A stretch of 64,000 bases of DNA, taken from positions 118,020-182,019 of the forward strand of contig NZ_SNZH01000003.1 in NCBI RefSeq assembly GCF_004363655.1, given 5' to 3'. The translations under genes were made by a program, and so were the position numbers. The stretch is from Tahibacter aquaticus. GTDB lineage: Bacteria; Pseudomonadota; Gammaproteobacteria; Xanthomonadales; Rhodanobacteraceae. Shown in pieces: positions 1 through 64,000 of this stretch (positions within the stretch are counted from its first letter, which is position 1; the number at the start of each line of letters is the position of its first letter). A model generated the notes under the pieces. It was not told the origin of the DNA and searched no databases. It saw nothing but the letters and a program-made list of their open reading frames with translations.

Positions 1-1998
1 CCGCAGACATTTGCCAATTTCCACACGGCGATTTCCGCCGGTCCGCCCGATGAATCCGGCCAGACGCTGTCCTTCGCGACGACGGTCGGCGCCACCACCG
101 GCAGCCTGACCTTCAGCACGCCGCCGGCGGTTTCGCCGACCGGCACGCTGACCTTCACCGCGACCAACGGCACCTTCGGCACCGCGACCATCAGCTCGGT
201 CCTGTCCGACAGCGGCGGTACCGCCAACGGCGGCGTCGATACCTCGGCCGCGCAGACCTTCGTCATCACCGTCAACAACGTCAACGACCCGCCGGTGTTC
301 ACCGTCGGCGGCCCGCAGACCGCGCTGGAAGATGCCGGCGCACAGACCGTGGCGGCATTCCTGACCGGCATCGCCGACGGCGACGACGGCACCCAGACCA
401 TCGCGTTCAACATCACCAACAATACCAATGCCGCGCTGTTCAGCGCCGGTCCGGCCATCGCCGCAAACGGCACGCTGAGCTATACGCCGGCGGCCAACGC
501 CAACGGCACGGCGACGATCACCGTGCGCGGCCAGGACAACGGCGGCACGGCCAACGGCGGTAACGACACCTCGGCGCCGCAGACCTTCGTGATCAACGTC
601 ACCGCGGTCAACGACGTGCCCAGCTTCACCGGCGGCACGGCGGCCTCGGCCTTCGAAAGCGCCGGCCCGCAGAGTGTTCCGAATTTCCACACGGCGATTT
701 CCGCCGGTCCGCCCGACGAATCCGGCCAGGCCCTGTCCTTCGCCACGACGCTCGGCGCCACCACCGGCAGCCTGACCTTCAGCACGCCGCCGGCGGTTTC
801 GCCGACCGGCACGCTGACCTTCACCGCGACCGCCGGCACCTTCGGCACGGCCACGGTCAGCTCGGTGCTGTCCGACAACGGCGGCACGGCCAACGGCGGT
901 GTCGATACCTCGGCGGCGCAGACCTTCACCATCACGGTCAGCAACATCAACGACCCGCCGGTATTCACCGTCGGCGGTCCGCAGACCGCGCTGGAAGACG
1001 GCGGCGCGCAGACCGCGGCCGGCTTCCTGACCGGCATCAGCGACGGCGACGACGGCAGCCAGACCATCGCCTTCAACATCACCAACAACACCAATGCCGC
1101 CTTGTTCAGCGCCGGCCCGGCCATTGCTCCGAACGGCACGCTGACCTATACGCCGGCGGCGAATGCCAACGGCACGGCGACCATCACCGTGCGCGGCCAG
1201 GACAACGGCGGCACCGCCAACGGCGGCAACGACACCTCGGCGCCGCAGACTTTCGTAATCAATGTCACCGCGGTCAACGACGTGCCCAGCTTCAGCGGTG
1301 GCACCTCGGCCAGCGCACTGGAAAGTGCCGGCCCGCAGACATTTGCCAATTTCCACACGGCGATTTCCGCCGGTCCGCCCGATGAATCCGGCCAGACGCT
1401 GTCCTTCGCGACGACGGTCGGCGCCACCACCGGCAGTCTGACCTTCAGCACGCCGCCGGCCGTCTCGGCCACCGGCACGCTGACTTTCACCGCGACCAAC
1501 GGCACCTTCGGTACCGCGACCGTCAGCTCGGTGCTGTCCGACAGCGGCGGCACCGCCAACGGCGGCGTCGATACCTCGGCCGCGCAGACCTTCACCATCA
1601 CGGTGAACAACGTCAACGACCCGCCGGTGTTCACCGTCGGCGGTCCGCAGACCGTGCTGGAAGACGCGGGTGCGCAGACCGTGGCGGCGTTCCTGACCGG
1701 CATCGCCGATGGCGACGACGGCACCCAGACCATCACCTTCAGCATCACCAACAACACCAATGCCGCACTGTTCAGCGCCGGCCCGGCCATCGCCGCGAAC
1801 GGCACGCTGACCTACACCACGGCAGCCAACGCCAACGGCACGGCGACGATCAGCGTGCGCGGCCAGGACAACGGCGGCACGGCCAACGGCGGCAACGACA
1901 CCTCGGCGGTGCAGACCTTCGTGATCAACGTCACCGCGGTCAACGATGCGCCGGGCTTCACGCCGGGTGCCAATCCGGTGGTGGGCGAAGATTCCGGC
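1..1998 (+). repeat. 666-bp in-frame tandem repeat
   Basis: The same stretch (CCGCAGACATTTGCC...) starts at base 1 and again, almost unchanged, at 1333, with a slightly diverged copy at 667, giving an exact 666-bp period. A fourth, clearly diverged unit starts near 1999. High identity between units suggests recent duplication or homogenisation by recombination, and more copies probably lie to the left. Confidence 0.9.
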
Positions 1999-4900
1999 CC
2001 GGCCAGCATCGCCTGGGCCACGGCGCTCTCGGCCGGTCCGGCCGACGAGTCCGGCCAGGCGTTCGGCTTCAACGTCGCGGTGGTCAGCGGCGGCGCGCTG
2101 TTCTCGTCGCTGCCAACCATCTCGGTCGCCGGCCAGCTGCTCTTCACGCCGGCGGCGAATGCAAGCGGCACCGCGACCTTCAGCGTCACGCTGCAGGACA
2201 ACGGCGGCACCACGAACGGCGGCGTCGACACATCGGCCCCGGTGACGCTGACGATCACGATCAGTCCGGTCGACGATGCGCCGGTCGCGGTCAACGATGC
2301 GGCTACCGTGCTCGAAGACGCCGCGGCGACCGCGGTCAACGTGCTGGCCAATGACACCGACATCGACGGCGGCCCGATCGCGATCGCCTCGGTCACGCAG
2401 CCGCTCAACGGCACTGTGGTCGTCACCGGCGGCGGCAGCGGCCTGACCTACCAGCCCAACCCGAACTACTGCAACGCACCTCCGGGCACCACGCCGGATA
2501 CCTTCACCTACACCCTGAATCCGGGCGGCAGCGTGGGCACGGTCAGCATCACGGTGACCTGCGTCGACGACAACCCGGTCGCGGTCAACGACACGATCAC
2601 CATCACCGAAGACGATCCGGCCACGGCGATTCCGGTACTGGCCAACGACACCGATGTCGACGGCGGTCCGAAGTCGATTGTTTCCGTCACCCAGCCGGCC
2701 AATGGCGTAGTCGTCATCACCGGCGGCGGCAGCGGCCTGACCTACCTGCCCAACCCGAACTACTGCAACCTGCCGCCGGGCACCACGCCGGATACGTTCA
2801 CCTACACCCTGACGCCGGGCGGCAGCGTCGCCACGGTCAGCGTCAGCGTGACCTGCGTGGTCGACAATCCGGTCGCGGTCGCCGACGTGGCTACTGTGGT
2901 CGAGGATTCGGGTGCCAACGCCATCAATGTGCTGGGCAACGACTCCAACCCGGACGGTTCGCCGATCAACGTGGGCTCGGTCACCCAGCCGGCCAACGGC
3001 ACGGTCGTCATCACCGGTGGCGGCACCGGCCTGACCTATGCGCCGAATGCGAACTACTGCAACGCGCCTCCGGGCACGACGCTCGATACCTTCACCTACA
3101 CCCTGACGCCGGGCGGCAGCAGCACCACCGTCACCGTCACCGTGACCTGCGTCGACGATCCGCCGGTTGCCGTGGCCGATGCGGTCACCGTGCTCGAAGA
3201 TTCCGGCGCCACCGCGATTCCGGTGCTGACCAACGACACCGATCCGGACGGCGGTCCGAAGTCGATTGCCTCGGTGACCCAGCCGGCCAACGGCTCGGTC
3301 GTCATCACTGGCGGCGGCACCGGCCTGACCTATGCGCCCATCGCGAATTACTGCAACAACCCGCCGGGCACGACGCTGGCGACCTTCACCTATACGCTGA
3401 CGCCGGGTGGCAGCTCGACCACGGTCACCGTCACAGTGACCTGCGTCAACGATCCGCCGACGGTAACGCCGGTCGCCAATATCCCGGTGCATACGCACAT
3501 CGCCATCGGCGTCGCCGACGGCAGCACCGGCGACCTGCTGGTGCCGGGCAACATCGCCGATCCGGACAGCAGCAACTTCGCCATCGGCACCTCGCCGATC
3601 GTGTCGGTCAACGGCGGCGAAGTGGCGATCAGCAACGCCACCGGCGCCTTCACCTACAACCCGCCGGCCGGCTTCACCGGCAACGACACCTTCCAGTACA
3701 CGGTCTGCGACGACGGCACGCCGCAGGCCTGCAGCACGCCGGTCACGGTGACGCTGGTGGTGTCCGGTCCGCGCATCTTCTTCGTCGATGACGACGCCGT
3801 CGTGGTCGGTACGCGCGACGGCACCTTGCAGCAGCCGCTGCAGACGCTGACTCCGGCCGCCGCTGCGGCGACCAACGTCGGCGATCGCATCTTCGTGTTC
3901 GCTGGCAACTACACCACCGGCGTCACGCTGGCCAACGGTGTCGAGCTGGTCGGCCACGCCATCGATGCGGCGACCGTGAACGACTTCGATGCAGAGCTGG
4001 GCATCACCCCGCCGAGCAATTCGATTGCGCGTCCGCTGGTCGACCAGACCCCGCCGGTCATCACCAACGCCGCCGGCAACGGCGTCACGCTGGGCAGCAA
4101 CAACATCGTGCGCGGCGTGCAGATCGGCAACGTGTCGGGTGCGGGCATCAGCGGCACCGGCTTCGGCACGCTGCGGGTTTACGACGACGTGCGCATCAAT
4201 ACGAACGGCCAGGCGATCAACCTCACCAATGGCAGCTTCGATGCGACCTCGGTGGTCGGCACGCTGACCTCCAGCGGCGGCGCCAACAACGTCTCGCTCA
4301 CCAACGTCAACGGCACCGTCGATCTCGGCACCGGCGCGCTGTCCGGCGCCACCGCCACGTCCTTCGCCGTGACCGGCGGCACCGCCACCCTGGCGTACGC
4401 CGGCAGCGTCAGCAAGGCCAGCGCAGGCCTGCTGCTCGACGTTACGAACAAACCGAGCGGCACCATCAATCTGAGCGGCGCGCTGAATGCCACGGCCGGC
4501 ACCGGCATCAACCTGAACAACCTCGACGGCACGCTCAACGCCACTGGCGTGGTGACGCTGAACGGCGGCGACGCGGGTATCGATGTCGTGACGGGCTCCG
4601 CCGGTTCGATCAACTTCAGCAACGCGGGTTCGGCCATCACCAACCCGACCAACGAAGCGATCCGCATCGACTCGAGCTCGCCGACGTTCACTTATGCTGG
4701 CACGATCAACAAGACCAACAGCAGCACCGGTATCCGCCTGAGCAACAATACCGGCGGCACGCAGACCTTCAGCGGAGCAAGCACGATCAGCTCGGCGGCA
4801 GCCAATGCCATCGACCTGTCGACCAACGGCGCGGCGACGATGAACTTCAGCGGCGCGCTGTCGCTCACCTCGACCGGCGGTACGGGCCTGCGCCACCAGA

Positions 4901-6558
4901 CCAGCGGCACGGTCAACGTATCGGGCGGCCTGGTGGTCAGCTCGACCACCGGCAACGGTGTGGATGCGACCGGCGGCGGCACCATGACGATCACGGCACC
5001 CGGTGCGGTGGTGAACACCATCACCACCACCGGCACCGGTGTCTCGCTCAACGTCGCCACCACGCAGATCGGTGCCGGCGGCCTGACCTTCCGCAACATC
5101 ACCAACAATGGCACCGGCGCCAACGGCATCGCGCTCGCCAATACCGGTACGGCGGCAGGCAACGGTGGTCTCACCATCACCGGCGTCGGCACCACCACCA
5201 ACTCCGGCGGCACGATCCAGAACAAGTCCGCGCACGGCATCATGACCAACGGCCTGAAGAGCCTGTCGATGTCGAACATGGGCTTCACCGGCAACGGCAC
5301 CAACCAGGCACCGGCGGCGACCTGCGGCGATGCGCTCAACGGCACCAACACGAACTGCGGCGCGGGCATCCACCTCGTTACCACCAGTGCCGTGGCCTTG
5401 AGCAACGTCGATGTGGTCGGCGGTGCGCAGATGGGCATCAACGGCAACGACGTGAACGGCCTGACCATGGACGACGTCACGGTGCAGAACGTCGGCGACG
5501 AAGTGCTCGAAGACGGCGTGCAGTTCGTCAACCTGCGCGGCACGGTGAACGTGCAGAACTCGAGCTTCACCGGCAACTTCCATCGCCAGTTCGAGGTGCA
5601 GAACCCGAGTGCCGCGAGTGCGCTGACCATGACGGTGGACGGCTCGACCTTCGACCGCGGCACCTACATCTCGACCGCCGCACAGGGCATGCTGGTCGCC
5701 GGCAACGGCACCTCGCAGATGAACACGACCGTGACCAACTCGACCTTCCGCCGCAACTTCGGCACGGCGATCACGGCGCAGGGCATCGGCAACGCGCAGA
5801 TGACGTTCAACGTCGGCGGCGCCGGCGCAGCGAACACCTACACGGATAACTCGCTCGCCATGCAGTTCCTGACCGACAACGCCGCGACCATGAATGCGAC
5901 GGTGACCAACAACACCGTCACCGTCACGGGCACGGTCACGTCGGGCGCCACGCCGGTCACGTTCCGCAAGGGCACCGGTGCAACCGGCCTGTTCGTCGGC
6001 AGCTTCACCAACAACGTCATCGGTGGCGCCGCCGTCGACAGCGGCAACAACTGCAACGGCTGCAACGGCATCTCGGTGACCAACGAAGGCCAGAGCGGCA
6101 ACATGCGCGTGACCATCACCGGCAACACCGTGCAGCACATCCGCCAGCGCGCGGTGGAAGTGCTGGGACAGTTGAACGACACCACCGGCGTGGTGGTGAC
6201 GAACAACCAGTTCCTCTCGCCCGATCCGCCGGTGCCGGCCGGTACCCGCGTCGGCCATGCGGTGTTCATGCAGACCGGCACCGATGACACCGACGGCAGC
6301 CAGCTCTGCGCCGACATCCAGAACAACACCGTCACCGGTACCTGGGACAACAGCGTGGCGGCGGGCAACATGCGTCTGCGCCTGTTCCCGCTGGAAACCG
6401 GCGCGCCGGTCGCGAACTTCCGCCTGCGCAATGTCGGCGGCACCGGTACCGCGGCGGATGTCGTCACCTACTTGAACGGCGCAAATACCAACGCGCAGCC
6501 CACGGCAACGGTCAACGGCATTACCAATTTCACCACCGGAACCGCAGTTTGCTTCTGA
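1..6558 (+). CDS. Giant extracellular repeat protein (cadherin/Ig-like repeats plus right-handed beta-helix), 5' truncated
   Basis: The reading frame is open from base 1, so the true start lies left of the window; the first ATG at 295 is internal. The visible 2185 residues fall into three parts. First come alternating domains of about 111 aa arranged in a 222-aa (666-bp) tandem unit, nearly identical between bases 1 and about 1998 and diverged after that. Next are four 98-aa Ig-like repeats at about 2281, 2575, 2869 and 3163, each with two cysteines (NYCN and VTCV) that could form a disulphide. From about 3770 a Thr/Asn/Gly-rich region resembles right-handed parallel beta-helix (pectate-lyase-like) proteins. 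It ends in VCF with no LPXTG or autotransporter barrel. Such proteins are usually surface adhesins or secreted matrix proteins; the exact role is unknown. Confidence 0.85.
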   Translation, partial: PQTFANFHTAISAGPPDESGQTLSFATTVGATTGSLTFSTPPAVSPTGTLTFTATNGTFGTATISSVLSDSGGTANGGVDTSAAQTFVITVNNVNDPPVFTVGGPQTALEDAGAQTVAAFLTGIADGDDGTQTIAFNITNNTNAALFSAGPAIAANGTLSYTPAANANGTATITVRGQDNGGTANGGNDTSAPQTFVINVTAVNDVPSFTGGTAASAFESAGPQSVPNFHTAISAGPPDESGQALSFATTLGATTGSLTFSTPPAVSPTGTLTFTATAGTFGTATVSSVLSDNGGTANGGVDTSAAQTFTITVSNINDPPVFTVGGPQTALEDGGAQTAAGFLTGISDGDDGSQTIAFNITNNTNAALFSAGPAIAPNGTLTYTPAANANGTATITVRGQDNGGTANGGNDTSAPQTFVINVTAVNDVPSFSGGTSASALESAGPQTFANFHTAISAGPPDESGQTLSFATTVGATTGSLTFSTPPAVSATGTLTFTATNGTFGTATVSSVLSDSGGTANGGVDTSAAQTFTITVNNVNDPPVFTVGGPQTVLEDAGAQTVAAFLTGIADGDDGTQTITFSITNNTNAALFSAGPAIAANGTLTYTTAANANGTATISVRGQDNGGTANGGNDTSAVQTFVINVTAVNDAPGFTPGANPVVGEDSGPASIAWATALSAGPADESGQAFGFNVAVVSGGALFSSLPTISVAGQLLFTPAANASGTATFSVTLQDNGGTTNGGVDTSAPVTLTITISPVDDAPVAVNDAATVLEDAAATAVNVLANDTDIDGGPIAIASVTQPLNGTVVVTGGGSGLTYQPNPNYCNAPPGTTPDTFTYTLNPGGSVGTVSITVTCVDDNPVAVNDTITITEDDPATAIPVLANDTDVDGGPKSIVSVTQPANGVVVITGGGSGLTYLPNPNYCNLPPGTTPDTFTYTLTPGGSVATVSVSVTCVVDNPVAVADVATVVEDSGANAINVLGNDSNPDGSPINVGSVTQPANGTVVITGGGTGLTYAPNANYCNAPPGTTLDTFTYTLTPGGSSTTVTVTVTCVDDPPVAVADAVTVLEDSGATAIPVLTNDTDPDGGPKSIASVTQPANGSVVITGGGTGLTYAPIANYCNNPPGTTLATFTYTLTPGGSSTTVTVTVTCVNDPPTVTPVANIPVHTHIAIGVADGSTGDLLVPGNIADPDSSNFAIGTSPIVSVNGGEVAISNATGAFTYNPPAGFTGNDTFQYTVCDDGTPQACSTPVTVTLVVSGPRIFFVDDDAVVVGTRDGTLQQPLQTLTPAAAAATNVGDRIFVFAGNYTTGVTLANGVELVGHAIDAATVNDFDAELGITPPSNSIARPLVDQTPPVITNAAGNGVTLGSNNIVRGVQIGNVSGAGISGTGFGTLRVYDDVRINTNGQAINLTNGSFDATSVVGTLTSSGGANNVSLTNVNGTVDLGTGALSGATATSFAVTGGTATLAYAGSVSKASAGLLLDVTNKPSGTINLSGALNATAGTGINLNNLDGTLNATGVVTLNGGDAGIDVVTGSAGSINFSNAGSAITNPTNEAIRIDSSSPTFTYAGTINKTNSSTGIRLSNNTGGTQTFSGASTISSAAANAIDLSTNGAATMNFSGALSLTSTGGTGLRHQTSGTVNVSGGLVVSSTTGNGVDATGGGTMTITAPGAVVNTITTTGTGVSLNVATTQIGAGGLTFRNITNNGTGANGIALANTGTAAGNGGLTITGVGTTTNSGGTIQNKSAHGIMTNGLKSLSMSNMGFTGNGTNQAPAATCGDALNGTNTNCGAGIHLVTTSAVALSNVDVVGGAQMGINGNDVNGLTMDDVTVQNVGDEVLEDGVQFVNLRGTVNVQNSSFTGNFHRQFEVQNPSAASALTMTVDGSTFDRGTYISTAAQGMLVAGNGTSQMNTTVTNSTFRRNFGTAITAQGIGNAQMTFNVGGAGAANTYTDNSLAMQFLTDNAATMNATVTNNTVTVTGTVTSGATPVTFRKGTGATGLFVGSFTNNVIGGAAVDSGNNCNGCNGISVTNEGQSGNMRVTITGNTVQHIRQRAVEVLGQLNDTTGVVVTNNQFLSPDPPVPAGTRVGHAVFMQTGTDDTDGSQLCADIQNNTVTGTWDNSVAAGNMRLRLFPLETGAPVANFRLRNVGGTGTAADVVTYLNGANTNAQPTATVNGITNFTTGTAVCF
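2281..3456 (+). repeat. Four 294-bp in-frame repeats (98-aa Ig-like domains)
   Basis: Units start at 2281, 2575, 2869 and 3163, exactly 294 bp apart. Each encodes a PVAV.D start, an LEDS-type stretch, SVTQP.NG and a Cys-containing end. They lie inside the giant surface protein. Confidence 0.85.
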
Positions 6559-6582
6559 TACAACGCTCACAATGAGAACTAT

Positions 6583-6607
6583 GGCGCCGGCCCTCCAGGC
6601 CGGCGCC
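6583..6607 (+). terminator. Hairpin after the giant repeat protein
   Basis: A perfect 10-bp GC stem (GGCGCCGGCC / GGCCGGCGCC) with a 5-nt loop lies 25 bp after the stop codon. No T-tract follows, so intrinsic termination is likely but not certain. Confidence 0.55.
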
Positions 6608-6715
6608 GCAGTAAGCGCTCGGCGCGCGGGACGCTGACGCAGGGCGCCGACGCAGGACGCAAGTACGCAGTCGCCGATTTATCCGACCACGCAACGCACC
6701 ACCAGGGGAGGCGTC

Positions 6716-7225
6716 ATGGCAGAGCCATTTTTAGCCGAAGTCCGCATCATGAGTTTCAATTTCCCGCCCAAGGGCTGGGCGCAGTGCAACGGGCAGCTGC
6801 TGCCCATCAATCAGAACCAGGCCTTGTTCTCGCTGCTGGGGACGACCTACGGCGGCGATGGGCGGGTCAACTTCGCCTTGCCCGATCTGCGCGGTCGTAC
6901 CTCGGTATATACCGGCGGCAGCTCCAGCTTCGTTCTTGGCCAGAGGGGCGGTGAAACCGCTCACACCTTGACCATGCAGGAAATGCCGCAGCACAACCAT
7001 TTCATCAACGCCACCAACGGCGCTGCGACGACCAATGTGCCGAACAACACCATGCTGCTGGCGTCTTCGTCCTCGGGCATGTACCTGACGCCGCAGGCGC
7101 TCACGACTTTGCAGCCCAGCTCGATCACCAATTTCGGCGGCAGCCAGGCGCACAACAACATGCAGCCGTATCTGGTGCTGAATTTCTGCATTGCCCTGCA
7201 GGGCATCTTCCCGAGTCAGACCTGA
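6716..7225 (+). CDS. Phage tail-collar domain protein (MdpB/microcystin-dependent-protein family), copy 1
   Basis: This 169-aa protein has the tail-collar fold signature: an N-terminal EVRIMSFNFPPKGW, then CNGQLLPI, the LGTTYGGDG block and FALPDLRGR, with an HNHF.N central motif and an NMQPYLVLNF end. The family derives from short tail fibres of T4-like phages but is widespread in chromosomes as stand-alone genes. No other phage structural gene is present here, so it is not a prophage. A strong GGGGAGG ribosome site precedes the ATG. It is the first of three tandem paralogues with 12- and 11-bp gaps, clearly one operon. The function of these chromosomal copies is unknown. Confidence 0.9.
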   Translation: MAEPFLAEVRIMSFNFPPKGWAQCNGQLLPINQNQALFSLLGTTYGGDGRVNFALPDLRGRTSVYTGGSSSFVLGQRGGETAHTLTMQEMPQHNHFINATNGAATTNVPNNTMLLASSSSGMYLTPQALTTLQPSSITNFGGSQAHNNMQPYLVLNFCIALQGIFPSQT

Positions 7226-7237
7226 GGAGCCCACGTC

Positions 7238-7753
7238 ATGGCACAACCCTATGTCGGTGAAATCCGCATGTTCGGCGGTAATTTCCCCCCCGCAGGCTGG
7301 ATGTTCTGCAACGGACAGCTGCTGCCCATCTCCGAAAACGAAGTGCTGTTCCAGCTGATCGGCACCACTTACGGCGGCGACGGTCAGGAAACATTCGCCC
7401 TGCCCAACCTGCAAGGCCGCCTGCCGCTGCATGCGGGCACGCTGTCCGGGCAGACCTTCCAGATCGGCGAGTCGGCCGGCAGCGAATCCGTCACGCTCAC
7501 CGGGCAGCAGATTCCCAATCACACGCACTCGCTGCTCGCGTCGACGACGCAGGCGCAGAATCCGCAACCGCAGAACAGCATCCTTGCACAGGGGCCTACG
7601 GTGCAGGCCTATATCGCCGATGTCGGCGCGGGCGCTATCTCGCCCAACGCCATCAGTCCAGTCGGTGGCAATCAGCCGCATGAAAACATGCAGCCTTACC
7701 TCTGCGTGAGTTTCATCATTTCGCTGTTCGGCATTTTTCCGTCGCAGACCTGA
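7238..7753 (+). CDS. Phage tail-collar domain protein (MdpB family), copy 2
   Basis: The second of three tandem paralogues is 171 aa. It keeps EIRMFGGNFPPAGW, FCNGQLLPI, the IGTTYGGDG block, FALPNLQGR, NHTHS and ENMQPYL. Its start is set by GAGGAG 8 bp upstream, just after the stop of copy 1. The Asn/Gln-rich middle differs most between copies, as expected if the central loop is the exposed variable part. Likely co-translated with its neighbours; the role is inferred only from the family (surface or fibre-tip trimer). Confidence 0.9.
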   Translation: MAQPYVGEIRMFGGNFPPAGWMFCNGQLLPISENEVLFQLIGTTYGGDGQETFALPNLQGRLPLHAGTLSGQTFQIGESAGSESVTLTGQQIPNHTHSLLASTTQAQNPQPQNSILAQGPTVQAYIADVGAGAISPNAISPVGGNQPHENMQPYLCVSFIISLFGIFPSQT

Positions 7754-7764
7754 GGGGGCGCGTC

Positions 7765-8292
7765 ATGGCAGATCCATTCGTTGCTGAAATCCGCATCTTC
7801 GGGTTCAACTTTGCGCCCAGGGGCTGGGCCACCTGTAACGGCCAGCTGTTGCCGCTGAGTCAGAACACCGCGTTGTTCTCGCTGCTGGGTACTACGTATG
7901 GCGGCGACGGCAAGTCGACCTTCGCGCTGCCGAACATGGCCGGCAACGCGCCCATGCACTGGGGCCAGTCGACTACCGGCACGGAATACTTCCTCGGCCA
8001 GGAGTCGGGCACTGCCACGGTGACCTTGCTGCAGACCGAAATTCCGGTGCATACCCACAGCATGCAGGTAGCGGCCGACATCGCCACCGACAATACGCCG
8101 GCGCCGAACCGCATCATGACCACGTCGAACAACGGCTCTATCTATGCGCCGGCCTCGACACCGCCGCTGGTGCAGATGAATTTCCAGGCGCTCAGCCTCA
8201 CCGGCAGCAGCCTGCCGCACAACAATTTGCAGCCGTATCTGACGTTGACCTTCTGCATCGCTTTGCAGGGTGTGTTCCCGGCTCGTCCCTGA
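7765..8292 (+). CDS. Phage tail-collar domain protein (MdpB family), copy 3
   Basis: The third tandem paralogue is 175 aa, with EIRIFGFNFAPRGW, CNGQLLPLSQN, LGTTYGGDGK, FALPNMAG, VHTHS and NNLQPYLTL. A purine-rich GAGGGGG ribosome site precedes the ATG. An intrinsic terminator about 50 bp downstream closes the three-gene unit. The copies are homologous but clearly diverged, so this is an old expansion and may supply different subunits or specificities. Confidence 0.9.
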   Translation: MADPFVAEIRIFGFNFAPRGWATCNGQLLPLSQNTALFSLLGTTYGGDGKSTFALPNMAGNAPMHWGQSTTGTEYFLGQESGTATVTLLQTEIPVHTHSMQVAADIATDNTPAPNRIMTTSNNGSIYAPASTPPLVQMNFQALSLTGSSLPHNNLQPYLTLTFCIALQGVFPARP

Positions 8293-8342
8293 GGACAGTC
8301 GCCCTGGCCGGATTTTCGGCCGGTGGTTTCAGCAGCAAGTCC

Positions 8343-8376
8343 AGCGGCTCGCCCCAGTGCGAGCCGCTTTGTTTGT
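8343..8376 (+). terminator. Rho-independent terminator of the tail-collar operon
   Basis: A 10-bp stem AGCGGCTCGC / GCGAGCCGCT with a 6-nt loop is followed by TTGTTTG. Confidence 0.8.
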
Positions 8377-8487
8377 AACAAGCGGTAAAACTGCGTCGTC
8401 GGCCCGCTTCCTGCTTTGGCTGCAGGTGGGTCCACGTTACAGTGGGTAACAGTCTGGTATCGCGGGATGCCGGCACAGGGGAAAAAC

Positions 8488-9114
8488 ATGAAACGTCGGG
8501 AATTTCTTGGCGCGCCTGCGGCGTTGCTGGGTTTAGGGCTTGTGGGTGGTTTAAGCAGTGCAGCGCAGGCTGCCGATGCAGTGGCCGAAAAATTTGTCGT
8601 GTTGCGTCTGGCCGGCAGTGGCGGCGAAGCCGAGATCACCGGTGCCTGGCAGGAGTCCTGGACCCAGGTTGCCGCCAACCTGCGCCGCGCCAAGGTGACC
8701 GTGCATGGGCTGGTGCAGGCACGGGTCAGCAGCCTCGGTGCAGTCGATGTGGAATCGGCCTTCTTCGGCAGCGGCAGCAGCGTGAACATGGCCCTGGTCT
8801 ATGCCACGGCCGATCAGGGACAGCGCAGCGGCAGCGGCCCCATTGCGTTTTACGTGCAGGCGCCTTCGTTCGGCGGTTTCGTGCTTACGCCTGGCGGCGC
8901 CAAGCGCAAGACCGGTGTGCCCAGCAGCATCAGTCTCGGCGAAGCGCGCAGCGGCCAGCTCACGCCCGGCCGCTACGTGATCCTGCACAGCACCGGCAAG
9001 CGCTTCAGCGCCAGCGATTACCTCTGGTCGGGCAACGACGACCGGCCGCTGATGCGCCGCGACGGCCGCGCCATCGACGCCGACTACCTGATCTTCGACC
9101 TGGAACCCGCTTGA
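8488..9114 (+). CDS. Tat-exported protein of unknown function
   Basis: I place the start at the ATG giving MKRREFLG, 72 bp inside the longest frame, because it has a GGGGA ribosome site and begins a textbook twin-arginine signal (RRxFL, a hydrophobic run, then AQAA). The mature part is about 175 aa and shows no enzyme motif I recognise; it is rich in beta-type sequence (FVVLRLAG, AFYVQAP, YVILHSTG). It sits between the tail-collar triplet and a GNAT gene on the same strand, and its stop overlaps a possible TTG start of that gene. The Tat signal suggests folding before export. Confidence 0.75.
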   Translation: MKRREFLGAPAALLGLGLVGGLSSAAQAADAVAEKFVVLRLAGSGGEAEITGAWQESWTQVAANLRRAKVTVHGLVQARVSSLGAVDVESAFFGSGSSVNMALVYATADQGQRSGSGPIAFYVQAPSFGGFVLTPGGAKRKTGVPSSISLGEARSGQLTPGRYVILHSTGKRFSASDYLWSGNDDRPLMRRDGRAIDADYLIFDLEPA

Positions 9115-9131
9115 GCAAACTCGCGCTGGCA

Positions 9132-9632
9132 ATGCGGCTGATGCCGCATTGTCCCCAACTGGAATTTGTCCCCGAGCAGGAGGCCGACACGGCCTTCCTG
9201 CGCGACCTGTATGCGTCCACGCGCTGGCAGGAAGTGAGCCAGGTACCGTGGACCGACCAGGCCCGGCGCGAATTCCTCTACGACCAGTTCCAACTGCAGC
9301 GCGACCACTACCGCAAGAACTACGTCGGCGCCGAGCTGCTGGTCGTGCGTCAGCACGGCCAGCCCATAGGCCGCATCTACCTGTATCCGTCGCCGCGGGA
9401 AATCCGCCTGATGGACATCGCCCTGGTCGACAGCAAGCGCGGCCTGGGCCTGGGCCGCTGCATGATCGAGGCACTGATGCAGCTGGCGCGCGAAGACGCC
9501 GCCGAAATCACCCTGCATGTAGAGCCGAACAACCCTGCGCTGCACCTGTACGAGCGTCTCGGCTTCCGTCTGATCGAAGAGCGCGGCGTCTACCACTTCC
9601 TCGGCTGGACTCCGCCCGGATACACCGCCTGA
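9132..9632 (+). CDS. GNAT-family N-acetyltransferase
   Basis: This GNAT acetyltransferase of 166 aa from the ATG starts with the family layout (FL..LYASTR, then W....RREF). Acetyl-CoA motif A reads IALVDSKRGLGLGRCMIEALM, with the Q/RxxGxG/A-type loop, and motif B contains LHVEPNN.ALHLYERLGF. A TTG at 9111 is in frame and overlaps the stop of the preceding gene (TTGA), so translation may be coupled and the protein 7 residues longer. GNATs of this type often neighbour tail-collar genes in Xanthomonadales. The acetylated substrate is not evident. Confidence 0.85.
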   Translation: MRLMPHCPQLEFVPEQEADTAFLRDLYASTRWQEVSQVPWTDQARREFLYDQFQLQRDHYRKNYVGAELLVVRQHGQPIGRIYLYPSPREIRLMDIALVDSKRGLGLGRCMIEALMQLAREDAAEITLHVEPNNPALHLYERLGFRLIEERGVYHFLGWTPPGYTA

Positions 9633-9707
9633 GCAAACGGTCTCTTTCTCTAAAAATCAGGGAAAGGATCGCAAAAAGCCTCGGCATTCAATCTTGTATC
9701 GCGATCC

Positions 9708-10001
9708 CTAGTTGAACGTAATTTCGTAGCAAACCCCGGTCCCGTCCGGCCCGATCGGCACGACGAACAGATCCAGCTCGCCCAGCGTCGGATGATGCAG
9801 CCGGTACAGTCCCTGGCCGATCGTGCGATCGGCGCCGTTTTCCCGCAGTTCCAGCGCAAATGGTGTGGCCGCACGCGGGCTGGGATTGCGCAGTGGCCGG
9901 GCCTGTTTGAGCTCCAGGTCGAGATAGTCCGGACCGCTGGACAGTCGCAGTGTCTGTCCGACCAGCGCTTCGAAGTCTTCGATCGTTATCTCATTGAGCA
10001 T
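9708..10001 (-). CDS. DUF6916-like small protein
   Basis: The 97-aa protein starts MLNEITIEDFEALVG and ends in the block LYRLHHPTLGELDLFVVPIGP followed by a G..YE.TFN tail, which I associate with the DUF6916 family. I place the start at the ATG at 10001 because the longer frame runs back through the M72 protease gene's terminator hairpin. It converges on the GNAT gene and closes the tail-collar locus. No signal peptide or catalytic motif is visible. The family assignment is from memory of the C-terminal motif. Confidence 0.7.
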   Translation of the reverse strand: MLNEITIEDFEALVGQTLRLSSGPDYLDLELKQARPLRNPSPRAATPFALELRENGADRTIGQGLYRLHHPTLGELDLFVVPIGPDGTGVCYEITFN

Positions 10002-10091
10002 GGCGCCACTCCGCGACAGAAGGCGCGAGCGTATCTGCTGCCATTGCCGATAGACAAGGCGTGCTGCACGGCTGGGATGGCCTGCACGAAA

Positions 10092-10117
10092 GCGCGGGAC
10101 TGCGAACAGTCCCGCGC
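10092..10117 (-). terminator. Terminator of the first M72 protease gene
   Basis: An 11-bp perfect stem GCGCGGGACTG / CAGTCCCGCGC with a 4-nt loop lies about 50 bp after the stop at 10169. On the minus strand it is followed by TTTCG. Confidence 0.7.
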
Positions 10118-10168
10118 CTGATCGCGGCATTGCCGGCGTTTTGCGCAGGCATGGCCGTTGCGGTTGTT

Positions 10169-11416
10169 TCAGCGGAACGCGGCGACGGTCGCCTTGCGCT
10201 CGGTCAGCACGCGGGCGTTGTTGTTGGTTGCCGCGGTACCCATGGCCACACCGCCGTAGGTCTTGTTCGGATTCGACCAGAAATTGATGCGCGTGCAGCT
10301 TGCGCCGGAACAGGCATAGGCCATGATGGTGCGCCAGCCGTTGGCCGGACGCTGGTAGCCGTGGCCGTAGGCGTAAGGCGAACCGCTGGCATTGGCCGGA
10401 TCGTGGTTGGCACCGAAGTTGTGGCCGATCTCGTGGGCGAAGGAGTAGTAGCCGGTGGCGCAGGTGCGTGCGACCACGGTAAACGCCGACGAGGCCGTGA
10501 CGTTCATGTAGCCGATGCCGCAATAGGCGCTGCCGTTGACGATCAGCACGGCGACGTCGGCGGTGGTGCTGTTGCGCTGGGCGTGGATGGCGTCCATGTA
10601 GCCGTCGCTGGTGGAGCGGTAGCGCGACAGCTCGGTGCTGAAGTTGCCGGTTTCGGTATAGGTCACCACGCCGGTGCCGGCCAGCTGCAAGGTGAGTTCC
10701 ACGCCGCTGTTGACATAGCCCTGGTTGGACTCGGTCACGGCCAGGTTGATCAGGCCGACGATGTCCGCCGTCGCGTTGCGTGCGGCCGTGGTGTAGTTCA
10801 CCAGTACGCGCACCGTTGTGTTCGCCTCTACCGCCTTTGGCGCGGCCGGCGATACCGGCCGGTTGCGCTCCTGCTCGAACATGCTTGCGTACGCCGCTTC
10901 GTCGTGGTCGGCCGGCATTTTTGCCTCGTCCACTTCAACGATGACGTGGCGGCCGTCGAACAGCGGCCGCAGCGCGTAGAGCTGTCCTTTTACGCGGATA
11001 TTGCCGGTGAGCTTGTCGCCGTTGCGCACCAGGGTCACCGAATTCATCGGGTCGTCGGCAATGTCGGAAGCCTGCCGCGCGCCGTTGTAGCGCGTTTCGG
11101 CGATGGTGCCGTGCCAGGTCACGATGCCGTCTTCGTTGCGCTGGCTGCTCAGCCGTTCGGCGGTCAGGCGGATCGGCCCGCCGATGTCCAGGTCGAGCTT
11201 CAGGGTTTCGGTCGAGGTGTCTACTGCTGCGGCGTTGGCCGCCACCACGTCGACGGAGAAGGTCGAGGCTTCGTTCGCCAGTGCGGCAAATGCCGCGTCG
11301 GTTTTCAGCGGGGTCAGGGCGGCGGGCTGGAACAGCGTGTTGTCGGCGGCGAAAGCGGGCGCGGCGACGGCGGCGATGGCGAGCACACAGGCACGCGCAA
11401 GAATGCGTTGTTTCAT
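10169..11416 (-). CDS. Secreted M72-like (peptidyl-Asp type) zinc metalloendopeptidase
   Basis: A 415-aa secreted protease with a Sec signal (residues 1-23, ending AFAA), a propeptide-like region to about 195 and a catalytic domain. The metzincin zinc site HEIGHNFGANH lies at 328-338, with the Met-turn TIMAY (Met365) downstream. The zinc-site pattern and the W..TIMAYAC..G.C.RI..WSNP block resemble MEROPS M72 peptidyl-Asp metallopeptidases; reprolysin-like is a looser label. The ribosome site is GGAG. The next gene upstream (11718-12965) is a same-length paralogue with its own hairpin, so the two seem separately transcribed. Probably extracellular protein degradation. Confidence 0.88.
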   Translation of the reverse strand: MKQRILARACVLAIAAVAAPAFAADNTLFQPAALTPLKTDAAFAALANEASTFSVDVVAANAAAVDTSTETLKLDLDIGGPIRLTAERLSSQRNEDGIVTWHGTIAETRYNGARQASDIADDPMNSVTLVRNGDKLTGNIRVKGQLYALRPLFDGRHVIVEVDEAKMPADHDEAAYASMFEQERNRPVSPAAPKAVEANTTVRVLVNYTTAARNATADIVGLINLAVTESNQGYVNSGVELTLQLAGTGVVTYTETGNFSTELSRYRSTSDGYMDAIHAQRNSTTADVAVLIVNGSAYCGIGYMNVTASSAFTVVARTCATGYYSFAHEIGHNFGANHDPANASGSPYAYGHGYQRPANGWRTIMAYACSGASCTRINFWSNPNKTYGGVAMGTAATNNNARVLTERKATVAAFR

Positions 11417-11717
11417 TGTGTATATCTCCGCTAGTGCAAGAACTGCAATCCCGGTAGCGGCAGGGCCCTGGACGGTGCCGGTACGAACGGCGTCGAACCT
11501 GCCTTATGGCCTGTAAAGAGCCGGGACTTCTCTCCAGGCCGAGCGACCACTCTGGCTGCGGGCGTAGCGCGGGTCAAGCGCAAGACGGGGACAAATTGTC
11601 GATTCTGTGACCGCAGTCATTCAGTATCACAAATTGCAATAGCTATTTGGCGATAGTGCTGCAACGCGGCATGGGCGCCATTGCGGCGCCCATGCCGTTT
11701 TATACGAACGCTACAAC
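11417..11717. other. Intergenic region between the protease genes
   Basis: These 301 bp hold the promoter region of the first protease gene and a hairpin at 11668-11696 after the second. I saw no open reading frame worth calling. A TGTGA-N6-TCATT stretch at 11606-11621 resembles a CRP/Clp half-matched site but is too weak to assert. Confidence 0.5.
11668..11696. terminator. Hairpin downstream of the second M72 protease gene
   Basis: A perfect 12-bp stem GGCATGGGCGCC / GGCGCCCATGCC with a 5-nt loop lies 22 bp beyond the stop codon. The T-rich side (GTTTTATA) is on the plus strand, so intrinsic termination for the minus-strand gene is uncertain. Confidence 0.5.
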
Positions 11718-12965
11718 TCAGCGGAAACCGGCAACCGTGGCGCGCGTGTTGTTGAGCACGCGGGCGTTGTCGTTGCGATTGGTCGTGCCCATGGCGCGGC
11801 CGCCATAGGTCTTGGCCGGGTTCGACCAGTAGTTGATGCGCGTGCAGGTACCCGTGGAGCAGGCATAGGCCATGATGGTGCGCCAGCCACCGGCAGAGGA
11901 CTGGAAGCCGTGGCCATAGGCATACGGCGTATTGGTCGGATCATTGGCCGGATCGTGCCGCGCCGACTGCAGGTGGCCGATCTCGTGCGCGAACGAGTAA
12001 TAGCCCGTGGCGCAGTCCCAATACACTTCGGCGAACGCCGATGACGCGGTGGCGCCAATGGCCGAGGCCAGGCCGCAGTATGCCGTGTTGTTCACCATCA
12101 GCACGGCGACGTCGGCGGTGGTGCTGTTGCGCTGGCTGTGGATGGCATCCATGTAGCCATCCGATGTGCCGCGATAACGGGCCAGGTCGGTATCGAAATT
12201 GCCGGTCTCGGTATAGGTGACCTGCGATTTCGCCGCCAGCTGCATGGTGATCTGCACACCGGAGTTGGTATAGCCCTGGTTGGACTCGGCCACTGCCAGA
12301 TTGATCAGGCCGTTGATGTCGCCCGATACGCTGGCCACGCGTTGGGTGTAGTTCACCAGTACGCGGATGATCGTATTGGCCTCGGCTACCGGCGCATCCA
12401 CCGGCAGCGGCGCGGCGCGGTCGAACGTGGAGCGATAGCTGGGCGGATGGTCCAGCGGCATCGCGTGCTCGTCCACTTCCACCACCACGTGACGCGCGTC
12501 GTGCAGCGGGCGGATCTTGAACAGCTGGCCCATCACGCGAACATTGCCGGTGATCTTGTCGCCATTGCGCACCAGCACCACAGTATTCAGCGCGTCCTCG
12601 CGGATTTCGCTGGGCGTCATGGTGCGCTTGAGTGCGGTCTCGGCGATCACGCCGGTCCAGACGATGCTGCCGTCCTCGACCTGGTACGAATTCGTACGCA
12701 GCGCGGTCAGCTTCATCGGACCATTCACATCAAGGTCCAGGCTGAGGCTTGCACTGTCGAGCGACAATGCATTGGCATTGACCCCCACCACGTTGAGTGC
12801 GGCCGAGCTGGGCTCGTTCGCCAGCGCCGCGTACGCGGCGTCGCTTTCTACGGCGCGATATACCGATGCCACCGGTGCAAACAGATCCTGCGATCCCTGC
12901 GCTGCCGCCATACCCGACGCCAGCAAGCCCGCTCCTGCAACACTCCACAGAAAATACCGATTCAT
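11718..12965 (-). CDS. Secreted M72-like zinc metalloendopeptidase, paralogue
   Basis: This 415-aa paralogue of the downstream protease is co-linear with it throughout. I start at 12965 because MNRYFLWSVAGAG opens a Sec signal ending MAAAQ and is preceded by GGGGAG; the longer frame has no signal peptide. The zinc site is HEIGHLQSARH at 327-337, closer to typical M72 peptidyl-Asp metallopeptidases than the N-F-G-A-N version of its neighbour, and the Met-turn is TIMAY (Met365). Conserved prodomain blocks (LVRNGDK.TGN.RV.GQL) are shared. It arose by tandem duplication; the altered active-site helix suggests different specificity. Confidence 0.88.
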   Translation of the reverse strand: MNRYFLWSVAGAGLLASGMAAAQGSQDLFAPVASVYRAVESDAAYAALANEPSSAALNVVGVNANALSLDSASLSLDLDVNGPMKLTALRTNSYQVEDGSIVWTGVIAETALKRTMTPSEIREDALNTVVLVRNGDKITGNVRVMGQLFKIRPLHDARHVVVEVDEHAMPLDHPPSYRSTFDRAAPLPVDAPVAEANTIIRVLVNYTQRVASVSGDINGLINLAVAESNQGYTNSGVQITMQLAAKSQVTYTETGNFDTDLARYRGTSDGYMDAIHSQRNSTTADVAVLMVNNTAYCGLASAIGATASSAFAEVYWDCATGYYSFAHEIGHLQSARHDPANDPTNTPYAYGHGFQSSAGGWRTIMAYACSTGTCTRINYWSNPAKTYGGRAMGTTNRNDNARVLNNTRATVAGFR

Positions 12966-13186
12966 GCCGATCTCCCCACGGTACAGCGCGCAAGCGGACC
13001 CGGCGCGATAGGAGCTGCGCGCCAACCGGGTTACAGCAGCCGGATCCTCCCCTCCCTCGGACGCCGGCACCTGTCGTGCCGGCGAAACGATCGCGACGTA
13101 TCCCCATACGTCGCTGAATACCTAGAACTCAGGCTACTCGCGAAAGGAGAGGGCAGGGGCTCATGCGTGGGGGTTTTGCCGGGAGA

Positions 13187-14032
13187 CTATTTCAGCCGTT
13201 CGATGATCGCCGTAGTCGCCTTGGCGCGATTGAGCGTATAGAAGTGCAGCGACGGTGCACCGCCGTCGATCAGGCGCCGGCACAGCTCGGCAACTACGTC
13301 GGTGCCGAATTCGCGGATCGCTTCCGCGTCGTCGCCGAAGGACTGCAGCCGGCGCGCGACCCAGCGCGGGATCTCCGCGCCACACATCTCGGAAAAGCGC
13401 CGCAATTGGGAATAGTTGGTGATCGGCATGATGCCCGGCACGATGGGCACCTGCACACCGAGCCGGCGCGCGTCGGCGACAAAGCGGAAAAACGCATCCG
13501 CGTTGTAGAAGTACTGGGTGATCACGCCATTGGCACCGGCGTCGACCTTGCGCTTGAAATGCGCCAGATCGGCCTGGGCATCATCGGCCTGGGGATGCGT
13601 TTCCGGATAGCCGGCCACCTCGATATGGAAGTAGTCGCCGGTTTCTTCGCGGATAAACGCGACCAGGTCGCTGGCATAGCGGAATTCGCCATAGCCAGCC
13701 ATGCCCGAAGGCAGATCGCCGCGCAGCGCGACGATGCGCTTGCAGCCCTTTGTGCGGTACAGCTCCAGCAGGCTGCGGATTTCCTTGCGCGTACCGCCCA
13801 TGCAGGACAGATGCGGCGCAGCGTCGAGGCCATGGTCATCACGCAGCTGGCAGACCGTATCCGGCGTATAGCTGAGCGTGGACCCGCCGGCCCCGAAGGT
13901 GACCGACACATATTCCGGCTGCAGCGCTTTGAGCGCCGGCAACGCTTTTTCCAAGCTATCGCGCTGCTCGTCTGTCTTGGGCGGGAAGAACTCCAGCGAG
14001 ACCGGAATCGACAGGGGGGAGGAGGGGGACAT
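13187..14032 (-). CDS. metF: 5,10-methylenetetrahydrofolate reductase
   Basis: MetF reduces 5,10-methylene-THF to 5-methyl-THF, the methyl donor for methionine synthesis, in a flavin-dependent cytosolic reaction. Family blocks are clear: SLEFFPPKTDEQR near the N-terminus with the catalytic Glu, YVSVTFGAGGS, LRGD, GVITQYFYNADAF, PGIMPITNY and a C-terminal LHFYTLNRA. I start at 14032 (281 aa; E. coli 296) because the longer frame adds a low-complexity Pro-rich leader. A perfect inverted repeat lies 39-64 bp upstream. ahcY, another methionine-cycle gene, lies 5.8 kb away on the same strand but is not in one operon. Confidence 0.95.
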   Translation of the reverse strand: MSPSSPLSIPVSLEFFPPKTDEQRDSLEKALPALKALQPEYVSVTFGAGGSTLSYTPDTVCQLRDDHGLDAAPHLSCMGGTRKEIRSLLELYRTKGCKRIVALRGDLPSGMAGYGEFRYASDLVAFIREETGDYFHIEVAGYPETHPQADDAQADLAHFKRKVDAGANGVITQYFYNADAFFRFVADARRLGVQVPIVPGIMPITNYSQLRRFSEMCGAEIPRWVARRLQSFGDDAEAIREFGTDVVAELCRRLIDGGAPSLHFYTLNRAKATTAIIERLK

Positions 14033-14070
14033 TGCTTGGCTTTTCCTGCGTGGGGGAGCGGGGCGCAATA

Positions 14071-14096
14071 TATCTCTAATTCCGGATATAGAGATA
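14071..14096 (-). promoter_or_regulatory. Candidate operator/promoter of metF
   Basis: A perfect inverted repeat TATCTCTA-N10-TAGAGATA lies 39 to 64 bp before the metF ATG and overlaps an AT-rich GATATATT that could serve as a -10 element. It is the only AT-rich palindrome in a very GC-rich region, which suggests a repressor site. SahR-like ArsR regulators of methionine-cycle genes are one possibility, but I cannot name the protein. Confidence 0.5.
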
Positions 14097-14160
14097 GATG
14101 GGCGGGGTGGCGGATTTGGCGGTTCGCTGTTGGGTGCTGGGTGCTGGGGCTGCGGGAACA

Positions 14161-14440
14161 CTCCCTCTCCTCCAAGCCTTGCTTGGGGGGAGACGGGCGG
14201 GGGAGAGGGGGCGGTGCCGGACTCTGCTTCGTTTCCCGGTTTTCGCGCAGGAGTCCGCCGTTGGCGGACTTGGTTGGTTGTGCGCCTGGCGGTGCATTGG
14301 CCGCAGCCCGTGCTCTGCTCCCTCTCCCCCGACAGCTGTCGGGGGGAGAGGGTTGGGGTGAGGGGGCGGTGCTGGACTTTGCTTCGCTATCAGGTTTTGG
14401 GCGAAGGAGCCCGCCGTTGGCGGATGTTGTTTGTGTGCCT
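14161..14440. repeat. Two diverged direct repeats
   Basis: Both copies begin CCCTCTCC, contain an inverted GGGGAGA tract followed by GGGGGCGGTGC, then GGACT(C/T)TGCTTCG, CCGCCGTTGGCGGA and a GTGTGCCTGGCGG-like end. They read like a degenerate dispersed non-coding element duplicated in tandem. Confidence 0.6.
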
Positions 14441-14528
14441 GGCGGCGCGTTTCGCGCGCGCCTGCAGGGGGCTGCTCCGGTTCGGCGCCCAAAGCAAAGG
14501 CGGCTTCGCCCGTCTGCGGCGCGCGGCC

Positions 14529-14561
14529 TTCTTTCTCTTTAGCTTGCCCAAAGAGAAAGAA
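14529..14561. repeat. 12-bp inverted repeat (hairpin)
   Basis: TTCTTTCTCTTT and AAAGAGAAAGAA form a perfect 12-bp stem around a 9-nt loop. It has no adjacent gene whose 3' end it would serve. Similar CTTTCTCTTT/AAAGAGAAAG elements are common as dispersed repeats in Xanthomonadales (from memory). Confidence 0.6.
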
Positions 14562-14810
14562 GACAAAGAGAAAGGCCCCCGGACGCCGCGGTTTTGGGCC
14601 ATCCCTGGCCCCAAACGGCGTGAGGCCGCTACGGCGGTCGACGCACGGCACATCCTGTCCCCTGCGCCGACTCGCGGCCATCCCTGGCCGCGCCCCTGCG
14701 GGCTTTTCCCTTCGCGGTCTCACCGCGGCATACGGGGCACCGGGACAAGCGCGCTTCCTGCGCGCAGAACCAACCGCAACAGCCATTGCCAAGCCAAAGC
14801 ACCATCACGA

Positions 14811-14871
<61 letters not shown>

Positions 14872-15078
14872 TCGCTGCTGCTGCGAGGTGTTGACCGGGA
14901 ATTGCGATAGGGGTTGGCCGCCGCTGCCAGGGAACTCCAGCATCTTGGTGTTTCGCCATCGAAGAATTTTTGCAAAACGCCTGTTTGCTGCATCAACCCG
15001 CTGAATCGTGCTTACCGTCGCTCCCCCTGTCACGACTTGTATAACCCGCCCCGCCTTGCCCTGGGGCAGAATCGACCC

Positions 15079-16185
15079 ATGCCCGCTACTCCGCGCGATC
15101 CCGCCGTCGATGCCCAGTTCCGGCTAGGCCGCGAACTGGCCGAGACCGCGGCACGCGGTGTGCTCGGCGGGGTGTTCTACGTGCTGGGCTGGCTGGTGGT
15201 GGCGTATCTGGGCCATCTGCCGCGGGATCGGCCGCTGCTTGCGCTGGGCCTGTTGCTGCTGTTCGTCGGCTTTACGGCGGGACGCGTGCTGCTGGCGCGA
15301 CGCAGCGCGCAGGCGGCGGGAGCAGAACGCCAGCTGTTGAATGCGTGGTGGGCGCTGTTCCTGGTCACTGCGCTGGTCTGGGGTGGAATCACGCTCTGGC
15401 TGCTGCTCGATCCCTCGCTCGCGCCTACACGCATGGCCGCCATCATCTGCACCATCGCCTATGCGACGGCTTATGCGCATACGTTTGCGATGCGCTGGCG
15501 GCGTGCCGCGCTGGGAATTGCGCTGCTGTTCCTGCCCAGCGTGGTGCTCAGCTGGCGCCTGGCGGACCTGGGCGGCGTCGCGTTCGCGCTGACGGTATAT
15601 CTGGTCTACCTGCTGTCGGCGCTGCGCGCCAGCCGCAATCAGTACGAACGGCAGCTCTCGCTGGAACTGGCCCTGCGCCACCAGCGCGATCGGTACGAAC
15701 TGCAAAGCCGCACCGATGCGCTCACCGGCCTGGACAACCGGCGCGAGTTCACCGTCAACCTGGAGCGTGCGTTCGTGCAGAACACGCCGCTGGCGCTGCT
15801 GGTGATCGATATCGATCACTTCAAGCAGATCAACGATCGCCACGGCCATGCCGTCGGCGATGCGGTACTGGTTGCGCTGGCCGAGCGCCTGCGCCTGCAT
15901 TTCGACCCGCCGGGTGCGCGCCTGGCGCGCATTGGCGGCGAAGAGTTTGCCGTGCTGCTGGAAGGCGATGGCGGGAACCTGGCGCTGGCGACGGCGGAGC
16001 AGCTGTGCCGGCGCGTCGCCGCCTCGCCGCTGGCGGCGGATGTGGCCGGCAGCACGGTCACGGTCAGCATCGGCGTCGGCCAGCGTCGGCGCCAGCGCAC
16101 GCCGGACGAGTTCTTTGCCGCGGTGGACGGTGCGCTGTACCGGGCCAAGCAGCAGGGCCGCAATCGGGTCTGCGGGCTCGATTGA
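15079..16185 (+). CDS. Membrane-bound GGDEF diguanylate cyclase
   Basis: This protein makes cyclic di-GMP from two GTP. The start at 15079 gives 368 aa; the longer frame runs into non-coding repeats. Residues 25-185 contain about six hydrophobic segments (for example 29-48, 54-70, 90-110, 145-160, 166-182) forming an N-terminal membrane sensor that I cannot assign to a named MASE type. The GGDEF domain follows: DALTGLDNRREF at 213-224, VIDIDHFKQIND, and the catalytic loop GGEEF at 286-290, an active variant. The product-inhibition RxxD motif five residues before it is absent, so feedback inhibition is probably weak. It stands alone as a single-gene unit. Confidence 0.93.
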   Translation: MPATPRDPAVDAQFRLGRELAETAARGVLGGVFYVLGWLVVAYLGHLPRDRPLLALGLLLLFVGFTAGRVLLARRSAQAAGAERQLLNAWWALFLVTALVWGGITLWLLLDPSLAPTRMAAIICTIAYATAYAHTFAMRWRRAALGIALLFLPSVVLSWRLADLGGVAFALTVYLVYLLSALRASRNQYERQLSLELALRHQRDRYELQSRTDALTGLDNRREFTVNLERAFVQNTPLALLVIDIDHFKQINDRHGHAVGDAVLVALAERLRLHFDPPGARLARIGGEEFAVLLEGDGGNLALATAEQLCRRVAASPLAADVAGSTVTVSIGVGQRRRQRTPDEFFAAVDGALYRAKQQGRNRVCGLD

Positions 16186-16343
16186 GCGCATAGCCTGCCG
16201 ATGCGGCAGCGCGCGAATCTTTTTTGTTGTCTTTCGGTGCGGCGTCGTTGCGCCTCGTCGCCGGATTTCCGCCAGGTGTCTTCGCCGCGCCTGGCCCGCT
16301 CCGAAATGCTTCGGCAATCCTGTTCGGCCAGCTGCCGCAGCGA

Positions 16344-17084
16344 TTATTGCGGCGGCAGCCAGTCCGGCGCAGGCAGCGCATGCAGTGCGGCACGCAGGGC
16401 GTCGTTCCATTCGCGCCGCACCACGTTGAGGTAGACGTCGTTGTCATCCAGGCGCACCTGCTGCGCGATCACCAGCGCATCGCGCTTGTACAGCAGCAGG
16501 TCGATCGGCGGGCCGACCGACAGGTTCGAGCGCATGGTCGAATCGAACGACACCAGCGCGCACTTGGTCGCTTCCAGCAGCGAGGTCTTGCAGCTGACGA
16601 TGCGATCGAGGATCGGCTTGCCGAACTTGATCTCGCCAGCCTGGAACCAGGGCGTATCCGGATTGCTTTCGATGAAATTGCCTTCGGAATAGACCAGGAA
16701 CAGGCGCGGCGCCTCGCCCTTGATCTGGCCGCCGACGATGAACGAGCCGCTGGGGTCGATGCCGCTGGAACGCAGGTACGGTTCGTCGCGCTTGCGGATT
16801 TCGCGCAAGGCGTCGCCGAGCAGCGTGGCCACTTCGAAGATCGACCGGACGTTGTACAGCCCGGGCTGGTCGGGCTGGTGCAGGGCGCGGTGTTCCAGCA
16901 GGTTCATCGCGTTCTGGGTCAGCGACAGGTTGCCGGTGGACAAGGTCACGATCAGGCGTTCGCCGGCCACCTGGAATACGCGCATCTTGCTGGTGCGGCG
17001 CACGTCGTCGACGCCAGCGTTGGTGCGCGAGTCGGAGGCGAACAACAGGCCTTCGTCGAGGTTCAAGCCGATGCAGTAGGTCAT
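16344..17084 (-). CDS. Anbu proteasome-type peptidase
   Basis: The 246-aa protein is an Anbu (ancestral beta subunit) peptidase, an Ntn hydrolase related to HslV and proteasome beta subunits that forms ring or helical assemblies in the cytosol. Removing Met1 exposes the catalytic Thr1 (MTYCIGL); Asp17 (SDSRTN) and a Lys near position 32 complete the usual Thr-Asp-Lys set. The block SFIVGGQ.KGEAPRL matches proteasome-type proteins. It ends an operon of an ATP-grasp protein, an alpha-E protein and a tiny ORF, and its ATG overlaps the tiny ORF's stop (ATGA). The operon is thought to modify peptides, but the true substrate is unknown. Confidence 0.92.
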   Translation of the reverse strand: MTYCIGLNLDEGLLFASDSRTNAGVDDVRRTSKMRVFQVAGERLIVTLSTGNLSLTQNAMNLLEHRALHQPDQPGLYNVRSIFEVATLLGDALREIRKRDEPYLRSSGIDPSGSFIVGGQIKGEAPRLFLVYSEGNFIESNPDTPWFQAGEIKFGKPILDRIVSCKTSLLEATKCALVSFDSTMRSNLSVGPPIDLLLYKRDALVIAQQVRLDDNDVYLNVVRREWNDALRAALHALPAPDWLPPQ

Positions 17085-17161
17085 GGAAGCAGATCGAAGC
17101 CGGCGCGGCGGAGCAACGCGGGATTCTGCACGGCATCGCTGCCTGGCGTGAAGTGATTCAT
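17081..17161 (-). CDS. 26-codon ORF wedged between alpha-E and Anbu genes
   Basis: This ORF starts MNHFTPGSD and ends FDLLP. Its ATG overlaps the alpha-E stop as ATGA (17158-17161), and its own TGA overlaps the Anbu start as ATGA (17081-17084). Such fitting on both sides is what translationally coupled genes show. A transglutaminase-like gene usually occupies this place in Anbu operons. The ORF may be a real micropeptide, a coupling device, or the relic of that lost gene. I recognise no homology. Confidence 0.4.
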   Translation of the reverse strand: MNHFTPGSDAVQNPALLRRAGFDLLP

Positions 17162-18150
17162 GGCTGTACCTGCAGTTGGGGCAAGGTGGGTTGGGCGATG
17201 TCGGTGGACAGCATGAACTGGCGGTGGATTTCCTCGCCCAGGCGGCTCAGCCGCGCCATCGCATCCTGCAGCCACGGCTCCAGGCCGTTGCCGAGCACTT
17301 CGTCGATGCGCGCATAGCGCGACTGCGCCGACAGCGCGCCGGCCAGGCGCACGCATTCCAGGCTTTGCCCGCCGGCGAGGGTGCGCAGCACGCCGTGCAG
17401 GGTGCTGGTACAGGTCAGTAGCGAACGCGGATTGCTTTCCTGCAGCAGCATCAGTTCCGCCACCGTCGCCGCGCTCACCGTTTCGCGGTACAGGCGCCGG
17501 TAGGTCTCGAACGCCGACAGCGACTGCAGCAGCGCGCTCCAGCGGAAATACACCGCGGCATCCTGCGTATCCGGTGCTTCCGCCTCGGTGTCGCTGCCGG
17601 CGATATCGAGCAGGCGGATGGCCCAGTCGGCGCGCTCGATGAACGCGCCCAGCTGCAGGAAGTGATAGCCCTCGCCGCGGCCCAGCGTGCCGATGGTCAC
17701 GCCACGGAACGAGGCCGAGCGGCTTTTCACCCATTCCAGCAGGTTGTTGATGCCGTCGGCCTGGATGCGCGCCCAGCTGTTGTTGCGCATGTCCAGCCAC
17801 GAGGTGTTCAAGTCTTCGTACATCTCGCCGGTGATGGCGACGCGCTGCGCGCGCGCGGCCTCGCGCGCAGCGCGCAGGCAGCTGTAGATCGACGAGGGAT
17901 TGTCCGCGGCCAGAATCAGGTGCCGCAGTACCGTTTCGCCGTCGATGCGGCCGTACTGCTGGCGCACCGTGTCGACCAGGTCCAGCGCGTCCAGGGCGCG
18001 GCACCACACCGCGGCCTCGGCCTTGCCGCGGTCGTAGCGTTCCGGCAGCAGCGCGATGCGCAGGGTCACGTCGATCAGCCGCGCGGTATTTTCCGCGCGC
18101 TCCATATGCCGCGAGGCCCAGTACAGATCGTTGGCAGTACGACACAGCAT
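17158..18150 (-). CDS. Alpha-E domain protein of the Anbu operon
   Basis: The 330-aa helical protein has the alpha-E family N-terminus (MLCRTANDLYWASRHMERAENTAR opening, here shown in part), SIYSCLRAARE.AR, the helix with LN.SWLDM, and GYHFLQLGAFIERADW. The family has no proven enzymatic activity; it always accompanies circularly permuted ATP-grasp proteins and is thought to form a ligase-like complex with them. Its ATG shares a base with the stop of the upstream ATP-grasp gene (TGATG), so the two are translationally coupled. The start is fixed by that overlap. Confidence 0.9.
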   Translation of the reverse strand: MLCRTANDLYWASRHMERAENTARLIDVTLRIALLPERYDRGKAEAAVWCRALDALDLVDTVRQQYGRIDGETVLRHLILAADNPSSIYSCLRAAREAARAQRVAITGEMYEDLNTSWLDMRNNSWARIQADGINNLLEWVKSRSASFRGVTIGTLGRGEGYHFLQLGAFIERADWAIRLLDIAGSDTEAEAPDTQDAAVYFRWSALLQSLSAFETYRRLYRETVSAATVAELMLLQESNPRSLLTCTSTLHGVLRTLAGGQSLECVRLAGALSAQSRYARIDEVLGNGLEPWLQDAMARLSRLGEEIHRQFMLSTDIAQPTLPQLQVQP

Positions 18151-19568
18151 CAGGCGCCTCCTTCCAGTACCCAGGTGTCCTTGGTACCGCCGCCCTGGGA
18201 CGAATTGACTACCAGCGAGCCTTCGCGCAGCGCCACGCGGGTCAGCCCGCCCGGCATCACATGGATGCGCCGGCCGCACAGGATGTACGGGCGCAGGTCG
18301 ATATGCCGCGGCGCCAGGCCGCTTTCGACGAAGGTGGGACAGGTGGACAAGGCCAGCGTCGGCTGGGCGATGTAGTTGTCCGGCGTGGCCAGGATGCGTG
18401 CGCGGAATTCCTCGATCTCGGCCTTGCTCGATGCGGGTCCGACCAGCATGCCGTAGCCGCCGGCGCCGTGGACTTCCTTCACCACCAGTTCGGCCAGATG
18501 CTCCAGCGTGTACTTCAGGTCGTCCGGCCGGCGCAATTGATAGGTTGGAACATTGTGCAGAATGGGTTCTTCGCTCAGGTAGAAGCGGATCATCTCCGGC
18601 ACATAGGGGTAGACCGACTTGTCGTCGCCGACGCCGCTGCCCGGCGCGTTCGCCAGGGTGACGCGGCCGGCGCGATAGGCGTTGAACAGGCCGGGCACGC
18701 CGAGCAGCGATTCGGGCCGGAATACATTCGGATCGAGATAGTCGTCGTTGATGCGCCGGTAGATCACGTGTACGCGCTGCGGTCCGCGCGTGGTGCGTGC
18801 GTACACCGTGTCGTCGCGCACGAACAGGTCGGCGCCCTCGACCAGTTCCACGCCCATCTGCTGTGCCAGGAAGGCATGCTCGTAATACGCCGAGTTGGCC
18901 GAGCCCGGCGTGAGCACCGCCACGACCGGCTGTTCGATGCCGGCCGGCGCGGCTTCGCGCAGGATTTCCAGCAGCGCATCCGGATAGCGTTCCACCGGCG
19001 CGATCGGCAGGCGGGCGAACATTTCCGGAATCAGCCGCGCCATCATGCGGCGGTTTTCCAGCATGTACGACACACCCGACGGCACGCGCAGATTGTCTTC
19101 CAGTACGTAGTACTCGCCGTCGTCGGCACGCACCAGGTCGATGCCCGAGATATGCGAGTAAACGCCGCCGGGTACCGCCAGCCCGCGCATCTCGTTGCGG
19201 TAGGCACTGTTGTTCAGCACCAGGTCGCGTGGTACGCGGCCTTCGCGCAGGATGCGCTGCTCGCCGTAGACGTCGCCGAGAAACAGGTTCAGCGCGTGCA
19301 CGCGCTGGCGCAGGCCGGTTTCCAGCACGCGCCATTCCGCCGCCGGCACGATGCGCGGCACCAGGTCGAAAGGAATCAGGCGTTCATTGCCGGCGTCTTC
19401 GCCGTAGACGGAAAACGTGATGCCGACGCGGTGAAAGGCGATCTCGGCTTCGCGCCGCTTGTGCTCGATCTGTAGTGCCGGTGTGGACTGCAGCCAGTCG
19501 TCGAACGCGCCGTAGTGAGGCCGTACGGCGCCGTCGCGGCCGTACATCTCGTCGTAGTCGTTCCGCAT
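18150..19568 (-). CDS. Circularly permuted ATP-grasp protein (Anbu operon)
   Basis: The 472-aa protein belongs to the circularly permuted ATP-grasp type 2 family, predicted to join a carboxylate to an amine with ATP. Typical blocks are DEMYGRDG..RPHY at the start, GIDLVR.DDG.YYVLEDNLRVPSGVSY in parts, LTPG..NSAYYEHAFLA, YRRINDDYLDP, the NAPGSGVGDDK loop, LVVKEVHG.GGYGML and SSQGGGTKDTWV at the end. It is the first gene of the operon leading to alpha-E and Anbu. Family knowledge suggests a role in making a peptide or amide; the product has not been identified. Confidence 0.92.
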   Translation of the reverse strand: MRNDYDEMYGRDGAVRPHYGAFDDWLQSTPALQIEHKRREAEIAFHRVGITFSVYGEDAGNERLIPFDLVPRIVPAAEWRVLETGLRQRVHALNLFLGDVYGEQRILREGRVPRDLVLNNSAYRNEMRGLAVPGGVYSHISGIDLVRADDGEYYVLEDNLRVPSGVSYMLENRRMMARLIPEMFARLPIAPVERYPDALLEILREAAPAGIEQPVVAVLTPGSANSAYYEHAFLAQQMGVELVEGADLFVRDDTVYARTTRGPQRVHVIYRRINDDYLDPNVFRPESLLGVPGLFNAYRAGRVTLANAPGSGVGDDKSVYPYVPEMIRFYLSEEPILHNVPTYQLRRPDDLKYTLEHLAELVVKEVHGAGGYGMLVGPASSKAEIEEFRARILATPDNYIAQPTLALSTCPTFVESGLAPRHIDLRPYILCGRRIHVMPGGLTRVALREGSLVVNSSQGGGTKDTWVLEGGA

Positions 19569-19741
19569 GCCCCGGAATCCCCGCCGCGGAGGCCACCCCT
19601 CCGGCTTTGTGATACCACGCGGCCCGCGGTCTTGCCTAGATGCTGCGATGCGTCATGCGACTTTGGTACGGGTTGCGGCAAAGCACGAGCTGCCGGGGGC
19701 GGGCCGGCCTGTGGCGCACCCCGTCCGGTGATTTTCCATAA

Positions 19742-19771
19742 AAAAAGCCGGCGGTTTTCCGCCGGCTTTTT
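19742..19771 (-). terminator. Rho-independent terminator of ahcY
   Basis: A 13-bp stem that includes A5/T5 ends (GCCGGCGG / CCGCCGGC core) with a 4-nt loop lies 21 bp after the ahcY stop. T-runs on both strands mean it could also act in the other direction. Confidence 0.9.
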
Positions 19772-19791
19772 ACGCTTGTGAACAATTCCGC

Positions 19792-21216
<1,425 letters not shown>

Positions 21217-21266
21217 GGTGAACTCCAGTGCTTGGGGCGGGCGCAGTGTCGGAATGGAACCCGATT

Positions 21267-21328
21267 CCGCCGAGCCTGATTCCGCTACGCGATGCACCAG
21301 CGCACGGACTTGCAGCGCCCCTCGGCGG
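21267..21328 (-). ncRNA. SAH riboswitch in the ahcY leader
   Basis: Read on the minus strand, the leader contains CCGCCGAGGGGCGCTGCA followed about 30 nt later by CAGGCTCGGCGG. The outer CCGCCGAG and CTCGGCGG pair perfectly (8-bp P1), and GAGGGGCGCTGC plus CAGGCTCGG match the S-adenosylhomocysteine riboswitch consensus (GAGGNGCGCTGC...CAGGCTCGG). It lies directly upstream of ahcY, the classic target: SAH binding turns the gene on. Confidence 0.9.
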
Positions 21329-21342
21329 CGAGGAGGGCGCGG

Positions 21343-21348
21343 ATTATA
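21343..21348 (-). promoter_or_regulatory. ahcY promoter -10 element
   Basis: On the minus strand a consensus TATAAT lies 15 nt before the riboswitch P1 helix, placing transcription start near 21336. No convincing -35 box is visible at 16-18 bp spacing. Confidence 0.65.
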
Positions 21349-21569
21349 TCGCTTGTTTCGGATGAAGCGATAATTGCGCGCGTGGAAGAGCCTGCCAGGG
21401 CCGGGTAACCGCTACTGCAGGGTTTGCCTGAGCCCAGAAGCCGCCGCTTCCCGCCTGGGCGCAGTGCTGCATCGGCCTGGGACTGGGCGCGATAGCGGCA
21501 GGGTATCTGCCCGCAATTCGTCAGCTTTGCGCCCTGGCGTCGTCTTATGCCGCGTCAATAGTGCGGTCC

Positions 21570-22253
21570 ATGAAAACCCTTGCCGCCGTCCTGCTCGTAC
21601 TGTCCACCGCAGCCCTCGCCGATCCCCAACTAAGCCTGCCCGGGGCAGGTCTTGACGCCAGCGAAGTTCATTTTCGCGACGGCCAGTCTGTGTTGGCCCT
21701 GGTCGTCGGCGGCGGTCGCGCGCGACTGCAGCGCGTAAGAGTGAAGATAGACGTCGTCGAAGCGGCAATCGGCGACGACCCTGACGGCGATCTGGGCCGC
21801 AACGTGTCGGCGCAGGGCATCGAGCCGCTCGTTTTCCTTGATGGCATAAAAGGATTGCGCCATGGCCCGGTGGCGGTGGCGGTATCCGGAACCGAAAATC
21901 TCAGCGTCCAAAAAGACCTGGGCTTCGCCTTGGGCGATACCGACTATCGTCTGGAGACGCGCTGCAGTGCGCAGGATTCCTACATCCGCTGCGAAATCAG
22001 CCTGGCCAGCAGTGGGGGTACGCAATTCCTGTTCGATGCGCCAGGCGGGACGCAGCTCAACGGAGTGGTCGAATTCGCCGGCGCCCAGCCGGCCCTGCTG
22101 TTTGCTGGCGATCTCGACGGCGATGGCCGGGTCGATCTGCTGATGGATGCGACGAACAGCTACAACAGCCGCCCGACGCTATACCTGTCTGGCGCGGCAA
22201 AAAAAGGCGAGCAGGTGCGTGAAGTGGCCCACCAGGTCCATTACAGCTGCTGA
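21570..22253 (+). CDS. Secreted protein with a C-terminal EF-hand/FG-GAP-like segment
   Basis: The 227-aa protein has a short Sec signal (MKTLAAVLLVLSTAALAD) and no recognised enzyme domain. Near the C-terminus the sequence LFAGDLDGDGRVDLLMDAT matches the calcium-binding DxDxDG loop of FG-GAP or dockerin-like repeats, occurring once. A pair of cysteines (CSAQDSYIRC) could form a disulphide. The ATG at 21570 is preferred to a GTG three codons earlier because it opens the signal peptide; neither has a clear ribosome site. Unknown extracytoplasmic function. Confidence 0.7.
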   Translation: MKTLAAVLLVLSTAALADPQLSLPGAGLDASEVHFRDGQSVLALVVGGGRARLQRVRVKIDVVEAAIGDDPDGDLGRNVSAQGIEPLVFLDGIKGLRHGPVAVAVSGTENLSVQKDLGFALGDTDYRLETRCSAQDSYIRCEISLASSGGTQFLFDAPGGTQLNGVVEFAGAQPALLFAGDLDGDGRVDLLMDATNSYNSRPTLYLSGAAKKGEQVREVAHQVHYSC

Positions 22254-22363
22254 GCCTGTTGCGATTGCTGCGCATTGCTGGCTCTTATGCACGAGGCCGC
22301 GACGCAGACCGCCATACGGGCGTCCCTGGTGCGTGGGGGCAACCACAGTGGTGGAGTCAACGT

Positions 22364-23107
22364 ATGGATATGTTCAAACCTTTTTGCGTCCTGGCGGCAG
22401 GGCTGCTGTCGTTTGCGGCGACGGCCGCGCCGCAGGTCGTGCCGGCCGATCCGGTGCAATTCGAACGCGTGCAGTTGCGCCTGACCGTCGACAGCTGCAG
22501 CTTCAACAAGCAGTCGGTAAGCGTCGAACTGCGCGGCCGCACCCTGGTGCTGCAGCACCAGCCCGTGCTCTGCTTCGCGCCCGGTCCGCCGGAAGTCGTC
22601 GATATCCAGCTCGGCGCTTTCCCGGCTGGCGACTACCGCGCCGAACTCTATGCGCAAGGCGCCGACTCGCCGTCGGCAAGCATTGCTTTCCAGGTCAGCT
22701 CGATCGCCTATGTCGCCGTCTATCCGCCGTTGCCGTATCCGATCGCCGACTACAGCGGCCTCTGGGGCACGGCAAACGAAGCCGGCTGGGGGCTGTCGCT
22801 GCACCAGGGCGCGCAGCATCTGCTGTTCGGCGCGCTGTTCGTATTCGACGCGCAGCGCCAGCCGCAGTGGTACACCTTGCAGGCCGGCAGCTGGCAAAAC
22901 ACCACGCGCTGGACCGGCCAGGTGGTGCAGAGCAGCGGTCCGCCCTGGACCGCCGCGACCTATCCGCCGGATGCCGCGCAGTACACGCCCGTCGGCACCG
23001 CCACGCTGGATTTCGGCATGGAGCCGGGCCAGGAAGGCGTCGCGAAATTCACCTATTCCATCAATGGACAAACGGTGAGCAAGACGATTTCGCGCTCGCG
23101 GCTGTAA
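22364..23107 (+). CDS. Secreted protein of unknown function
   Basis: I start at the ATG at 22364 (247 aa) because it has GGAG upstream and opens a signal peptide (MDMFKPFCVLAAG... ending ATAAP). The mature part has an N-terminal beta-sandwich-like region with two cysteines (DSCSF and VLCF) and a second region from about residue 130 with GLWGTANEAGWGLSLHQ, LLFGALFVFDA and PQWYTLQAG. That NE.GWG.S..HQG...F...F.YD pattern recurs in secreted proteins of Xanthomonadales and related bacteria, but I know of no assigned function. Confidence 0.75.
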   Translation: MDMFKPFCVLAAGLLSFAATAAPQVVPADPVQFERVQLRLTVDSCSFNKQSVSVELRGRTLVLQHQPVLCFAPGPPEVVDIQLGAFPAGDYRAELYAQGADSPSASIAFQVSSIAYVAVYPPLPYPIADYSGLWGTANEAGWGLSLHQGAQHLLFGALFVFDAQRQPQWYTLQAGSWQNTTRWTGQVVQSSGPPWTAATYPPDAAQYTPVGTATLDFGMEPGQEGVAKFTYSINGQTVSKTISRSRL

Positions 23108-23433
23108 CAGAAAAGTTCGTCGGCTGGGGTAAGCCGCAGGCGCACCCCAGCATCGCGGCGCATTCCCTACAAAAAACCCATGCCGAAGGAACGCTGTTGC
23201 GGGTGTTCCGCTAAAACGATCATTCCTTCGCCCTGGGCTTTGCGCCGCTTGGCCTGCCTCGCTGTCGGGCTAGCCTGCGGCTTGGCCCAAGCTGCGCCCC
23301 CACTCATCCCCTTCCGGCGTTGCGTGTCCGTCACCGCTGCAACGTTCGCATCGCCCGCGCCGCGAACTTGAAAGACATGGCCGGCCCAGCGCTTTTGCGC
23401 GACCATGGCCGCCTGCCAGCGGAACCAACACCC
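23108..23433. other. Intergenic region with REP module
   Basis: These 326 bp contain a REP hairpin at 23124-23150 and its trailing unit to about 23215. The rest shows nothing I can name. A 63-codon frame at 23180-23371 begins inside the repeat unit and was not called. Confidence 0.5.
23118..23215 (+). repeat. REP hairpin plus trailing unit
   Basis: CTGGGGT and ACCCCAG (23124-23130 and 23144-23150) with inner GCC/GGC pairs form the REP stem-loop. It is followed by CATCGCGG and a unit holding AAAACCCATGCCGAAGGAAC. Confidence 0.7.
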
Positions 23434-24390
23434 ATGAATACCCGCAACGCCAGCCCTATTCCCACGCTGCAGGATCGCATCGCCGGTGGCCTGATCGGCC
23501 TGCTCGTCGGCGATGCGCTGGGCGTGCCCTACGAATTCCAGCCGCCGACGGCCATTCCCGATGCCGCTACGATCGAGTTCGATCCGCCCGCGGGCTTCCT
23601 GCGTTCCCACGCCAGCGTGCCGCCGGGTACCTGGTCGGACGATGGCGCCCAGGCGCTGTGCCTGCTCGCGTCGTTGCTGCATTGTGGCGAACTGGAATTA
23701 GACGATTTTTCCCGCCGCCTGCTGAACTGGTACGAATACGGCTACCTGGCGGTCGACGGCATCGTGTTCGACATCGGCATCACCACCGGCATTGCCCTGC
23801 GAGCCGTGCGTGCCGGCGCCGCCGCCGACAGCGCCGGCCCGGCCAGCGTGAACAGCAACGGCAACGGCTCGCTGATGCGCGTGCTGCCGCTGGCGCTGTG
23901 GCACCGGGGCAGCGACGCCGAGCTGGTGCGCGATGCGCAGCGCCAGTCGCTGGTCACCCACGGCCATCTGCGCGCCCAGGTGTGCTGTGCCCTGTATTGC
24001 CTGATGGCGCGCGGTCTGCTGACCGGCGTGGCCGATCCCTGGAGCGGTGCGGTCGCCACCTTGCGGCACTTATATGCCGACTCTGCAGCGGAGCAGGAAG
24101 AACTGGAATGGAATATCCGTCCGGACGAGCCTTTGCACGCCAGCGGATCGGGTTATGTCGTCGACTGCCTGCGCTCGGCCATGCTCTGCCTGCAGCAGCC
24201 CGGCTACGAGCAGGCCGTCCGTGCCGCGGTGCGCATGGGCCATGACACGGACACCACCGCCTGCGTTGCCGGCGGGCTGGCCGGTATCCGTTGGGGCTTG
24301 GGCGGCATTCCCCGGCGTTGGCGAGAGGCGCTGCGCGGCGGTGACATCAGCAGGCCGTTGCTTGCTGCGTTGCTGCAATGGCGCAGCTGA
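23434..24390 (+). CDS. ADP-ribosylglycohydrolase family protein
   Basis: ADP-ribosylglycohydrolases remove ADP-ribose from modified proteins or small molecules using a binuclear magnesium site. The 318-aa protein (start at 23434) is all helical and carries the family motifs: GLLVGDALGVPYE near residue 20, TWSDDGAQALC (canonical SDDT-type metal ligands), NGNGSLMRVLPLAL and the C-terminal GHDTDTTACVAGGLAG with metal-binding Asp residues. In the first motif the usual Thr after the aspartates is Gly (SDDG instead of TDDT), so full activity should not be assumed. It has no toxin or DraT partner nearby, so the target is unknown. Confidence 0.88.
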   Translation: MNTRNASPIPTLQDRIAGGLIGLLVGDALGVPYEFQPPTAIPDAATIEFDPPAGFLRSHASVPPGTWSDDGAQALCLLASLLHCGELELDDFSRRLLNWYEYGYLAVDGIVFDIGITTGIALRAVRAGAAADSAGPASVNSNGNGSLMRVLPLALWHRGSDAELVRDAQRQSLVTHGHLRAQVCCALYCLMARGLLTGVADPWSGAVATLRHLYADSAAEQEELEWNIRPDEPLHASGSGYVVDCLRSAMLCLQQPGYEQAVRAAVRMGHDTDTTACVAGGLAGIRWGLGGIPRRWREALRGGDISRPLLAALLQWRS

Positions 24391-24395
24391 AAGCA

Positions 24396-24475
24396 AGGTT
24401 GGGGCAAGCCGCGGGCATGTTCGACAGCGAGGTATCGCGCCAGTAAAACCCGTAGGCGAAACCGTGTTTCTTTCC
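24396..24475 (+). repeat. Degenerate REP module
   Basis: GGTTGGGGCAAGCCGC begins a REP whose 3' arm has decayed; it is followed by GCGAGGTATCGCG and a unit with AAAACCCGTAGGCGAAACC, recognisably the trailing unit of the family. Confidence 0.5.
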
Positions 24476-24582
24476 AATTTTTCTGTAAAAAGATAATAAG
24501 AAGGGATTTCCGCAAACGCGGAAGCCTCTCCGCTATGGGCTCCCGGACGATCGGCCACTTCGACGCCGATCGCGCCCGAGGT

Positions 24583-25437
24583 CTAGCCCAATCTGCTTCG
24601 CACAGCTTCCTGCACCAGCTCGCGCAGGTGATCGGCGGCCGCATTCGTGCGCGACCGATTCTGGCTCAGCTGCAGCGCAATGTTGCCCAGGCGCGGCAGT
24701 TTGAACGCCTTGTCCACGCACGTCAGCCCGTCGGGTATATGCACATCCGCGCGGGCAGTCACGCCCAGGCCGGCGGCGGCGGCGGCCCAGATCGCGGAGA
24801 CGCTGCCGCTGGACAGGGCGATGCGCCAGGGGCGCCGGGCCTTGTCGAGCGCATCGATGGCGGCCTGGCGGAAGGCGCAGGGGTTGCCCAGCAGCAACAG
24901 CGGCACTGGCTGTCCACGTTGCAGCGTGAACTCGGGATGGGCGAACCAGCGCACCGGCAGGCGGGCGAGCGGCGGCGTGGGGTCGGCGGATTCGCCGAAG
25001 GCGAGCACCAGGTCGAGCGCGCCGCGGGCGAGCTGGGTCTGCAGCGTGGCGCTGCGATCGACGCTGATGTCGATGCGCACGGCAGCGTGGGCACGGGCGA
25101 ATGTCGCCAGGGTCTGCGGCAGGCCGCTGTCGGCGAAATCCTGCGGCATGCCGAAGCGCACTTCGCCGTCGAGGTGCAGGCCGCGCAGGGCCAGCGCGGC
25201 TTCGTCATTGAGCTGCAGCAGCCGCCGGGCAAAGGCCAGCAGCACTTCGCCTGCATCGGTCGGCACCTGCTGCCGGCCGACCTTGCGAAACAGCGGTGCG
25301 CCGACTTTTTCCTCCAGCGCCTTGAGCTGCTGGCTGACCGCGCCGGGCGTGCGGTGCAGATGCTCGGCGGCCTTGCCGAAACCGTTCAGATCGATCGCGG
25401 CAACCAGGGTCTGCAGGGCGGCAAGGTCAAGGATCAT
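24583..25437 (-). CDS. LysR-family transcriptional regulator
   Basis: The 284-aa LysR regulator has an N-terminal winged helix-turn-helix (about residues 15-60: GFGKAAEHLHRTPGAVSQQ, LKALEEKVGAPLFRK) and a periplasmic-binding-protein-like effector domain after about residue 88. It is transcribed away from the DUF4865 gene with 157 bp between the starts, a typical LysR arrangement in which the regulator controls the divergent gene. The same LysR/DUF4865 pairing recurs in proteobacteria, as I recall. The ligand is unknown. Confidence 0.92.
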   Translation of the reverse strand: MILDLAALQTLVAAIDLNGFGKAAEHLHRTPGAVSQQLKALEEKVGAPLFRKVGRQQVPTDAGEVLLAFARRLLQLNDEAALALRGLHLDGEVRFGMPQDFADSGLPQTLATFARAHAAVRIDISVDRSATLQTQLARGALDLVLAFGESADPTPPLARLPVRWFAHPEFTLQRGQPVPLLLLGNPCAFRQAAIDALDKARRPWRIALSSGSVSAIWAAAAAGLGVTARADVHIPDGLTCVDKAFKLPRLGNIALQLSQNRSRTNAAADHLRELVQEAVRSRLG

Positions 25438-25594
25438 GCTTTAGCAAACCTAAACGATTACGTTCGAAGGTTTCGATAGTACGCCGGATCGGCCGTGGCT
25501 ACAGTGGCCCCGGCGATGGCAGGGCGTGCTGCTGTTTGCCCCGGTGCAGTTGCCCGGTGGTCGTGTCGCGCCATTTTGCTGAGCAGGGGCCGCC

Positions 25595-26155
25595 ATGCTG
25601 GCGATGCACTACCGCTTCGATTTTCCCGATACGTTTGACATGCAGGCGATACGCCAGCGCGTCGCGGCTATCGGCGGCCAGTTCGACCGCCTGCCGGGCC
25701 TGCACTACAAGGCGTTCCTTGTCGCCGACCGGCGCAGCGGTGGTCGCAACTGCTATGCACCGTTCTATCTGTGGCGCGATGCGTCGGCGATGACGGCCTT
25801 CCTGCGCTCGGCCGCATTCCGCGCCCTGGCGCAGGCATTCGGCCGGCCCGCCGTATACAGCTGGCAGGAAATCGCGAGCGCTACAGGCCCCGCCATCGAC
25901 GATGTTCCCCGGTTCGCCACGCTGTCGCGGATACCCGTCGCCGCCGACACCGAGCTGGACCGCGCCGCCGCCAGCGAAAGCGACGCCTGCCGTGCGGCGG
26001 CGCGGACCGCCGGCCTGCACTCGTGTTTTGCCGGCCTGGATGCAGCGGCCTGGCAGTGGCTGCGCTTTGCCTTGTGGCGTTCGCCGCCCGCAGCGACGAG
26101 CGAGAGCGAGGTACTCGAGGTGCTGCACCTGTCGGCACCTGCTGCGGCGCCATAG
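25595..26155 (+). CDS. DUF4865 family protein
   Basis: The 186-aa protein begins MLAMHYRFDFPDTFDM and carries the block LHYKAFLVADR, YAPFYLWRDASAM, FLRSAAFRALAQAFGRP and YSWQ, which matches DUF4865, sometimes annotated as a putative monooxygenase because of a ferredoxin-like dimeric barrel fold. It lies divergent to the LysR gene that likely controls it. Two cysteines (SDAC and HSCF) lie in the second half. Activity has not been shown for the family to my knowledge. Confidence 0.85.
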   Translation: MLAMHYRFDFPDTFDMQAIRQRVAAIGGQFDRLPGLHYKAFLVADRRSGGRNCYAPFYLWRDASAMTAFLRSAAFRALAQAFGRPAVYSWQEIASATGPAIDDVPRFATLSRIPVAADTELDRAAASESDACRAAARTAGLHSCFAGLDAAAWQWLRFALWRSPPAATSESEVLEVLHLSAPAAAP

Positions 26156-26198
26156 CAGTGCTCGTGCCGTTTTGTTTTTCTCTTCCCAGGAACTTCAG

Positions 26199-26723
26199 AT
26201 GAACTATGCCGCTTTAGGAAATTATGCAATACGTTGCGTGTCCGCCCTGGCGCTGCTGTGCATTGCCGCCGGCGCTGTCGCCGCGCCCGCGGCAGTGCCG
26301 GGCTATGTCGGCAGGCACCGGGCCAGCGCGGCCGATCGCGAGGCCATCGGGCAGGTGCTTGCCGCCTATACGCAAAGCGTCATCGGGCGCGATCCGGCGC
26401 GATTCGAATCGCTGCTGCTCAGTCGCGATATCCCGTTTTCCTCCACGGACGCGGCGAGCGGCAAGACGGCCGGTGCGGTCGACACACGGCGCTATGCCGA
26501 CTTCAAGGCCGCGGTATTCGACAGCGGCGAGCGTTTCCAGCAGCAGTTCTACAACGTGCGCATCGCGCAGGACGGCGAGCTGGCCCAGGTGTCGCTGGAT
26601 TTCGTCACCACTCGTCTGTCGACGGGGCGCGGTGGCTATGGCTGGAAGGTATTGCAGCTGCTCAAGGTGGACGGCGAGTGGAAGATCGCCAGCGAGCTGT
26701 ATACGGCGTATGCGATTCCGTGA
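26199..26723 (+). CDS. Secreted NTF2-like (SnoaL/DUF4440-type) protein
   Basis: The 174-aa protein has a Sec signal (ends AVAAP) and an NTF2-like cone domain: ADREAIGQVLAAYTQSVIGRD, FESLLLSRDIPFSS, VRIAQDGELAQVSLDF and GWKVLQLLKVDGEWKI. I start at 26199, where the signal begins and AGGA lies upstream; the longer frame overlaps the DUF4865 gene. NTF2-like proteins of this type are usually small-molecule-binding or accessory proteins with no fixed function. It follows DUF4865 by 43 bp and may share its transcript. Confidence 0.8.
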   Translation: MNYAALGNYAIRCVSALALLCIAAGAVAAPAAVPGYVGRHRASAADREAIGQVLAAYTQSVIGRDPARFESLLLSRDIPFSSTDAASGKTAGAVDTRRYADFKAAVFDSGERFQQQFYNVRIAQDGELAQVSLDFVTTRLSTGRGGYGWKVLQLLKVDGEWKIASELYTAYAIP

Positions 26724-26785
26724 GCGGGGCATCCGGTGTTGGGTGCATGCCGGCATCCCGGTGTGCCGGCTGCTACGAACTCTGG

Positions 26786-26886
26786 GCGAAGGAATGCCTG
26801 GCTGTGCCGGAAAAGCATTCCTTCGCCGTGGAGTTTCTGTTGCGGAAGTGCCTCGATGTTGGGGTGCGCCTGCGGCCTACCCCAGC
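26786..26886 (-). repeat. REP module in minus orientation
   Basis: GTTGGGGTGCGCC...GGCCTACCCCAGC (26858-26886) is a REP hairpin on the minus strand, followed by CATCGAGGC and a unit ending in a strong inverted repeat GCGAAGGAATGC / GCATTCCTTCGC (26786-26797 with 26814-26825). Confidence 0.65.
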
Positions 26887-26936
26887 CTGCGTATATTTGT
26901 TTTCAAGGCGTCGATGGGGAAAATGATGCGGTGTGC

Positions 26937-29324
26937 TTACGGAATCGCGATGGCCGCGCCGCTGCGGTCGTAGGCATAGTCCAGCACGGTGGCGGGAAAG
27001 CCGGCGCCGCTGCCTGCCTGTACATGTACGTAGCCGTAGTTGAGCTGGCCAGTCTGTTCGTTGAGGAAGGTCAGGCCCAGGTAGCCGGTGGCGCCGGGCA
27101 GCCAGTTGTCCAGCGGGCCGGAAGTGGGCACGAACCACATGCTGTCTTCCGGGCCGAAGCGGGCGCCGCGCTGCAGTACCGAGAAATGGATGCCGCCAGC
27201 GGGGCTGATGTCGATCAGGCCGCCGACATTGGCCGTGGTGACAAGGTCGGCATACCAGTACACGTGCAGCGAAGCGCCGCTGGCTTCCTTGGCCGAATAC
27301 AGGTTGATGTCGGCAATCGTGGCGGCGTTCCAGGGGCCGTGGGCGCCGGTCACCAGGTCGATGGCCAGGCCGTCCAGGTCGGCCGGCACGGGCCAGTTGA
27401 GCGGGCCGCTGTAGACCACGTTGCCGACGGTCGTCGTGGCGCAGCCGCCGTTTTCGCCGCCTTCGAAGCTGCTGCAGAACAGGCCGTCGTCGTTTTCGGC
27501 CGGCGTGACCGTGACCGCCACGGGCACGCTGAGCGTGGCGTGGGCCGGGTCATTGCTGGCCACGCAGAGCACGGCGTAGTACTGGCCGGGGGCCAGGGTG
27601 CTGGCGTTGGCGGCGACCCAGACGTCCTTGCCCTGGCCGGCCGCGAGCGTGCCGCTGGCCGGCGTCGCCGTGAGCCAGGCCGGACCGGTGCTGGCGCTGC
27701 AATTGCTGCTGGACAGGCTGCTGCTGAACGTCAATGCGGCCGCGCCGACATTGCTCAGGTTCACCGCTTCGGCCAGGGTGGCGCCGGCCGGCACGCTGAT
27801 CTCCAGGCTGGCGGCCGACAGCGTCGCGGCAGGACCGCTGGGGCCGGGCGCGCCGAGGCTGACCGAATCGATCCACCAGCCATTCGGTGCCGCCGCGGCG
27901 GTGGACGAGTCGGTACCGAAGCGCCAGCGGAATTGCACGTTGCGGCCTGCGGCGGCGCTGGGCAGGGTGACGCGGGTGGTGACGAAGGTGGACTGGTTGC
28001 CCCGCGTCCAGGCGTTGCGCGCGCCCAGCGGGTTGCCGCCGCAGCAGCCGAACAGCAGGTCGGTATAGCCGCCGGAAACGAAGGTGCCGCCGGCCGCGAT
28101 GATGTCGTTGAATGCGCCGCCGTCGATGGCGATTTCCAGTACGCCGCCGTCGTAGGGGCTGATGTCCAGGTTCCAGCGGTGGCGGAAGGACAGTTCGTAG
28201 TTGTTGCCGGCGCGCACGACCGGGCTGTACAGGCTGGCCTCGCCGGCGACGGTGGCCTCGGCACTATGCGCGGCGTTCGGCGCGCTGGCGTGAACCGCCG
28301 TCTGCGTGGCCCAGCCGGCGCCGACGCCGCTGGCCGCCGTGGTCCAGCCCGCGGGCAGGGCCGGCGCCGTCACGTCGTCGAAATTCCAGGCCTGGCCGCT
28401 GGGCGCGCTGGTGGCGATGGACAGCGCCCAGATCTCGCTGCCGCCGTTGGGCGTCGTGCCCAGGTGGGTGACGCCGCCGGTGGCGGTATCCACCGTATAC
28501 ACCTGGCCCTGGAACGCGCCGCCGGCACCGAGCGCGCCGAACGCGGCCCAGTACAGCGTGTCGGTGCGCTTGTCGAAATCCATGCCCTGGGCATAGGCGG
28601 CATTCACGCCGGTCGGGCCTATCACCGTGACTGCGCCGCTGACCTTGTCCAGCTTCACCAGGTAGTTGTCGTAGGGCTCGATCAGGTTGACCGCGTAGAT
28701 CTCGCCGGCCGAATTGATCGCCAGGTCCATCAGCACGTAGTCGCCCGAGGCGCCGGCGATCGGCGCCACCGGCGTGACGGCGGCTGTCGCGGTGTCGATG
28801 GTGTAGAGGTGGCAGCCGGCACCGACGGTGTGATTGCAGGCGGCGGCGAAGACCTGGTCGGTGGTCGGGTCCCACTTCATGCCGACCCAGTATTCGCCCT
28901 CGACCGGCGGCACGCTGTCGCCGATATCAGTGACCGCACCGCTGGCGGTGCTGATGGTGCGCAGCACGTTGGCATCGCCGAGCAGGTACTGCTTGCTGAA
29001 ATCGTCGCGCACGAAGGTGCCGGTCCACAGCTGGGCATCGGCCGGCGTAGGGCCGACGATGGCGGTATTGGCCGGGGCCGAGGCATCGAAGGTGGAATAG
29101 CGCCGGGCGAAACTGAGGGTCATTTCCAGTGCGTAGGCGGGCACCGAACCCAGCAGCGCGTGCACCGAGGCTGGCGTCGGCTGCAGCCCTTCGCGCGGCT
29201 GCCCGGCCTGCGCCGCCTGCACGTCCGGGCCCAGGGTACGTCGCGGTGCGGCAGTGTCGGCGTTTGCCGTAGCCGCCAACAGCAGCGGCAGGAAGAGGCT
29301 GAGCAATCGGTGTGAGTAGGTCAC
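26937..29324 (-). CDS. Large secreted multidomain protein (propeller-like plus immunoglobulin-like modules)
   Basis: The 795-aa protein has a signal peptide (ending ATANAD). Residues 80-310 form a repetitive region with recurrent DTATGGVT.LG and SGAVTDIG blocks, resembling DUF4394/beta-propeller proteins. Residues 315-490 (WNFDDVTAPALPAGWTT ... NGWWIDSVSLG) look like a MAM/CUB-type carbohydrate- or protein-binding module. Residues about 500-600 form an Ig-like repeat (LSNVGAAALTFSSS, ASNDPAHA). The end has FCSSFEGGENGGC, then a final beta-domain. It is surface or extracellular and no catalytic motif is visible. Confidence 0.8.
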   Translation of the reverse strand: MTYSHRLLSLFLPLLLAATANADTAAPRRTLGPDVQAAQAGQPREGLQPTPASVHALLGSVPAYALEMTLSFARRYSTFDASAPANTAIVGPTPADAQLWTGTFVRDDFSKQYLLGDANVLRTISTASGAVTDIGDSVPPVEGEYWVGMKWDPTTDQVFAAACNHTVGAGCHLYTIDTATAAVTPVAPIAGASGDYVLMDLAINSAGEIYAVNLIEPYDNYLVKLDKVSGAVTVIGPTGVNAAYAQGMDFDKRTDTLYWAAFGALGAGGAFQGQVYTVDTATGGVTHLGTTPNGGSEIWALSIATSAPSGQAWNFDDVTAPALPAGWTTAASGVGAGWATQTAVHASAPNAAHSAEATVAGEASLYSPVVRAGNNYELSFRHRWNLDISPYDGGVLEIAIDGGAFNDIIAAGGTFVSGGYTDLLFGCCGGNPLGARNAWTRGNQSTFVTTRVTLPSAAAGRNVQFRWRFGTDSSTAAAAPNGWWIDSVSLGAPGPSGPAATLSAASLEISVPAGATLAEAVNLSNVGAAALTFSSSLSSSNCSASTGPAWLTATPASGTLAAGQGKDVWVAANASTLAPGQYYAVLCVASNDPAHATLSVPVAVTVTPAENDDGLFCSSFEGGENGGCATTTVGNVVYSGPLNWPVPADLDGLAIDLVTGAHGPWNAATIADINLYSAKEASGASLHVYWYADLVTTANVGGLIDISPAGGIHFSVLQRGARFGPEDSMWFVPTSGPLDNWLPGATGYLGLTFLNEQTGQLNYGYVHVQAGSGAGFPATVLDYAYDRSGAAIAIP

Positions 29325-29481
29325 GGTGTTGTCCCGGATCGGTGGCAGGGCGCGCGTATCGCACGGCGGTCTGCCAGCGATAGCAGCGCACTGTCGGCCC
29401 TGTTGCGCGGCATCGGCATGGCCGTTCCATGATCGATTGCCACTACGGCTTGAAATGCCAAGGAATTTTCCAGGCGCTGGC

Positions 29482-31809
29482 TCAGCGCGGCGTGCGCGCC
29501 GCAGCGGCCAGATCCGGCGGCAGCGGCCGTTCTCCCGCCAGCTGGCGCAGGCTGGCCATGGCCCGGGCGAAGGCGTCGCGCTGCTGCAGGGCGAGGTAGA
29601 GGCGGGCCTGCAGCACGGCGCAGGCGAAATCCTGCGTGGCCCAGGCGCTGGTCTGCCCGGCGATGCGCGTGGCCGCGTCGATGTCGCCGGCGGCCAGCAG
29701 GGCCTGCGCGTACGACACCACTACCTCGGCCATGTCGCCCGGCGCGCCGCTGCGCCGCGCTGCGGCGAGGCTGGCTTCATAGGCACGCACGGCCGCCACT
29801 CTGTTGCCCGGCCATTGCAATTCCGCGTCGGCCAGGTGGGTATAGACCGGTGCGGCTTCGTCCGCATCGGCCTGGGCCAGGAAACGCTGCGTTTCCTGCG
29901 CCGCGCGTGGCCCGTCGCCGGCACTGCGCAGCGCGCGGATCAGCAGCAGCCAGCCGTCATGGCGAATGCGCGCGTACAGCGGCGAGGCCAGGTCCGGCTG
30001 CTGTAACCGGGTCATGGCTGCGTCGGCGCGACGCGCCGCGGCGGCGGCGTTGCCACCGGCCAGGTCCAGCCTGGCCAGCTCCAGCCCGACGGTCGCGGCC
30101 ATGCCGCTGACCTGGCCGGTCGCGGTATCGGTCAGCAAGGCCTCGAACTGCTCGCGCGCGGCCTGCAGGCGGCCGTTCTGCGCCAGTACGCGGGCCGCGA
30201 CAAAGCGGAACAGCGCATCGCTGAGCGGATGATCCAGCCGCGCCAGCCAGGCGTCGGCGCGCTGCAGCGTGGCCTGGGCCGACTGCGGCTGCAGCAGCGA
30301 CAGCTGTTCGGTGGCGGCATTGCCCAGGGCATCGATGAAAGCCTCGGCATCGCCGAAGCGTTCGAAGCGGTCGGCGGCCCCGCTCCACAAGGCCAGCGCT
30401 TCCGCGTGCCGGTGGCGCACCGCCAGCAGGTTGGCCTGCTGGCCTTGCAGGCGGGCCAGCTGCAGGCTGGCGCCGGCCAGTTCCAGCGCAATGCGCGCCT
30501 GGGAAAAATCCGCCTCGGCGTGGTCCAGGTCGCCCTGTACCAGGGCAAACATGCCACGGCCGTACAGCGCTTCGCCCAGCAGCTGCGGCGCATTCAGCGC
30601 ATCGAGAATGCCGATGGCGCTGCTCAGGTGCTGCCGTGCGCCGGCCAGGTCGCCTTCCTGGGCCACCGGCCCGGCCACGCCGATCAGGGCGCGGGCGCGG
30701 GTCAGCGCGTCGATCTCGGTGGCCGGTTCGTGCGCCAGCACCGCCACGTAGCCCTGCCTGGCCTCGGCCATGCGCTGCGTGGCCAGTTCCAGGTCGGCCT
30801 GGCGCAACTGGCCGGCCACGCTGCGGCGCAGCGCCTCGGGCGCACTGGCCAGGGCGGCACGCGCGGCGGGGAAATCCGTATCCAGCAGCAGCGCGTCGAT
30901 GCGCTCCAGCCATTGCGCGGCAGCCGCATCGCCCTGCTCGGCGCCCAGCGCGGCGGGCGGGCGTCCCAGCGCCAGCAGCAATTGCCGGCTGGCCTTGCGC
31001 GTGGCGCCCACGGCGCTGTCGGCGCTGGCTTCCACTTCGCGCCGCACGCGGCCCTCTTCGCGCCATTCGATGCGGCTGACCCAGCCGCTGGCCATGCGCC
31101 GCGTGGTTGCCGCGACGAACCGCCGTGCGCCGGTGGCGGCGGTCACGCGTTCCTCGCCGAGCAGCGCAGTGCCGTCGTTGCGCGCCGCCGTGGCGATATT
31201 GTCGCTAGGCACCACGCGCAGGCCGGCGCGGCGCAGCTCCTCGGCCAGCTGGTCCATCAGGCCCAGGCGCAGCCAGGCCGACTCGCGCTCGCCGGCGGGT
31301 TCGATCGCCACCGGCAGCACCGCGATCACGTCGTTCTCGTGGGCATCGCGCCGGGTCTGCCACCAGGCCAGGCCGATCGCGGCCAGCAGCACGGCGGCAA
31401 TGCCGGCCATTGCCCAGCGTCGGCGCGGCTTTGCCGGCACAGCAGGCGCGGCGGGCGGTGTATCGGCGGCGACTGGCGTAGCGGCGGCCGGTTCCAGGCG
31501 CGTTTCCGCCACCCAGCGATAGCCGAAGCGCGGCACCGTGCGCACCAGCGACTGGCCTTCGCCCTCGTCGCCGACTGCGCGGCGCAGCTTGCGCATCAGC
31601 TGGCCCAGCTGCGCATCGGTCACGTCGGCGCGGCCCCAGATCGCCGCAATCAGCTCGTCGCGGCCGATCGCGCGGTCACGGTGCTCGATCAGCCAGACCA
31701 GCCCGTCGAACACCTTCGGCGACACGTTCAGCAGCACGCCGTCGCCGCGCAATTCGCGCGCGGCGACATCCAGGCGGAACGAGGCGAAGCGGTAGACAGG
31801 TCGGCTCAC
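29482..31809 (-). CDS. CadC-type winged-helix regulator with TPR sensor domain
   Basis: I start at a GTG (31809) that gives 775 aa beginning VSRPVYRFASFRLDV; the longer frame only reads through intergenic REP modules. Residues 5-103 form an OmpR/CadC-type winged helix (LNVSPKVFDGLVWLIEHR, WGRADVTDAQLGQLMRKLRRAVGD, TVPRFGYRWVAETRLE). A single membrane helix follows (about 132-150). The C-terminal 600 residues are alanine-rich helical TPR-like repeats, presumably periplasmic and sensing. Such membrane-tethered regulators read an external signal and bind DNA directly. The adjacent secreted protein on the same strand could be a target, but this is inference. Confidence 0.88.
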   Translation of the reverse strand: MSRPVYRFASFRLDVAARELRGDGVLLNVSPKVFDGLVWLIEHRDRAIGRDELIAAIWGRADVTDAQLGQLMRKLRRAVGDEGEGQSLVRTVPRFGYRWVAETRLEPAAATPVAADTPPAAPAVPAKPRRRWAMAGIAAVLLAAIGLAWWQTRRDAHENDVIAVLPVAIEPAGERESAWLRLGLMDQLAEELRRAGLRVVPSDNIATAARNDGTALLGEERVTAATGARRFVAATTRRMASGWVSRIEWREEGRVRREVEASADSAVGATRKASRQLLLALGRPPAALGAEQGDAAAAQWLERIDALLLDTDFPAARAALASAPEALRRSVAGQLRQADLELATQRMAEARQGYVAVLAHEPATEIDALTRARALIGVAGPVAQEGDLAGARQHLSSAIGILDALNAPQLLGEALYGRGMFALVQGDLDHAEADFSQARIALELAGASLQLARLQGQQANLLAVRHRHAEALALWSGAADRFERFGDAEAFIDALGNAATEQLSLLQPQSAQATLQRADAWLARLDHPLSDALFRFVAARVLAQNGRLQAAREQFEALLTDTATGQVSGMAATVGLELARLDLAGGNAAAAARRADAAMTRLQQPDLASPLYARIRHDGWLLLIRALRSAGDGPRAAQETQRFLAQADADEAAPVYTHLADAELQWPGNRVAAVRAYEASLAAARRSGAPGDMAEVVVSYAQALLAAGDIDAATRIAGQTSAWATQDFACAVLQARLYLALQQRDAFARAMASLRQLAGERPLPPDLAAAARTPR

Positions 31810-32243
31810 AAGCAGTCCAGAACATAGGTTGGGCCAAGCCGCAGGCGCACCCCAACAGCGAGGTATACCGCCCGGCGTAGAGCCCGTGCCGAAGGAACCG
31901 CGACATCGAGGCGCACCGCCCCGCGCAAGCCCCCGCCGAAGGAACCTCCACATCGAGGCGTTCCGTGCCGAAAAAACCCCAGACCAAGGTCTGTCCGGCA
32001 GGCCAAGGCCCCGCCTTTGCCACGGCAAAAGGGCGAAGCGGGGGCGGAGCGGAAGCAGGGTAAATCGACGCGCCTGCCGGCGGAAATGCCGTGGCCGTCG
32101 CGGCAGCGTGGGTTGCGGGGAGGCAGATCGTTGCGGTTGGCGATTGGTGTGGCGCACAGGCCGCGATGGAGGCGTTCGCCGTTGGCTCACCGCACCTGCG
32201 CGCGGCGGCGCTGTCGCAGCACCGCCGCGGTTTTCTCGCTGGC
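31810..32243. other. Intergenic region with tandem repeat modules
   Basis: These 434 bp contain a REP module and two and a half tandem units (31826-31990). From about 31990 to 32243 I see nothing I can name; it is GC-rich with no supported gene. Confidence 0.5.
31826..31990 (+). repeat. REP hairpin with tandem 47-48-bp units
   Basis: ATAGGTTGGGCCAAGCC...CACCCCAAC forms the REP hairpin (about 31825-31857). Behind it come a 48-bp unit and a 47-bp unit, each containing a GCCGAAGGAACC core and ending in ACATCGAG, and then a partial third. Their similarity is clear but imperfect, so this is an old tandem array, not CRISPR. Confidence 0.7.
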
Positions 32244-33902
32244 TTACAACAGGTTTTCCGGCGTGGGCGTCGTCACGCTGAACACATAGCCCGCCGAACC
32301 CGCGGTCGACGGCACGAACGCCGTCGTGCCGTTGCCGCCATTGCCACCATTGCCGCCGCAGGCGCCACCGCCACTGCCGGCCTGGTTGAACGCGCTGGAA
32401 GACGCATCGGTACCGGCCGCGCCGCCGTTGACTTGCAGGGTGCCGGCAGTGGCGATCGTGCCCGCCGCCATCAGCCGGATGATGCCGCCGCCGCCCCCGC
32501 CGCCGCCGCCCGCTCCGCCCGTGCCGCCGTTGCCGTTGACGCCAGGACCGCCGATGCCACCGTTGGCGCGAACCGTGCCGTTGACGCTGATGTTGCCCTG
32601 GGAGGCGATCAGCAGGACACCGCCAGCACCGCCGCCCGGGCCGGGAATATCGCTGGTTACGCCGGGGTTTGCGCCGCTGCTGCCGTTGGCAGTGATCGAG
32701 CCGCTGGCGCTGATGCTGACATTGCCGCGCGCCGCGATGACCAGGCTGCCGCCGCCTTCGCCGCCGGTAGTGGTGGCGAAGGAGATATTGCGATCGCCGG
32801 CACCGCCGCCGACGACGACCGGTCTGCGCAGCTGCGCCGCCTGCAGGGGGCCCAGGCCGATACCGCCCTGCAGCTGGCCGGCGGGTGCCAGCGAAACCCC
32901 GGGATGCGCCGGGCCGTTGCCTGAATCCATCGCAGCCGTAGCCACGGTGATGGAGCCGCTGATCGTCACCGTGCCCGTTGCGCGCAGCTGGGTGCCGCTG
33001 GGAACGATCAGGTTGCCAGAGATCGTGATGTCGCTGAACTGCAGAGTGCTCTTGCCCTGCGCGGTGAGGGTGTTGTAGCCGCCTGCCGTGGTCAGATCCA
33101 GCGTATTGCCCACCGGTACCGACAAGGTGCCGGCACTGCCATCGCCGTAGGCGGCCAGCGTGCCGGCGGTGCCCTGCGGACCGGCCGGGCCCTGCGGGCC
33201 TACCGGACCGATTTCACCCTGCGTGCCCGTGACGCCGTTGCTGCCGGTTGCCCCGGTCGGGCCGACAGGTCCGATGGGACCGATAAGTCCGGTTGCGCCG
33301 GCCGCGCCGGTATCGCCCGTCGCTCCGGTGACGCCATTGCTGCCCGTGGCACCGGTCGCCCCGGTCGGGCCGGCTGCCCCGGTCTCGCCCTGCGCGCCGG
33401 TGACGCCCGTGCTGCCCTGGGCTCCTGTTGCGCCGGCGGCACCTTGCGGGCCGGTCGCGCCGGTCGGTCCCTGCAAACCCGTTGCGCCGGTCGCGCCGGT
33501 TGCTCCCGTCGCGCCGGTAGCCCCGGGATTGCCGCTCAGCGCGTACTGCGCCACCGGCGCCGCCGTGACCGGCTGGCGCGGCGTCAGCGGCTGGCCGTTC
33601 ACCGTCACTTCCAGCCAGCGCTGCTGGCCGCCGAAGGCGCCGGGAAAGTTCAGGTCGATGGTGAACAGCCCGTCCAGCACCGGGTACGCATTCGCCGTCA
33701 CCGTGCTGCCGATCTGCACGCCGCCCGTGGCCGCGTCGAACAGCGCGAAGGTGAGATTGCGCGTGCCGGTAAACGGCGCGTTATCCAGCTTCAGCTGGCC
33801 CTGGTAGGTAAAGCTCTGCCCCTGCGGGGCCGCCTGTGCGGCGGCAAAAGCCAGTGCGCTGGCAATCAATGCCGCCAGCAGGCAGCGTCGTGCCGAAATC
33901 AT
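32244..33902 (-). CDS. Collagen-like secreted surface protein
   Basis: The 552-aa protein has a Sec signal (residues 1-25, ending AQAAPQ), a globular N-domain to about residue 120 ([34 protein letters not shown]) that recurs in front of collagen-like stalks, and about 40 Gly-X-Y triplets (residues about 124-248, with TGATGA, GPQGPAG and GPVG tracts). The C-terminal part is a beta-rich and Gly-rich region with NGG.GG.G runs. Collagen-like stalks form trimers and often carry adhesive heads. Its start overlaps the stop of the small upstream gene as ATGA, so both are translated together. Confidence 0.88.
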
Positions 33903-34162
33903 GGTGTTGCCCCCTGAAGGCCATCGCGAAAGATCACATCGGAAACCAGCGGCGCGGCCACCCAGAAACCGGCCGTCAGGCTGTAGCCGGTGCTGTTGGA
34001 GTAGCCCGGCGAGGCTTGGCCTATCGTGCCGGCCAGGCTGATGCCGGGCGCGCTGGAAACACCGCCGCCGCCGTTGATCGAATACCAGTCCATGCTGAAG
34101 GCCGCGAACGCCGCTGCCGGCAGCATCAGCAAGGTGGCCGCCGCCAGATGTCGCGCGCTCAT
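33899..34162 (-). CDS. Small secreted protein upstream of the collagen-like gene
   Basis: This 87-aa protein begins [18 protein letters not shown], a clear signal peptide, then [45 protein letters not shown] and a DVIFRDGLQ tail. The pattern ([24 protein letters not shown]) is a known short motif set that also occurs in larger secreted proteins, of unknown function. The start has GGAG at 7 bp. The stop overlaps the collagen-like gene's ATG. A G12 homopolymer lies 43-54 bp upstream of its start. Confidence 0.8.
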
Positions 34163-34204
34163 TCGGGCGCTCCGAAAGAACGCAAAGTGTACGAGTGCAT
34201 AAAT

Positions 34205-34216
34205 CCCCCCCCCCCC
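34205..34216 (-). promoter_or_regulatory. G12 homopolymer in the leader/promoter of the surface-protein pair
   Basis: Twelve consecutive C on the plus strand (G on the coding strand) lie 43-54 bp before the start of the small secreted gene and its collagen-like partner, in or near the expected promoter. Tracts of this length commonly change length by slippage and switch expression. Confidence 0.55.
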
Positions 34217-34439
34217 TGCTTGAAAACTGTGGTGCAGCCGCGTGGCAACAGCAAAAGCCAGGCCGCCGCCGATAACCTGGCCGGCATCCCGCGCAGACGC
34301 CGCTTGTTTCCCGGGCACAAGCGCAATCCGACAGCGGGGACTGTCACGCGTGTCGTTGTCTGACACGGGGCGTAACAGTTCTGCCGCTGCGGGTGCCGCG
34401 GGAGGGGTGCTACAAGCGGCGGCTACGGCAGCGGGCGGC

Positions 34440-34907
34440 TCAATCCTCCGTCGCGCTGGCCAGCCATTCGTCCGTGCTGCCATGCAGCTGCAGGCCTACC
34501 GTTTCGAATTCGTCGACTGCCGGTGGCACGGTGCGCACGCCGAGCAAAGCCAGTGCATTGTTGATCGGCCCCAGCTCCGCCGACTGCGGCCCGAACACCA
34601 GCTCGCCGTCGCGGAACACGACAGCGCCTTGCGTACCCATGCCGCCGAAATATTCCGTCTCGAAATACAGCAGCGTGCTGCGCTCCGAGCCCGCCTGCAG
34701 CGCCTGCATCAGGCCCGGCGACAGCATATTGAAGCCGGCCACGAAATCCGCTGCAGGCGCCGGCAGCAAGGCATCCAGCATGTCCTCGTCCAGCGGCAGA
34801 AGCGCCAGCACCTCGTTCAACATCACCGGGGCCGGCAAACCATACCGATTCGCAAAAGCCCGCAAAGCCGTGCGACGCGCGATAAGGCCGGTAACGAAAT
34901 GAGCCAT
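34440..34907 (-). CDS. Uncharacterised cytosolic protein
   Basis: The start at 34907 (155 aa) has GGGAA upstream and avoids a longer frame reading REP sequence. No signal peptide or transmembrane segment is visible. Distinctive blocks are LLPLDEDMLDALLP, YFETEYFGGMGTQGAVVFRDGELVFGP in parts and INNALALLG. The FETEYFGG-G-QGAVVF stretch resembles uncharacterised proteins that I have seen beside polymorphic-toxin or immunity genes, but I would not assign a function. It is a single gene between two repeat regions. Confidence 0.6.
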   Translation of the reverse strand: MAHFVTGLIARRTALRAFANRYGLPAPVMLNEVLALLPLDEDMLDALLPAPAADFVAGFNMLSPGLMQALQAGSERSTLLYFETEYFGGMGTQGAVVFRDGELVFGPQSAELGPINNALALLGVRTVPPAVDEFETVGLQLHGSTDEWLASATED

Positions 34908-35020
34908 GAGATTCCCGAAAGCCACCGCGGATGCTGCGTGCAAACCCCGCGCCAGACCTGTGCCGGACGTAAGATCGGGCGGCAGAACCCGGCAGGAAAT
35001 GCGCGAAAAACCACAAAAAC

Positions 35021-35090
35021 AACGTAGGTTGGGGTAAGCCGCAGGCGCATCCCAACATCGCGGTACCACCGCATCGAAGAACCCCTACCC
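35021..35090 (+). repeat. REP module
   Basis: GTAGGTTGGGGTAAGCCGC followed by a CATCCCAAC arm is the cleanest REP copy, starting with the GTAG tetranucleotide at about 35025. It is followed by ATCGCGGTACC and a decayed unit. Confidence 0.75.
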
Positions 35091-35159
35091 AAGGCGCTTG
35101 CAATCACCCTTCGAGCAAGCCCCCTGTCTCGCGACACGCTTCCCGGACTTCCGCCTCCC

Positions 35160-35891
35160 ATGCCAACCCTGATCCTCACTCCCCGCCAGACCGAAGACGC
35201 CCAATCGCTGTGGCGCGCCGCCGGCCGGCTGGGCTGGTCCGTAGAGCGCCTGTCCAGCTGGCGCCTGCCCGGACACCTGCAGGCACGTGCTGATCTCGTC
35301 CTCTACGTCGAGGCCCTGTTCGGCCCTTCCCTCGCCGAACAGGCCGGCGTGACCCTGATCGACCCGCCCGAAGACTGGCTGGTACGCCTGCCCGACGAAT
35401 ACCGCCGGCGCGCCATTACGTTGACCAGCCTGGGCGCCGCGCGAAGCCAGCCGGCGCCGCGCTTCGTCAAACCGCCGAACGACAAATCCTTCCCCGCCGA
35501 CGTCTATACCGGCAACGAACTGCCGCATGCGTTCGACGACGACATGCCCGTGCTGGTCTCCGACGTCGTCGCCTGGGAATGCGAATTCCGCTGCTTTGTT
35601 CTCGACCGGAAGCTGGTGACCTATTCCCTCTACAGCCGCCACGGCGAACTGCAGCGTGCCAGCGAATTCCACAGCGAACCCGGCGAAGACGCCGCCGCCG
35701 AAGCCTTCATGGCGCAGTTGCTCGCCGATTCGCGCGTAGACCTGCCCGCGGCCATCGTCGTCGACATCGGCCATATCGCTGGCCGCGGCTGGGCCTGTGT
35801 CGAACTCAATGCCGCCTGGGGCGCGGGCATCTATGGCTGCGATCCCGAAAAAGCGCTGGCCGTCATCCGGCAGGCCAGCCGGGCCAGCTAG
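35160..35891 (+). CDS. ATP-grasp domain protein (DUF4343-like)
   Basis: The 243-aa protein matches small ATP-grasp proteins of the DUF4343 type: MPTLILTPR start, FVKPPNDKSFPADVY (the nucleotide-binding Lys region), SDVVAWECEFRCFVLD, and a C-terminal AIVVDIGHI...GWACVELNAAWGAGIY with the metal-coordinating Glu/Asn pair. ATP-grasp enzymes join carboxylates to amines or thiols using ATP, but the substrate here is not predictable. It stands alone; a minisatellite begins 50 bp after its stop. Confidence 0.82.
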   Translation: MPTLILTPRQTEDAQSLWRAAGRLGWSVERLSSWRLPGHLQARADLVLYVEALFGPSLAEQAGVTLIDPPEDWLVRLPDEYRRRAITLTSLGAARSQPAPRFVKPPNDKSFPADVYTGNELPHAFDDDMPVLVSDVVAWECEFRCFVLDRKLVTYSLYSRHGELQRASEFHSEPGEDAAAEAFMAQLLADSRVDLPAAIVVDIGHIAGRGWACVELNAAWGAGIYGCDPEKALAVIRQASRAS

Positions 35892-36532
35892 CCGGTCCGG
35901 TGATTCGGGTCTGCAATCTGGACGGTGTAGCGGCCTTGCATTGATCGGGGCGTTCCGCGCTTTGATCGCGGCGTTCCGCCCTTTGACCGCGGAACTCCAC
36001 GCGTTGACCGTGGCGTTCCGCCCTTTGACCGCGGAACTCCACGCGTTGACCGCGGCGTTCCGCCCTTTGACCGCGGAACTCCACGCGTTGACCGCGGCGT
36101 TCCGCCCTTTGACCGCGGCGTTCCACGCGTTGACCGTGGCGTTCCACCCTTTGACCGCGGAACTCCACGCGTTGACTGCGGCTCTCGGCCCGTTTACCGC
36201 TGCGTTCCGCGCTTTTTTCGCCTCCTTCCACGCCCGGACCGCGAAGCGCCGCGCCCAAGGCGCGGCCTGGCCCATTCAGACGATTGCCACTGCTGCTCAC
36301 ACGCCAAGCGCAGCAACGCGTCTGTGGCTATCCCGTCTCAATCCGCCTCCGCCGGTCTGTCCGCCCGTGCGTCGTCCGCGCCGCGATGCCGCCGCCTTCA
36401 TGCCGGCTTCCCTCCAACGCTGGCGCGTCATCGAAACCGGCTGCGCGCCCGGTGCCACCACGCGGTGATCGATCGGCGCTCCTTCGACCAGCAACCGCGC
36501 GGAGCGCAACGTCTGCAGGATCGTGCGGCTTT
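35892..36532. other. Intergenic region dominated by the minisatellite
   Basis: No gene is supported. Outside the repeat array the sequence (about 36256-36532) shows nothing I can name. Confidence 0.55.
35941..36255. repeat. 21-bp minisatellite with alternating 42-bp higher-order unit
   Basis: Fifteen 21-bp segments can be aligned from 35941. Units 2-11 are nearly identical and mostly alternate between a form TTGACCGCGGCGTTCCGCCC plus T and a form TTGACCGCGGAACTCCACGC plus G; the outer ones are diverged. Because 21 is a multiple of three, frames stay open on both strands, which creates false ORFs. Confidence 0.92.
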
Positions 36533-37399
36533 CTACATCTGCCGAAACAAGCCCAGATAGCTCCGGCTCACCGGCAGTACCTCTGCCCGGTGTTTCAGGT
36601 GGATATCCGCCGTCTCGTTCTCGCCGCGCACCACATGGCTGATCGCGCGCAGGTTCACCACCACCGAGCGATGCACCTGGGCGAACTGGGCCGGGTCCAG
36701 TTGTGGCAACAGCTCTTTCAGCGGCGTGCGCACCAGCGCCTCGGCGGCCTTGCCACCGTCGCCGCGCCAGGCAATGCGCGTGTATTTCTCGTCCGAGCGC
36801 AGATAGTCGATGTCGTCGACGGCGATCAGCCGTACCGCCTGTCCGACGGCGGCGCGAAGCCAGCGCAAGGGCGCCGTCGGCGTGCTCGATGCGACAGCGG
36901 CGGGCTGCGGCTCAGGTACCGGAACCGGCGCGCTGTCGCTGGCAGCCGATGGCTGGCCCAGGCCCAGCTTCCTGCGCAGGTGCACGGCCAGTTCTTCCAG
37001 CAAGGCGTCGGTATCTGGCCGCGGTTGCGCCGCACGCAGGCGTTCCTGCAGCCGCGCCACGGTATCGGCCAGCCGCGCGCTGTCGACGGGCTTCATCAGG
37101 TAATCCAGCGCGCCGTGCTGAAACGCCTGCACGGCGTAGTTGTCGTAGGCGGTCACGAACACCAGCTGCGCACGGCGGCCGATCTGCTGCGCGGCTTCCA
37201 CGCCGGAAAGCCCCGGCATGTGCACGTCGAGAAAACAGATGTCCGGCTGCAAGGCCTCGAAGCGTTCGACGGCTTCGCGGCCGTTGCGCGCCAGCGCCAC
37301 GATCTCCAGTTCGGGCCAGGCCGTGGCCAGCAGGCGTGCGAGGGCTTTGCGCAGCAGCGGTTCGTCGTCGGCAATCAGGGCAGTCGGGCGGCGGTTCAT
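36533..37399 (-). CDS. LytTR-family response regulator
   Basis: The 288-aa protein has an N-terminal receiver domain: acidic pocket DDE at 11-13, phospho-acceptor Asp58 in FLDVHMPG, and the signalling Lys103 in MKPVD. After a Pro/Ala-rich linker, a C-terminal LytTR DNA-binding domain follows (about 180-285: VDDIDYLRSDEKYTRI, TPLKELLPQLDP, FAQVHRSVVVNL, VSRSY). The start overlaps the kinase stop by 4 bp. LytTR regulators with membrane LytS/AlgZ-type kinases control surface, motility or virulence traits; the target here is unknown. Confidence 0.94.
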   Translation of the reverse strand: MNRRPTALIADDEPLLRKALARLLATAWPELEIVALARNGREAVERFEALQPDICFLDVHMPGLSGVEAAQQIGRRAQLVFVTAYDNYAVQAFQHGALDYLMKPVDSARLADTVARLQERLRAAQPRPDTDALLEELAVHLRRKLGLGQPSAASDSAPVPVPEPQPAAVASSTPTAPLRWLRAAVGQAVRLIAVDDIDYLRSDEKYTRIAWRGDGGKAAEALVRTPLKELLPQLDPAQFAQVHRSVVVNLRAISHVVRGENETADIHLKHRAEVLPVSRSYLGLFRQM

Positions 37400-38478
37400 G
37401 CGGTACTGGGCCGGGCGGGAAACTGCAGGTCGGCGCAGGCGCCGTGCGGGTGTACGGCACTGAGGTTCAGCTGTGCCTCGTTGCCGAAGGTGAGGTGCAG
37501 GCGTTCGCGCAGGGACGACAGCCCGGTGCCGAGTCCGGCGGTGCTGCCGGCAGCCAGGCCAATGCCGCTGTCGCGGACCTGGATGCAACAATGTCCATTT
37601 TCCACCTGTATGCGCACGTCGATGCGGCCGCCTTCTTCGCTGGGATCGATGCCGTGGCGCACGGCGTTTTCCACCAGGGCGAGCAAGGTCATGGGCGGAC
37701 AGCGCAAGGCATGGGCGGCGGCATCGGCGCGCAGGGAAAACTGCAGGCGGTCGGGCATGCGCATCTGCATCAGTTCCAGGTAGGCGCGTACCAGGTCGAT
37801 TTCCTGGCCCAGCGTGGTGGCGGGATCGTTCAGCCGCGGCACGGCGGCGCGCAGGTAGGCGATCAGGCTGCCGAGTACGGCCGAAGCCTGGGCCGAACCG
37901 GAGTCGACCAGCTCGCGGATGTTGGCCAAGGTGTTGAACAGGAAGTGCGGTTCCACCTGCGCCTGCAGCAGGCGCAGGCGGGCATCGGCGGCACGGCGTT
38001 CGAGTTCGCTGCGTTCGAGCTGGAAGGCGAGGGCCTGGTTGCGCATGAAGCTGTCGCGCTGGCGTACCAGCGAGGTTACGGCTACCCAGGGTATGAACAG
38101 CAGGCCGGTGACACTCAGCGTGATGACGCCGCTGGCACGCTGGCTGTCTCTCCAGAAGGGCAGTTCGCCCTGCGCGGTGGTGTAGACGTAGATCGCCACC
38201 ACGGTCGGCACGATGGACAGGGCGACGGCGATGATCTGCAGCACCCAGCGCGCAATCCACGACGGCAGACGCCGCGGCCATTGCTCGGCGATGCCGAACG
38301 CGATCATCGCGACCAGGCCGATTTCCACCGTGCGCAGCAGCAGGCCGGCGCGATTGCTCGACCAGCTGGGCGAAAGCAGCAGGCCCCACAGCAGCGACAG
38401 GCCCAGCGTGGCGACGACGCGGCGGCGGTTGAACAGTTGGGCCAGGCCGCGTTGCGGCTGAGCGGGGGGAGTAGGCAT
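37396..38478 (-). CDS. LytS/AlgZ-type sensor histidine kinase
   Basis: The 360-aa kinase has about four to five membrane helices in residues 20-137, then a histidine-kinase domain of the LytS/AlgZ (HisKA_LytS) class: the phospho-acceptor His178 in QVEPHFLFNTLANIREL, the N box NAVRHGIDP and a G box DSGIGLAAG plus GLSSLRERL. There is no periplasmic sensor domain, so the membrane part likely senses. Its end overlaps the LytTR regulator by ATGA, so the two make one two-component system. It follows a DUF2306 membrane protein by 64 bp on the same strand. Confidence 0.93.
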   Translation of the reverse strand: MPTPPAQPQRGLAQLFNRRRVVATLGLSLLWGLLLSPSWSSNRAGLLLRTVEIGLVAMIAFGIAEQWPRRLPSWIARWVLQIIAVALSIVPTVVAIYVYTTAQGELPFWRDSQRASGVITLSVTGLLFIPWVAVTSLVRQRDSFMRNQALAFQLERSELERRAADARLRLLQAQVEPHFLFNTLANIRELVDSGSAQASAVLGSLIAYLRAAVPRLNDPATTLGQEIDLVRAYLELMQMRMPDRLQFSLRADAAAHALRCPPMTLLALVENAVRHGIDPSEEGGRIDVRIQVENGHCCIQVRDSGIGLAAGSTAGLGTGLSSLRERLHLTFGNEAQLNLSAVHPHGACADLQFPARPSTA

Positions 38479-38542
38479 GACGGCTACGATACCTGCGAAT
38501 GCGCGCTGCCGGCGGTGTCTACCCAGCGTTCGGTGCCGCGCA

Positions 38543-39418
38543 TCAGAGGTGGGGCAACCAGAGGATTCGCGCAGCCGCGACGATGCCGACGGCGATGGCC
38601 AGCGTAACCACTGCCAGTGCTGCCGCCATGGCCAGGCGCCGATAGGTGGCGGTGCTGGCCTCTGCGCGGAAATACAGTTCCAGCAGCGCCAGCGGCAGCA
38701 GGTATTGGGCGAAGGCGAGGAAGGTGAGGAAAGGACCGGTAAACGTCTTGGGATCGAAACCGACCGGTCCCTGGTTGGCGACGATCCAGAACATCAGCCC
38801 GACACGGAAAAACCACACGCCGCTGACGGCGAGGAACAGGCGCAGTGCCCAGCGCCGGTGCAGGCTGAGGCGCCGCGCCCGCGCGTGGTGCACGGCGAAG
38901 CCGGCGAAGACGAGGATCAGCACGGCGTTGAGGCTGGTGGACAGGTGCCGCCACACATCGTCGACGGCGCCGTGCGTCCACACCATCACCAGGCCGCCGA
39001 TGCTCATCAGCACGGCGGCGATCAGATAGACACGGCCGTTCCAGCGGTGGAATGCCGGCGCGACGCGACGCAGTGGCGGCAGCAACTGAAGCACGCCGCC
39101 GACGGTGATGACAAAGGCGAAGACAAGGTGTACGCCGAGCACCAGATTGCCCAGCGTGTCGCCGGGCACGTAGCCCTGTGGCAGCACGGTGTTCCAGCGT
39201 TCGGGCTCGCCCTGCCAGGCGGCGCGGCCGTAGAAGCCGGCGATGTAGACGACGAAGGCCAGCTGGCCCAGCGCGACGACGCCATACCAGAACGCAGCGG
39301 CAGCCTTGAGTGCGGGACCGGCCAGGCGTGCCAGGCGATCCTCGCTGGCCGCGGCATGCGGTGGCATACCGGCGCGGATACCTGTCGTCCGCACCGGCGT
39401 GTTGATAAGTGTATTCAT
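38543..39418 (-). CDS. DUF2306 family membrane protein
   Basis: The 291-aa protein has about seven hydrophobic helices and the DUF2306 pattern: VHLVFAFVITVGGVLQLLP, FHRWNGRVYLIAAVLMSIGGLV, LHRRWALRLFLAVSGVWFFRVGLMFW. The conserved HRW(N/A) and HRRW histidines could bind haem or another cofactor, but this is inference. It precedes the LytS/LytTR pair on the same strand, a combination that suggests the kinase may sense through or with it, and its ATG overlaps the stop of the broken RAYT frame upstream. Confidence 0.85.
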   Translation of the reverse strand: MNTLINTPVRTTGIRAGMPPHAAASEDRLARLAGPALKAAAAFWYGVVALGQLAFVVYIAGFYGRAAWQGEPERWNTVLPQGYVPGDTLGNLVLGVHLVFAFVITVGGVLQLLPPLRRVAPAFHRWNGRVYLIAAVLMSIGGLVMVWTHGAVDDVWRHLSTSLNAVLILVFAGFAVHHARARRLSLHRRWALRLFLAVSGVWFFRVGLMFWIVANQGPVGFDPKTFTGPFLTFLAFAQYLLPLALLELYFRAEASTATYRRLAMAAALAVVTLAIAVGIVAAARILWLPHL

Positions 39419-39903
39419 GGATTAACCTGCGATGCGGGTTTTCGGGCGATGGCGGGCGCTGCTGCGACAGGTCGCGCTGGCGGTGGCACGCAGTGTTGCC
39501 GGCGCAACGCGGCGACTGAAGCGCGCTGCGACGAGTTGCGCCTTGGCGCGGATGGGCAACGCCAGGGCGGAATGGATTGCGCCGGCGTGCGGCGGCTGTG
39601 CGCAGGCGCGCTGTCGCGGCTATGCCGAAATTCGCTGGGCGCAATGGCGCGGGAAAATTTCGCCTCGATCAAGGCCCAGCGGATTGCATAGTCGGCGTCG
39701 CCTGCGGGCACTGTGCAGATCGCATGCAGGGGGTCAGGCAGAGCCACCCAGGCGTCGATAGCGAAGCGATGCGTGCGGCGGACCTGGCGCAGCGAGTCGC
39801 GCCGCAGCGCGATGCAGTCGACCAGCAGGGTGCTACGGCGGTCCTGCAGATTCACGGCGAAGAAATACGTCGCGCCGGCGGATTGGATTCGCTGGTAGCG
39901 CAC
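39415..39903 (-). pseudogene. Truncated REP-associated tyrosine transposase (RAYT) fragment
   Basis: The first 88 residues match the RAYT (Y1/HUH, IS200-like) family: MRYQRIQSAGATYFFAVNL, RRTHRFAIDAWVALPD and GDADYAIRWALIEAKFSRA. The metal-binding HxH motif, normally PDHLH, reads PDPLH, so one histidine is lost. The catalytic-Tyr half (usually ending IWQRR.WEH ... DY.H.NP) is missing and the frame continues as Pro/Arg-rich noise. It is a dead enzyme, and it accompanies GTAG-type REP palindromes, the partner elements of RAYTs. Confidence 0.75.
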
Positions 39904-40539
39904 GACGGGCGCCGGTTTTGCTGCTTGCGAAAACGGATGCCGAATCCGTGAAATCCGTCGGTACGCCGCGCAACGTCGAGCAAAGCGCCAGGTGCGTCAA
40001 AGCATCGCGTATGGCCTATGGACACCACGCCATGCGCCGAACGAAGGACTGCTCAGCCGGCATTGCCAGCGGCGATAGGGATAGGCCGCAAGCCACTCCC
40101 GCCGCTGTAGCGACGACCGCCGGGGTTGCAGCGGGGTGGGGCGCTGCGTGGGCGTCGCTCACCGGCACCAGCCTGCCCGTGTTGGGGGGTAGGCAGCTGG
40201 CACCGTGCGGCGGGAGTGTGCTTGCGGCGTATCGGTCAAACAAAAACGTCGGTTGGGGCAAGCCGCCAGGCGCACCCCGGCATCGAGGTGGGTCATCCAC
40301 GAACAACCCACAACGAAGCTTTCCGTATCGAGAGGTTCCACCCACGAAGACCCGATGCCGAAGCCTTTCGCATCGGGGCGTTGCGTCGATGGAGAATCCG
40401 TGACAAAGCCTACCGTCACGCCGCAACAGCGGGTTGGTTCAAGCCGGCGGTTTTGCTCCGTTTGATGCATTTCCCGGCGGAAATACCTCGATGTTGGGGT
40501 TCGCCTGGCGGCTCGCCCCAACGACGTCGACGTGCCGGC
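39904..40539. other. Intergenic region with a paired-REP composite element
   Basis: From 39904 to about 40250 nothing is recognisable. From 40251 to 40521 lies the composite repeat described separately. No gene is supported. Confidence 0.55.
40251..40521. repeat. Composite element: REP, tandem 45-bp units, inverted REP
   Basis: A REP (GGTTGGGGCAAGCC ... CGCACCCCGG, 40251-40280) is followed by two 45-bp units that end in TATCGAG and CATCGGG, a third decayed unit, and an inverted REP (ATGTTGGGGTTCGCC ... CGCCCCAACG, about 40491-40521). Inverted REPs at both ends resemble bacterial interspersed mosaic elements. Confidence 0.7.
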
Positions 40540-43302
40540 CTACCGCTCCGCCGAACCGCCGAAGCGATAGGCGAATTCGAGAAAATACTGGCGGCCAATG
40601 GGGTCGAACTGGAACTGGTCGTAGTACGGATAGGTGCTGTTGGTGTTGTCGCGGTGCGGCGGTGTGTTGCGCACGTTGTTGATGGCCAGGCCGATGCGCG
40701 CGCGGTCGTTGATGCGGTAGTCGGCGGACAGGTTGTAAGTCATGGTCGGGCCGTAGCGGCCGCTCTGGTCGCGCGTGGGCAGTGAGCCGTAGCGCTGGCC
40801 GAACACGGTGGTGGTGACCGGGCCCAGGGTCCAGGCCACGCTGCCGCTGACCTTGCTGCGCAGGTTGTTGTTGCCGCGGTCGTCGCGCACGTTGATTTCG
40901 TCGTCGCCGGGAAATTGTTGATAGGTGTATTTCAATACACCGGTGTAGTTGAAGCGAAAGCGGAAGTCGCCCAGGCGCGCGGTTTCCAGCCGGTAGTTCA
41001 CGGTGGCGTCGATGCCGGCGTTGCGCAGCGACGCGGCGTTGATCGGATAGGTGTCGGCGCCGGCGATCTGGCCGGGGTTGATCAGCGCGTCGGCCGGGTT
41101 GCGGTTGACCAGGGCGAGTACCTGCTGGCAGGTCGGCGAATTGATGTCGACGACGGTGCCGCCTTCGGTGCGGCCCAGGCGGCAGTCGGCTTCCTTGCTG
41201 AGGATTTCGTCGAGGCTGCGGTCGGTGATCGCGTTGTCCAGGCGGATATCGTAGTAGTCCAGGCTCAGGTCGAACTCGGGCAGCGGCGACCAGACAAATC
41301 CATAAGTGAACGACTTGCCGGTTTCGTCGTCGAGCTGGCGGTTGCCGCTGCGCGTGCCCTTGACCGAGACGCTGTCGAAATCGCAGTCGGAATACGGCAC
41401 GTCCGGCTGGCGCGAGCGGCACAGGTAATAGTCAGTCAGCGTGTAGTAGGCGCCGCTGGGGCCGGCGAAGACGTAGTGCAGGTCGGGTGCGCGGAAGCTG
41501 GTGGCCGCGCTGCCGCGCACCAGCAGCGAATCCAGCGGCCGCCATTCCAGGCCCAGCGACTGGGTTGCCTTGCCGGTGGAATGGCCGGCGAAGCGGTAGC
41601 TGTCGTAGCGCGCGGCCGGCGTCAGGCTGAGCGTGGACAGGATGGGCACGCGCAGTTCCGCGCCAACCGCGTAGTGGCTGCGCGAGCCGGCGCCGCCGGT
41701 GCCGGTCCAGCTGAAATAGCGGTTGTTCAGTACATCCGGATCGATCTGCATGGAATACGACTGGGTGCCGTATTCCGCCACGGCGGCGATGCCGACGTCG
41801 CCGGCGGGCAACGAGAACAGTTCGCCGTTGTCGACGGTGAGGTTGAACGACTCGGCGCGGGTGCGGCCACGGATCGGCGTAAAGCGAGAAATGGAATTGT
41901 ATTCCGCGACCGTCAGCGGCCGGTACAGGCGCGACACGTCGGGACGGAAGATGTCATAGCCGGTTTCCTCGTCCACGCCTTCGGATTCGCCGAGGAAGAA
42001 GCGGTCGGCTTCGGCCGACAGGATGGCGCGGTGTGCCTGCACCATGGTGAAGCTGGAGTGCGAATAGCCGGCGTCGTAGTGCCAGGCGCCGAGCTGGCCT
42101 TCGATGCCGGTGGTGAGCGAGCGCGTGGTATCGCGGTTGTAGTCCAGCACCGCGTCCAGGCCGCCGACTTCCTCGGGCGTGAAGATGCGCTGCCAGGCTT
42201 CGAAGGTGCCGGTATCGGCATTGATGAAGGCGTTGTCGCCGGAACCGGTATAGCCCCAGAAATTCGGCCCGCCACCGAATTTGGCGCGCGTATGCGCGGC
42301 CTGGTAGTCCAGGTACAGGCGCGTGTCGTCTGTCAGGTGGTAGGTCAGTGCGGCGTAGCCGACGCCGTTCTCGCGTTCGTTCTGCACCGTGCCGTAAAGC
42401 GCTTCGGTACTGCCGCAGTAATAGCCGCGGTTCGGGCGGAAGCTGTAGTCGAGTGTGCCGCGGTCCAGATGGGACAGGGCATCGCAGGTGGCCTGGCCCG
42501 GGTCGATATAGCGCAAGGTGGCCGGGTTCCAGCGCAGGAAGACGCGGCTGGGCACGGCGGCGCGGCCGTTCAGGCTGGGATCGTCATTGAGCGAATCCTG
42601 GAAGCTGCGCTGGTACTGGAAGATGGGATCCTGCTTGTAGAACTCCACGCCGAACAGCGTATCGAGCCGGCCTATGCTGCCGCCGGTGGTCATCTGCAGG
42701 CGCTGCGAGAAACCGCCGCCGTCGCTGGTATCGCCGATGCGATAGTTCAGCGTGCTGCCGTCGGCCTTCTTCTTCAGGATGAAGTTGATCACGCCGGAAA
42801 CCGCATCAGAGCCATACACCGCCGAGGCGCTGCCGGTGAGTACTTCGATGCGTTCGATCATCGATACCGGAATATTGGCGATGTCGGTGAAATTGCTCTG
42901 GCCGTTGTAGGCCAGCGGAAAATCCGCCATGCGCCGGCCGTTGAGCAGTACCAGGGTATAGCTGGGGCCGAGGCCGCGCAGGTCGACCTGCTGCGCGCCC
43001 GGGGTAAAGCCCTGGAATTGCTGCGTCTGCACCGAGCCGGTGGATTGGGTGAGCGAGCGCACCACGTCGTAGGCCGTGGCCAGTCCCTTGGCGCGAATGT
43101 CGTCGGCGGTGATCACGGTGACGGGCGCCGGGCCTTCGATGGTGGCGCGCGGAATGCGCGAGCCGGTGACGACGACGCTTTCCAGTTCGGTAGCGTTGTT
43201 TTCGTCGGTAGCGGCCGGCTGGCCCGACTGTGCCGCGGCAATAGCCGGCACTGCGCCGAAGCTGGCGAAGGCAATGGCCAGGTAGAGTGGTGTGCGACGC
43301 AT
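40540..43302 (-). CDS. TonB-dependent receptor
   Basis: The 920-aa outer-membrane receptor starts at 43302 (GGGGGG upstream; MRRTPLYLAIAF signal ending AAAQ). A TonB-box-like ELESVVVTGSR follows, then a plug domain (PAPVTVITADDIRAKG, QQVDLRGLGPSYTLVLLNGRRMADF, IERIEVLTGSASAVYGSDAVSGVINFILK) and a 22-strand barrel ending DPIGRQYFLEFAYRFGG. Several paired cysteines lie in barrel loops. The type resembles receptors for plant or animal polymers, catechols or unknown ligands in Xanthomonadales; no specific substrate can be read from sequence. It has no neighbouring transport or sigma gene. Confidence 0.95.
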   Translation of the reverse strand: MRRTPLYLAIAFASFGAVPAIAAAQSGQPAATDENNATELESVVVTGSRIPRATIEGPAPVTVITADDIRAKGLATAYDVVRSLTQSTGSVQTQQFQGFTPGAQQVDLRGLGPSYTLVLLNGRRMADFPLAYNGQSNFTDIANIPVSMIERIEVLTGSASAVYGSDAVSGVINFILKKKADGSTLNYRIGDTSDGGGFSQRLQMTTGGSIGRLDTLFGVEFYKQDPIFQYQRSFQDSLNDDPSLNGRAAVPSRVFLRWNPATLRYIDPGQATCDALSHLDRGTLDYSFRPNRGYYCGSTEALYGTVQNERENGVGYAALTYHLTDDTRLYLDYQAAHTRAKFGGGPNFWGYTGSGDNAFINADTGTFEAWQRIFTPEEVGGLDAVLDYNRDTTRSLTTGIEGQLGAWHYDAGYSHSSFTMVQAHRAILSAEADRFFLGESEGVDEETGYDIFRPDVSRLYRPLTVAEYNSISRFTPIRGRTRAESFNLTVDNGELFSLPAGDVGIAAVAEYGTQSYSMQIDPDVLNNRYFSWTGTGGAGSRSHYAVGAELRVPILSTLSLTPAARYDSYRFAGHSTGKATQSLGLEWRPLDSLLVRGSAATSFRAPDLHYVFAGPSGAYYTLTDYYLCRSRQPDVPYSDCDFDSVSVKGTRSGNRQLDDETGKSFTYGFVWSPLPEFDLSLDYYDIRLDNAITDRSLDEILSKEADCRLGRTEGGTVVDINSPTCQQVLALVNRNPADALINPGQIAGADTYPINAASLRNAGIDATVNYRLETARLGDFRFRFNYTGVLKYTYQQFPGDDEINVRDDRGNNNLRSKVSGSVAWTLGPVTTTVFGQRYGSLPTRDQSGRYGPTMTYNLSADYRINDRARIGLAINNVRNTPPHRDNTNSTYPYYDQFQFDPIGRQYFLEFAYRFGGSAER

Positions 43303-43928
43303 ACATCCCCCCAATGACGTGCAAAGTAATGTTGTGAACTTTTCCGGCAGCGCGTCCACGCTGCCGGCCAGGCGGTTTTCCGGCGCGAGCCCGCCCGACG
43401 GCGGCATGTCCGTGGCGTTCGTTGCGTTATGGATTGCCGCTGGGGCATTCCTGCCGGCACGCGGCGCGGGGCCGGCGTGGCAGGCAAACATTCGCATGCG
43501 TCTTCTGTTCAGTCTCTACCGATTCCGCCGCGGCCACGGTGCGGTGTGCAAAAGCACTGGCTTACGCAAAAGCGTCATATATCGCGGTGATTTTGCCGAT
43601 TCGTCCGTGCGTACACGTGCTTCGGCGGCAAGCGTGGCCTGCGCGCGAGGGTTGCAACGAACTGCTTCGTAGCAGTAGCGCTTTTGCAGCGCGATCGAAC
43701 CGGTAGGTGTGTTGCGTGGCTGCGGCAGGCGGGACGTCCGGTGCGGCGCTGGGTTCGGCGTTGTGCGTAGGTCTGGCGGCGCAATTCGCTTTCGCTCATC
43801 GCGCCCTACCAGGGCAAGCGTCGCTGTGGGTAGGCAGGGGGCAATGAGCGCAGGTGCATTGCAGCCGGCGGCGCGTCGGTGCGCCGCCGGCTGCAATGTC
43901 GGGCGGATCGGTAGTTTTGCCGCGTGGC
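43303..43928. other. Intergenic region upstream of the TonB-dependent receptor
   Basis: These 626 bp contain the receptor's promoter region (no clear -10/-35 found) and a 17-bp-stem hairpin at 43858-43897. Small frames here are low-complexity and unsupported. Confidence 0.5.
43858..43897. terminator. 17-bp perfect hairpin after the GST gene
   Basis: ATTGCAGCCGGCGGCGC and GCGCCGCCGGCTGCAAT are exact inverted copies around a 6-nt loop, 31 bp beyond the GST stop. There is no T-tract, so it may act as a Rho-independent-like stem or RNA stabiliser. Confidence 0.55.
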
Positions 43929-44630
43929 CTAGCGGGGAATGTTCTGCGCCGTTTGCCCGAACAGGATCTTGCGGCTTTCTTCGGTGATGGTCGGACGGCT
44001 GGCGAAATCAGCGGCCTTGGCATAGGCGCGGATCGTCGCCGGCCGCTGGGCGATGGCGTCGAACCAGCGCTTGAGGTGGGGGAAGTCGGCGAGATCCTGC
44101 TGCTGCCGCTCGTGCGGCACTATCCACGGATAGCAGGCCATGTCGGCAATCGTATAGGCGTCGCCGGCGATGAATTCGCGGCCGGCCAGGCGCTTGTTCA
44201 GCACGCCGTAGAGCCGGTTGGTTTCATTGACGTAGCGCTGGATCGCGTACGGAATCTTTTCCGGCGCATAGGTGCCGAAATGATGGTTCTGCCCGGCCAT
44301 GGGACCGAGGCCGCCGACCTGCCAGAACAGCCACTCGGTGACGACTTTCTTGTGGCGCGCATCGGCGGGCAGGAACTGGCCGGTCTTTTCCGCCAGGTAG
44401 AGCAGGATGGCACCCGACTCGAACACGCCGATGGCTTCGCCGCCGTCGGCCGGCGCGCGGTCGATGATGGCCGGCATGCGGTTGTTCGGCGAGAAAGCGA
44501 GGAAGTCGGGCTTGAACTGTTCGCCCGCGCCGATATCGACGGGATGGATGCGGTAGTCGATGCTGGCTTCTTCCAGCAGTAGCGTGATCTTGTGACCGTT
44601 CGGCGTAGGCCAGTAGTACAGCTCGATCAT
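43929..44630 (-). CDS. yfcG: Glutathione S-transferase family disulfide reductase (YfcG-like)
   Basis: The 233-aa cytosolic protein has the YfcG/YghU-type N-terminal thioredoxin-fold domain: MIELYYWPTPNGHKITLLLEE with Thr9 and Asn11 in place of the usual Tyr/Ser, then SPNNRMPAIID and ESGAILLYLAEK. The C-terminal helical domain includes EWLFWQVGGLGPMAGQNHHF and DYGF-like FIAGDAYTIADMACYPW. E. coli YfcG reduces disulphides with two glutathiones. It lies 57 bp beyond the end of the STM4011-type gene on the same strand, but is more likely an unrelated neighbour. Confidence 0.9.
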   Translation of the reverse strand: MIELYYWPTPNGHKITLLLEEASIDYRIHPVDIGAGEQFKPDFLAFSPNNRMPAIIDRAPADGGEAIGVFESGAILLYLAEKTGQFLPADARHKKVVTEWLFWQVGGLGPMAGQNHHFGTYAPEKIPYAIQRYVNETNRLYGVLNKRLAGREFIAGDAYTIADMACYPWIVPHERQQQDLADFPHLKRWFDAIAQRPATIRAYAKAADFASRPTITEESRKILFGQTAQNIPR

Positions 44631-44687
44631 GACGGTGTGTTCCGATGGATGGCGGTGGCTACCGACTAGGGCAGCAGGCCGGCCAAT

Positions 44688-45614
44688 TCAAGGTGCGAAA
44701 TCCGCCAGCGGCGGCGAGGCTGCCGGACTCTGACGCACGCTTGCCGGCCAGCCGTCCATCACGCGCTCCAGCACGCCCTGGTCGAAATAACGCTCGTGGC
44801 CGATATCGCGCCGGTGCATGTAGCCGATGTAGCAGTCGCAGTGCGCGTTCGGGCAGGCGCGCGGTGCGCGGTGCCGGCGGAAGCTGCCGTCGTAGAGGTT
44901 GCCCAGCGGCAGCGGCACGAAATGACAGGGCCGCACGTTGCCGTCGCCGTCGACGGAAAGCGCCGTATCGCCCGCACGGCAGTCGGCGCCGAGGCTGGGC
45001 GGCGGCGCCAGGCTGCGCGGGAAATGCGGATCGACGGCGCTGAGGCGCTGTATCTGTTGCGTGCTGTAGTAGTCCGCCGGGCGCGGATCGAAGGCATTTA
45101 TCCAGAGGTATACATCGCCCGGCAACGCGCGGCGCAGGGCTTCTATCGCGGCGATGTCTTCGCGCTGGCCGACCATGCCGACGCTGAAGCGCACGCCGGC
45201 GTCGCGCAGCAGGTCAAGGCGCCTCAGAAACGTGGCTTGTGCCAGTTGCGAAGGATGGAAGGTGCACCACAGCGCCAGGGTTTGCGTATTGGCCCGGGCC
45301 AGCCAGCGCAGGTTGCTGCTCAGGTTGGTCTGTATCGCCACGCGGCGCAGGCGCGGCGCGTGGCTAAGCCGGACCAGGGCATCGATGTAGTGGCGCCGCA
45401 CCAGGCCCTCGCCCCAGGGCGTGAACAGCACGGCCAGGGTTTCCGGCGCCTGCTCGCACCAGGCGACGAAGCGCTGCAGCTCGGCCGCATCGCGGCGCAG
45501 GGTGTCGGCCGAATCGCGCCGCTTGGCGAACGGGCAATAGCTGCAGTCGTAGTTGCAGCTGGCCAGACGGCCGCGATAGAGCAGGCGCAGCGTATCGGCC
45601 TCAAGCCGCCGCAT
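44688..45614 (-). CDS. STM4011-family radical SAM protein
   Basis: The 308-aa protein has the radical SAM cluster motif CNYDCSYC (C20-x3-C24-x2-C27) near the start and a Cys-rich C-terminus (CRAGDTALSVDGDG, CHF, CPNAHCDCYIGYMHR) that could hold auxiliary iron-sulphur clusters as in SPASM enzymes. It abstracts hydrogen from an unknown substrate using SAM. It is the last gene of the five-gene cluster whose order matches Salmonella STM4015 to STM4011, and its start overlaps the stop of the STM4012-type gene by 14 bp. The family name is my recognition from the gene order and sequence; the reaction is unknown. Confidence 0.85.
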   Translation of the reverse strand: MRRLEADTLRLLYRGRLASCNYDCSYCPFAKRRDSADTLRRDAAELQRFVAWCEQAPETLAVLFTPWGEGLVRRHYIDALVRLSHAPRLRRVAIQTNLSSNLRWLARANTQTLALWCTFHPSQLAQATFLRRLDLLRDAGVRFSVGMVGQREDIAAIEALRRALPGDVYLWINAFDPRPADYYSTQQIQRLSAVDPHFPRSLAPPPSLGADCRAGDTALSVDGDGNVRPCHFVPLPLGNLYDGSFRRHRAPRACPNAHCDCYIGYMHRRDIGHERYFDQGVLERVMDGWPASVRQSPAASPPLADFAP

Positions 45615-46932
45615 CGGCGTTCATCCGCGACTGCACCTGGGTGGAATTGAGCCAGGGGCCGATGGCATCGGCATGGGCCATGCCCAGTTCGGTCATCGCC
45701 ACGACAGCGCCGCGGCGCTCGGCCAGGCCGGCCCGTTCCAGTTCGGCCAGCTCGGCGAAGCAATCGTGCGCCGGCAGGCCGAAGCGCCGGGCGAATGCTT
45801 GCGTATCGAGGCCGGGCCAGGTCAGCAGCGACTGGATCAGGTAGCGCCGGCGCTGTTCGGCGGCGTCCAGCACGAAGCCGTAGCGTGCCGTGGCGAAGCT
45901 GGCTGCATCCTGGGCGATGTAGTTGCGCAGGATGGCGCTGACGCCGGCACGTTCCACCGCGTAGTGATCGGAATAGTGCAGCGTGCGCGTATAGGAGCGG
46001 GCGCCGCAGCCGAAACCGATCATGCCGTCGTCCTGGCAGCAGTAGGCCGGGCCCCCGCTTTCCGGCGCATGCGCGGCGCGGAACAGGCGCATGGATACCT
46101 GGGTATAGCCGGCAGCGCGCAAGGTATCGCGGCCGATGTCGTAGAGGGCGCGGCGCGGATCGTCGGCCAGCGCCACGTTGCCACGCTGCAGGCGCGCCAT
46201 GCCGGTGCGCTCGCGCACGTACAAAGGGTATAGGTATATTTCTTCCGGCTGCAGCGCGACCAGGCTGCGCAGCGAGGCGGCGAAGCTGGCTGCGGTCTGG
46301 CCGGGTATGCCGTAGATCAGGTCGAGGTTCAGCGTGGGGAAGCCCAGCCGGCGCACCTGCTCGACGGCGGCCAGCACGGCGCCGTTCTGCGCCGGGCGTA
46401 CGAGGGCCGACAGTTCTGCTTCGACAAAGCTCTGCACGCCCATGCTGACGCGGTCGATGCCGGCGTCGCGGCAGACCTGCAGGCGCTCGGCCGTGGCGGT
46501 CTCGGGGCTGACTTCAATGCCGCTCGGAATCTGTGCCAGCTCTGCGCCAAGCGCGCTGTAAACCGCGTCGAATACGCGCGCCAGCTGCGCAGCGGAAAGG
46601 TAACTGGGCGTGCCGCCGCCGATGGCGAAACGGGCGAACTGGCGCTGGCCCAGCAGCGCGCCGGTCACGCGTAACTGGGCGACCAGCTGGGTCACGTAGT
46701 CGTCGACCAGCGCCGCGCCCGGCTGGCCCAGGGCAAACAGGTTGCAGAAGCCGCAGCGGTAGGTGCAGAAAGGAACATGGATATAACCGAACAAGGCGCT
46801 GCGGTCTTCCTGCTGCCACAGCATATCCAGCGCCACCGGCTGTGCCAGCGGACGATAGGCCGACTTGTGCGGATAGGAGTAGCTGTAGGACTGATAGGGC
46901 GACTGGCGCAGGTGCGTGAGCAGGTCAGTCAT
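45601..46932 (-). CDS. STM4012-family radical SAM protein (HemN-like)
   Basis: The 443-aa protein is a HemN-type radical SAM enzyme: CTYRCGFC (C56-x3-C60-x2-C63), GGGTPSYLSAAQL, SPETATAERLQVCRDAGIDRVSMGVQSF and NLDLIYGIPGQT. It has an N-terminal block PYQSYSYSYPHKSAYRPL typical of this subfamily. I start at 46932; an ATG three codons earlier is equally possible. The upstream sulfatase-like gene overlaps it by 8 bp. HemN is a coproporphyrinogen oxidase, but this subfamily is found only in the STM4011-4015 cluster, so haem synthesis should not be assumed. Confidence 0.87.
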   Translation of the reverse strand: MTDLLTHLRQSPYQSYSYSYPHKSAYRPLAQPVALDMLWQQEDRSALFGYIHVPFCTYRCGFCNLFALGQPGAALVDDYVTQLVAQLRVTGALLGQRQFARFAIGGGTPSYLSAAQLARVFDAVYSALGAELAQIPSGIEVSPETATAERLQVCRDAGIDRVSMGVQSFVEAELSALVRPAQNGAVLAAVEQVRRLGFPTLNLDLIYGIPGQTAASFAASLRSLVALQPEEIYLYPLYVRERTGMARLQRGNVALADDPRRALYDIGRDTLRAAGYTQVSMRLFRAAHAPESGGPAYCCQDDGMIGFGCGARSYTRTLHYSDHYAVERAGVSAILRNYIAQDAASFATARYGFVLDAAEQRRRYLIQSLLTWPGLDTQAFARRFGLPAHDCFAELAELERAGLAERRGAVVAMTELGMAHADAIGPWLNSTQVQSRMNADAAA

Positions 46933-47749
46933 GGGCGGCAATCCGGAAATGCGTATACGGCACCTGCATCACGCTGGGATGGGCATGGCGATGGCCATGG
47001 TAGCCGTCTTCGCCATAGGACGTGCCGTGGTCGGAACAGAGCATGACGAAACTCGGCCCGCGCTGCGCCAGCGCCTGCCATAGCGGCGCGAGGGCCGCGT
47101 CGACATAGCGCAGCGCGGCGGCATGGGTATCCAGGCCATCCTGTGCTGCGCCGGCCAGGTAATGCCGGTTCGGCTGGTGGATCGCCGAGACATTGATGAA
47201 CAGGAAAACGCGGCGGCCGCGCAGATCGTCGCTCTGCAGCCGCGCGCAGGCCAGGGCGACCTGCCGCGCCGTGGAATCGGCATCGGTCACGCCGAATTCC
47301 GGCTGCCAATGGCTTTCCGCGAACAGGTTCGGCAACTGGCTGCCCAGCGGCGTCTGCTTGTTGAAAAAGCCGACGCCGCCGATGCACAGCGTGTGGTAGC
47401 CGAGCCGGGCGAGGCCGCCGACGATGCTGTCGGCATCGTCCAGTACCAGGCTGTGGGCGTGGGTGGTTTCGCTGCCGGGAAAGCGCAGGCAGAACAGGCG
47501 CGGATGCAGGCCGGGCTGTGCCGGCGTGGGCAGGAAGCCGGCAAAAAAAGCGCAATGCGCCGCATAGGTGAAGCTGCCTGGCGTATGCCGCAGCTGCCAG
47601 CCGTCGGTGCCCATGAATTGTGCAAGATGCGGCAAATGTCCGGCATGGAACTGCTGCTGCGCCACGTCGTAGCGCAAGGTGTCCAGGGTCACCAGCACCA
47701 GGTCGTGCGTGCCGGCGATGTGGCGCATATCGGGGATTTCAATTGGCAT
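46925..47749 (-). CDS. STM4013/SEN3800-family hydrolase (sulfatase-like)
   Basis: The 274-aa protein belongs to the alkaline phosphatase/sulfatase superfamily: LVLVTLDTLRYD (metal Asp and nucleophile region, Thr24 in place of a sulfatase Cys/Ser), FTYAAHCAFFAG, and SDHGTSYGEDGYHGHRHAH with the usual Asp-His metal ligands. It lacks the sulfatase C-x-P-x-R formylglycine motif, so a phosphatase or phosphotransferase role is more likely. It sits between the ATP-grasp-like STM4014 gene (11-bp overlap) and the STM4012 radical SAM gene (8-bp overlap), in keeping with one transcript. Substrate unknown. Confidence 0.85.
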   Translation of the reverse strand: MPIEIPDMRHIAGTHDLVLVTLDTLRYDVAQQQFHAGHLPHLAQFMGTDGWQLRHTPGSFTYAAHCAFFAGFLPTPAQPGLHPRLFCLRFPGSETTHAHSLVLDDADSIVGGLARLGYHTLCIGGVGFFNKQTPLGSQLPNLFAESHWQPEFGVTDADSTARQVALACARLQSDDLRGRRVFLFINVSAIHQPNRHYLAGAAQDGLDTHAAALRYVDAALAPLWQALAQRGPSFVMLCSDHGTSYGEDGYHGHRHAHPSVMQVPYTHFRIAAHD

Positions 47750-48869
47750 GGCACATCAGGCTGGCCTGGTCGTCATAGGTTTCGCAGCCGTCGTGGCGCA
47801 GGCCGGGCAGCAGGTCGCCGAAGGCGTTGGCTTCCAGCAGCGTGGTGCCGTGGGGTGTCACGATGGCGTCGAAGCCGATGCTGTGGCAGCCGGGGAAGGC
47901 CTGTGCCGCCGCAGCGATGGTGCGGGCAAGACTGGCCTGGCGGTGCGGGTCCAGCCAGTCGGGCTGGGCGCGCGCATTGCCCAGGTGCAGGTTGGTCATG
48001 GGGCTGCGGCTGATGCGGGCGACGCGCTGGCGTGCCTGGCCGGCATGGGCGACGACGCGCAGATCGTAGTGGCCGCGCTGCGGCGACGGTGCGCGCGGCT
48101 TGCGCACCCAGGCTTCCGCATAGGCGCCTTGTGCGGCAATGGCGTCGACCAGTGCCGCGATGTCGCTGCGGCGGCTGTAGCGGCTGACGCGCAGGTGGTT
48201 GAACACGCGGCCGCTCGCATCGCGCCGCGCCGAACTGTAGGCACTCAGGCGGCCGTCGCGGTGGCGCTGCAGGGCGATCACGCCGGCGGCGGAAGAACCG
48301 TAGCGCGGCTTGAGGAAGACGCGCGGCCAGTCGCCTGCGGGCCACTGCGCATCCAGCTGCTCCAGCGAATGCAACAGTCCCAGCAGCGGCGGTACCGGCA
48401 CATGCGCGGCGAGGGTCCGCTGGCATTGCCATTTGTCGGTCATGCCGCGGATGCCGGCCGTGCTGTTGAGCAGGCGCGGCGGCGCGGCGGCGCCTGCGAC
48501 GGCGGCGTCGATCCAGCCCAGTGCCTGGCCGAAGCCGGCCTGCCAGTAGTGCTGCGTGGCGAGTTCGCCGTGCAGCACGGGCGAGGGCGGCGCAGCGGCG
48601 CGGTCGCCGGCCTGCCAGCCCAGCAGGCGCAGACGCTGGGCGCAGTCGGCGTCTTCGCCGGGCGAGTCGATCTTGAGCCAGCGATGGCGGCCTTGTGCCA
48701 GGCGCTGCGCCAGCAGGGCCGGCGCGGCGAGGAAGGCGTTCCAGTCGAGCAGGTCCAGCGCCACGCCGGCGCGTGCGCAGGCCTGCTGCAGCAGCTGGCT
48801 GCGCCGCGATGCGGCATGGCCTAGCAGCAGCACTTCACTCGGAGACTTCGACGTAGCGATCGCCGTCAT
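47739..48869 (-). CDS. STM4014-family protein (ATP-grasp-like)
   Basis: The 376-aa protein has an N-terminal Rossmann-like region (VLLLGHAASRRSQLL) and an ATP-grasp-like core: TDKWQCQRTLA, RVFLKPRYGSSAAGV (nucleotide-binding Lys and glycine loop), HYDLRVVAHAGQ and FDAIVTPHGTTLLEANAFGD (metal-binding Glu/Asn). ATP-grasp enzymes form amide bonds with ATP. The ATG at 48869 overlaps the STM4015 gene by 35 bp; a GTG at 48833, just after that stop, gives a start VLLLGH and may be the real one. Predicted partner of the two radical SAM enzymes. Confidence 0.82.
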   Translation of the reverse strand: MTAIATSKSPSEVLLLGHAASRRSQLLQQACARAGVALDLLDWNAFLAAPALLAQRLAQGRHRWLKIDSPGEDADCAQRLRLLGWQAGDRAAAPPSPVLHGELATQHYWQAGFGQALGWIDAAVAGAAAPPRLLNSTAGIRGMTDKWQCQRTLAAHVPVPPLLGLLHSLEQLDAQWPAGDWPRVFLKPRYGSSAAGVIALQRHRDGRLSAYSSARRDASGRVFNHLRVSRYSRRSDIAALVDAIAAQGAYAEAWVRKPRAPSPQRGHYDLRVVAHAGQARQRVARISRSPMTNLHLGNARAQPDWLDPHRQASLARTIAAAAQAFPGCHSIGFDAIVTPHGTTLLEANAFGDLLPGLRHDGCETYDDQASLMCHAN

Positions 48870-49746
48870 CCTCTTCCTGGGCTTCGTCGATACGCAGCTG
48901 CAGCGGCAGGGCGCGCAGGCTGGTGATCAGCGGCTTGGAAATGTAATGGTGGTTCAGATCCAGCACTTTCAGGCCGGCCAGATAGGGGCTGGCGATCAGC
49001 GCGGCGGCGCCCTTGTCGCCGAGGGTGCCCATGGACAGGTCCAGCGTGTGCAGGCTGCTCAGCCAGGGCTGCTGGGCGATATGCTCGGCCAGTTCGTCGG
49101 CGATCTGCGCATTGCGCAGGCCAAGGTAGTGCAGGCGTTCCGGGCGGATATGCCGCAGCAGCTCGATGTAGTCGCCCAGCTTGCCGTCGAAGCCGTAGCC
49201 GTCGTCGCCCAGCCACAGTTCCAGATGGCGCAGGGCCGGCATGGTGGAATTCTGGATATTGCGTACAATTTTCGTGGGCAGGCCGCCGGTTTCCAGGGCC
49301 AGCTCGCGCAGGGCATGGTGTTCGAAGGCGGGCAGTACCAGGCCGTCGGTGCCGCGGATGCGCAGGGTTTCCAGGCCGTGGAAGGTTTTCAGCAATTTGC
49401 TGTAGTCACCCTGCTTGATCCAGGAGATCTCGCAGTCTTCCGAAGTCATGTCGCCGATGAACAGCGCCTTGAGTTCGGTCAGTTCCGGCTGGCGTTCGAC
49501 CAGGCGGTCGAGGAAGGCCTGCGGGTCGTCTTCGGAGGCCGTCGCCCAGGCGCCGAGGATCAGTGCTTCCAGCGTGGCCGGCGTGGTCTTGGCGAGGAAA
49601 TCGTCGAGCAGCGCGACCTGGCTTTCGTCGGCTTCGTATTCCTGGCCCAGGCGGTAGACCGCGGCGGATTTCTTCAGCTCGTCGCCGTAGGCGAATTCGA
49701 CTACGCGCTTGCCGAAGAACGTTTCGGCATGGTGACTGACGGTCAT
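48835..49746 (-). CDS. STM4015-family leucine-rich-repeat protein
   Basis: The 303-aa protein heads the cluster. Its N-terminus (MTVSHHAETFFGKRVVEF) is followed by leucine-rich repeats: LETLRIRG, LRELALETGGL, LRHLELWLGDDGYG, LHYLGLRNAQI, LHTLDLSMGTLGDKG, LKVLDLNHHYIS. The C-terminus is acidic (EAQEEDDGD). LRR proteins bind other proteins, so it may be the substrate or a docking partner for the enzymes. The longer frame upstream lies opposite the DUF1993 gene and was not used. Confidence 0.85.
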   Translation of the reverse strand: MTVSHHAETFFGKRVVEFAYGDELKKSAAVYRLGQEYEADESQVALLDDFLAKTTPATLEALILGAWATASEDDPQAFLDRLVERQPELTELKALFIGDMTSEDCEISWIKQGDYSKLLKTFHGLETLRIRGTDGLVLPAFEHHALRELALETGGLPTKIVRNIQNSTMPALRHLELWLGDDGYGFDGKLGDYIELLRHIRPERLHYLGLRNAQIADELAEHIAQQPWLSSLHTLDLSMGTLGDKGAAALIASPYLAGLKVLDLNHHYISKPLITSLRALPLQLRIDEAQEEDDGDRYVEVSE

Positions 49747-49944
49747 GGTGCGTCCGTTCGTGGGGCGGGACGGGCAGTTTAAGCGAGTCGCCCGCAGGCG
49801 TCGTGTGACCGGATACGACATGCCGGGCAATTGCGGCGGATCACGCGGAATGTTGCATGGTGTTGACGGGTTCGCTGTCAGTGCCGTGGCGAACTGCTGC
49901 CGTATACTCCGGCGCGATTCGACCATTCCCTGCGGAGTCCTGGC

Positions 49945-50472
49945 ATGACTTTCTCGCTCTATGCGGCAACCGTTCCGTCCTATGTGCAGATGCTGGGTGC
50001 GATGCTCGGCCTGATCGACAAGGCCGAGGCCTATTGCGCGGAAACCGGCCTTGCTGCCGAGGCATTGCTGCAGGCGCGGCTGGCCGAGGACATGCGTCCG
50101 TTCACCTACCAGATCAAATCGACCGCGGTGCATTCGCTGGGCGCGATCGAAGGCGTGCGCAAGGGGTCGTTCAGCCCTGACAACAGCACGCCGCCGGATA
50201 CCTTCGACGCATTGCGGACGCGCCTGTACGAAACCCTTGCAGCGCTGCAGGCGATAGACCCGGCGGAAGTGAACGGCTTTGTCGGCCGCCCCATGCAATT
50301 CATCGCGGGCGAACGCCGGCTGGATTTCACGGCGGAGAATTTCCTGCTGTCGTTCTCGCAGCCGAATTTCTATTTCCATGCGACGACGGCATACGACCTG
50401 CTGCGCTGGAAGGGCGTGGCGCTGGTCAAGCGCGATTTCATGGGCATGCCGCGGATGAATGCGCCGCCGTGA
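49945..50472 (+). CDS. DUF1993 family protein
   Basis: The 175-aa protein matches DUF1993: LYAATVPSYVQMLGAMLGLIDKAEAYC, RLAEDMRPFTYQIKSTAVHS, FTAENFLLSFSQPNFYFHATTAYDLLRWKGVALVKRDFMG. The family is a DinB-like four-helix bundle with conserved His residues that could bind metal; no activity is known to me. It is divergent from the STM4011-4015 cluster with 198 bp between starts, and a TATACT -10-like sequence at 49903-49908 lies 37 bp before its ATG. Confidence 0.88.
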   Translation: MTFSLYAATVPSYVQMLGAMLGLIDKAEAYCAETGLAAEALLQARLAEDMRPFTYQIKSTAVHSLGAIEGVRKGSFSPDNSTPPDTFDALRTRLYETLAALQAIDPAEVNGFVGRPMQFIAGERRLDFTAENFLLSFSQPNFYFHATTAYDLLRWKGVALVKRDFMGMPRMNAPP

Positions 50473-50797
50473 GGCGGTGGCGGAAAGCGTAGCGGGCGTG
50501 TCGGTAGATGCCGGCTGGATCGGACCTTGCTCTGGCTTTTTGTTGCGGATATGCCGCGATGTCGGAGGTGCGCCTTTGGCTTACTCCAACCTACGTAGGT
50601 TGGCGCTGAGCAGCGCGAACCCCGACATCGCGGTGTTCCATTGGCAAAGACTGTAAAACGAAGCGTTTTCCGTTGTGTCGATGCGTGTGCCGGCGGGGTG
50701 TAAACCGCTTCGGCATGGGCGTTGGGCTGCGGACAGGCCGCGATGTTGGGATACGCCTTTGGCTTACCCCAACCTGGCTTTCGCCTACGCTGCCGCG
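50473..50797. other. Intergenic region with back-to-back REPs
   Basis: These 325 bp consist largely of the repeat described at 50557-50775. No gene is supported. Confidence 0.6.
50557..50775. repeat. REP pair joined at CTAC/GTAG, trailing unit and inverted REP
   Basis: A minus-oriented REP ends in CCAACCTAC and immediately meets GTAGGTTGG of a plus-oriented REP (junction CTAC|GTAG at 50591-50598), a classic tail-to-tail BIME. After CATCGCGG come decayed units (AAAACGAAGCG core), closed by a third, inverted REP (CGATGTTGGG ... CCCCAACC, 50741-50775). Confidence 0.75.
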
Positions 50798-52153
50798 TCA
50801 GCCTACGCCGTCGGCAATCTCGAACTGGCAGCCGGTCTTGGCCTTGACGTCGGCCAGGCTGATGCCGTCGTGCAGTTCGATCAGGCGCAGTCCGCCGCTT
50901 TCCTTGACTTCGAATACGCACAGTTCGGTGATGATCAGGTCGACCACGTTCTTGCCGGTCAGCGGCAGGGCGCATTCGGGCAGGATCTTGGGCGAACCGT
51001 CCTTGGCGGTGTGTTCCATCAGCACGACGACGCGCTTGACGCCGGAGACCAGGTCCATCGCGCCGCCCGGGCCCTTGACCATCTTGCCCGGCACCATCCA
51101 GTTGGCCAGGTCGCCGTTTTCCGACACTTCCAGGCCACCGAGGATGGACAGGTCGATATGGCCGCCGCGGATCATGGCGAAGGAATCGGCGCTGGAGAAG
51201 AAGCTCGATCCGGGGATCGCGGTGATGGTCTGCTTGCCGGCGTTGATCAGGTCGGCGTCGACCTTGTCTTCGGTCGGGAAGGGGCCGATGCCGAGCAGGC
51301 CGTTCTCCGACTGCAGGGTGACGTTGACGCCGGCGGGAATATGGTTGGCCACCAGGGTCGGGATACCGATGCCGAGGTTGACGCAGTAGCCGTCGCGCAG
51401 TTCTTTCGCGGCACGCCGGGCCATCATGTCGCGCACGGGGTTTTCCTTGCCGGCCGCGCCGCCGGTGACGGTGCGGAATTCGATGCGCTTTTCGTAGTTC
51501 TTGCCCTGCACGATGCGGTCGATGTAGATGCCGGGGGTGTGGATCTGGTCGGGTTCCAGCTCGCCGGTTTCCACCAGCTCTTCCACTTCGGCCACGGTGA
51601 CCTTGCCGCAGGTGGCGATCATCGGGTTGAAATTACGCGCGGTTTTTCGATAGACCAGGTTGCCGAACTTGTCGCCTTTCCAGGCCTTGACGATGGATAC
51701 GTCGGCAGTGATGGCCGGTTCGAGCACGTATTCCTTGCCGTCGAATTCCTTGGTCTCGCGCTTTTCCGCCAGCTTGGTGCCGAAGGCGGTGCGGGTATAG
51801 AAGCCGGGAATGCCGGCGCCGCCAGCGCGCAGGCGCTCGGCCAGGGTGCCTTGCGGGGTGAGTTCCAGTTCCAGCTCGCCGGCCAGTACCTGGCGTTCGA
51901 ATTCCTTGTTCTCGCCGACGTAGGAGGCGATGACTTTCTTGACCTGGCGTGTCTTCAGCAGCGGGCCCATGCCGAAATCGTCGACGCCGGCGTTGTTGCC
52001 GACGATGGTCAGGCCCTTGGTGCCGGCTTCTTTGAGCGCCTGGATCAGGTTCTCCGGAATGCCGCAGAGGCCGAAGCCGCCGGCGGCGAGGGTCATGTCG
52101 TCGAAGAGCAGGCCGTCCAGGGCTTCGGCGGCGGAGTTGTATACCTTTTTCAC
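50798..52153 (-). CDS. Fused 3-oxoacid CoA-transferase (SCOT type, A+B subunits)
   Basis: The 451-aa protein moves CoA from succinyl-CoA to acetoacetate, for use of ketone bodies and 3-oxoacids. The N-half (residues 1-230) is the A subunit with [25 protein letters not shown] and [12 protein letters not shown]; the C-half (240-451) is the B subunit with the active-site Glu283 in [12 protein letters not shown], then [11 protein letters not shown] and GGAMDLVSG. In most bacteria the two are separate genes; here they are one frame joined by a short linker, as in animal SCOT. The ATG follows GAAAAGGAC upstream. Monocistronic. Confidence 0.9.
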
Positions 52154-52276
52154 GGTGCGTCCTTTTCAAGAAGCGGCGGGTCGGGTGGCCGGCTCGCCCG
52201 CACGGGGCGGCTGGCAGCGGCGCGAGGGTAGTACGCCGGCACGTATCCGGCCAATTGTACTTCGGGGAAAACCGCC

Positions 52277-54484
52277 CTACGGGTCCGAACGCAGCAGGCT
52301 GCCGAAGCTCAGGTAGAACGAATTGTTGCCGCCCTCCGCATGGCCGAAGCCCAGGAACATGGGGCCGAGGAAGGTATCCACGCCGAGGAAGACACTGCCG
52401 GCGCCGATGAGGTCGCTGCGGTTGATCGCTTCGCGCGAATCCCAGATGCCGCCGACTTCGAGGCTGCCGCCGAGGTAGACGGGAACGGACACCAGTTGCT
52501 CCGCGTCGGTCAGGCGGCGGTAGTAGACCATCCGGCCCAGCGCGATCTGGTTGGCCAGGATCTGGTTTTCCGTAAAGCCCGACAGGTTGGCCAGGCCGCC
52601 CAGGGTGCCGAAGGTGGACAGCAGGTTGTTGTCGCCGCCCGCGGAATGCACGCGCGCGCCGAGCAGCCAGCGGTTGGGCCCGCGGGAAAAGGCCGTGTCC
52701 CAGCTCAGGCGCGAGACGTCCGAGGCGGTGCCGTCCTCGCCGCTGAAAAGGAATTCGTGCGACAGGTCCAGGCGTGTGCCGCGGCTGGGAAAGCCGGAAT
52801 CGTCCAGGCTGTCGCGGGTGGCGCGCAGCATCAGGCCGCCGTAGGTATTGCTGATGGCGCCGGGCAGCTCGGGCGTGCCGACGCGGCGCTTGGCCTCGTC
52901 GTAGCCGTATTCCAGGGTGCTGGACAGGCGCCAGGTGGAGTTCGGCGTATAGCCCAGTTCGGTCGCGAGCAGGCCGCGGCTGCGACGGTATTCGGCCACG
53001 GCGTCGTTGGCGACGGAGAGATCGGCGCCGATCGGGAAGTTGTAGGCGCGGTAGTCGAAATACGGGGCGACGTAGTATTGGCCGGCGTCGCCGAAGGGCT
53101 GGTAGAACTCGCTGTGCAGGCCGGTGACGCGGCCCAGCTCGACCCGGTTGCGCGATTCGCCGCCCCGCTCGTTCAGGCCGGTGAAGTTGATTTCGCCGAT
53201 CAGCTGGTAGCTGTTGCGGCCGGCGAAATCGTCTGACAGGCGCAGGCCGAAGCGCAGGAAGTTCGGTCCCCAGCCCTTGTCCACCGGCTGTACCGACAGG
53301 CCGGTCTGGCCGTCGCGGTTTTCCAGCTGGTAGGTGATGCGTTCGTAGCTGCCGTCGCCATAGGCCAGGCCAATGTCTTTTTCCAGTTGTTCGGTATCCA
53401 GCGGCTTGCCGACGCTGTCGGACAGGCGCTGCTCCACGTAAGCGGCGGTGCGGCTGCGGCCGCGCAGCACGTCCAGGAAGGCGATCAGCGGCGGATCGAA
53501 CCGCGGCTTGCGATGGCGCTGCTGGAAGGCGGCGTAGTCGGCCTCGCTGACGGCGTAGCGGCGCAGCGCCGGCAGGGCGGCTTCGGCCGCGGCCATGCCG
53601 GCGGCGACGGCTTCGGGCGAGCGGTTGAAATCGGCGCTGCCGATATCGCCCATGACTGGCACCAGCAGCACGTCGGCGTCCTGGTCCAGGCTGGCGAGTT
53701 GCAGGTCGGTCTCGCGCTTCATCAGGGTGCCCAGCATCTGGTTGGCGATGCTGAAGGGTGAGTTGAGTTTTTCCTCGGGCAGCAGCGGCTCGCCCACGCT
53801 GACCACGATCATGCGCGTGGCGCCCAGCTCGCGCGCGATGTCGATGGGTACATTGTCCACAATGCCGCCGTCTACCATGAGCTTGCCGCGGTAGCGGATC
53901 GGCGCGAACGCGCCGGGCACCGACATGGAGGCACGGATGGCCATGGCCAGGTCGCCGTCGTGGAACACGACTTTTTCGCCGCTGATGATGTCGGTGGCGA
54001 CGGGGCGGAACGGAATCGGCAGCTGGTCGAATGTATCCAGGTGGGCGGTGGACAGCAGCAGCCGGCGCAGCAGCAATTGCAGTTTCTGCCCCTGGATCAT
54101 GCCGCGGGGCAGGGCGATGCTGCCGTCCTTGAGGCCCAGTTCGATGCCGCCCAGGAAGCGCAGTTCGTCTTCCTTGCGCCGCATCGGCAGTTCTTCGCGC
54201 GAGGGGTCGTCGCGGAACATGTCTTTCCAGTCGATGCCCTTGAGCACGGCCTCGACCGCGTCGGCGTCGTAGCCCGCGGCGTAGAGGCCGCCGGCGATCG
54301 CGCCCATGGACGTGCCAGTGATGCAGTCGACCGGAATGCGCTCGCGCTCCAGTACTTTCAGTACGCCGATATGCGCCGCGCCGCGGGCGCCGCCGCCGCC
54401 GAGTACCAGGCAGGTCTTGGCCTGGGCGAGCAGGGGGCTGGCCAGCAGGGCCAGGGCCAGGAGCAGGAAGCGGGGGCGGAACAT
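52277..54484 (-). CDS. PlpD-like type Vd secreted patatin phospholipase
   Basis: The 735-aa protein has a signal peptide (MFRPRFLLLALALLAS..., start at 54484; longer frame rejected), then a patatin lipase domain: glycine-rich oxyanion GGGGARG at 29-35, nucleophile Ser59 in GTSMG, and catalytic Asp205 in the DGG motif. A POTRA-like segment (about 320-400: AYVEQRLSDSVGKPLDTEQLEKDIG) and a C-terminal BamA/Omp85-type barrel (to about 735) follow. This is the type Vd autotransporter layout of PlpD, a secreted or surface phospholipase A1. It is monocistronic. Confidence 0.93.
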   Translation of the reverse strand: MFRPRFLLLALALLASPLLAQAKTCLVLGGGGARGAAHIGVLKVLERERIPVDCITGTSMGAIAGGLYAAGYDADAVEAVLKGIDWKDMFRDDPSREELPMRRKEDELRFLGGIELGLKDGSIALPRGMIQGQKLQLLLRRLLLSTAHLDTFDQLPIPFRPVATDIISGEKVVFHDGDLAMAIRASMSVPGAFAPIRYRGKLMVDGGIVDNVPIDIARELGATRMIVVSVGEPLLPEEKLNSPFSIANQMLGTLMKRETDLQLASLDQDADVLLVPVMGDIGSADFNRSPEAVAAGMAAAEAALPALRRYAVSEADYAAFQQRHRKPRFDPPLIAFLDVLRGRSRTAAYVEQRLSDSVGKPLDTEQLEKDIGLAYGDGSYERITYQLENRDGQTGLSVQPVDKGWGPNFLRFGLRLSDDFAGRNSYQLIGEINFTGLNERGGESRNRVELGRVTGLHSEFYQPFGDAGQYYVAPYFDYRAYNFPIGADLSVANDAVAEYRRSRGLLATELGYTPNSTWRLSSTLEYGYDEAKRRVGTPELPGAISNTYGGLMLRATRDSLDDSGFPSRGTRLDLSHEFLFSGEDGTASDVSRLSWDTAFSRGPNRWLLGARVHSAGGDNNLLSTFGTLGGLANLSGFTENQILANQIALGRMVYYRRLTDAEQLVSVPVYLGGSLEVGGIWDSREAINRSDLIGAGSVFLGVDTFLGPMFLGFGHAEGGNNSFYLSFGSLLRSDP

Positions 54485-54688
54485 GTGCAGTCTCGATTCG
54501 CAGCAGTCAGGGGCGCACCGGTCTTTTACCCGAGCAAAATAAAAATTGCTCGTGCGACGCAGCGGGCGACAGCGGAAGCAGGGCGGCGGCTGACGACGGT
54601 GGCGCGGCAAACCCGCTACGAGGCGGTGCGGCTACGTCAGCCGCCACGGTCTTCAGGTGTGCGGGCCGGCATTGCGCCGGCCACGGGG

Positions 54689-57001
54689 CTACTGCAGATC
54701 GTATTGCCAGCGCAGTTCCACCCGGCGCGGATCGCCGAGGCGGTAGCGGGTTTCCTGGCGCCGGTCGTTGTAGCGGAAGTCGACGCGGTCCAGGTACAGC
54801 GCGTCCAGTGCGTTGCTCACCGCCAGGGAGAAGTCGGCGTAGGGCAGGCGGTAGCCGATGCGGAAATCGAGCAGGCTGTAGGCCGGGCGGCGGTTGCCCG
54901 GGTTGATGTCCAGCGTGGTTTCGGCTTCGGCGGCGTGATAGGCGTCGAGCGCGCCGTACCAGCCGTCGCCATCGCCGAAACGCAGGCCGAACAGCACCGT
55001 CTGGCGCGGTGCGCCGGGCAGGCGCTGCCTGGGGTCTTCGTTGTAGTAGCGGTAATAGTCGTAGTGCGCGCTGAGCCGGCCCAGGCCTAGCGTGGCGCGC
55101 CACAGCCGGTGCAGGCGCAGGTCCATTTCCAGCTCGGCGCCGTAGACGCGGCCGCGGGCGCCGACGTGGTTGGTCACATAGTGGAACCGTTCACGGATCA
55201 AGGTATGGAAGAGCGAGGCGCGGATGCCCAGGCGGTCCTGCCACCAGCGCGTCTGCCAGCCCAGCTGGGTGGAGTCGTCGCGTTCTGCCGGCTGGATGAA
55301 TTCGGCGCGCACGCCGGCACTGGAGCGGATGCCGCGGCCGTGGCTGAGGCTCAGGCGCTGGTCCTCGTCGATCTGCCAGGTACCGACGATCAGCGGCACC
55401 GGCGTATTGGTGTCGACGCGGCCGGATTCGGCGAATTCCAGGGTGGAGTCCAGTTCGGCGCAGATGCCTGGGCGCGGGATGCCCTCGGGCACGCTGCAGC
55501 TGATGCTGAGGAAGTCCTGCTTGGCCGTCTCGCGCACCTGGCGCAGGCCGACGCCAACGCTGAACGGCGACTCGAAGCGGTATTCGCCCCAGAGCCAGGC
55601 GCTGCGGGTGCGGAAGTCCATGTCCTGGCGGCTGTCGCCGAGGCGGCGGAAGCCGGCGATCCACAGCGCGTCCAGGTCGGCAAAGGACACCGCGCTGATC
55701 TCCGCGCCTGCGGCGAACTGCCAGCGGCCCAGCCGGTACTGCGCACTGCTGCCGACGGCGCGGCGGCGCTCCACGTTCCAGTCGCCGCTGGGGCCGAAGC
55801 CGGAACCCAGCCACAGGCCTTTCTGCTGCGCGATGGTGCTGTTGGCGTTGAGGCGGAATGTCCAGTCGTCGAGTGCGTATTGCAGGCTCAGGGCCGAACC
55901 GTAGGCATGGGTCTGGGTACGCGAGGTTTCGCGCGAATAGCTGATGCGCTCGCGGTCCAGCGGAAACGGGAATTCGCCGGCGGCGGTATACAAGGCGGGG
56001 TCGTCGCCGCTGACGCCGAGCAGGGCCCATTCCAGGCTGAAGCCAGGCAGGAATTCCGGCACCAGGTTGAGCTTGACGAAGGCGTTGTCGACCGCGCGGT
56101 CTTCGCGATTGGCTTCGGTGACGAATTTTTCGTGTACGTAATCGGGCAGTACACGGCGCTCGGTCGCTACGCGCAGGCCGGATTCGCTGTCGCCGAAGCG
56201 GCCGGACCAGGATACCGAGCCGCGCAGTGCGCCTTCGTTGCCGATGCCGGTGCCCAGGCGCAGTGTCGGCGTTTCCGCCGGGGCGCCGGTATACAGATCC
56301 AGCGCGCCGGCGGTGGCGCTGCCGCCGCGCTCGAAGCTGCGCGGACCGCGCTGCAGTTCCAGGGTCGCGAGCGCATCCACCGGCACCATGTCGCCTTCGA
56401 TCAGGCTGGTGCCCAGGTCGATGCCGTCCAGGCGCACGGCCAGGCCGCTGAACTGGTCGAGGTCGCGCTCCTGGCCGCGGATGGCGAGGCTGGCGCCGCT
56501 GGCATAGACGTTCGGTGCGTAGCGGCCGATCTGGTTCAGGCTGAGGAAGGGCGAGTCGGCCAGGCGTTCGGATTCGACCCGGGTGATGCTCATGGCCTCG
56601 TGCGCCAGCAGGGTCACCGGTGGCGAGGCCGCGGTAACCGGTGCGGCCGAGGGCAGTGGCGTGTCCTCGATGGTCAGCTCGGACAGGTTCAGCTGCTGGC
56701 TGGGCGCCGCCGCCACGATTTCGATCGCACCGTCGTCGCGCCGGCGCCAGGCCAGGCCGGCCGGGGCGAGCAGGTTGTCCAGCGCGTGCGCCAGCGTTGC
56801 CCGTGTTTTGGCCGGCGTGCACGGTGCCGTCGGCACGCGGTCGGAGCGGTCGACGATGGGCACATTGGCCAACAGCGCCAACTGTTCCAGGCAGCCCAGC
56901 AAGGGGCCGGGCGCAAGGTCGATGTCGTAGAGTGGTTCGGGTTCGGCCGCGATCAGGTGCAGGGGCAGCAGCGCGGCAAGCAGGCAAGCGATAGGACGCA
57001 G
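54689..57001 (-). CDS. TonB-dependent transducer receptor with STN domain; noncanonical CTG start
   Basis: The 770-aa receptor begins with a signal peptide (RPIACLLAALLPLHLIAA), an N-terminal STN signalling domain (YDIDLAPGPLLGCLEQLALL...LAHALDNLLAPAGLAWRRR) used to talk to FecR, a plug domain and a barrel ending RVELRWQYDLQ. No ATG, GTG or TTG precedes the signal peptide in frame. The first TTG would cut into the STN domain. A CTG at 57001 gives a correct signal peptide and has GAGGA exactly 7 nt upstream, just after the fecR stop. A frameshift in the first codons (the ATG overlapping the fecR stop is one frame off) is the other explanation. It receives an unknown ligand, perhaps a siderophore. 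Confidence 0.8.
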   Translation of the reverse strand: MRPIACLLAALLPLHLIAAEPEPLYDIDLAPGPLLGCLEQLALLANVPIVDRSDRVPTAPCTPAKTRATLAHALDNLLAPAGLAWRRRDDGAIEIVAAAPSQQLNLSELTIEDTPLPSAAPVTAASPPVTLLAHEAMSITRVESERLADSPFLSLNQIGRYAPNVYASGASLAIRGQERDLDQFSGLAVRLDGIDLGTSLIEGDMVPVDALATLELQRGPRSFERGGSATAGALDLYTGAPAETPTLRLGTGIGNEGALRGSVSWSGRFGDSESGLRVATERRVLPDYVHEKFVTEANREDRAVDNAFVKLNLVPEFLPGFSLEWALLGVSGDDPALYTAAGEFPFPLDRERISYSRETSRTQTHAYGSALSLQYALDDWTFRLNANSTIAQQKGLWLGSGFGPSGDWNVERRRAVGSSAQYRLGRWQFAAGAEISAVSFADLDALWIAGFRRLGDSRQDMDFRTRSAWLWGEYRFESPFSVGVGLRQVRETAKQDFLSISCSVPEGIPRPGICAELDSTLEFAESGRVDTNTPVPLIVGTWQIDEDQRLSLSHGRGIRSSAGVRAEFIQPAERDDSTQLGWQTRWWQDRLGIRASLFHTLIRERFHYVTNHVGARGRVYGAELEMDLRLHRLWRATLGLGRLSAHYDYYRYYNEDPRQRLPGAPRQTVLFGLRFGDGDGWYGALDAYHAAEAETTLDINPGNRRPAYSLLDFRIGYRLPYADFSLAVSNALDALYLDRVDFRYNDRRQETRYRLGDPRRVELRWQYDLQ

Positions 57002-57011
57002 ACGCTTGTCC

Positions 57012-57959
57012 TCATCGCAGAATGTAGGCGACGCGCGGAATATGCCGCAGGCTCAGCTGCGACGTCTGCGCCACCACGCGCAGCGCCGCCTGCGGATCGT
57101 CCAGCGGCAAGGTCGCGGTGATCGGCATGTCGCCGCGCGCAGCGTTGCTCAGCACCACCCGTTCGGGCAGGTAGCGGTCGAGCTCGGCCAGCACCTGGCG
57201 CAGTGGCATCTGTTCCACGCTGAGCACGCCGCGGGTCCAGTCGTCGCTGCCGCCCGACAGCGCGGACAGCTGGGCAGTGCTGGCATCGGCGGCGACGAAG
57301 GCCTGCTGGCCGGCGTGCAGATCCACCGGCGAACCCTTGCCCGTGGCCACGCGCACTATGCCTTCGTGCACGCCGACTTCGGTACCTGCATCGGTGCGGT
57401 TGACCACATAGCGCGTGCCCACGGCCATGGCGTCGACGTCGCCGCTGGTCACGTGCAGCGGGCGCGACGCATCTTTCGCCACGGCGATGGCGAGGCGGCC
57501 GCGCAGCAGTTCGATGTCGCGGCGGTGGTCGCTCATGCGCACGCGCACGGCACTGTCGGTGTCCAGTTCCAGTACCGAGCCGTCTGCCAGGGTCTGGCTG
57601 TGCGCGGTGCCGATGGCGGTATGCAGATCGCTGTTGAGGTTCTGCCAGGCGGGTTGCAGGCGCGGGCCGAACACGACGGCCAGCACGAGCAGCAGCGGCG
57701 TTGCGGCAAGGCTCCAGCGCAGCAGCGGCCGGCTGGCGGACCGGCGCTGTGCCGCCGCCGGCTGCACGGCACTTAGCGCGAGCGGGCTTTGCTCCAGCGC
57801 GAAGGTGGCGGCACAGATGTCGGCATAAGCCAGCCGGTGGCGCGGGTTATGTGCCAGCCAGAGGTCGAGCGAACGGCTTTCTTCGGCCGAAAGGTCTCTC
57901 CCACTGGCTATGGAGTGCCAGCGTGCGGCTTGTTGCAGCAGAGAATCGGGCGAGTTCAT
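57012..57959 (-). CDS. FecR-family anti-sigma/sensor protein
   Basis: The 315-aa protein has a cytoplasmic N-terminal domain (AARWHSIASGRDLSAEESRSLDLWLAHNPRHRLAYADI), one membrane helix at about 95-115 and a periplasmic FecR domain (GSVLELDTDSAVRV, RLAIAVAKD, GTRYVVNRTDAGTEVGVHEGIVRV). I start at the ATG at 57959, which has GGAG at a good distance; another ATG two codons earlier sits too close to it. It transmits a signal from the STN receptor to the sigma factor, both adjacent on the same strand. The C-terminal secretin/STN-like tail (LSLRHIPRVAYILR) matches FecR partners. Confidence 0.92.
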   Translation of the reverse strand: MNSPDSLLQQAARWHSIASGRDLSAEESRSLDLWLAHNPRHRLAYADICAATFALEQSPLALSAVQPAAAQRRSASRPLLRWSLAATPLLLVLAVVFGPRLQPAWQNLNSDLHTAIGTAHSQTLADGSVLELDTDSAVRVRMSDHRRDIELLRGRLAIAVAKDASRPLHVTSGDVDAMAVGTRYVVNRTDAGTEVGVHEGIVRVATGKGSPVDLHAGQQAFVAADASTAQLSALSGGSDDWTRGVLSVEQMPLRQVLAELDRYLPERVVLSNAARGDMPITATLPLDDPQAALRVVAQTSQLSLRHIPRVAYILR

Positions 57960-58041
57960 GGTCATTTCTCCGGCTGAGACGCGCGAGCGCCGGTATCCCC
58001 CCAAGCGGGGCAGAAACGGGTGTGGGCCAACCCTGGCCGGA

Positions 58042-58578
58042 TCATTGCCGGCGCCTGCCGGACAGGGCCGCACCCAGCTGGGCCAGGGCGCGGGTGAGGT
58101 GGTTCTCGACCGTCTTGGGCTGCAGATTGAGGCGGTCGGCGATTTCTTTCTGGCTATGGCCGTGGATGCGCGCCAGCACCAGCACGTCGCGCGCGCGCGG
58201 CGTCAGCGTATTGAGGGCGGCGCTGACCCGGGCCACGTCTTCCTGCACGCTGGCGATATGGTCGGCGCCCGGAGAAAAGGCGCCGTCTTCGTATTCGCTC
58301 TCGATCGCGTGGGCATCGCTGACCATTCGCCGGCGCAGCTGGTCCCGCGCCAGGTTGGTGGCGACGTGGAACAGGAACGCGCGCGGCTTGGCGATGGCTT
58401 CGCGCTTGGCCTGGGCAATCAGGCGCATGCCGGCTTCCTGGGCCAGGTCTTCGGCCTGGCCGAGATCGCCGCAGAGGCGGCGCAGGTAGGCCACCAGCTC
58501 GCCGTAGCAGGCCGAATACAGCTCGGCAGTGGCTTGGGCGTCGGCATCGGGGGCGGGGCGGGGCGAGACTGAACTCAT
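58042..58578 (-). CDS. ECF sigma factor of the FecI type
   Basis: The 178-aa sigma-70 family ECF factor contains region 2 (LVAYLRRLCGDLGQAEDLAQEAGMRL, PRAFLFHVATNLARDQLRRR) and region 4 (LNTLTPRARDVLVLARIHGHSQKEIADRLNLQPKTVENHLTRAL) with a helix-turn-helix. I start at 58578, since upstream the longer frame lies opposite or within the TonB gene. It is followed by FecR and the STN-type receptor, the usual FecI-FecR-FecA order, with 82-bp gaps. It should direct RNA polymerase to the receptor gene when ligand is present. Confidence 0.93.
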   Translation of the reverse strand: MSSVSPRPAPDADAQATAELYSACYGELVAYLRRLCGDLGQAEDLAQEAGMRLIAQAKREAIAKPRAFLFHVATNLARDQLRRRMVSDAHAIESEYEDGAFSPGADHIASVQEDVARVSAALNTLTPRARDVLVLARIHGHSQKEIADRLNLQPKTVENHLTRALAQLGAALSGRRRQ

Positions 58579-58660
58579 GCCGGGCCGCTTGCGCCGGCAC
58601 AGAAGTGGTTGGCAGCGTGCCGGCGCGGCAGGCCGGGCTGAGGCAGCACCGTGGCCATGG

Positions 58661-59491
58661 TCAGATACTGAGCCGGTAGACGATGGGCAGGCGCAGTTCG
58701 AGCTGGCGCGCTTCGCCGGTGAAGAACGCGGCACTGGGGAGCGGCGAGGCGCGCCGCAGCAGCTCCAGCGCTGCCTTGTCCAGCACCGCATGGCCGGAAC
58801 TCTGCGCGATGCGCTGGTTGACCAGGCGGCCGTCGGGCATCAGCACGACAAGGACTTCCACCGTGCCCTGCAGGCGTTCGCGCCGGGCCGACGCCGGATA
58901 GCGCCGGTGCTGGGCCAGCCATTCGAGCACGCGCAAGGTGGTGGTGTTGACTGCGGTATCGGCGACCGGGTTGACCGGCAGGCCGGCTTCCGCAGCGGTG
59001 GGCAGCGTGGGCGGCGGCGCCGGTACAGGCACCGCGACCAGTGGTTCGGTCAGTGTGGCGGGTAGCGGAATCGGCGCGGGGCTTGTGGCAGTCTTGGCCA
59101 GTTCGCGCGGTTGCGGCGGGGCTGCGGGCCTGGGCGGTCGCGTCGCCGCTGTAGCGGGCGGGGCCGGGGCGTCGGCAGGATACTCGACCGGCGCGGTCGT
59201 CGCGGGGGCGGTAGCGCCGCCGCTGCGCAGGCTGACCTGCAGGGGCGGGCGTTCCGGCGTGGGTTCGAAATCGGCGATCCATTGCCACAGGGCAATGGCA
59301 CCGAAGGCATGCAGCAACAGGGACAGGCTCAGGGCCATCAGGCCGGGCCGCAGCGGGCGCTCGGGGTGAGCGACGAAGGCGGGTGCCGGCATGGCAGCGT
59401 CAGGGTTCGCTGCCGCCGCAACGGCGACCGTCGCCGTGCCAGGCGATGCGAAGAGGAGGACGTGCGCGGCGTTGGAGGACGTACTCGGCAT
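58661..59491 (-). CDS. TonB-family energy-transducing protein
   Basis: The protein has a membrane anchor (LMALSLSLLLHAFGAIALW), a Pro/Ala-rich periplasmic rod (TAPVEYPADAPAPP, PAAPPQPREL) and the TonB C-terminal domain (HRRYPASARRERLQGTVEVLVVLMPDGRL and SGHAVLDKAALELLRRA). It couples the inner-membrane proton force to outer-membrane receptors. Its place in front of the FecI/FecR/receptor genes suggests a dedicated TonB. The start is unsure: 59491 gives 276 aa and GC-rich third positions throughout, whereas the ATG at 59392 gives the usual short cytoplasmic tail. No clear ribosome site helps. Confidence 0.85.
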   Translation of the reverse strand: MPSTSSNAAHVLLFASPGTATVAVAAAANPDAAMPAPAFVAHPERPLRPGLMALSLSLLLHAFGAIALWQWIADFEPTPERPPLQVSLRSGGATAPATTAPVEYPADAPAPPATAATRPPRPAAPPQPRELAKTATSPAPIPLPATLTEPLVAVPVPAPPPTLPTAAEAGLPVNPVADTAVNTTTLRVLEWLAQHRRYPASARRERLQGTVEVLVVLMPDGRLVNQRIAQSSGHAVLDKAALELLRRASPLPSAAFFTGEARQLELRLPIVYRLSI

Positions 59492-59670
59492 CGCGGGCGA
59501 TGGTCTTCGACCTGAATGGCGGCGGATATTAGCTACAGTAACGTGAAAAGGCATGTGTTATGCGCAAGGTCGATGTGCTTGGGGGGATCGGCGAGGTCGC
59601 GCGTCTACCGATTGTGAAACGCAAAGGCAGCCTGCAAACCTGCTTGCAGCTGCAAAAGACGGGAAAAAAC

Positions 59671-61221
59671 ATGAGCACCAGTTCGATCGGAAAATTTGCA
59701 CTCCGCACAGGCCAGTCCCTGGCTGCTGCGCTGACATTGGCGTTGTTTGCCGGCAACGCCGCGGCGGTGAGGCTGGATCCCGACGGCCACGGCCAGGTGC
59801 TGATCTACCCGTACTACACCACCCGCGCCGGCAACCAGACCGTGATTTCGGTGACCAACCACAGCGACCGGCACAAGGCCTTGTTCGTGGCGTTCCGTGA
59901 GGCGCGCAACGGTCGCCAGACGCTGACCTTCAATGTCTACCTGGCGCCGTACGATACTTGGTCTACGACGGCCTTCGCACTGGACGAGAACGGCGAATCG
60001 GCCAATCTGATCAGCGGCGACAAGTCCTGCACCTATCCCGCCTTCGACGAGCGCATCCTGCCCAACGGCCGCCGCTACGTGCCGTTCCGCACTGTCGGCT
60101 ATATCGCGCCGCTGGATGATGCCGGTCCCAACACCATGGACCGGGCGCGCGAAGGCTATGTGGAAATTTTCGAGACCGGCACCCTGGTGCCCGGCTCGCC
60201 GCCGGCCGATGCGATCTCGCCCAACGGCCTTGGCGCGCCGGTCGATTGCGAAGAGCTGTATACGGGCTTCAGCAGCTACTGGCGTACCGCGCCGGCGACT
60301 TATCTGACCAACCCCACGGGCGGGCTCAGCGGCGAGGCAATGGTGCTCAATGTCGGCGACGGCACGGTCATGGCCTACAGCGCGACCGCACTGGCCGATT
60401 TCCGCACCGACCCCAGCGATATTCCCGCGGGTAGCCGCTCCAGCGTGGTATCGCACCGCGCTCCGGCGGAAAACACGCTGGGCCTGGACGACGCGCTGAA
60501 CGACCCGCTGGAGCGCTTCGCCACGGCCGCGGTCGACCTGCCCAGCCGTCGTCTCGAACTGAAATACCCGGCCGAGCGCGGCGTCGATGCGGTCAGCGCG
60601 GTGCTCGCCGCCGATGCCGCCGATGTGAACTATGTGAACGATGCCAGCCTGGGCGCGACCACCGACTGGGTGATCAATTTCCCGACCAAGCCGTACTACA
60701 CCGACCAGGCCATCGTCGGCGCCACCGCGATCAAGCCGTTCACCGCGGTCTATCCGACCACCGGCAGCGAAGCGAGCGCGGCGATGTACCTGCCGTACGC
60801 CTTGCGCGATCCGTCCGGCCGCAGCGTCGGCGTCTCGGCCGGCAGCAGTGCCAACCTCGAAATGCGCTATGCCACGCAGGTCATCGCGCTGGCGCCCAGC
60901 AGCGGTACGGTCAATGCGACCGGACGTCCGCTGGGTTCGACCCTGGTTTCGCGGCTCGCGCCGGTCGCCGCCAGTGCGGTCAAGGAAACCGGCTGGATGA
61001 GCCTCGACCTGCTGCGCTACAGCGAAAACGGCGGCCAGGCCAGCCGCAGCCTGCGCGTGGCCGAAGACGGCACGGCCATGCTCGGCCTGCCGATGATCGG
61101 ATTCACCGCCATCAACTACATCAACTCGAATGCCGCGCCTGGGGTACTGGCCAACTACAGCCTGTCCAAGCAGCAGCGGCGCACCCAGGACTGCAGGCGC
61201 AACACGATTTCCTGCAAGTGA
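59671..61221 (+). CDS. Large secreted protein of unknown function
   Basis: The 516-aa protein starts at 59671 (GGGAAAA upstream) with a signal peptide (ends NAAAV). It is beta-rich without recognised motifs: GHGQVLIYPYYTTRAGNQTVISVTNHS, then ALFVAFREARNGRQTLTFNVYLAPYDTWS, and a C-terminal WMSLDLLRYSENGGQ and GFTAINYINSNA. The opening resembles secreted proteins that I have seen in Xanthomonadales and Lysobacter with PYYT-type starts, of unknown role. A few cysteines (SCTYP, DCEEL, DCRRN, ISCK) might form disulphides. Monocistronic. Confidence 0.75.
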   Translation: MSTSSIGKFALRTGQSLAAALTLALFAGNAAAVRLDPDGHGQVLIYPYYTTRAGNQTVISVTNHSDRHKALFVAFREARNGRQTLTFNVYLAPYDTWSTTAFALDENGESANLISGDKSCTYPAFDERILPNGRRYVPFRTVGYIAPLDDAGPNTMDRAREGYVEIFETGTLVPGSPPADAISPNGLGAPVDCEELYTGFSSYWRTAPATYLTNPTGGLSGEAMVLNVGDGTVMAYSATALADFRTDPSDIPAGSRSSVVSHRAPAENTLGLDDALNDPLERFATAAVDLPSRRLELKYPAERGVDAVSAVLAADAADVNYVNDASLGATTDWVINFPTKPYYTDQAIVGATAIKPFTAVYPTTGSEASAAMYLPYALRDPSGRSVGVSAGSSANLEMRYATQVIALAPSSGTVNATGRPLGSTLVSRLAPVAASAVKETGWMSLDLLRYSENGGQASRSLRVAEDGTAMLGLPMIGFTAINYINSNAAPGVLANYSLSKQQRRTQDCRRNTISCK

Positions 61222-61433
61222 AATAAGGCGCCCGTCGCCGCCGGCACGAACAGCCGCGGCGACGAAAAGCGCCTGACACCGCAACTGCCGCCGCGCGGCA
61301 TTGCCAGCCCGAAGGTGGGAATGGATTCGTGTGACCCACGGATAGGGCCTGCTTGTGCCAAAAATTTGTAGCTAAGTGTTTTTGTACCGATTGATGTGGT
61401 TTTGCCCCGATCGACCTGCTGAAGGAATTAGCT

Positions 61434-61697
61434 ATGTATCGCATCCCTGATATGCATCGTGCGACCAACGCCAGCCGCAGCCCGCGCGCGCAGCGCGTGG
61501 CCGCGTATCGCCGTCTGGGCTATCGCGTCGTCGTGGAAGGCACGCCGACCACGCCGCTGCGCTGGAAGGTGTTCCGTCCCTGGCTGCGCACGGTTTCCGC
61601 CTCGGGCATCGTTGCCTCGCGCGAAGCTGCTGTCGATGCGGCGAATGCCTGGATTCGCGCCGACGTCGATGCGACGCGGCTGAGCGTCGCGCAGTAA
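61434..61697 (+). CDS. Small basic cytosolic protein of unknown function
   Basis: The 87-aa ORF has a good GAAGGA ribosome site 9 bp upstream. It is rich in Arg and Ala (YRRLGYRVVVEG, PLRWKVFRPWLRTVSASG, SREAAVDAANAWI) with an expected pI well above neutral. No domain is recognised. A hairpin follows within about 55 bp. Length and ribosome site make it likely to be a real gene, but no function can be given. Confidence 0.6.
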   Translation: MYRIPDMHRATNASRSPRAQRVAAYRRLGYRVVVEGTPTTPLRWKVFRPWLRTVSASGIVASREAAVDAANAWIRADVDATRLSVAQ

Positions 61698-61701
61698 AAA
61701 C

Positions 61702-61740
61702 CTAGGTCGGGGTTCGCTTCGCTCGCCGCCAACCTGCGCG
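61702..61740 (+). repeat. Partial REP-like element
   Basis: CCTAGGTCGGGGTTCGC followed by GCTCGCCGCCAACC resembles the REP family but lacks the perfect stem and the trailing unit. Confidence 0.4.
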
Positions 61741-61745
61741 GCCAT

Positions 61746-61775
61746 AAAAAAACCACGGCATCGCTGCCGTGGTTT
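61746..61775. terminator. Hairpin with A/T run between convergent genes
   Basis: AAACCACGGCA and TGCCGTGGTTT (61750-61760 and 61765-61775) form an 11-bp stem with a 4-nt loop and a 7-nt A run on the left (T run on the minus strand). It may end transcripts from both sides. Confidence 0.65.
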
Positions 61776-61987
61776 CTGGTAGGGGCGACAGGCCGCAATG
61801 GCCTTGGCGCCTCCCGGCGCGCGGCTGCACTCGGGCAGCCGCGCGTTCGGGTCTGGTCAGTGAATCCCTGCTTTCTTTCCTGCCGGTTCTGGCCATCGTG
61901 ACGTATTGCTGTCGCGGTGCGAGCCTGAGCCCCGTGCTGCGGACCGCCTCTACACCTTCTCAGCAGCAAGTCCCGGTCGAAAAGTCG

Positions 61988-62011
61988 GGCGGCCCGTCCC
62001 TGGGCCGCCCT
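61988..62011 (-). terminator. Terminator of the right-edge gene
   Basis: GGGCGGCCC and GGGCCGCCC pair perfectly (9 bp, 6-nt loop), 24 bp after the stop, and are followed on the minus strand by a T4 run. Confidence 0.65.
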
Positions 62012-62034
62012 GGCAGGTTGTCTTGGTCAACCTG

Positions 62035-64000
62035 TTACTGGCAGACGTCGATACGCACGTTGTCGATTTGCATGCCATTCGGTGCTGCCGCGGCAGTGTT
62101 GCTGTCGCTGGTCGCGCGCAAGCGCAACTGCACCGACTGGCCCGCCATGTCGTCGAGATCGACGATGGAGCGGATTGCCGCGGTACCGGCGCTGGAGCGG
62201 CGGCACCAGGCCGGGCGGCCTGCCAGCGGCGCGCCGGCTTCGATGGTGCCGTTGTAGGAGTCGGTGAAGAAGCGATCGGCATTGAGCAGGGTAAACGCGC
62301 CAGCTCCGACCTTGGCTTCCATCGCCGCGGCGTCCCAGCAGCCGGTAGTGCCTTCGATTTCGAAGCTGTGGTACGTGTCGAACGACAGGATCACTGCTTG
62401 GGCAGCCGGAATCGTCACGCTCGGCGACAGCAGCGAGCGGTCGCTGGTCACCGTGTTGTTGGGCACTTTCCAGACATTGCCGGTAAAGCCGGTGGTGCTG
62501 GCGATCGGTGTGCCCACGCTCCAGGCCGTGCCGCCCGCATCGCCGGGTGCGCCCGCGGTCCAGGCCGGCTCGGCGCCGCCCTCGAAGCCGTAGGTGACGA
62601 CGTTGGTCAGGGTGGTGCCGGCAGGGCAGGAGCCCGGAACGCCGGTGGTGAAGGTGAACACTGCCGAGCCAGGACCGGCGCCGCAGTAGTTGGACGGACG
62701 TACACGCCAGAAGTAGGCCGTGCTCGCGGTCAGTGTCGTATCCAGCGTCCAGCTGGTGCCGGTCACCGTCGCCGAGGCAATGATGGTGCCGAAGCCGGCA
62801 CTGCTGGACACTTCAACCAGATAGGTCAGCGCACCCGGCACGGCAGCCCAGGTCAGGGTCGGCCGCACTTTCACGCCGGTGGCCGCGTTGGCCGGGGCGG
62901 TCAGGGTCGGTGCTGCCGGAGCCGTGGCAGACACGCCCAGCTCCAGGCCGATCGCGCTGGTGACGGCGCCGCCGGTACCCGACACGTTTACCGAGTATTC
63001 GCCGCTCGCTGCAGCGCGGCCGCCGACCAGGGTGAACTGGCTGGCACTCGGCGTGACTGCAATCGGATTGGCGCTGAACGACGGCGTGGTGCCGGCCGGT
63101 ACGCCGCTCGGCGTCAGGGTGACGGCCGCATTGAAACCGCCGACCGTGCCAGCCAGCAGGCTCCAGGACGGGTCCGGACCCGGTGTCGCGCCGCAGACTT
63201 CCAGGCGCCGCGGCGTTTCGCTGATCAGCTTGAAGCTGGGCAGGCCGCATTCGCTGAACTTGAAGCTGCAGATGCGCGTCGACCACTGGTTGGTGCTGGT
63301 GGTCGGATAGAACTCGCCGGTAAACCAGAAAGTGCAGTCGTCGCTCGGGTCAACACTCATCGAGGTGTAGTCGCCCCAGCGGCCGCGGCCACTGAAGGAG
63401 CCGGTCTGCGAGCCCGTCGTGGCCGGCGTGCAGGCCTGTTCGTCGCGCAACTGGCCGTCCGGATCGTTGAGGCTGCGGCCGTTGATCATCAGGCGCGGAT
63501 TGATGGCGGCTGCGCCGACGTTGTAGCCAACGCCGATATTGCCGCCCTTGTCGATGGCGATGCCGCCCATCCAGCGGGTATTCGTATCCGGCGTATAGGT
63601 GCCTTCGTCGACGATGATCTTGTTCAGGCCGGCGTCGACCGTGGCCTGGAAGCCGTCGGTGAAGATCGATTCGAAGCGCTGGCTGGCCTGGGCCAGATCG
63701 AAGTGGGTCCAGCGAATGCCGCCCTGGTCACTGGCGCCGAGCACGCCGTGGTTGACCACCAGCGACAGGCGCGTCGGCGAGCCGGGCGGGAAGGCGCGCG
63801 CGGCGGCGCGATACATGATGTGCGTGCCGAATGCGTCCAGCGGTACCGACGAGCCCAGCTGCGGCACGGCGGTGAAGTTGGGTACGAACGGCGTCTTCGC
63901 TGCGACGCGCTGCTCGGTGGATATGGTCGATGTGTTCGGCGTGGTCCAGTTCACGCACATGTCCCAGAACAGGTACTCCGCCGTCGATGCGTCGAAGTGC
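62035..64000 (-). CDS. Large secreted protein with fibronectin/jelly-roll modules, 5' truncated
   Basis: The frame stays open past the right edge, so the start is missing; 655 residues are visible. Features read in order are a region with DQGGIRWTHFDL, IIVDEGTYTPDTNTRWMGGIAIDKGGNIGVGYNV and DPSDDCTFWFTGEFYP (a propeller-like exposed fold), an Ig-like stretch, a fibronectin type III domain (APTLTAPANAATGVKVRPTLTWAAVPGALTYLVEVSS) and a C-terminal jelly-roll-like module (LSFDTYHSFEIEGTTGCWDAA, ATSDSNTAAAAPNGMQIDNVRIDVCQ). Similar end modules occur in secreted proteases and adhesins of this group; no catalytic motif is visible in this part. Confidence 0.8.
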   Translation of the reverse strand, partial: HFDASTAEYLFWDMCVNWTTPNTSTISTEQRVAAKTPFVPNFTAVPQLGSSVPLDAFGTHIMYRAAARAFPPGSPTRLSLVVNHGVLGASDQGGIRWTHFDLAQASQRFESIFTDGFQATVDAGLNKIIVDEGTYTPDTNTRWMGGIAIDKGGNIGVGYNVGAAAINPRLMINGRSLNDPDGQLRDEQACTPATTGSQTGSFSGRGRWGDYTSMSVDPSDDCTFWFTGEFYPTTSTNQWSTRICSFKFSECGLPSFKLISETPRRLEVCGATPGPDPSWSLLAGTVGGFNAAVTLTPSGVPAGTTPSFSANPIAVTPSASQFTLVGGRAAASGEYSVNVSGTGGAVTSAIGLELGVSATAPAAPTLTAPANAATGVKVRPTLTWAAVPGALTYLVEVSSSAGFGTIIASATVTGTSWTLDTTLTASTAYFWRVRPSNYCGAGPGSAVFTFTTGVPGSCPAGTTLTNVVTYGFEGGAEPAWTAGAPGDAGGTAWSVGTPIASTTGFTGNVWKVPNNTVTSDRSLLSPSVTIPAAQAVILSFDTYHSFEIEGTTGCWDAAAMEAKVGAGAFTLLNADRFFTDSYNGTIEAGAPLAGRPAWCRRSSAGTAAIRSIVDLDDMAGQSVQLRLRATSDSNTAAAAPNGMQIDNVRIDVCQ

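Follow-up and report, generated by a model that had tools for sequence, protein, structure and literature searches.

In the amino-group carrier system of lysine and arginine biosynthesis, the ATP-grasp ligases LysX and ArgX act with LysW, a small zinc-binding carrier that ends in EDWGE and that the ligases recognize via a GSWGR motif, as excerpts of one report describe (PMC10433800). RimK carries out the poly-glutamylation of ribosomal protein S6, RpsF, according to excerpts of a second report (PMC7343187). In the biosynthesis of pearlins, as set out in parts of two papers, a ribosomally made carrier receives an amino acid through an amide bond at its C-terminus, and this amino acid is modified afterwards; in one case a radical SAM enzyme does so (PMC9303977, PMC9016710). 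Graspetide pathways, in the sections of the source used here, contain an ATP-grasp ligase, often together with SPASM radical SAM enzymes (PMC8939145).

Here we describe a gene block from Tahibacter aquaticus (GCF_004363655.1, contig NZ_SNZH01000003.1, 118,020-182,019), with gene coordinates counted within this 64,000-nt stretch, the window. Our preferred reading, held with moderate confidence, is that the block is a system that modifies the C-terminal tail of the leucine-rich repeat (LRR) protein STM4015, in which STM4014 would join an amine to the tail Glu, and STM4011, STM4012, and STM4013 would modify the tethered group. STM4014 resembles RimK, going by excerpts of that report, in being an ATP-grasp ligase, in fold and profile, and in its proposed action on a protein C-terminus, but its putative substrate is an LRR protein, and the set further contains a phosphatase-like protein and two radical SAM enzymes (PMC7343187). 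The proposal shares with pearlin biosynthesis a C-terminal attachment followed by modification; however, the tRNA-dependent PEARL ligase, the roughly 50-residue carrier peptide, and the proteolytic release described in parts of those papers were not recognized at the block (PMC9303977, PMC9016710). The search for a PEARL ligase covered the 45 recurrent neighbour clusters listed, partly scanned with family models, and none was recognized among them.

Five overlapping genes encode the STM4011–STM4015 families

The block occupies positions 44688-49746 on the minus strand and consists of five ORFs in the order STM4015-STM4014-STM4013-STM4012-STM4011, each overlapping its neighbour. STM4015 (48835..49746) is an LRR protein of 303 aa that scores 309 bits against NF038076 (cut-off 275), and its gene overlaps by 35 nt that of STM4014 (47739..48869), an ATP-grasp ligase of 376 aa (NF038074, 280 bits, cut-off 175). 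An 11-nt overlap leads to STM4013 (46925..47749), a 274-aa hydrolase of the alkaline-phosphatase superfamily (NF038075, 379 bits, cut-off 250), and one of 8 nt to STM4012 (45601..46932), a 443-aa HemN-like radical SAM protein with a HemN_C region (PF06969; NF006067, 549 bits, cut-off 380). The ATG at 46932 is taken as the start of STM4012, the TTG at 46941 of a longer ORF being less likely. The last gene, overlapping by 14 nt, encodes STM4011 (44688..45614), a radical SAM protein of 308 aa with a SPASM-like C-terminal part (NF038073, 365 bits, cut-off 200). An earlier note on this DNA had described the overlapping minus-strand set at these positions and had recognized the family names; both descriptions hold, with all five proteins exceeding the curated NCBIfam cut-offs. 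Its statement that the families have no known product also agrees with the literature searched, where the locus tags appear in table mentions only, the family names and DUF6745 gave no match, and combined-term searches returned nothing that we recognized as concerning these genes.

The block is conserved across distant lineages

We compared 81 loci: the window and the 80 that scored best in a genome scan. All five genes are present in 73 of them, and 71 have the gene order of the window, which is also the order in Salmonella records L011 and L012. Full sets were found in Xanthomonadales, Actinomycetes, Bacteroidetes, Deinococcus, Paenibacillus, and Salmonella. The homologues thus adjoin one another, as expected from the earlier claim that the families are conserved as a block. 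Six of the eight incomplete loci are contig-end or short-contig cases; in two of these (L086 and L087) STM4014 lies elsewhere in the genome, and in the other four (L044, L049, L059, and L085) it was not found elsewhere in the same genome. The remaining two (L026 and L048) lack STM4014 in place and carry it elsewhere. Plasmid records L008-L016 were kept out of the 81-locus count: six are complete, STM4015 is the sole member in L013 and L015, and L016, a Bacteroides finegoldii plasmid record, has a cut-off STM4013 and no STM4012.

Three features of these loci count in favour of tail modification. In L111, a 4-kb locus, the STM4015-STM4014 pair stands alone. Elsewhere STM4015 occurs in tandem, with up to six copies alongside a single copy of each enzyme (the per-locus copy count takes in one frameshift piece in L027). 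Finally, the block is repeatedly accompanied by HAD phosphatases, which belong to two subfamilies; in Bacteroides, one is fused to STM4011.

Two radical SAM enzymes and a putative phosphoesterase

The CX3CX2C motifs that had been noted in both radical SAM genes are fully conserved: Cys 56/60/63 of STM4012 in 84/84 homologues (2/86 were excluded for odd length), and Cys 20/24/27 of STM4011 in 88/88. STM4011, which matches PF04055 and, weakly, PF13186, also has five C-terminal cysteines (212, 230, 254, 259, and 261) that are present in all 88 homologues.

The earlier note had itself named haem synthesis as a possible objection. On such a reading STM4012 would serve haem metabolism and its neighbourhood would be accidental. 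After its own family, HemW, ChuW/HutW, and HemN are indeed the best general matches of STM4012, but all of them fall below their cut-offs (HemN 137 against 325 bits, HemW 169 against 205). A HemW (356 bits) and two HemN (567 and 549 bits) are encoded elsewhere in the genome, which, together with the completeness of the block in most loci (73/81), makes a haem role highly improbable.

STM4013 passes the Pfam Sulfatase and Phosphodiest models, and its profile matches sulfatases and NPP phosphodiesterases in the PDB. Residues D23, T61, H191, D217, D240, H241, and H253 are each invariant in 81/81 homologues, with 4/85 excluded for odd length. Thr61 sits at what we take to be the nucleophile place of the sulfatase motif, which is Cys or Ser in formylglycine sulfatases. 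Because an invariant Thr replaces Cys/Ser, the sequence makes STM4013 more likely a phosphodiesterase- or phosphatase-type member than a sulfatase; the earlier description of the gene as sulfatase-like therefore fits the alkaline-phosphatase superfamily better than it fits sulfatase activity. A pairing of a formylglycine sulfatase with an anaerobic maturase was also considered and rejected, as no homologue in the set of 81 offers a convertible Cys/Ser at this position.

STM4014 is closest to ligases that act on protein C-termini

STM4014 matches the ATP-grasp families of Pfam only below the gathering score. In a profile search of the PDB, the strongest matches were LysX (1uc8/1uc9, 8e-7; 3vpd, 3e-6) and RimK (5zct/4iwx, 3-4e-6), with D-Ala-D-Ala ligases (2e-3) and the graspetide ligase PsnB (7drm, 0.23) weaker; taken singly, neither of the two stretches matched to LysX is strong (i-E about 0.1 each). 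With the AlphaFold model (pLDDT 93.6) as the Foldseek query, LysX or ArgX chains fill the first six places, and five of these chains come from entries that also contain LysW. The fold scores of PsnB, DcsG, and D-Ala-D-Ala ligases lie just under that of LysX, at about 15% identity, and MdnB is also matched. By both profile and fold, STM4014 is nearest to LysX/ArgX and RimK, ligases of partner-protein C-termini. The resemblance to ATP-grasp ligases is nevertheless broad, which counts against a specifically LysX-type reading.

The comparison with the LysX/ArgX-LysW system, as excerpts of its report describe it, shows likeness and difference. Both have an ATP-grasp ligase, LysX/ArgX being the best profile and fold match of STM4014, and both have a partner protein with a conserved C-terminal Glu. 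In contrast, the candidate carrier STM4015 is a 303-aa LRR protein with a tail near RYVAV[SGAT]E rather than a zinc-binding protein ending in EDWGE, GSWGR is found in 0/80 STM4014 proteins, and the STM block includes radical SAM enzymes (PMC10433800). No LysZ/LysY/LysK-like neighbour was recognized among the listed neighbour clusters of the block.

The C-terminal glutamate of STM4015 is conserved

The AlphaFold model of STM4015 (pLDDT 96.7) matches LRR structures, the best being 2ra8, a Bacteroides fragilis relative, and the sequence matches the Pfam LRR model only below its gathering score. The protein of the window ends in the heptad RYVEVSE (residues 297-303, 48838..48858, minus strand), with Glu303 as its last residue. 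Glu is the last residue in 112/114 STM4015 ORFs (matches of at least 60 bits, 90 sequences), and the two exceptions resemble frameshifted copies; in L039, a Glu-ended tail sits in another frame. By the same end comparison, STM4011-4014 have no conserved last residue. A right-aligned conservation profile of the 112 Glu-ended tails, preceded by an acidic linker, has Val at -2 in 100 and Tyr or Phe at -5 in 106 (Tyr 79, Phe 27). Positions -1 to -6 of the profile carry 2.5-3.6 bits of information and positions -7 to -24 carry 0.7-1.9 bits, with the last position fixed by the selection of tails for Glu ends. Gene overlap was rejected as the cause of this conservation: only 43 of the 112 overlap the next core gene, while 37 are followed by a gap of 0-20 nt, 29 by a gap of more than 20 nt, and 3 have no downstream core gene. 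DUF6745, which gave no match in the window's own genome (absence is not thereby proved), and its small partner are likewise conserved at the C-terminus, so a conserved end alone is no proof of modification.

One alternative is that the block makes a RiPP-like product, with the LRR domain as a giant leader and the heptad as core, the radical SAM enzymes cross-linking or changing, for example, the -5 Tyr/Phe, and STM4014 closing a ring on Glu in the manner of graspetide ligases. The aromatic residue at -5 and Val at -2 would suit it, as would the SPASM-type radical SAM enzyme STM4011 and the presence of PsnB and MdnB among the fold matches of STM4014; an ATP-grasp ligase beside a SPASM-type radical SAM enzyme also recalls graspetides. 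However, Glu is the only invariant tail position, and none of the last 25 positions holds a fixed Ser/Thr/Lys nucleophile. Glu is moreover held at the exact terminus, which a side-chain ring does not need, and the profile of STM4014 is far nearer LysX/RimK than PsnB. The lack of a fixed side-chain nucleophile, and of any short precursor gene found at the block, sets it apart from graspetides as excerpts of their source describe them (PMC8939145). The earlier note had suggested looking for a short peptide gene near other instances. A comparison of 822 small ORFs of 20-75 aa, all lying no more than 700 nt from the block, gave no convincing conserved family: the largest group, from 9 loci, runs antisense within DUF6745 genes, and those with at most 4 loci include fragments of other genes and single-species repeats. 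We consider a RiPP-like tail unlikely.

Another alternative is that the tail is a docking signal only, which binds STM4014 or another enzyme unmodified, with the LRR domain as scaffold for a small-molecule pathway. In its favour, residues W67, E106, W109, R131, W178, Y184, and D244 of the LRR region are kept in 91-97% of 110 copies, which suggests a common partner, and AlphaFold places the tail fairly confidently (mean pLDDT of 93 over residues 291-300 and of 81 over 301-303). The same prediction counts against tail modification, as the tail is not modelled as a floppy arm. A scaffold, however, leaves unexplained both the conservation of the exact terminal residue and its fit with ATP-grasp enzymes whose targets are protein C-termini, and it would be strange for one enzyme set to have as many as six scaffolds. 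Docking alone is a rather improbable account. Because STM4015 keeps Glu as its very last residue, and does so in company with the ATP-grasp enzyme, it is more likely itself the substrate or carrier than a mere LRR scaffold, the role that the earlier note had given it.

Glu-ended STM4015 occurs together with STM4014

In a sample of 150 Streptomyces genomes, 71 have STM4015 over the cut-off. Three further genomes (G514, G532, and G604) have sub-cut-off matches only and were excluded; in G532, stops interrupt the STM4015 and STM4014 pieces. STM4014 is present in 68/71 genomes, over the cut-off in 67 and as a contig-edge piece in one. Where it is present, STM4015 is Glu-ended in 68/68 genomes (one copy checked per genome), and in the three genomes without it (G490, G533, and G560, one STM4015 each) in 0/3. 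The odds of such a split are 1 in 57,155 on the assumption that genomes are independent. Counting against the proposal, within the genomes that have STM4014, 4 of the 17 STM4015 copies that do not adjoin it also end without Glu. The tail losses are not fully independent, since the tail-less copies of G490 and G560 resemble three of these four.

In a class-wide sample, STM4014 is found in 55/56 genomes with STM4015, and 83/84 STM4015 copies of at least 150 bits are Glu-ended. The sole exception in both counts is Frankia G457, which is outside the Streptomyces test count; STM4014 was not found in this genome, and its STM4015 (L171) reaches the contig end and lacks the usual tail. A Calothrix plasmid, considered as plasmid sequence alone, has a Glu-ended STM4015 and no STM4014, which likewise counts against the proposal. 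Taken together, the genome comparisons make the pairing of STM4014 with STM4015 well supported.

A proposed route for modification of the STM4015 tail

We infer that covalent attachment occurs on STM4015 and that later steps follow on the tethered group. STM4014 would activate the C-terminal Glu carboxylate (alpha or gamma) of STM4015 and link it to a small molecule through the latter's amino group, in the manner of LysX/ArgX acting on LysW. The LRR domain could then offer the tethered group to STM4011 (SPASM-type) and STM4012 (HemN-type) for reworking, and STM4013, as a Thr-nucleophile enzyme of phosphodiesterase or phosphatase type, might handle a phosphorylated intermediate or release, with an extra HAD phosphatase acting alongside it in some lineages. 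The end product would be an LRR protein that keeps its modification permanently or, alternatively, a small molecule cleaved off the tail. Against the proposal, no product-releasing peptidase was recognized in the 45 recurrent neighbour clusters listed, partly scanned with family models. Where tandem STM4015 copies share one enzyme set, every copy would be a substrate. The earlier guess that the genes modify a protein or make a peptide-derived compound is supported in this general form.

We put forward more tentatively, at somewhat less than even confidence, that LRR proteins are a new carrier class, on which a Glu-tethered amine becomes a hitherto unseen modification or metabolite through two radical SAM enzymes and a phosphoesterase, in about eight phyla; these include the lineages of Salmonella, Streptomyces, and Bacteroidetes. 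If so, a folded-domain carrier would join the few systems in which molecules are assembled at a protein C-terminus, and two orphan radical SAM families would gain a substrate. New here are the STM4015 tail and the LysX-like assignment of STM4014, as the NCBIfam models name neither pathway nor product. Among the listed neighbour clusters, the sole aminotransferase, ectB-like by reading, occurs at 5 loci, about 4.3 kb from the block.

Conservation and distribution of the five-gene block

The five genes overlap one another on the minus strand (44688-49746), and each of their products scores above the curated cut-off of its NCBIfam family (STM4011 to STM4015). When the genome collection was scanned with STM4011, at least 536 relatives came up, and the best 80 were used for comparison. 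Among these best 80 loci and the window, all five genes are present in 73/81 and the order 4015-4014-4013-4012-4011 on one strand is found in 71/81, bearing out in other genomes the earlier note's claim of a true conserved block. Judged by record title, the best 80 of the at least 536 come from Xanthomonadales, other Pseudomonadota, Actinomycetes, and Bacteroidetes, with single representatives from Sandaracinaceae, Gemmataceae, Deinococcales, Armatimonadetes (where a contig end leaves STM4011 alone), and a genome labelled Akkermansia. The full set also occurs on plasmid records from Methylobacterium, Deinococcus, Paenibacillus, and Salmonella. Complete sets are found in what we take to be about eight phyla. 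In the phylum sample, STM4015 is over its cut-off in 1 of 398 genomes (the window's own) and has any match in 4, while STM4011 is over its cut-off in 6 of 61 near relatives, four of them from the window's own genus (8 genomes, the window's included). The set is therefore patchy.

The window comes from a genome of 82 contigs with a total of 7.27 Mb. The neighbors past STM4011 are a GST-like gene (43929-44630, minus strand) and an ORF that we read as a TonB receptor (40540-43497, minus strand). On the STM4015 side, a DUF1993 gene (49945-50472, plus strand) is followed by a single 451-residue ORF in which 3-oxoacid CoA-transferase subunits A and B are fused (50798-52153, minus strand). In Deinococcus psychrotolerans the divergent neighbor of STM4015 is a DinB-family gene (L010:7455-7961); a DUF1993/DinB-family gene beside STM4015 may be a recurrent feature or a product of chance.

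STM4015 ends in a conserved glutamate

The final Glu is invariant in an alignment of ten divergent STM4015 proteins, and is the last residue in 112 of 114 STM4015 ORFs scoring 60 bits or more in 90 sequences, where the last residues of STM4011-STM4014 are scattered. Both remaining ORFs look like frameshifted copies: at locus L039 a Glu-ending tail is present in another frame, and at L027 the ORF stops after the N-terminal part, and the remainder is encoded by a second, overlapping ORF ending in VTE. When the 112 Glu-ended tails are right-aligned, the final heptad is conserved, with a sequence close to R-[YF]-[VIT]-A-V-[SGAT]-E (RYVEVSE in the window), and is preceded by an acidic linker, with only the final one of the last 25 positions invariant. 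The profile match to 2ra8, a solved relative from Bacteroides fragilis, runs through its final Glu. Gene overlap as the cause of the Glu end was ruled out, because Glu is kept with an overlap, a short gap, a long gap, or no downstream core gene.

STM4014 resembles ligases that act on protein C termini

The likeness to LysX was first drawn from the STM4015 tail, ahead of the PDB profile search. In that search, with a profile of 55 STM4014 proteins, the best sequences were LysX and RimK, ahead of D-Ala-D-Ala ligases and biotin carboxylases. For the STM4014 AlphaFold model (pLDDT 93.6), Foldseek places LysX or ArgX chains in the first six ranks, and in five of these cases the entry also contains LysW; PsnB, DcsG, DdlB, and RimK follow closely. 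LysX and ArgX link aminoadipate or glutamate, through its amino group, to the γ-carboxyl of the Glu at the C terminus of LysW; in a haloarchaeon, changing that Glu to Ala gives arginine auxotrophy (PMC10433800). RimK adds glutamates to the C terminus of RpsF (PMC7343187). However, STM4015 lacks the EDWGE tail of LysW and STM4014 lacks the GSWGR motif of LysX/ArgX, making that system a parallel rather than one to which the pair belongs.

The glutamate tail accompanies the ligase

Among 150 genomes of Streptomyces, the genus of G460, which carries locus L042, STM4015 is over its cut-off in 71 and STM4014 in 68. Of the 71, STM4014 is over its cut-off in 67, present as a contig-edge piece in G492, and absent from G490, G533, and G560. 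Taking one STM4015 copy per STM4014-bearing genome (G492 included), 68/68 end in Glu, compared with 0/3 for the single copies in the three genomes without STM4014, which end in ...VGPLTY, ...YVSIAV, and ...VEGLP. Tail losses may share ancestry, so odds of 1 in 57,155, which take genomes as independent, overstate the case for pairing. Where a genome has STM4014 elsewhere than beside STM4015, 13/17 non-adjacent copies end in Glu and 4/17 do not, leaving out fragments and below-cut-off pieces except that of G501. In the class sample of 394 genomes, STM4015 is over its cut-off in 56, and STM4014 was found in 55 of these (49 + 5 + 1 from three separate searches) and not in G457. At loci taken from this sample, 83 of 84 STM4015 copies scoring at least 150 bits have a terminal Glu; the one that does not is that of G457, at a contig end. 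Thus, STM4015 without the ligase loses the tail and keeps the LRR body.

Five Streptomyces loci (L121, L123-L126) have STM4015 away from STM4014, ending in VGPLTY, VGPLSY, VGPVSY, or VEGLP with no Glu tail; these copies may form a sublineage that serves a different purpose.

STM4011-STM4013 and a proposed mechanism

STM4011 has three radical SAM cysteines and five further cysteines invariant in 88/88 proteins, with a weak SPASM match. In the HemN-like STM4012, CX3CX2C is invariant in 84/84, two of the 86 homologues having been set aside because of their length. The STM4013 profile resembles sulfatases and nucleotide pyrophosphatase/phosphodiesterases, and seven acidic, His, and Thr residues are invariant in 81/81 (4 of 85 left out). 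Residues of this kind are expected at an alkaline-phosphatase-superfamily site, with Thr61 the probable nucleophile. HAD phosphatases also recur with the block; they fall into two subfamilies, which were assigned by scanning four members against family models. A Cof-type HAD-IIB adjoins STM4011 in two Salmonella, two Nocardiopsis, and one Glycomyces locus, lies farther away in a sixth locus (L045), and is fused to STM4011 in Bacteroides finegoldii; a HAD-IA directly precedes STM4013 in four Bacteroidetes loci and L051. This recurrence suggests, without proving, that the pathway has a phosphorylated intermediate. In B. finegoldii (L016:9867-10230; also L106), STM4013 is reduced to a truncated remnant and STM4012 is missing, while STM4015, STM4014, and the STM4011-HAD fusion are retained.

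We propose that STM4014 would use ATP to join an amine to the tail Glu of STM4015, and that radical and phosphoester chemistry would then act on the tethered group. Comparison supports tail conservation, ligase class, and co-occurrence as parts of this mechanism; we infer a covalent bond to the tail, the sequence in which the enzymes act, the targets of STM4011-STM4013, and whether the product would stay on the protein. In the open-licence literature, no paper on the system was found under locus tags, family names, or term combinations, and two papers list single locus tags in tables. The closest idea found in print is that of the pearlins, which are likewise built on a C terminus, that of a carrier peptide (PMC9303977), but whose synthesis relies on a different kind of ligase in place of STM4014 and on a small peptide in place of an LRR protein.

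STM4015 copy number and accessory neighbors

Within the best 80 of at least 536 loci plus the window, STM4015 occurs twice or more in 16/81, with a maximum of six copies, and each enzyme is present once in these multi-copy loci. LRR-region identity has a median of 63% within one locus (43 pairs) and is 54% between Actinomycete loci (2807 pairs), and several LRR-body residues are common to >90% of 110 copies. Such a conserved body would fit proteins that share their partner enzymes better than it would fit diversified receptors.

In 41/90 sequences (e.g. L008:7905-8927 and L010:13100-14110) the block has a DUF6745 gene and a partner of ~100 residues in its vicinity, usually on the opposite strand, and the partner ends in Asp in 35/35 loci. 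DUF6745 has a match in 48 of 394 class-sample genomes, and STM4015 is also present in 32/32 of those at 300 bits or more. The DUF6745 gene is likely an accessory of the block. On a Streptomyces cadmiisoli plasmid (L013:3224-7466), a lone STM4015 has an AAA ATPase, a TOPRIM protein, and a HAD phosphatase in its neighborhood, with STM4015, 4014, 4013, and 4012 together at another site of that plasmid.
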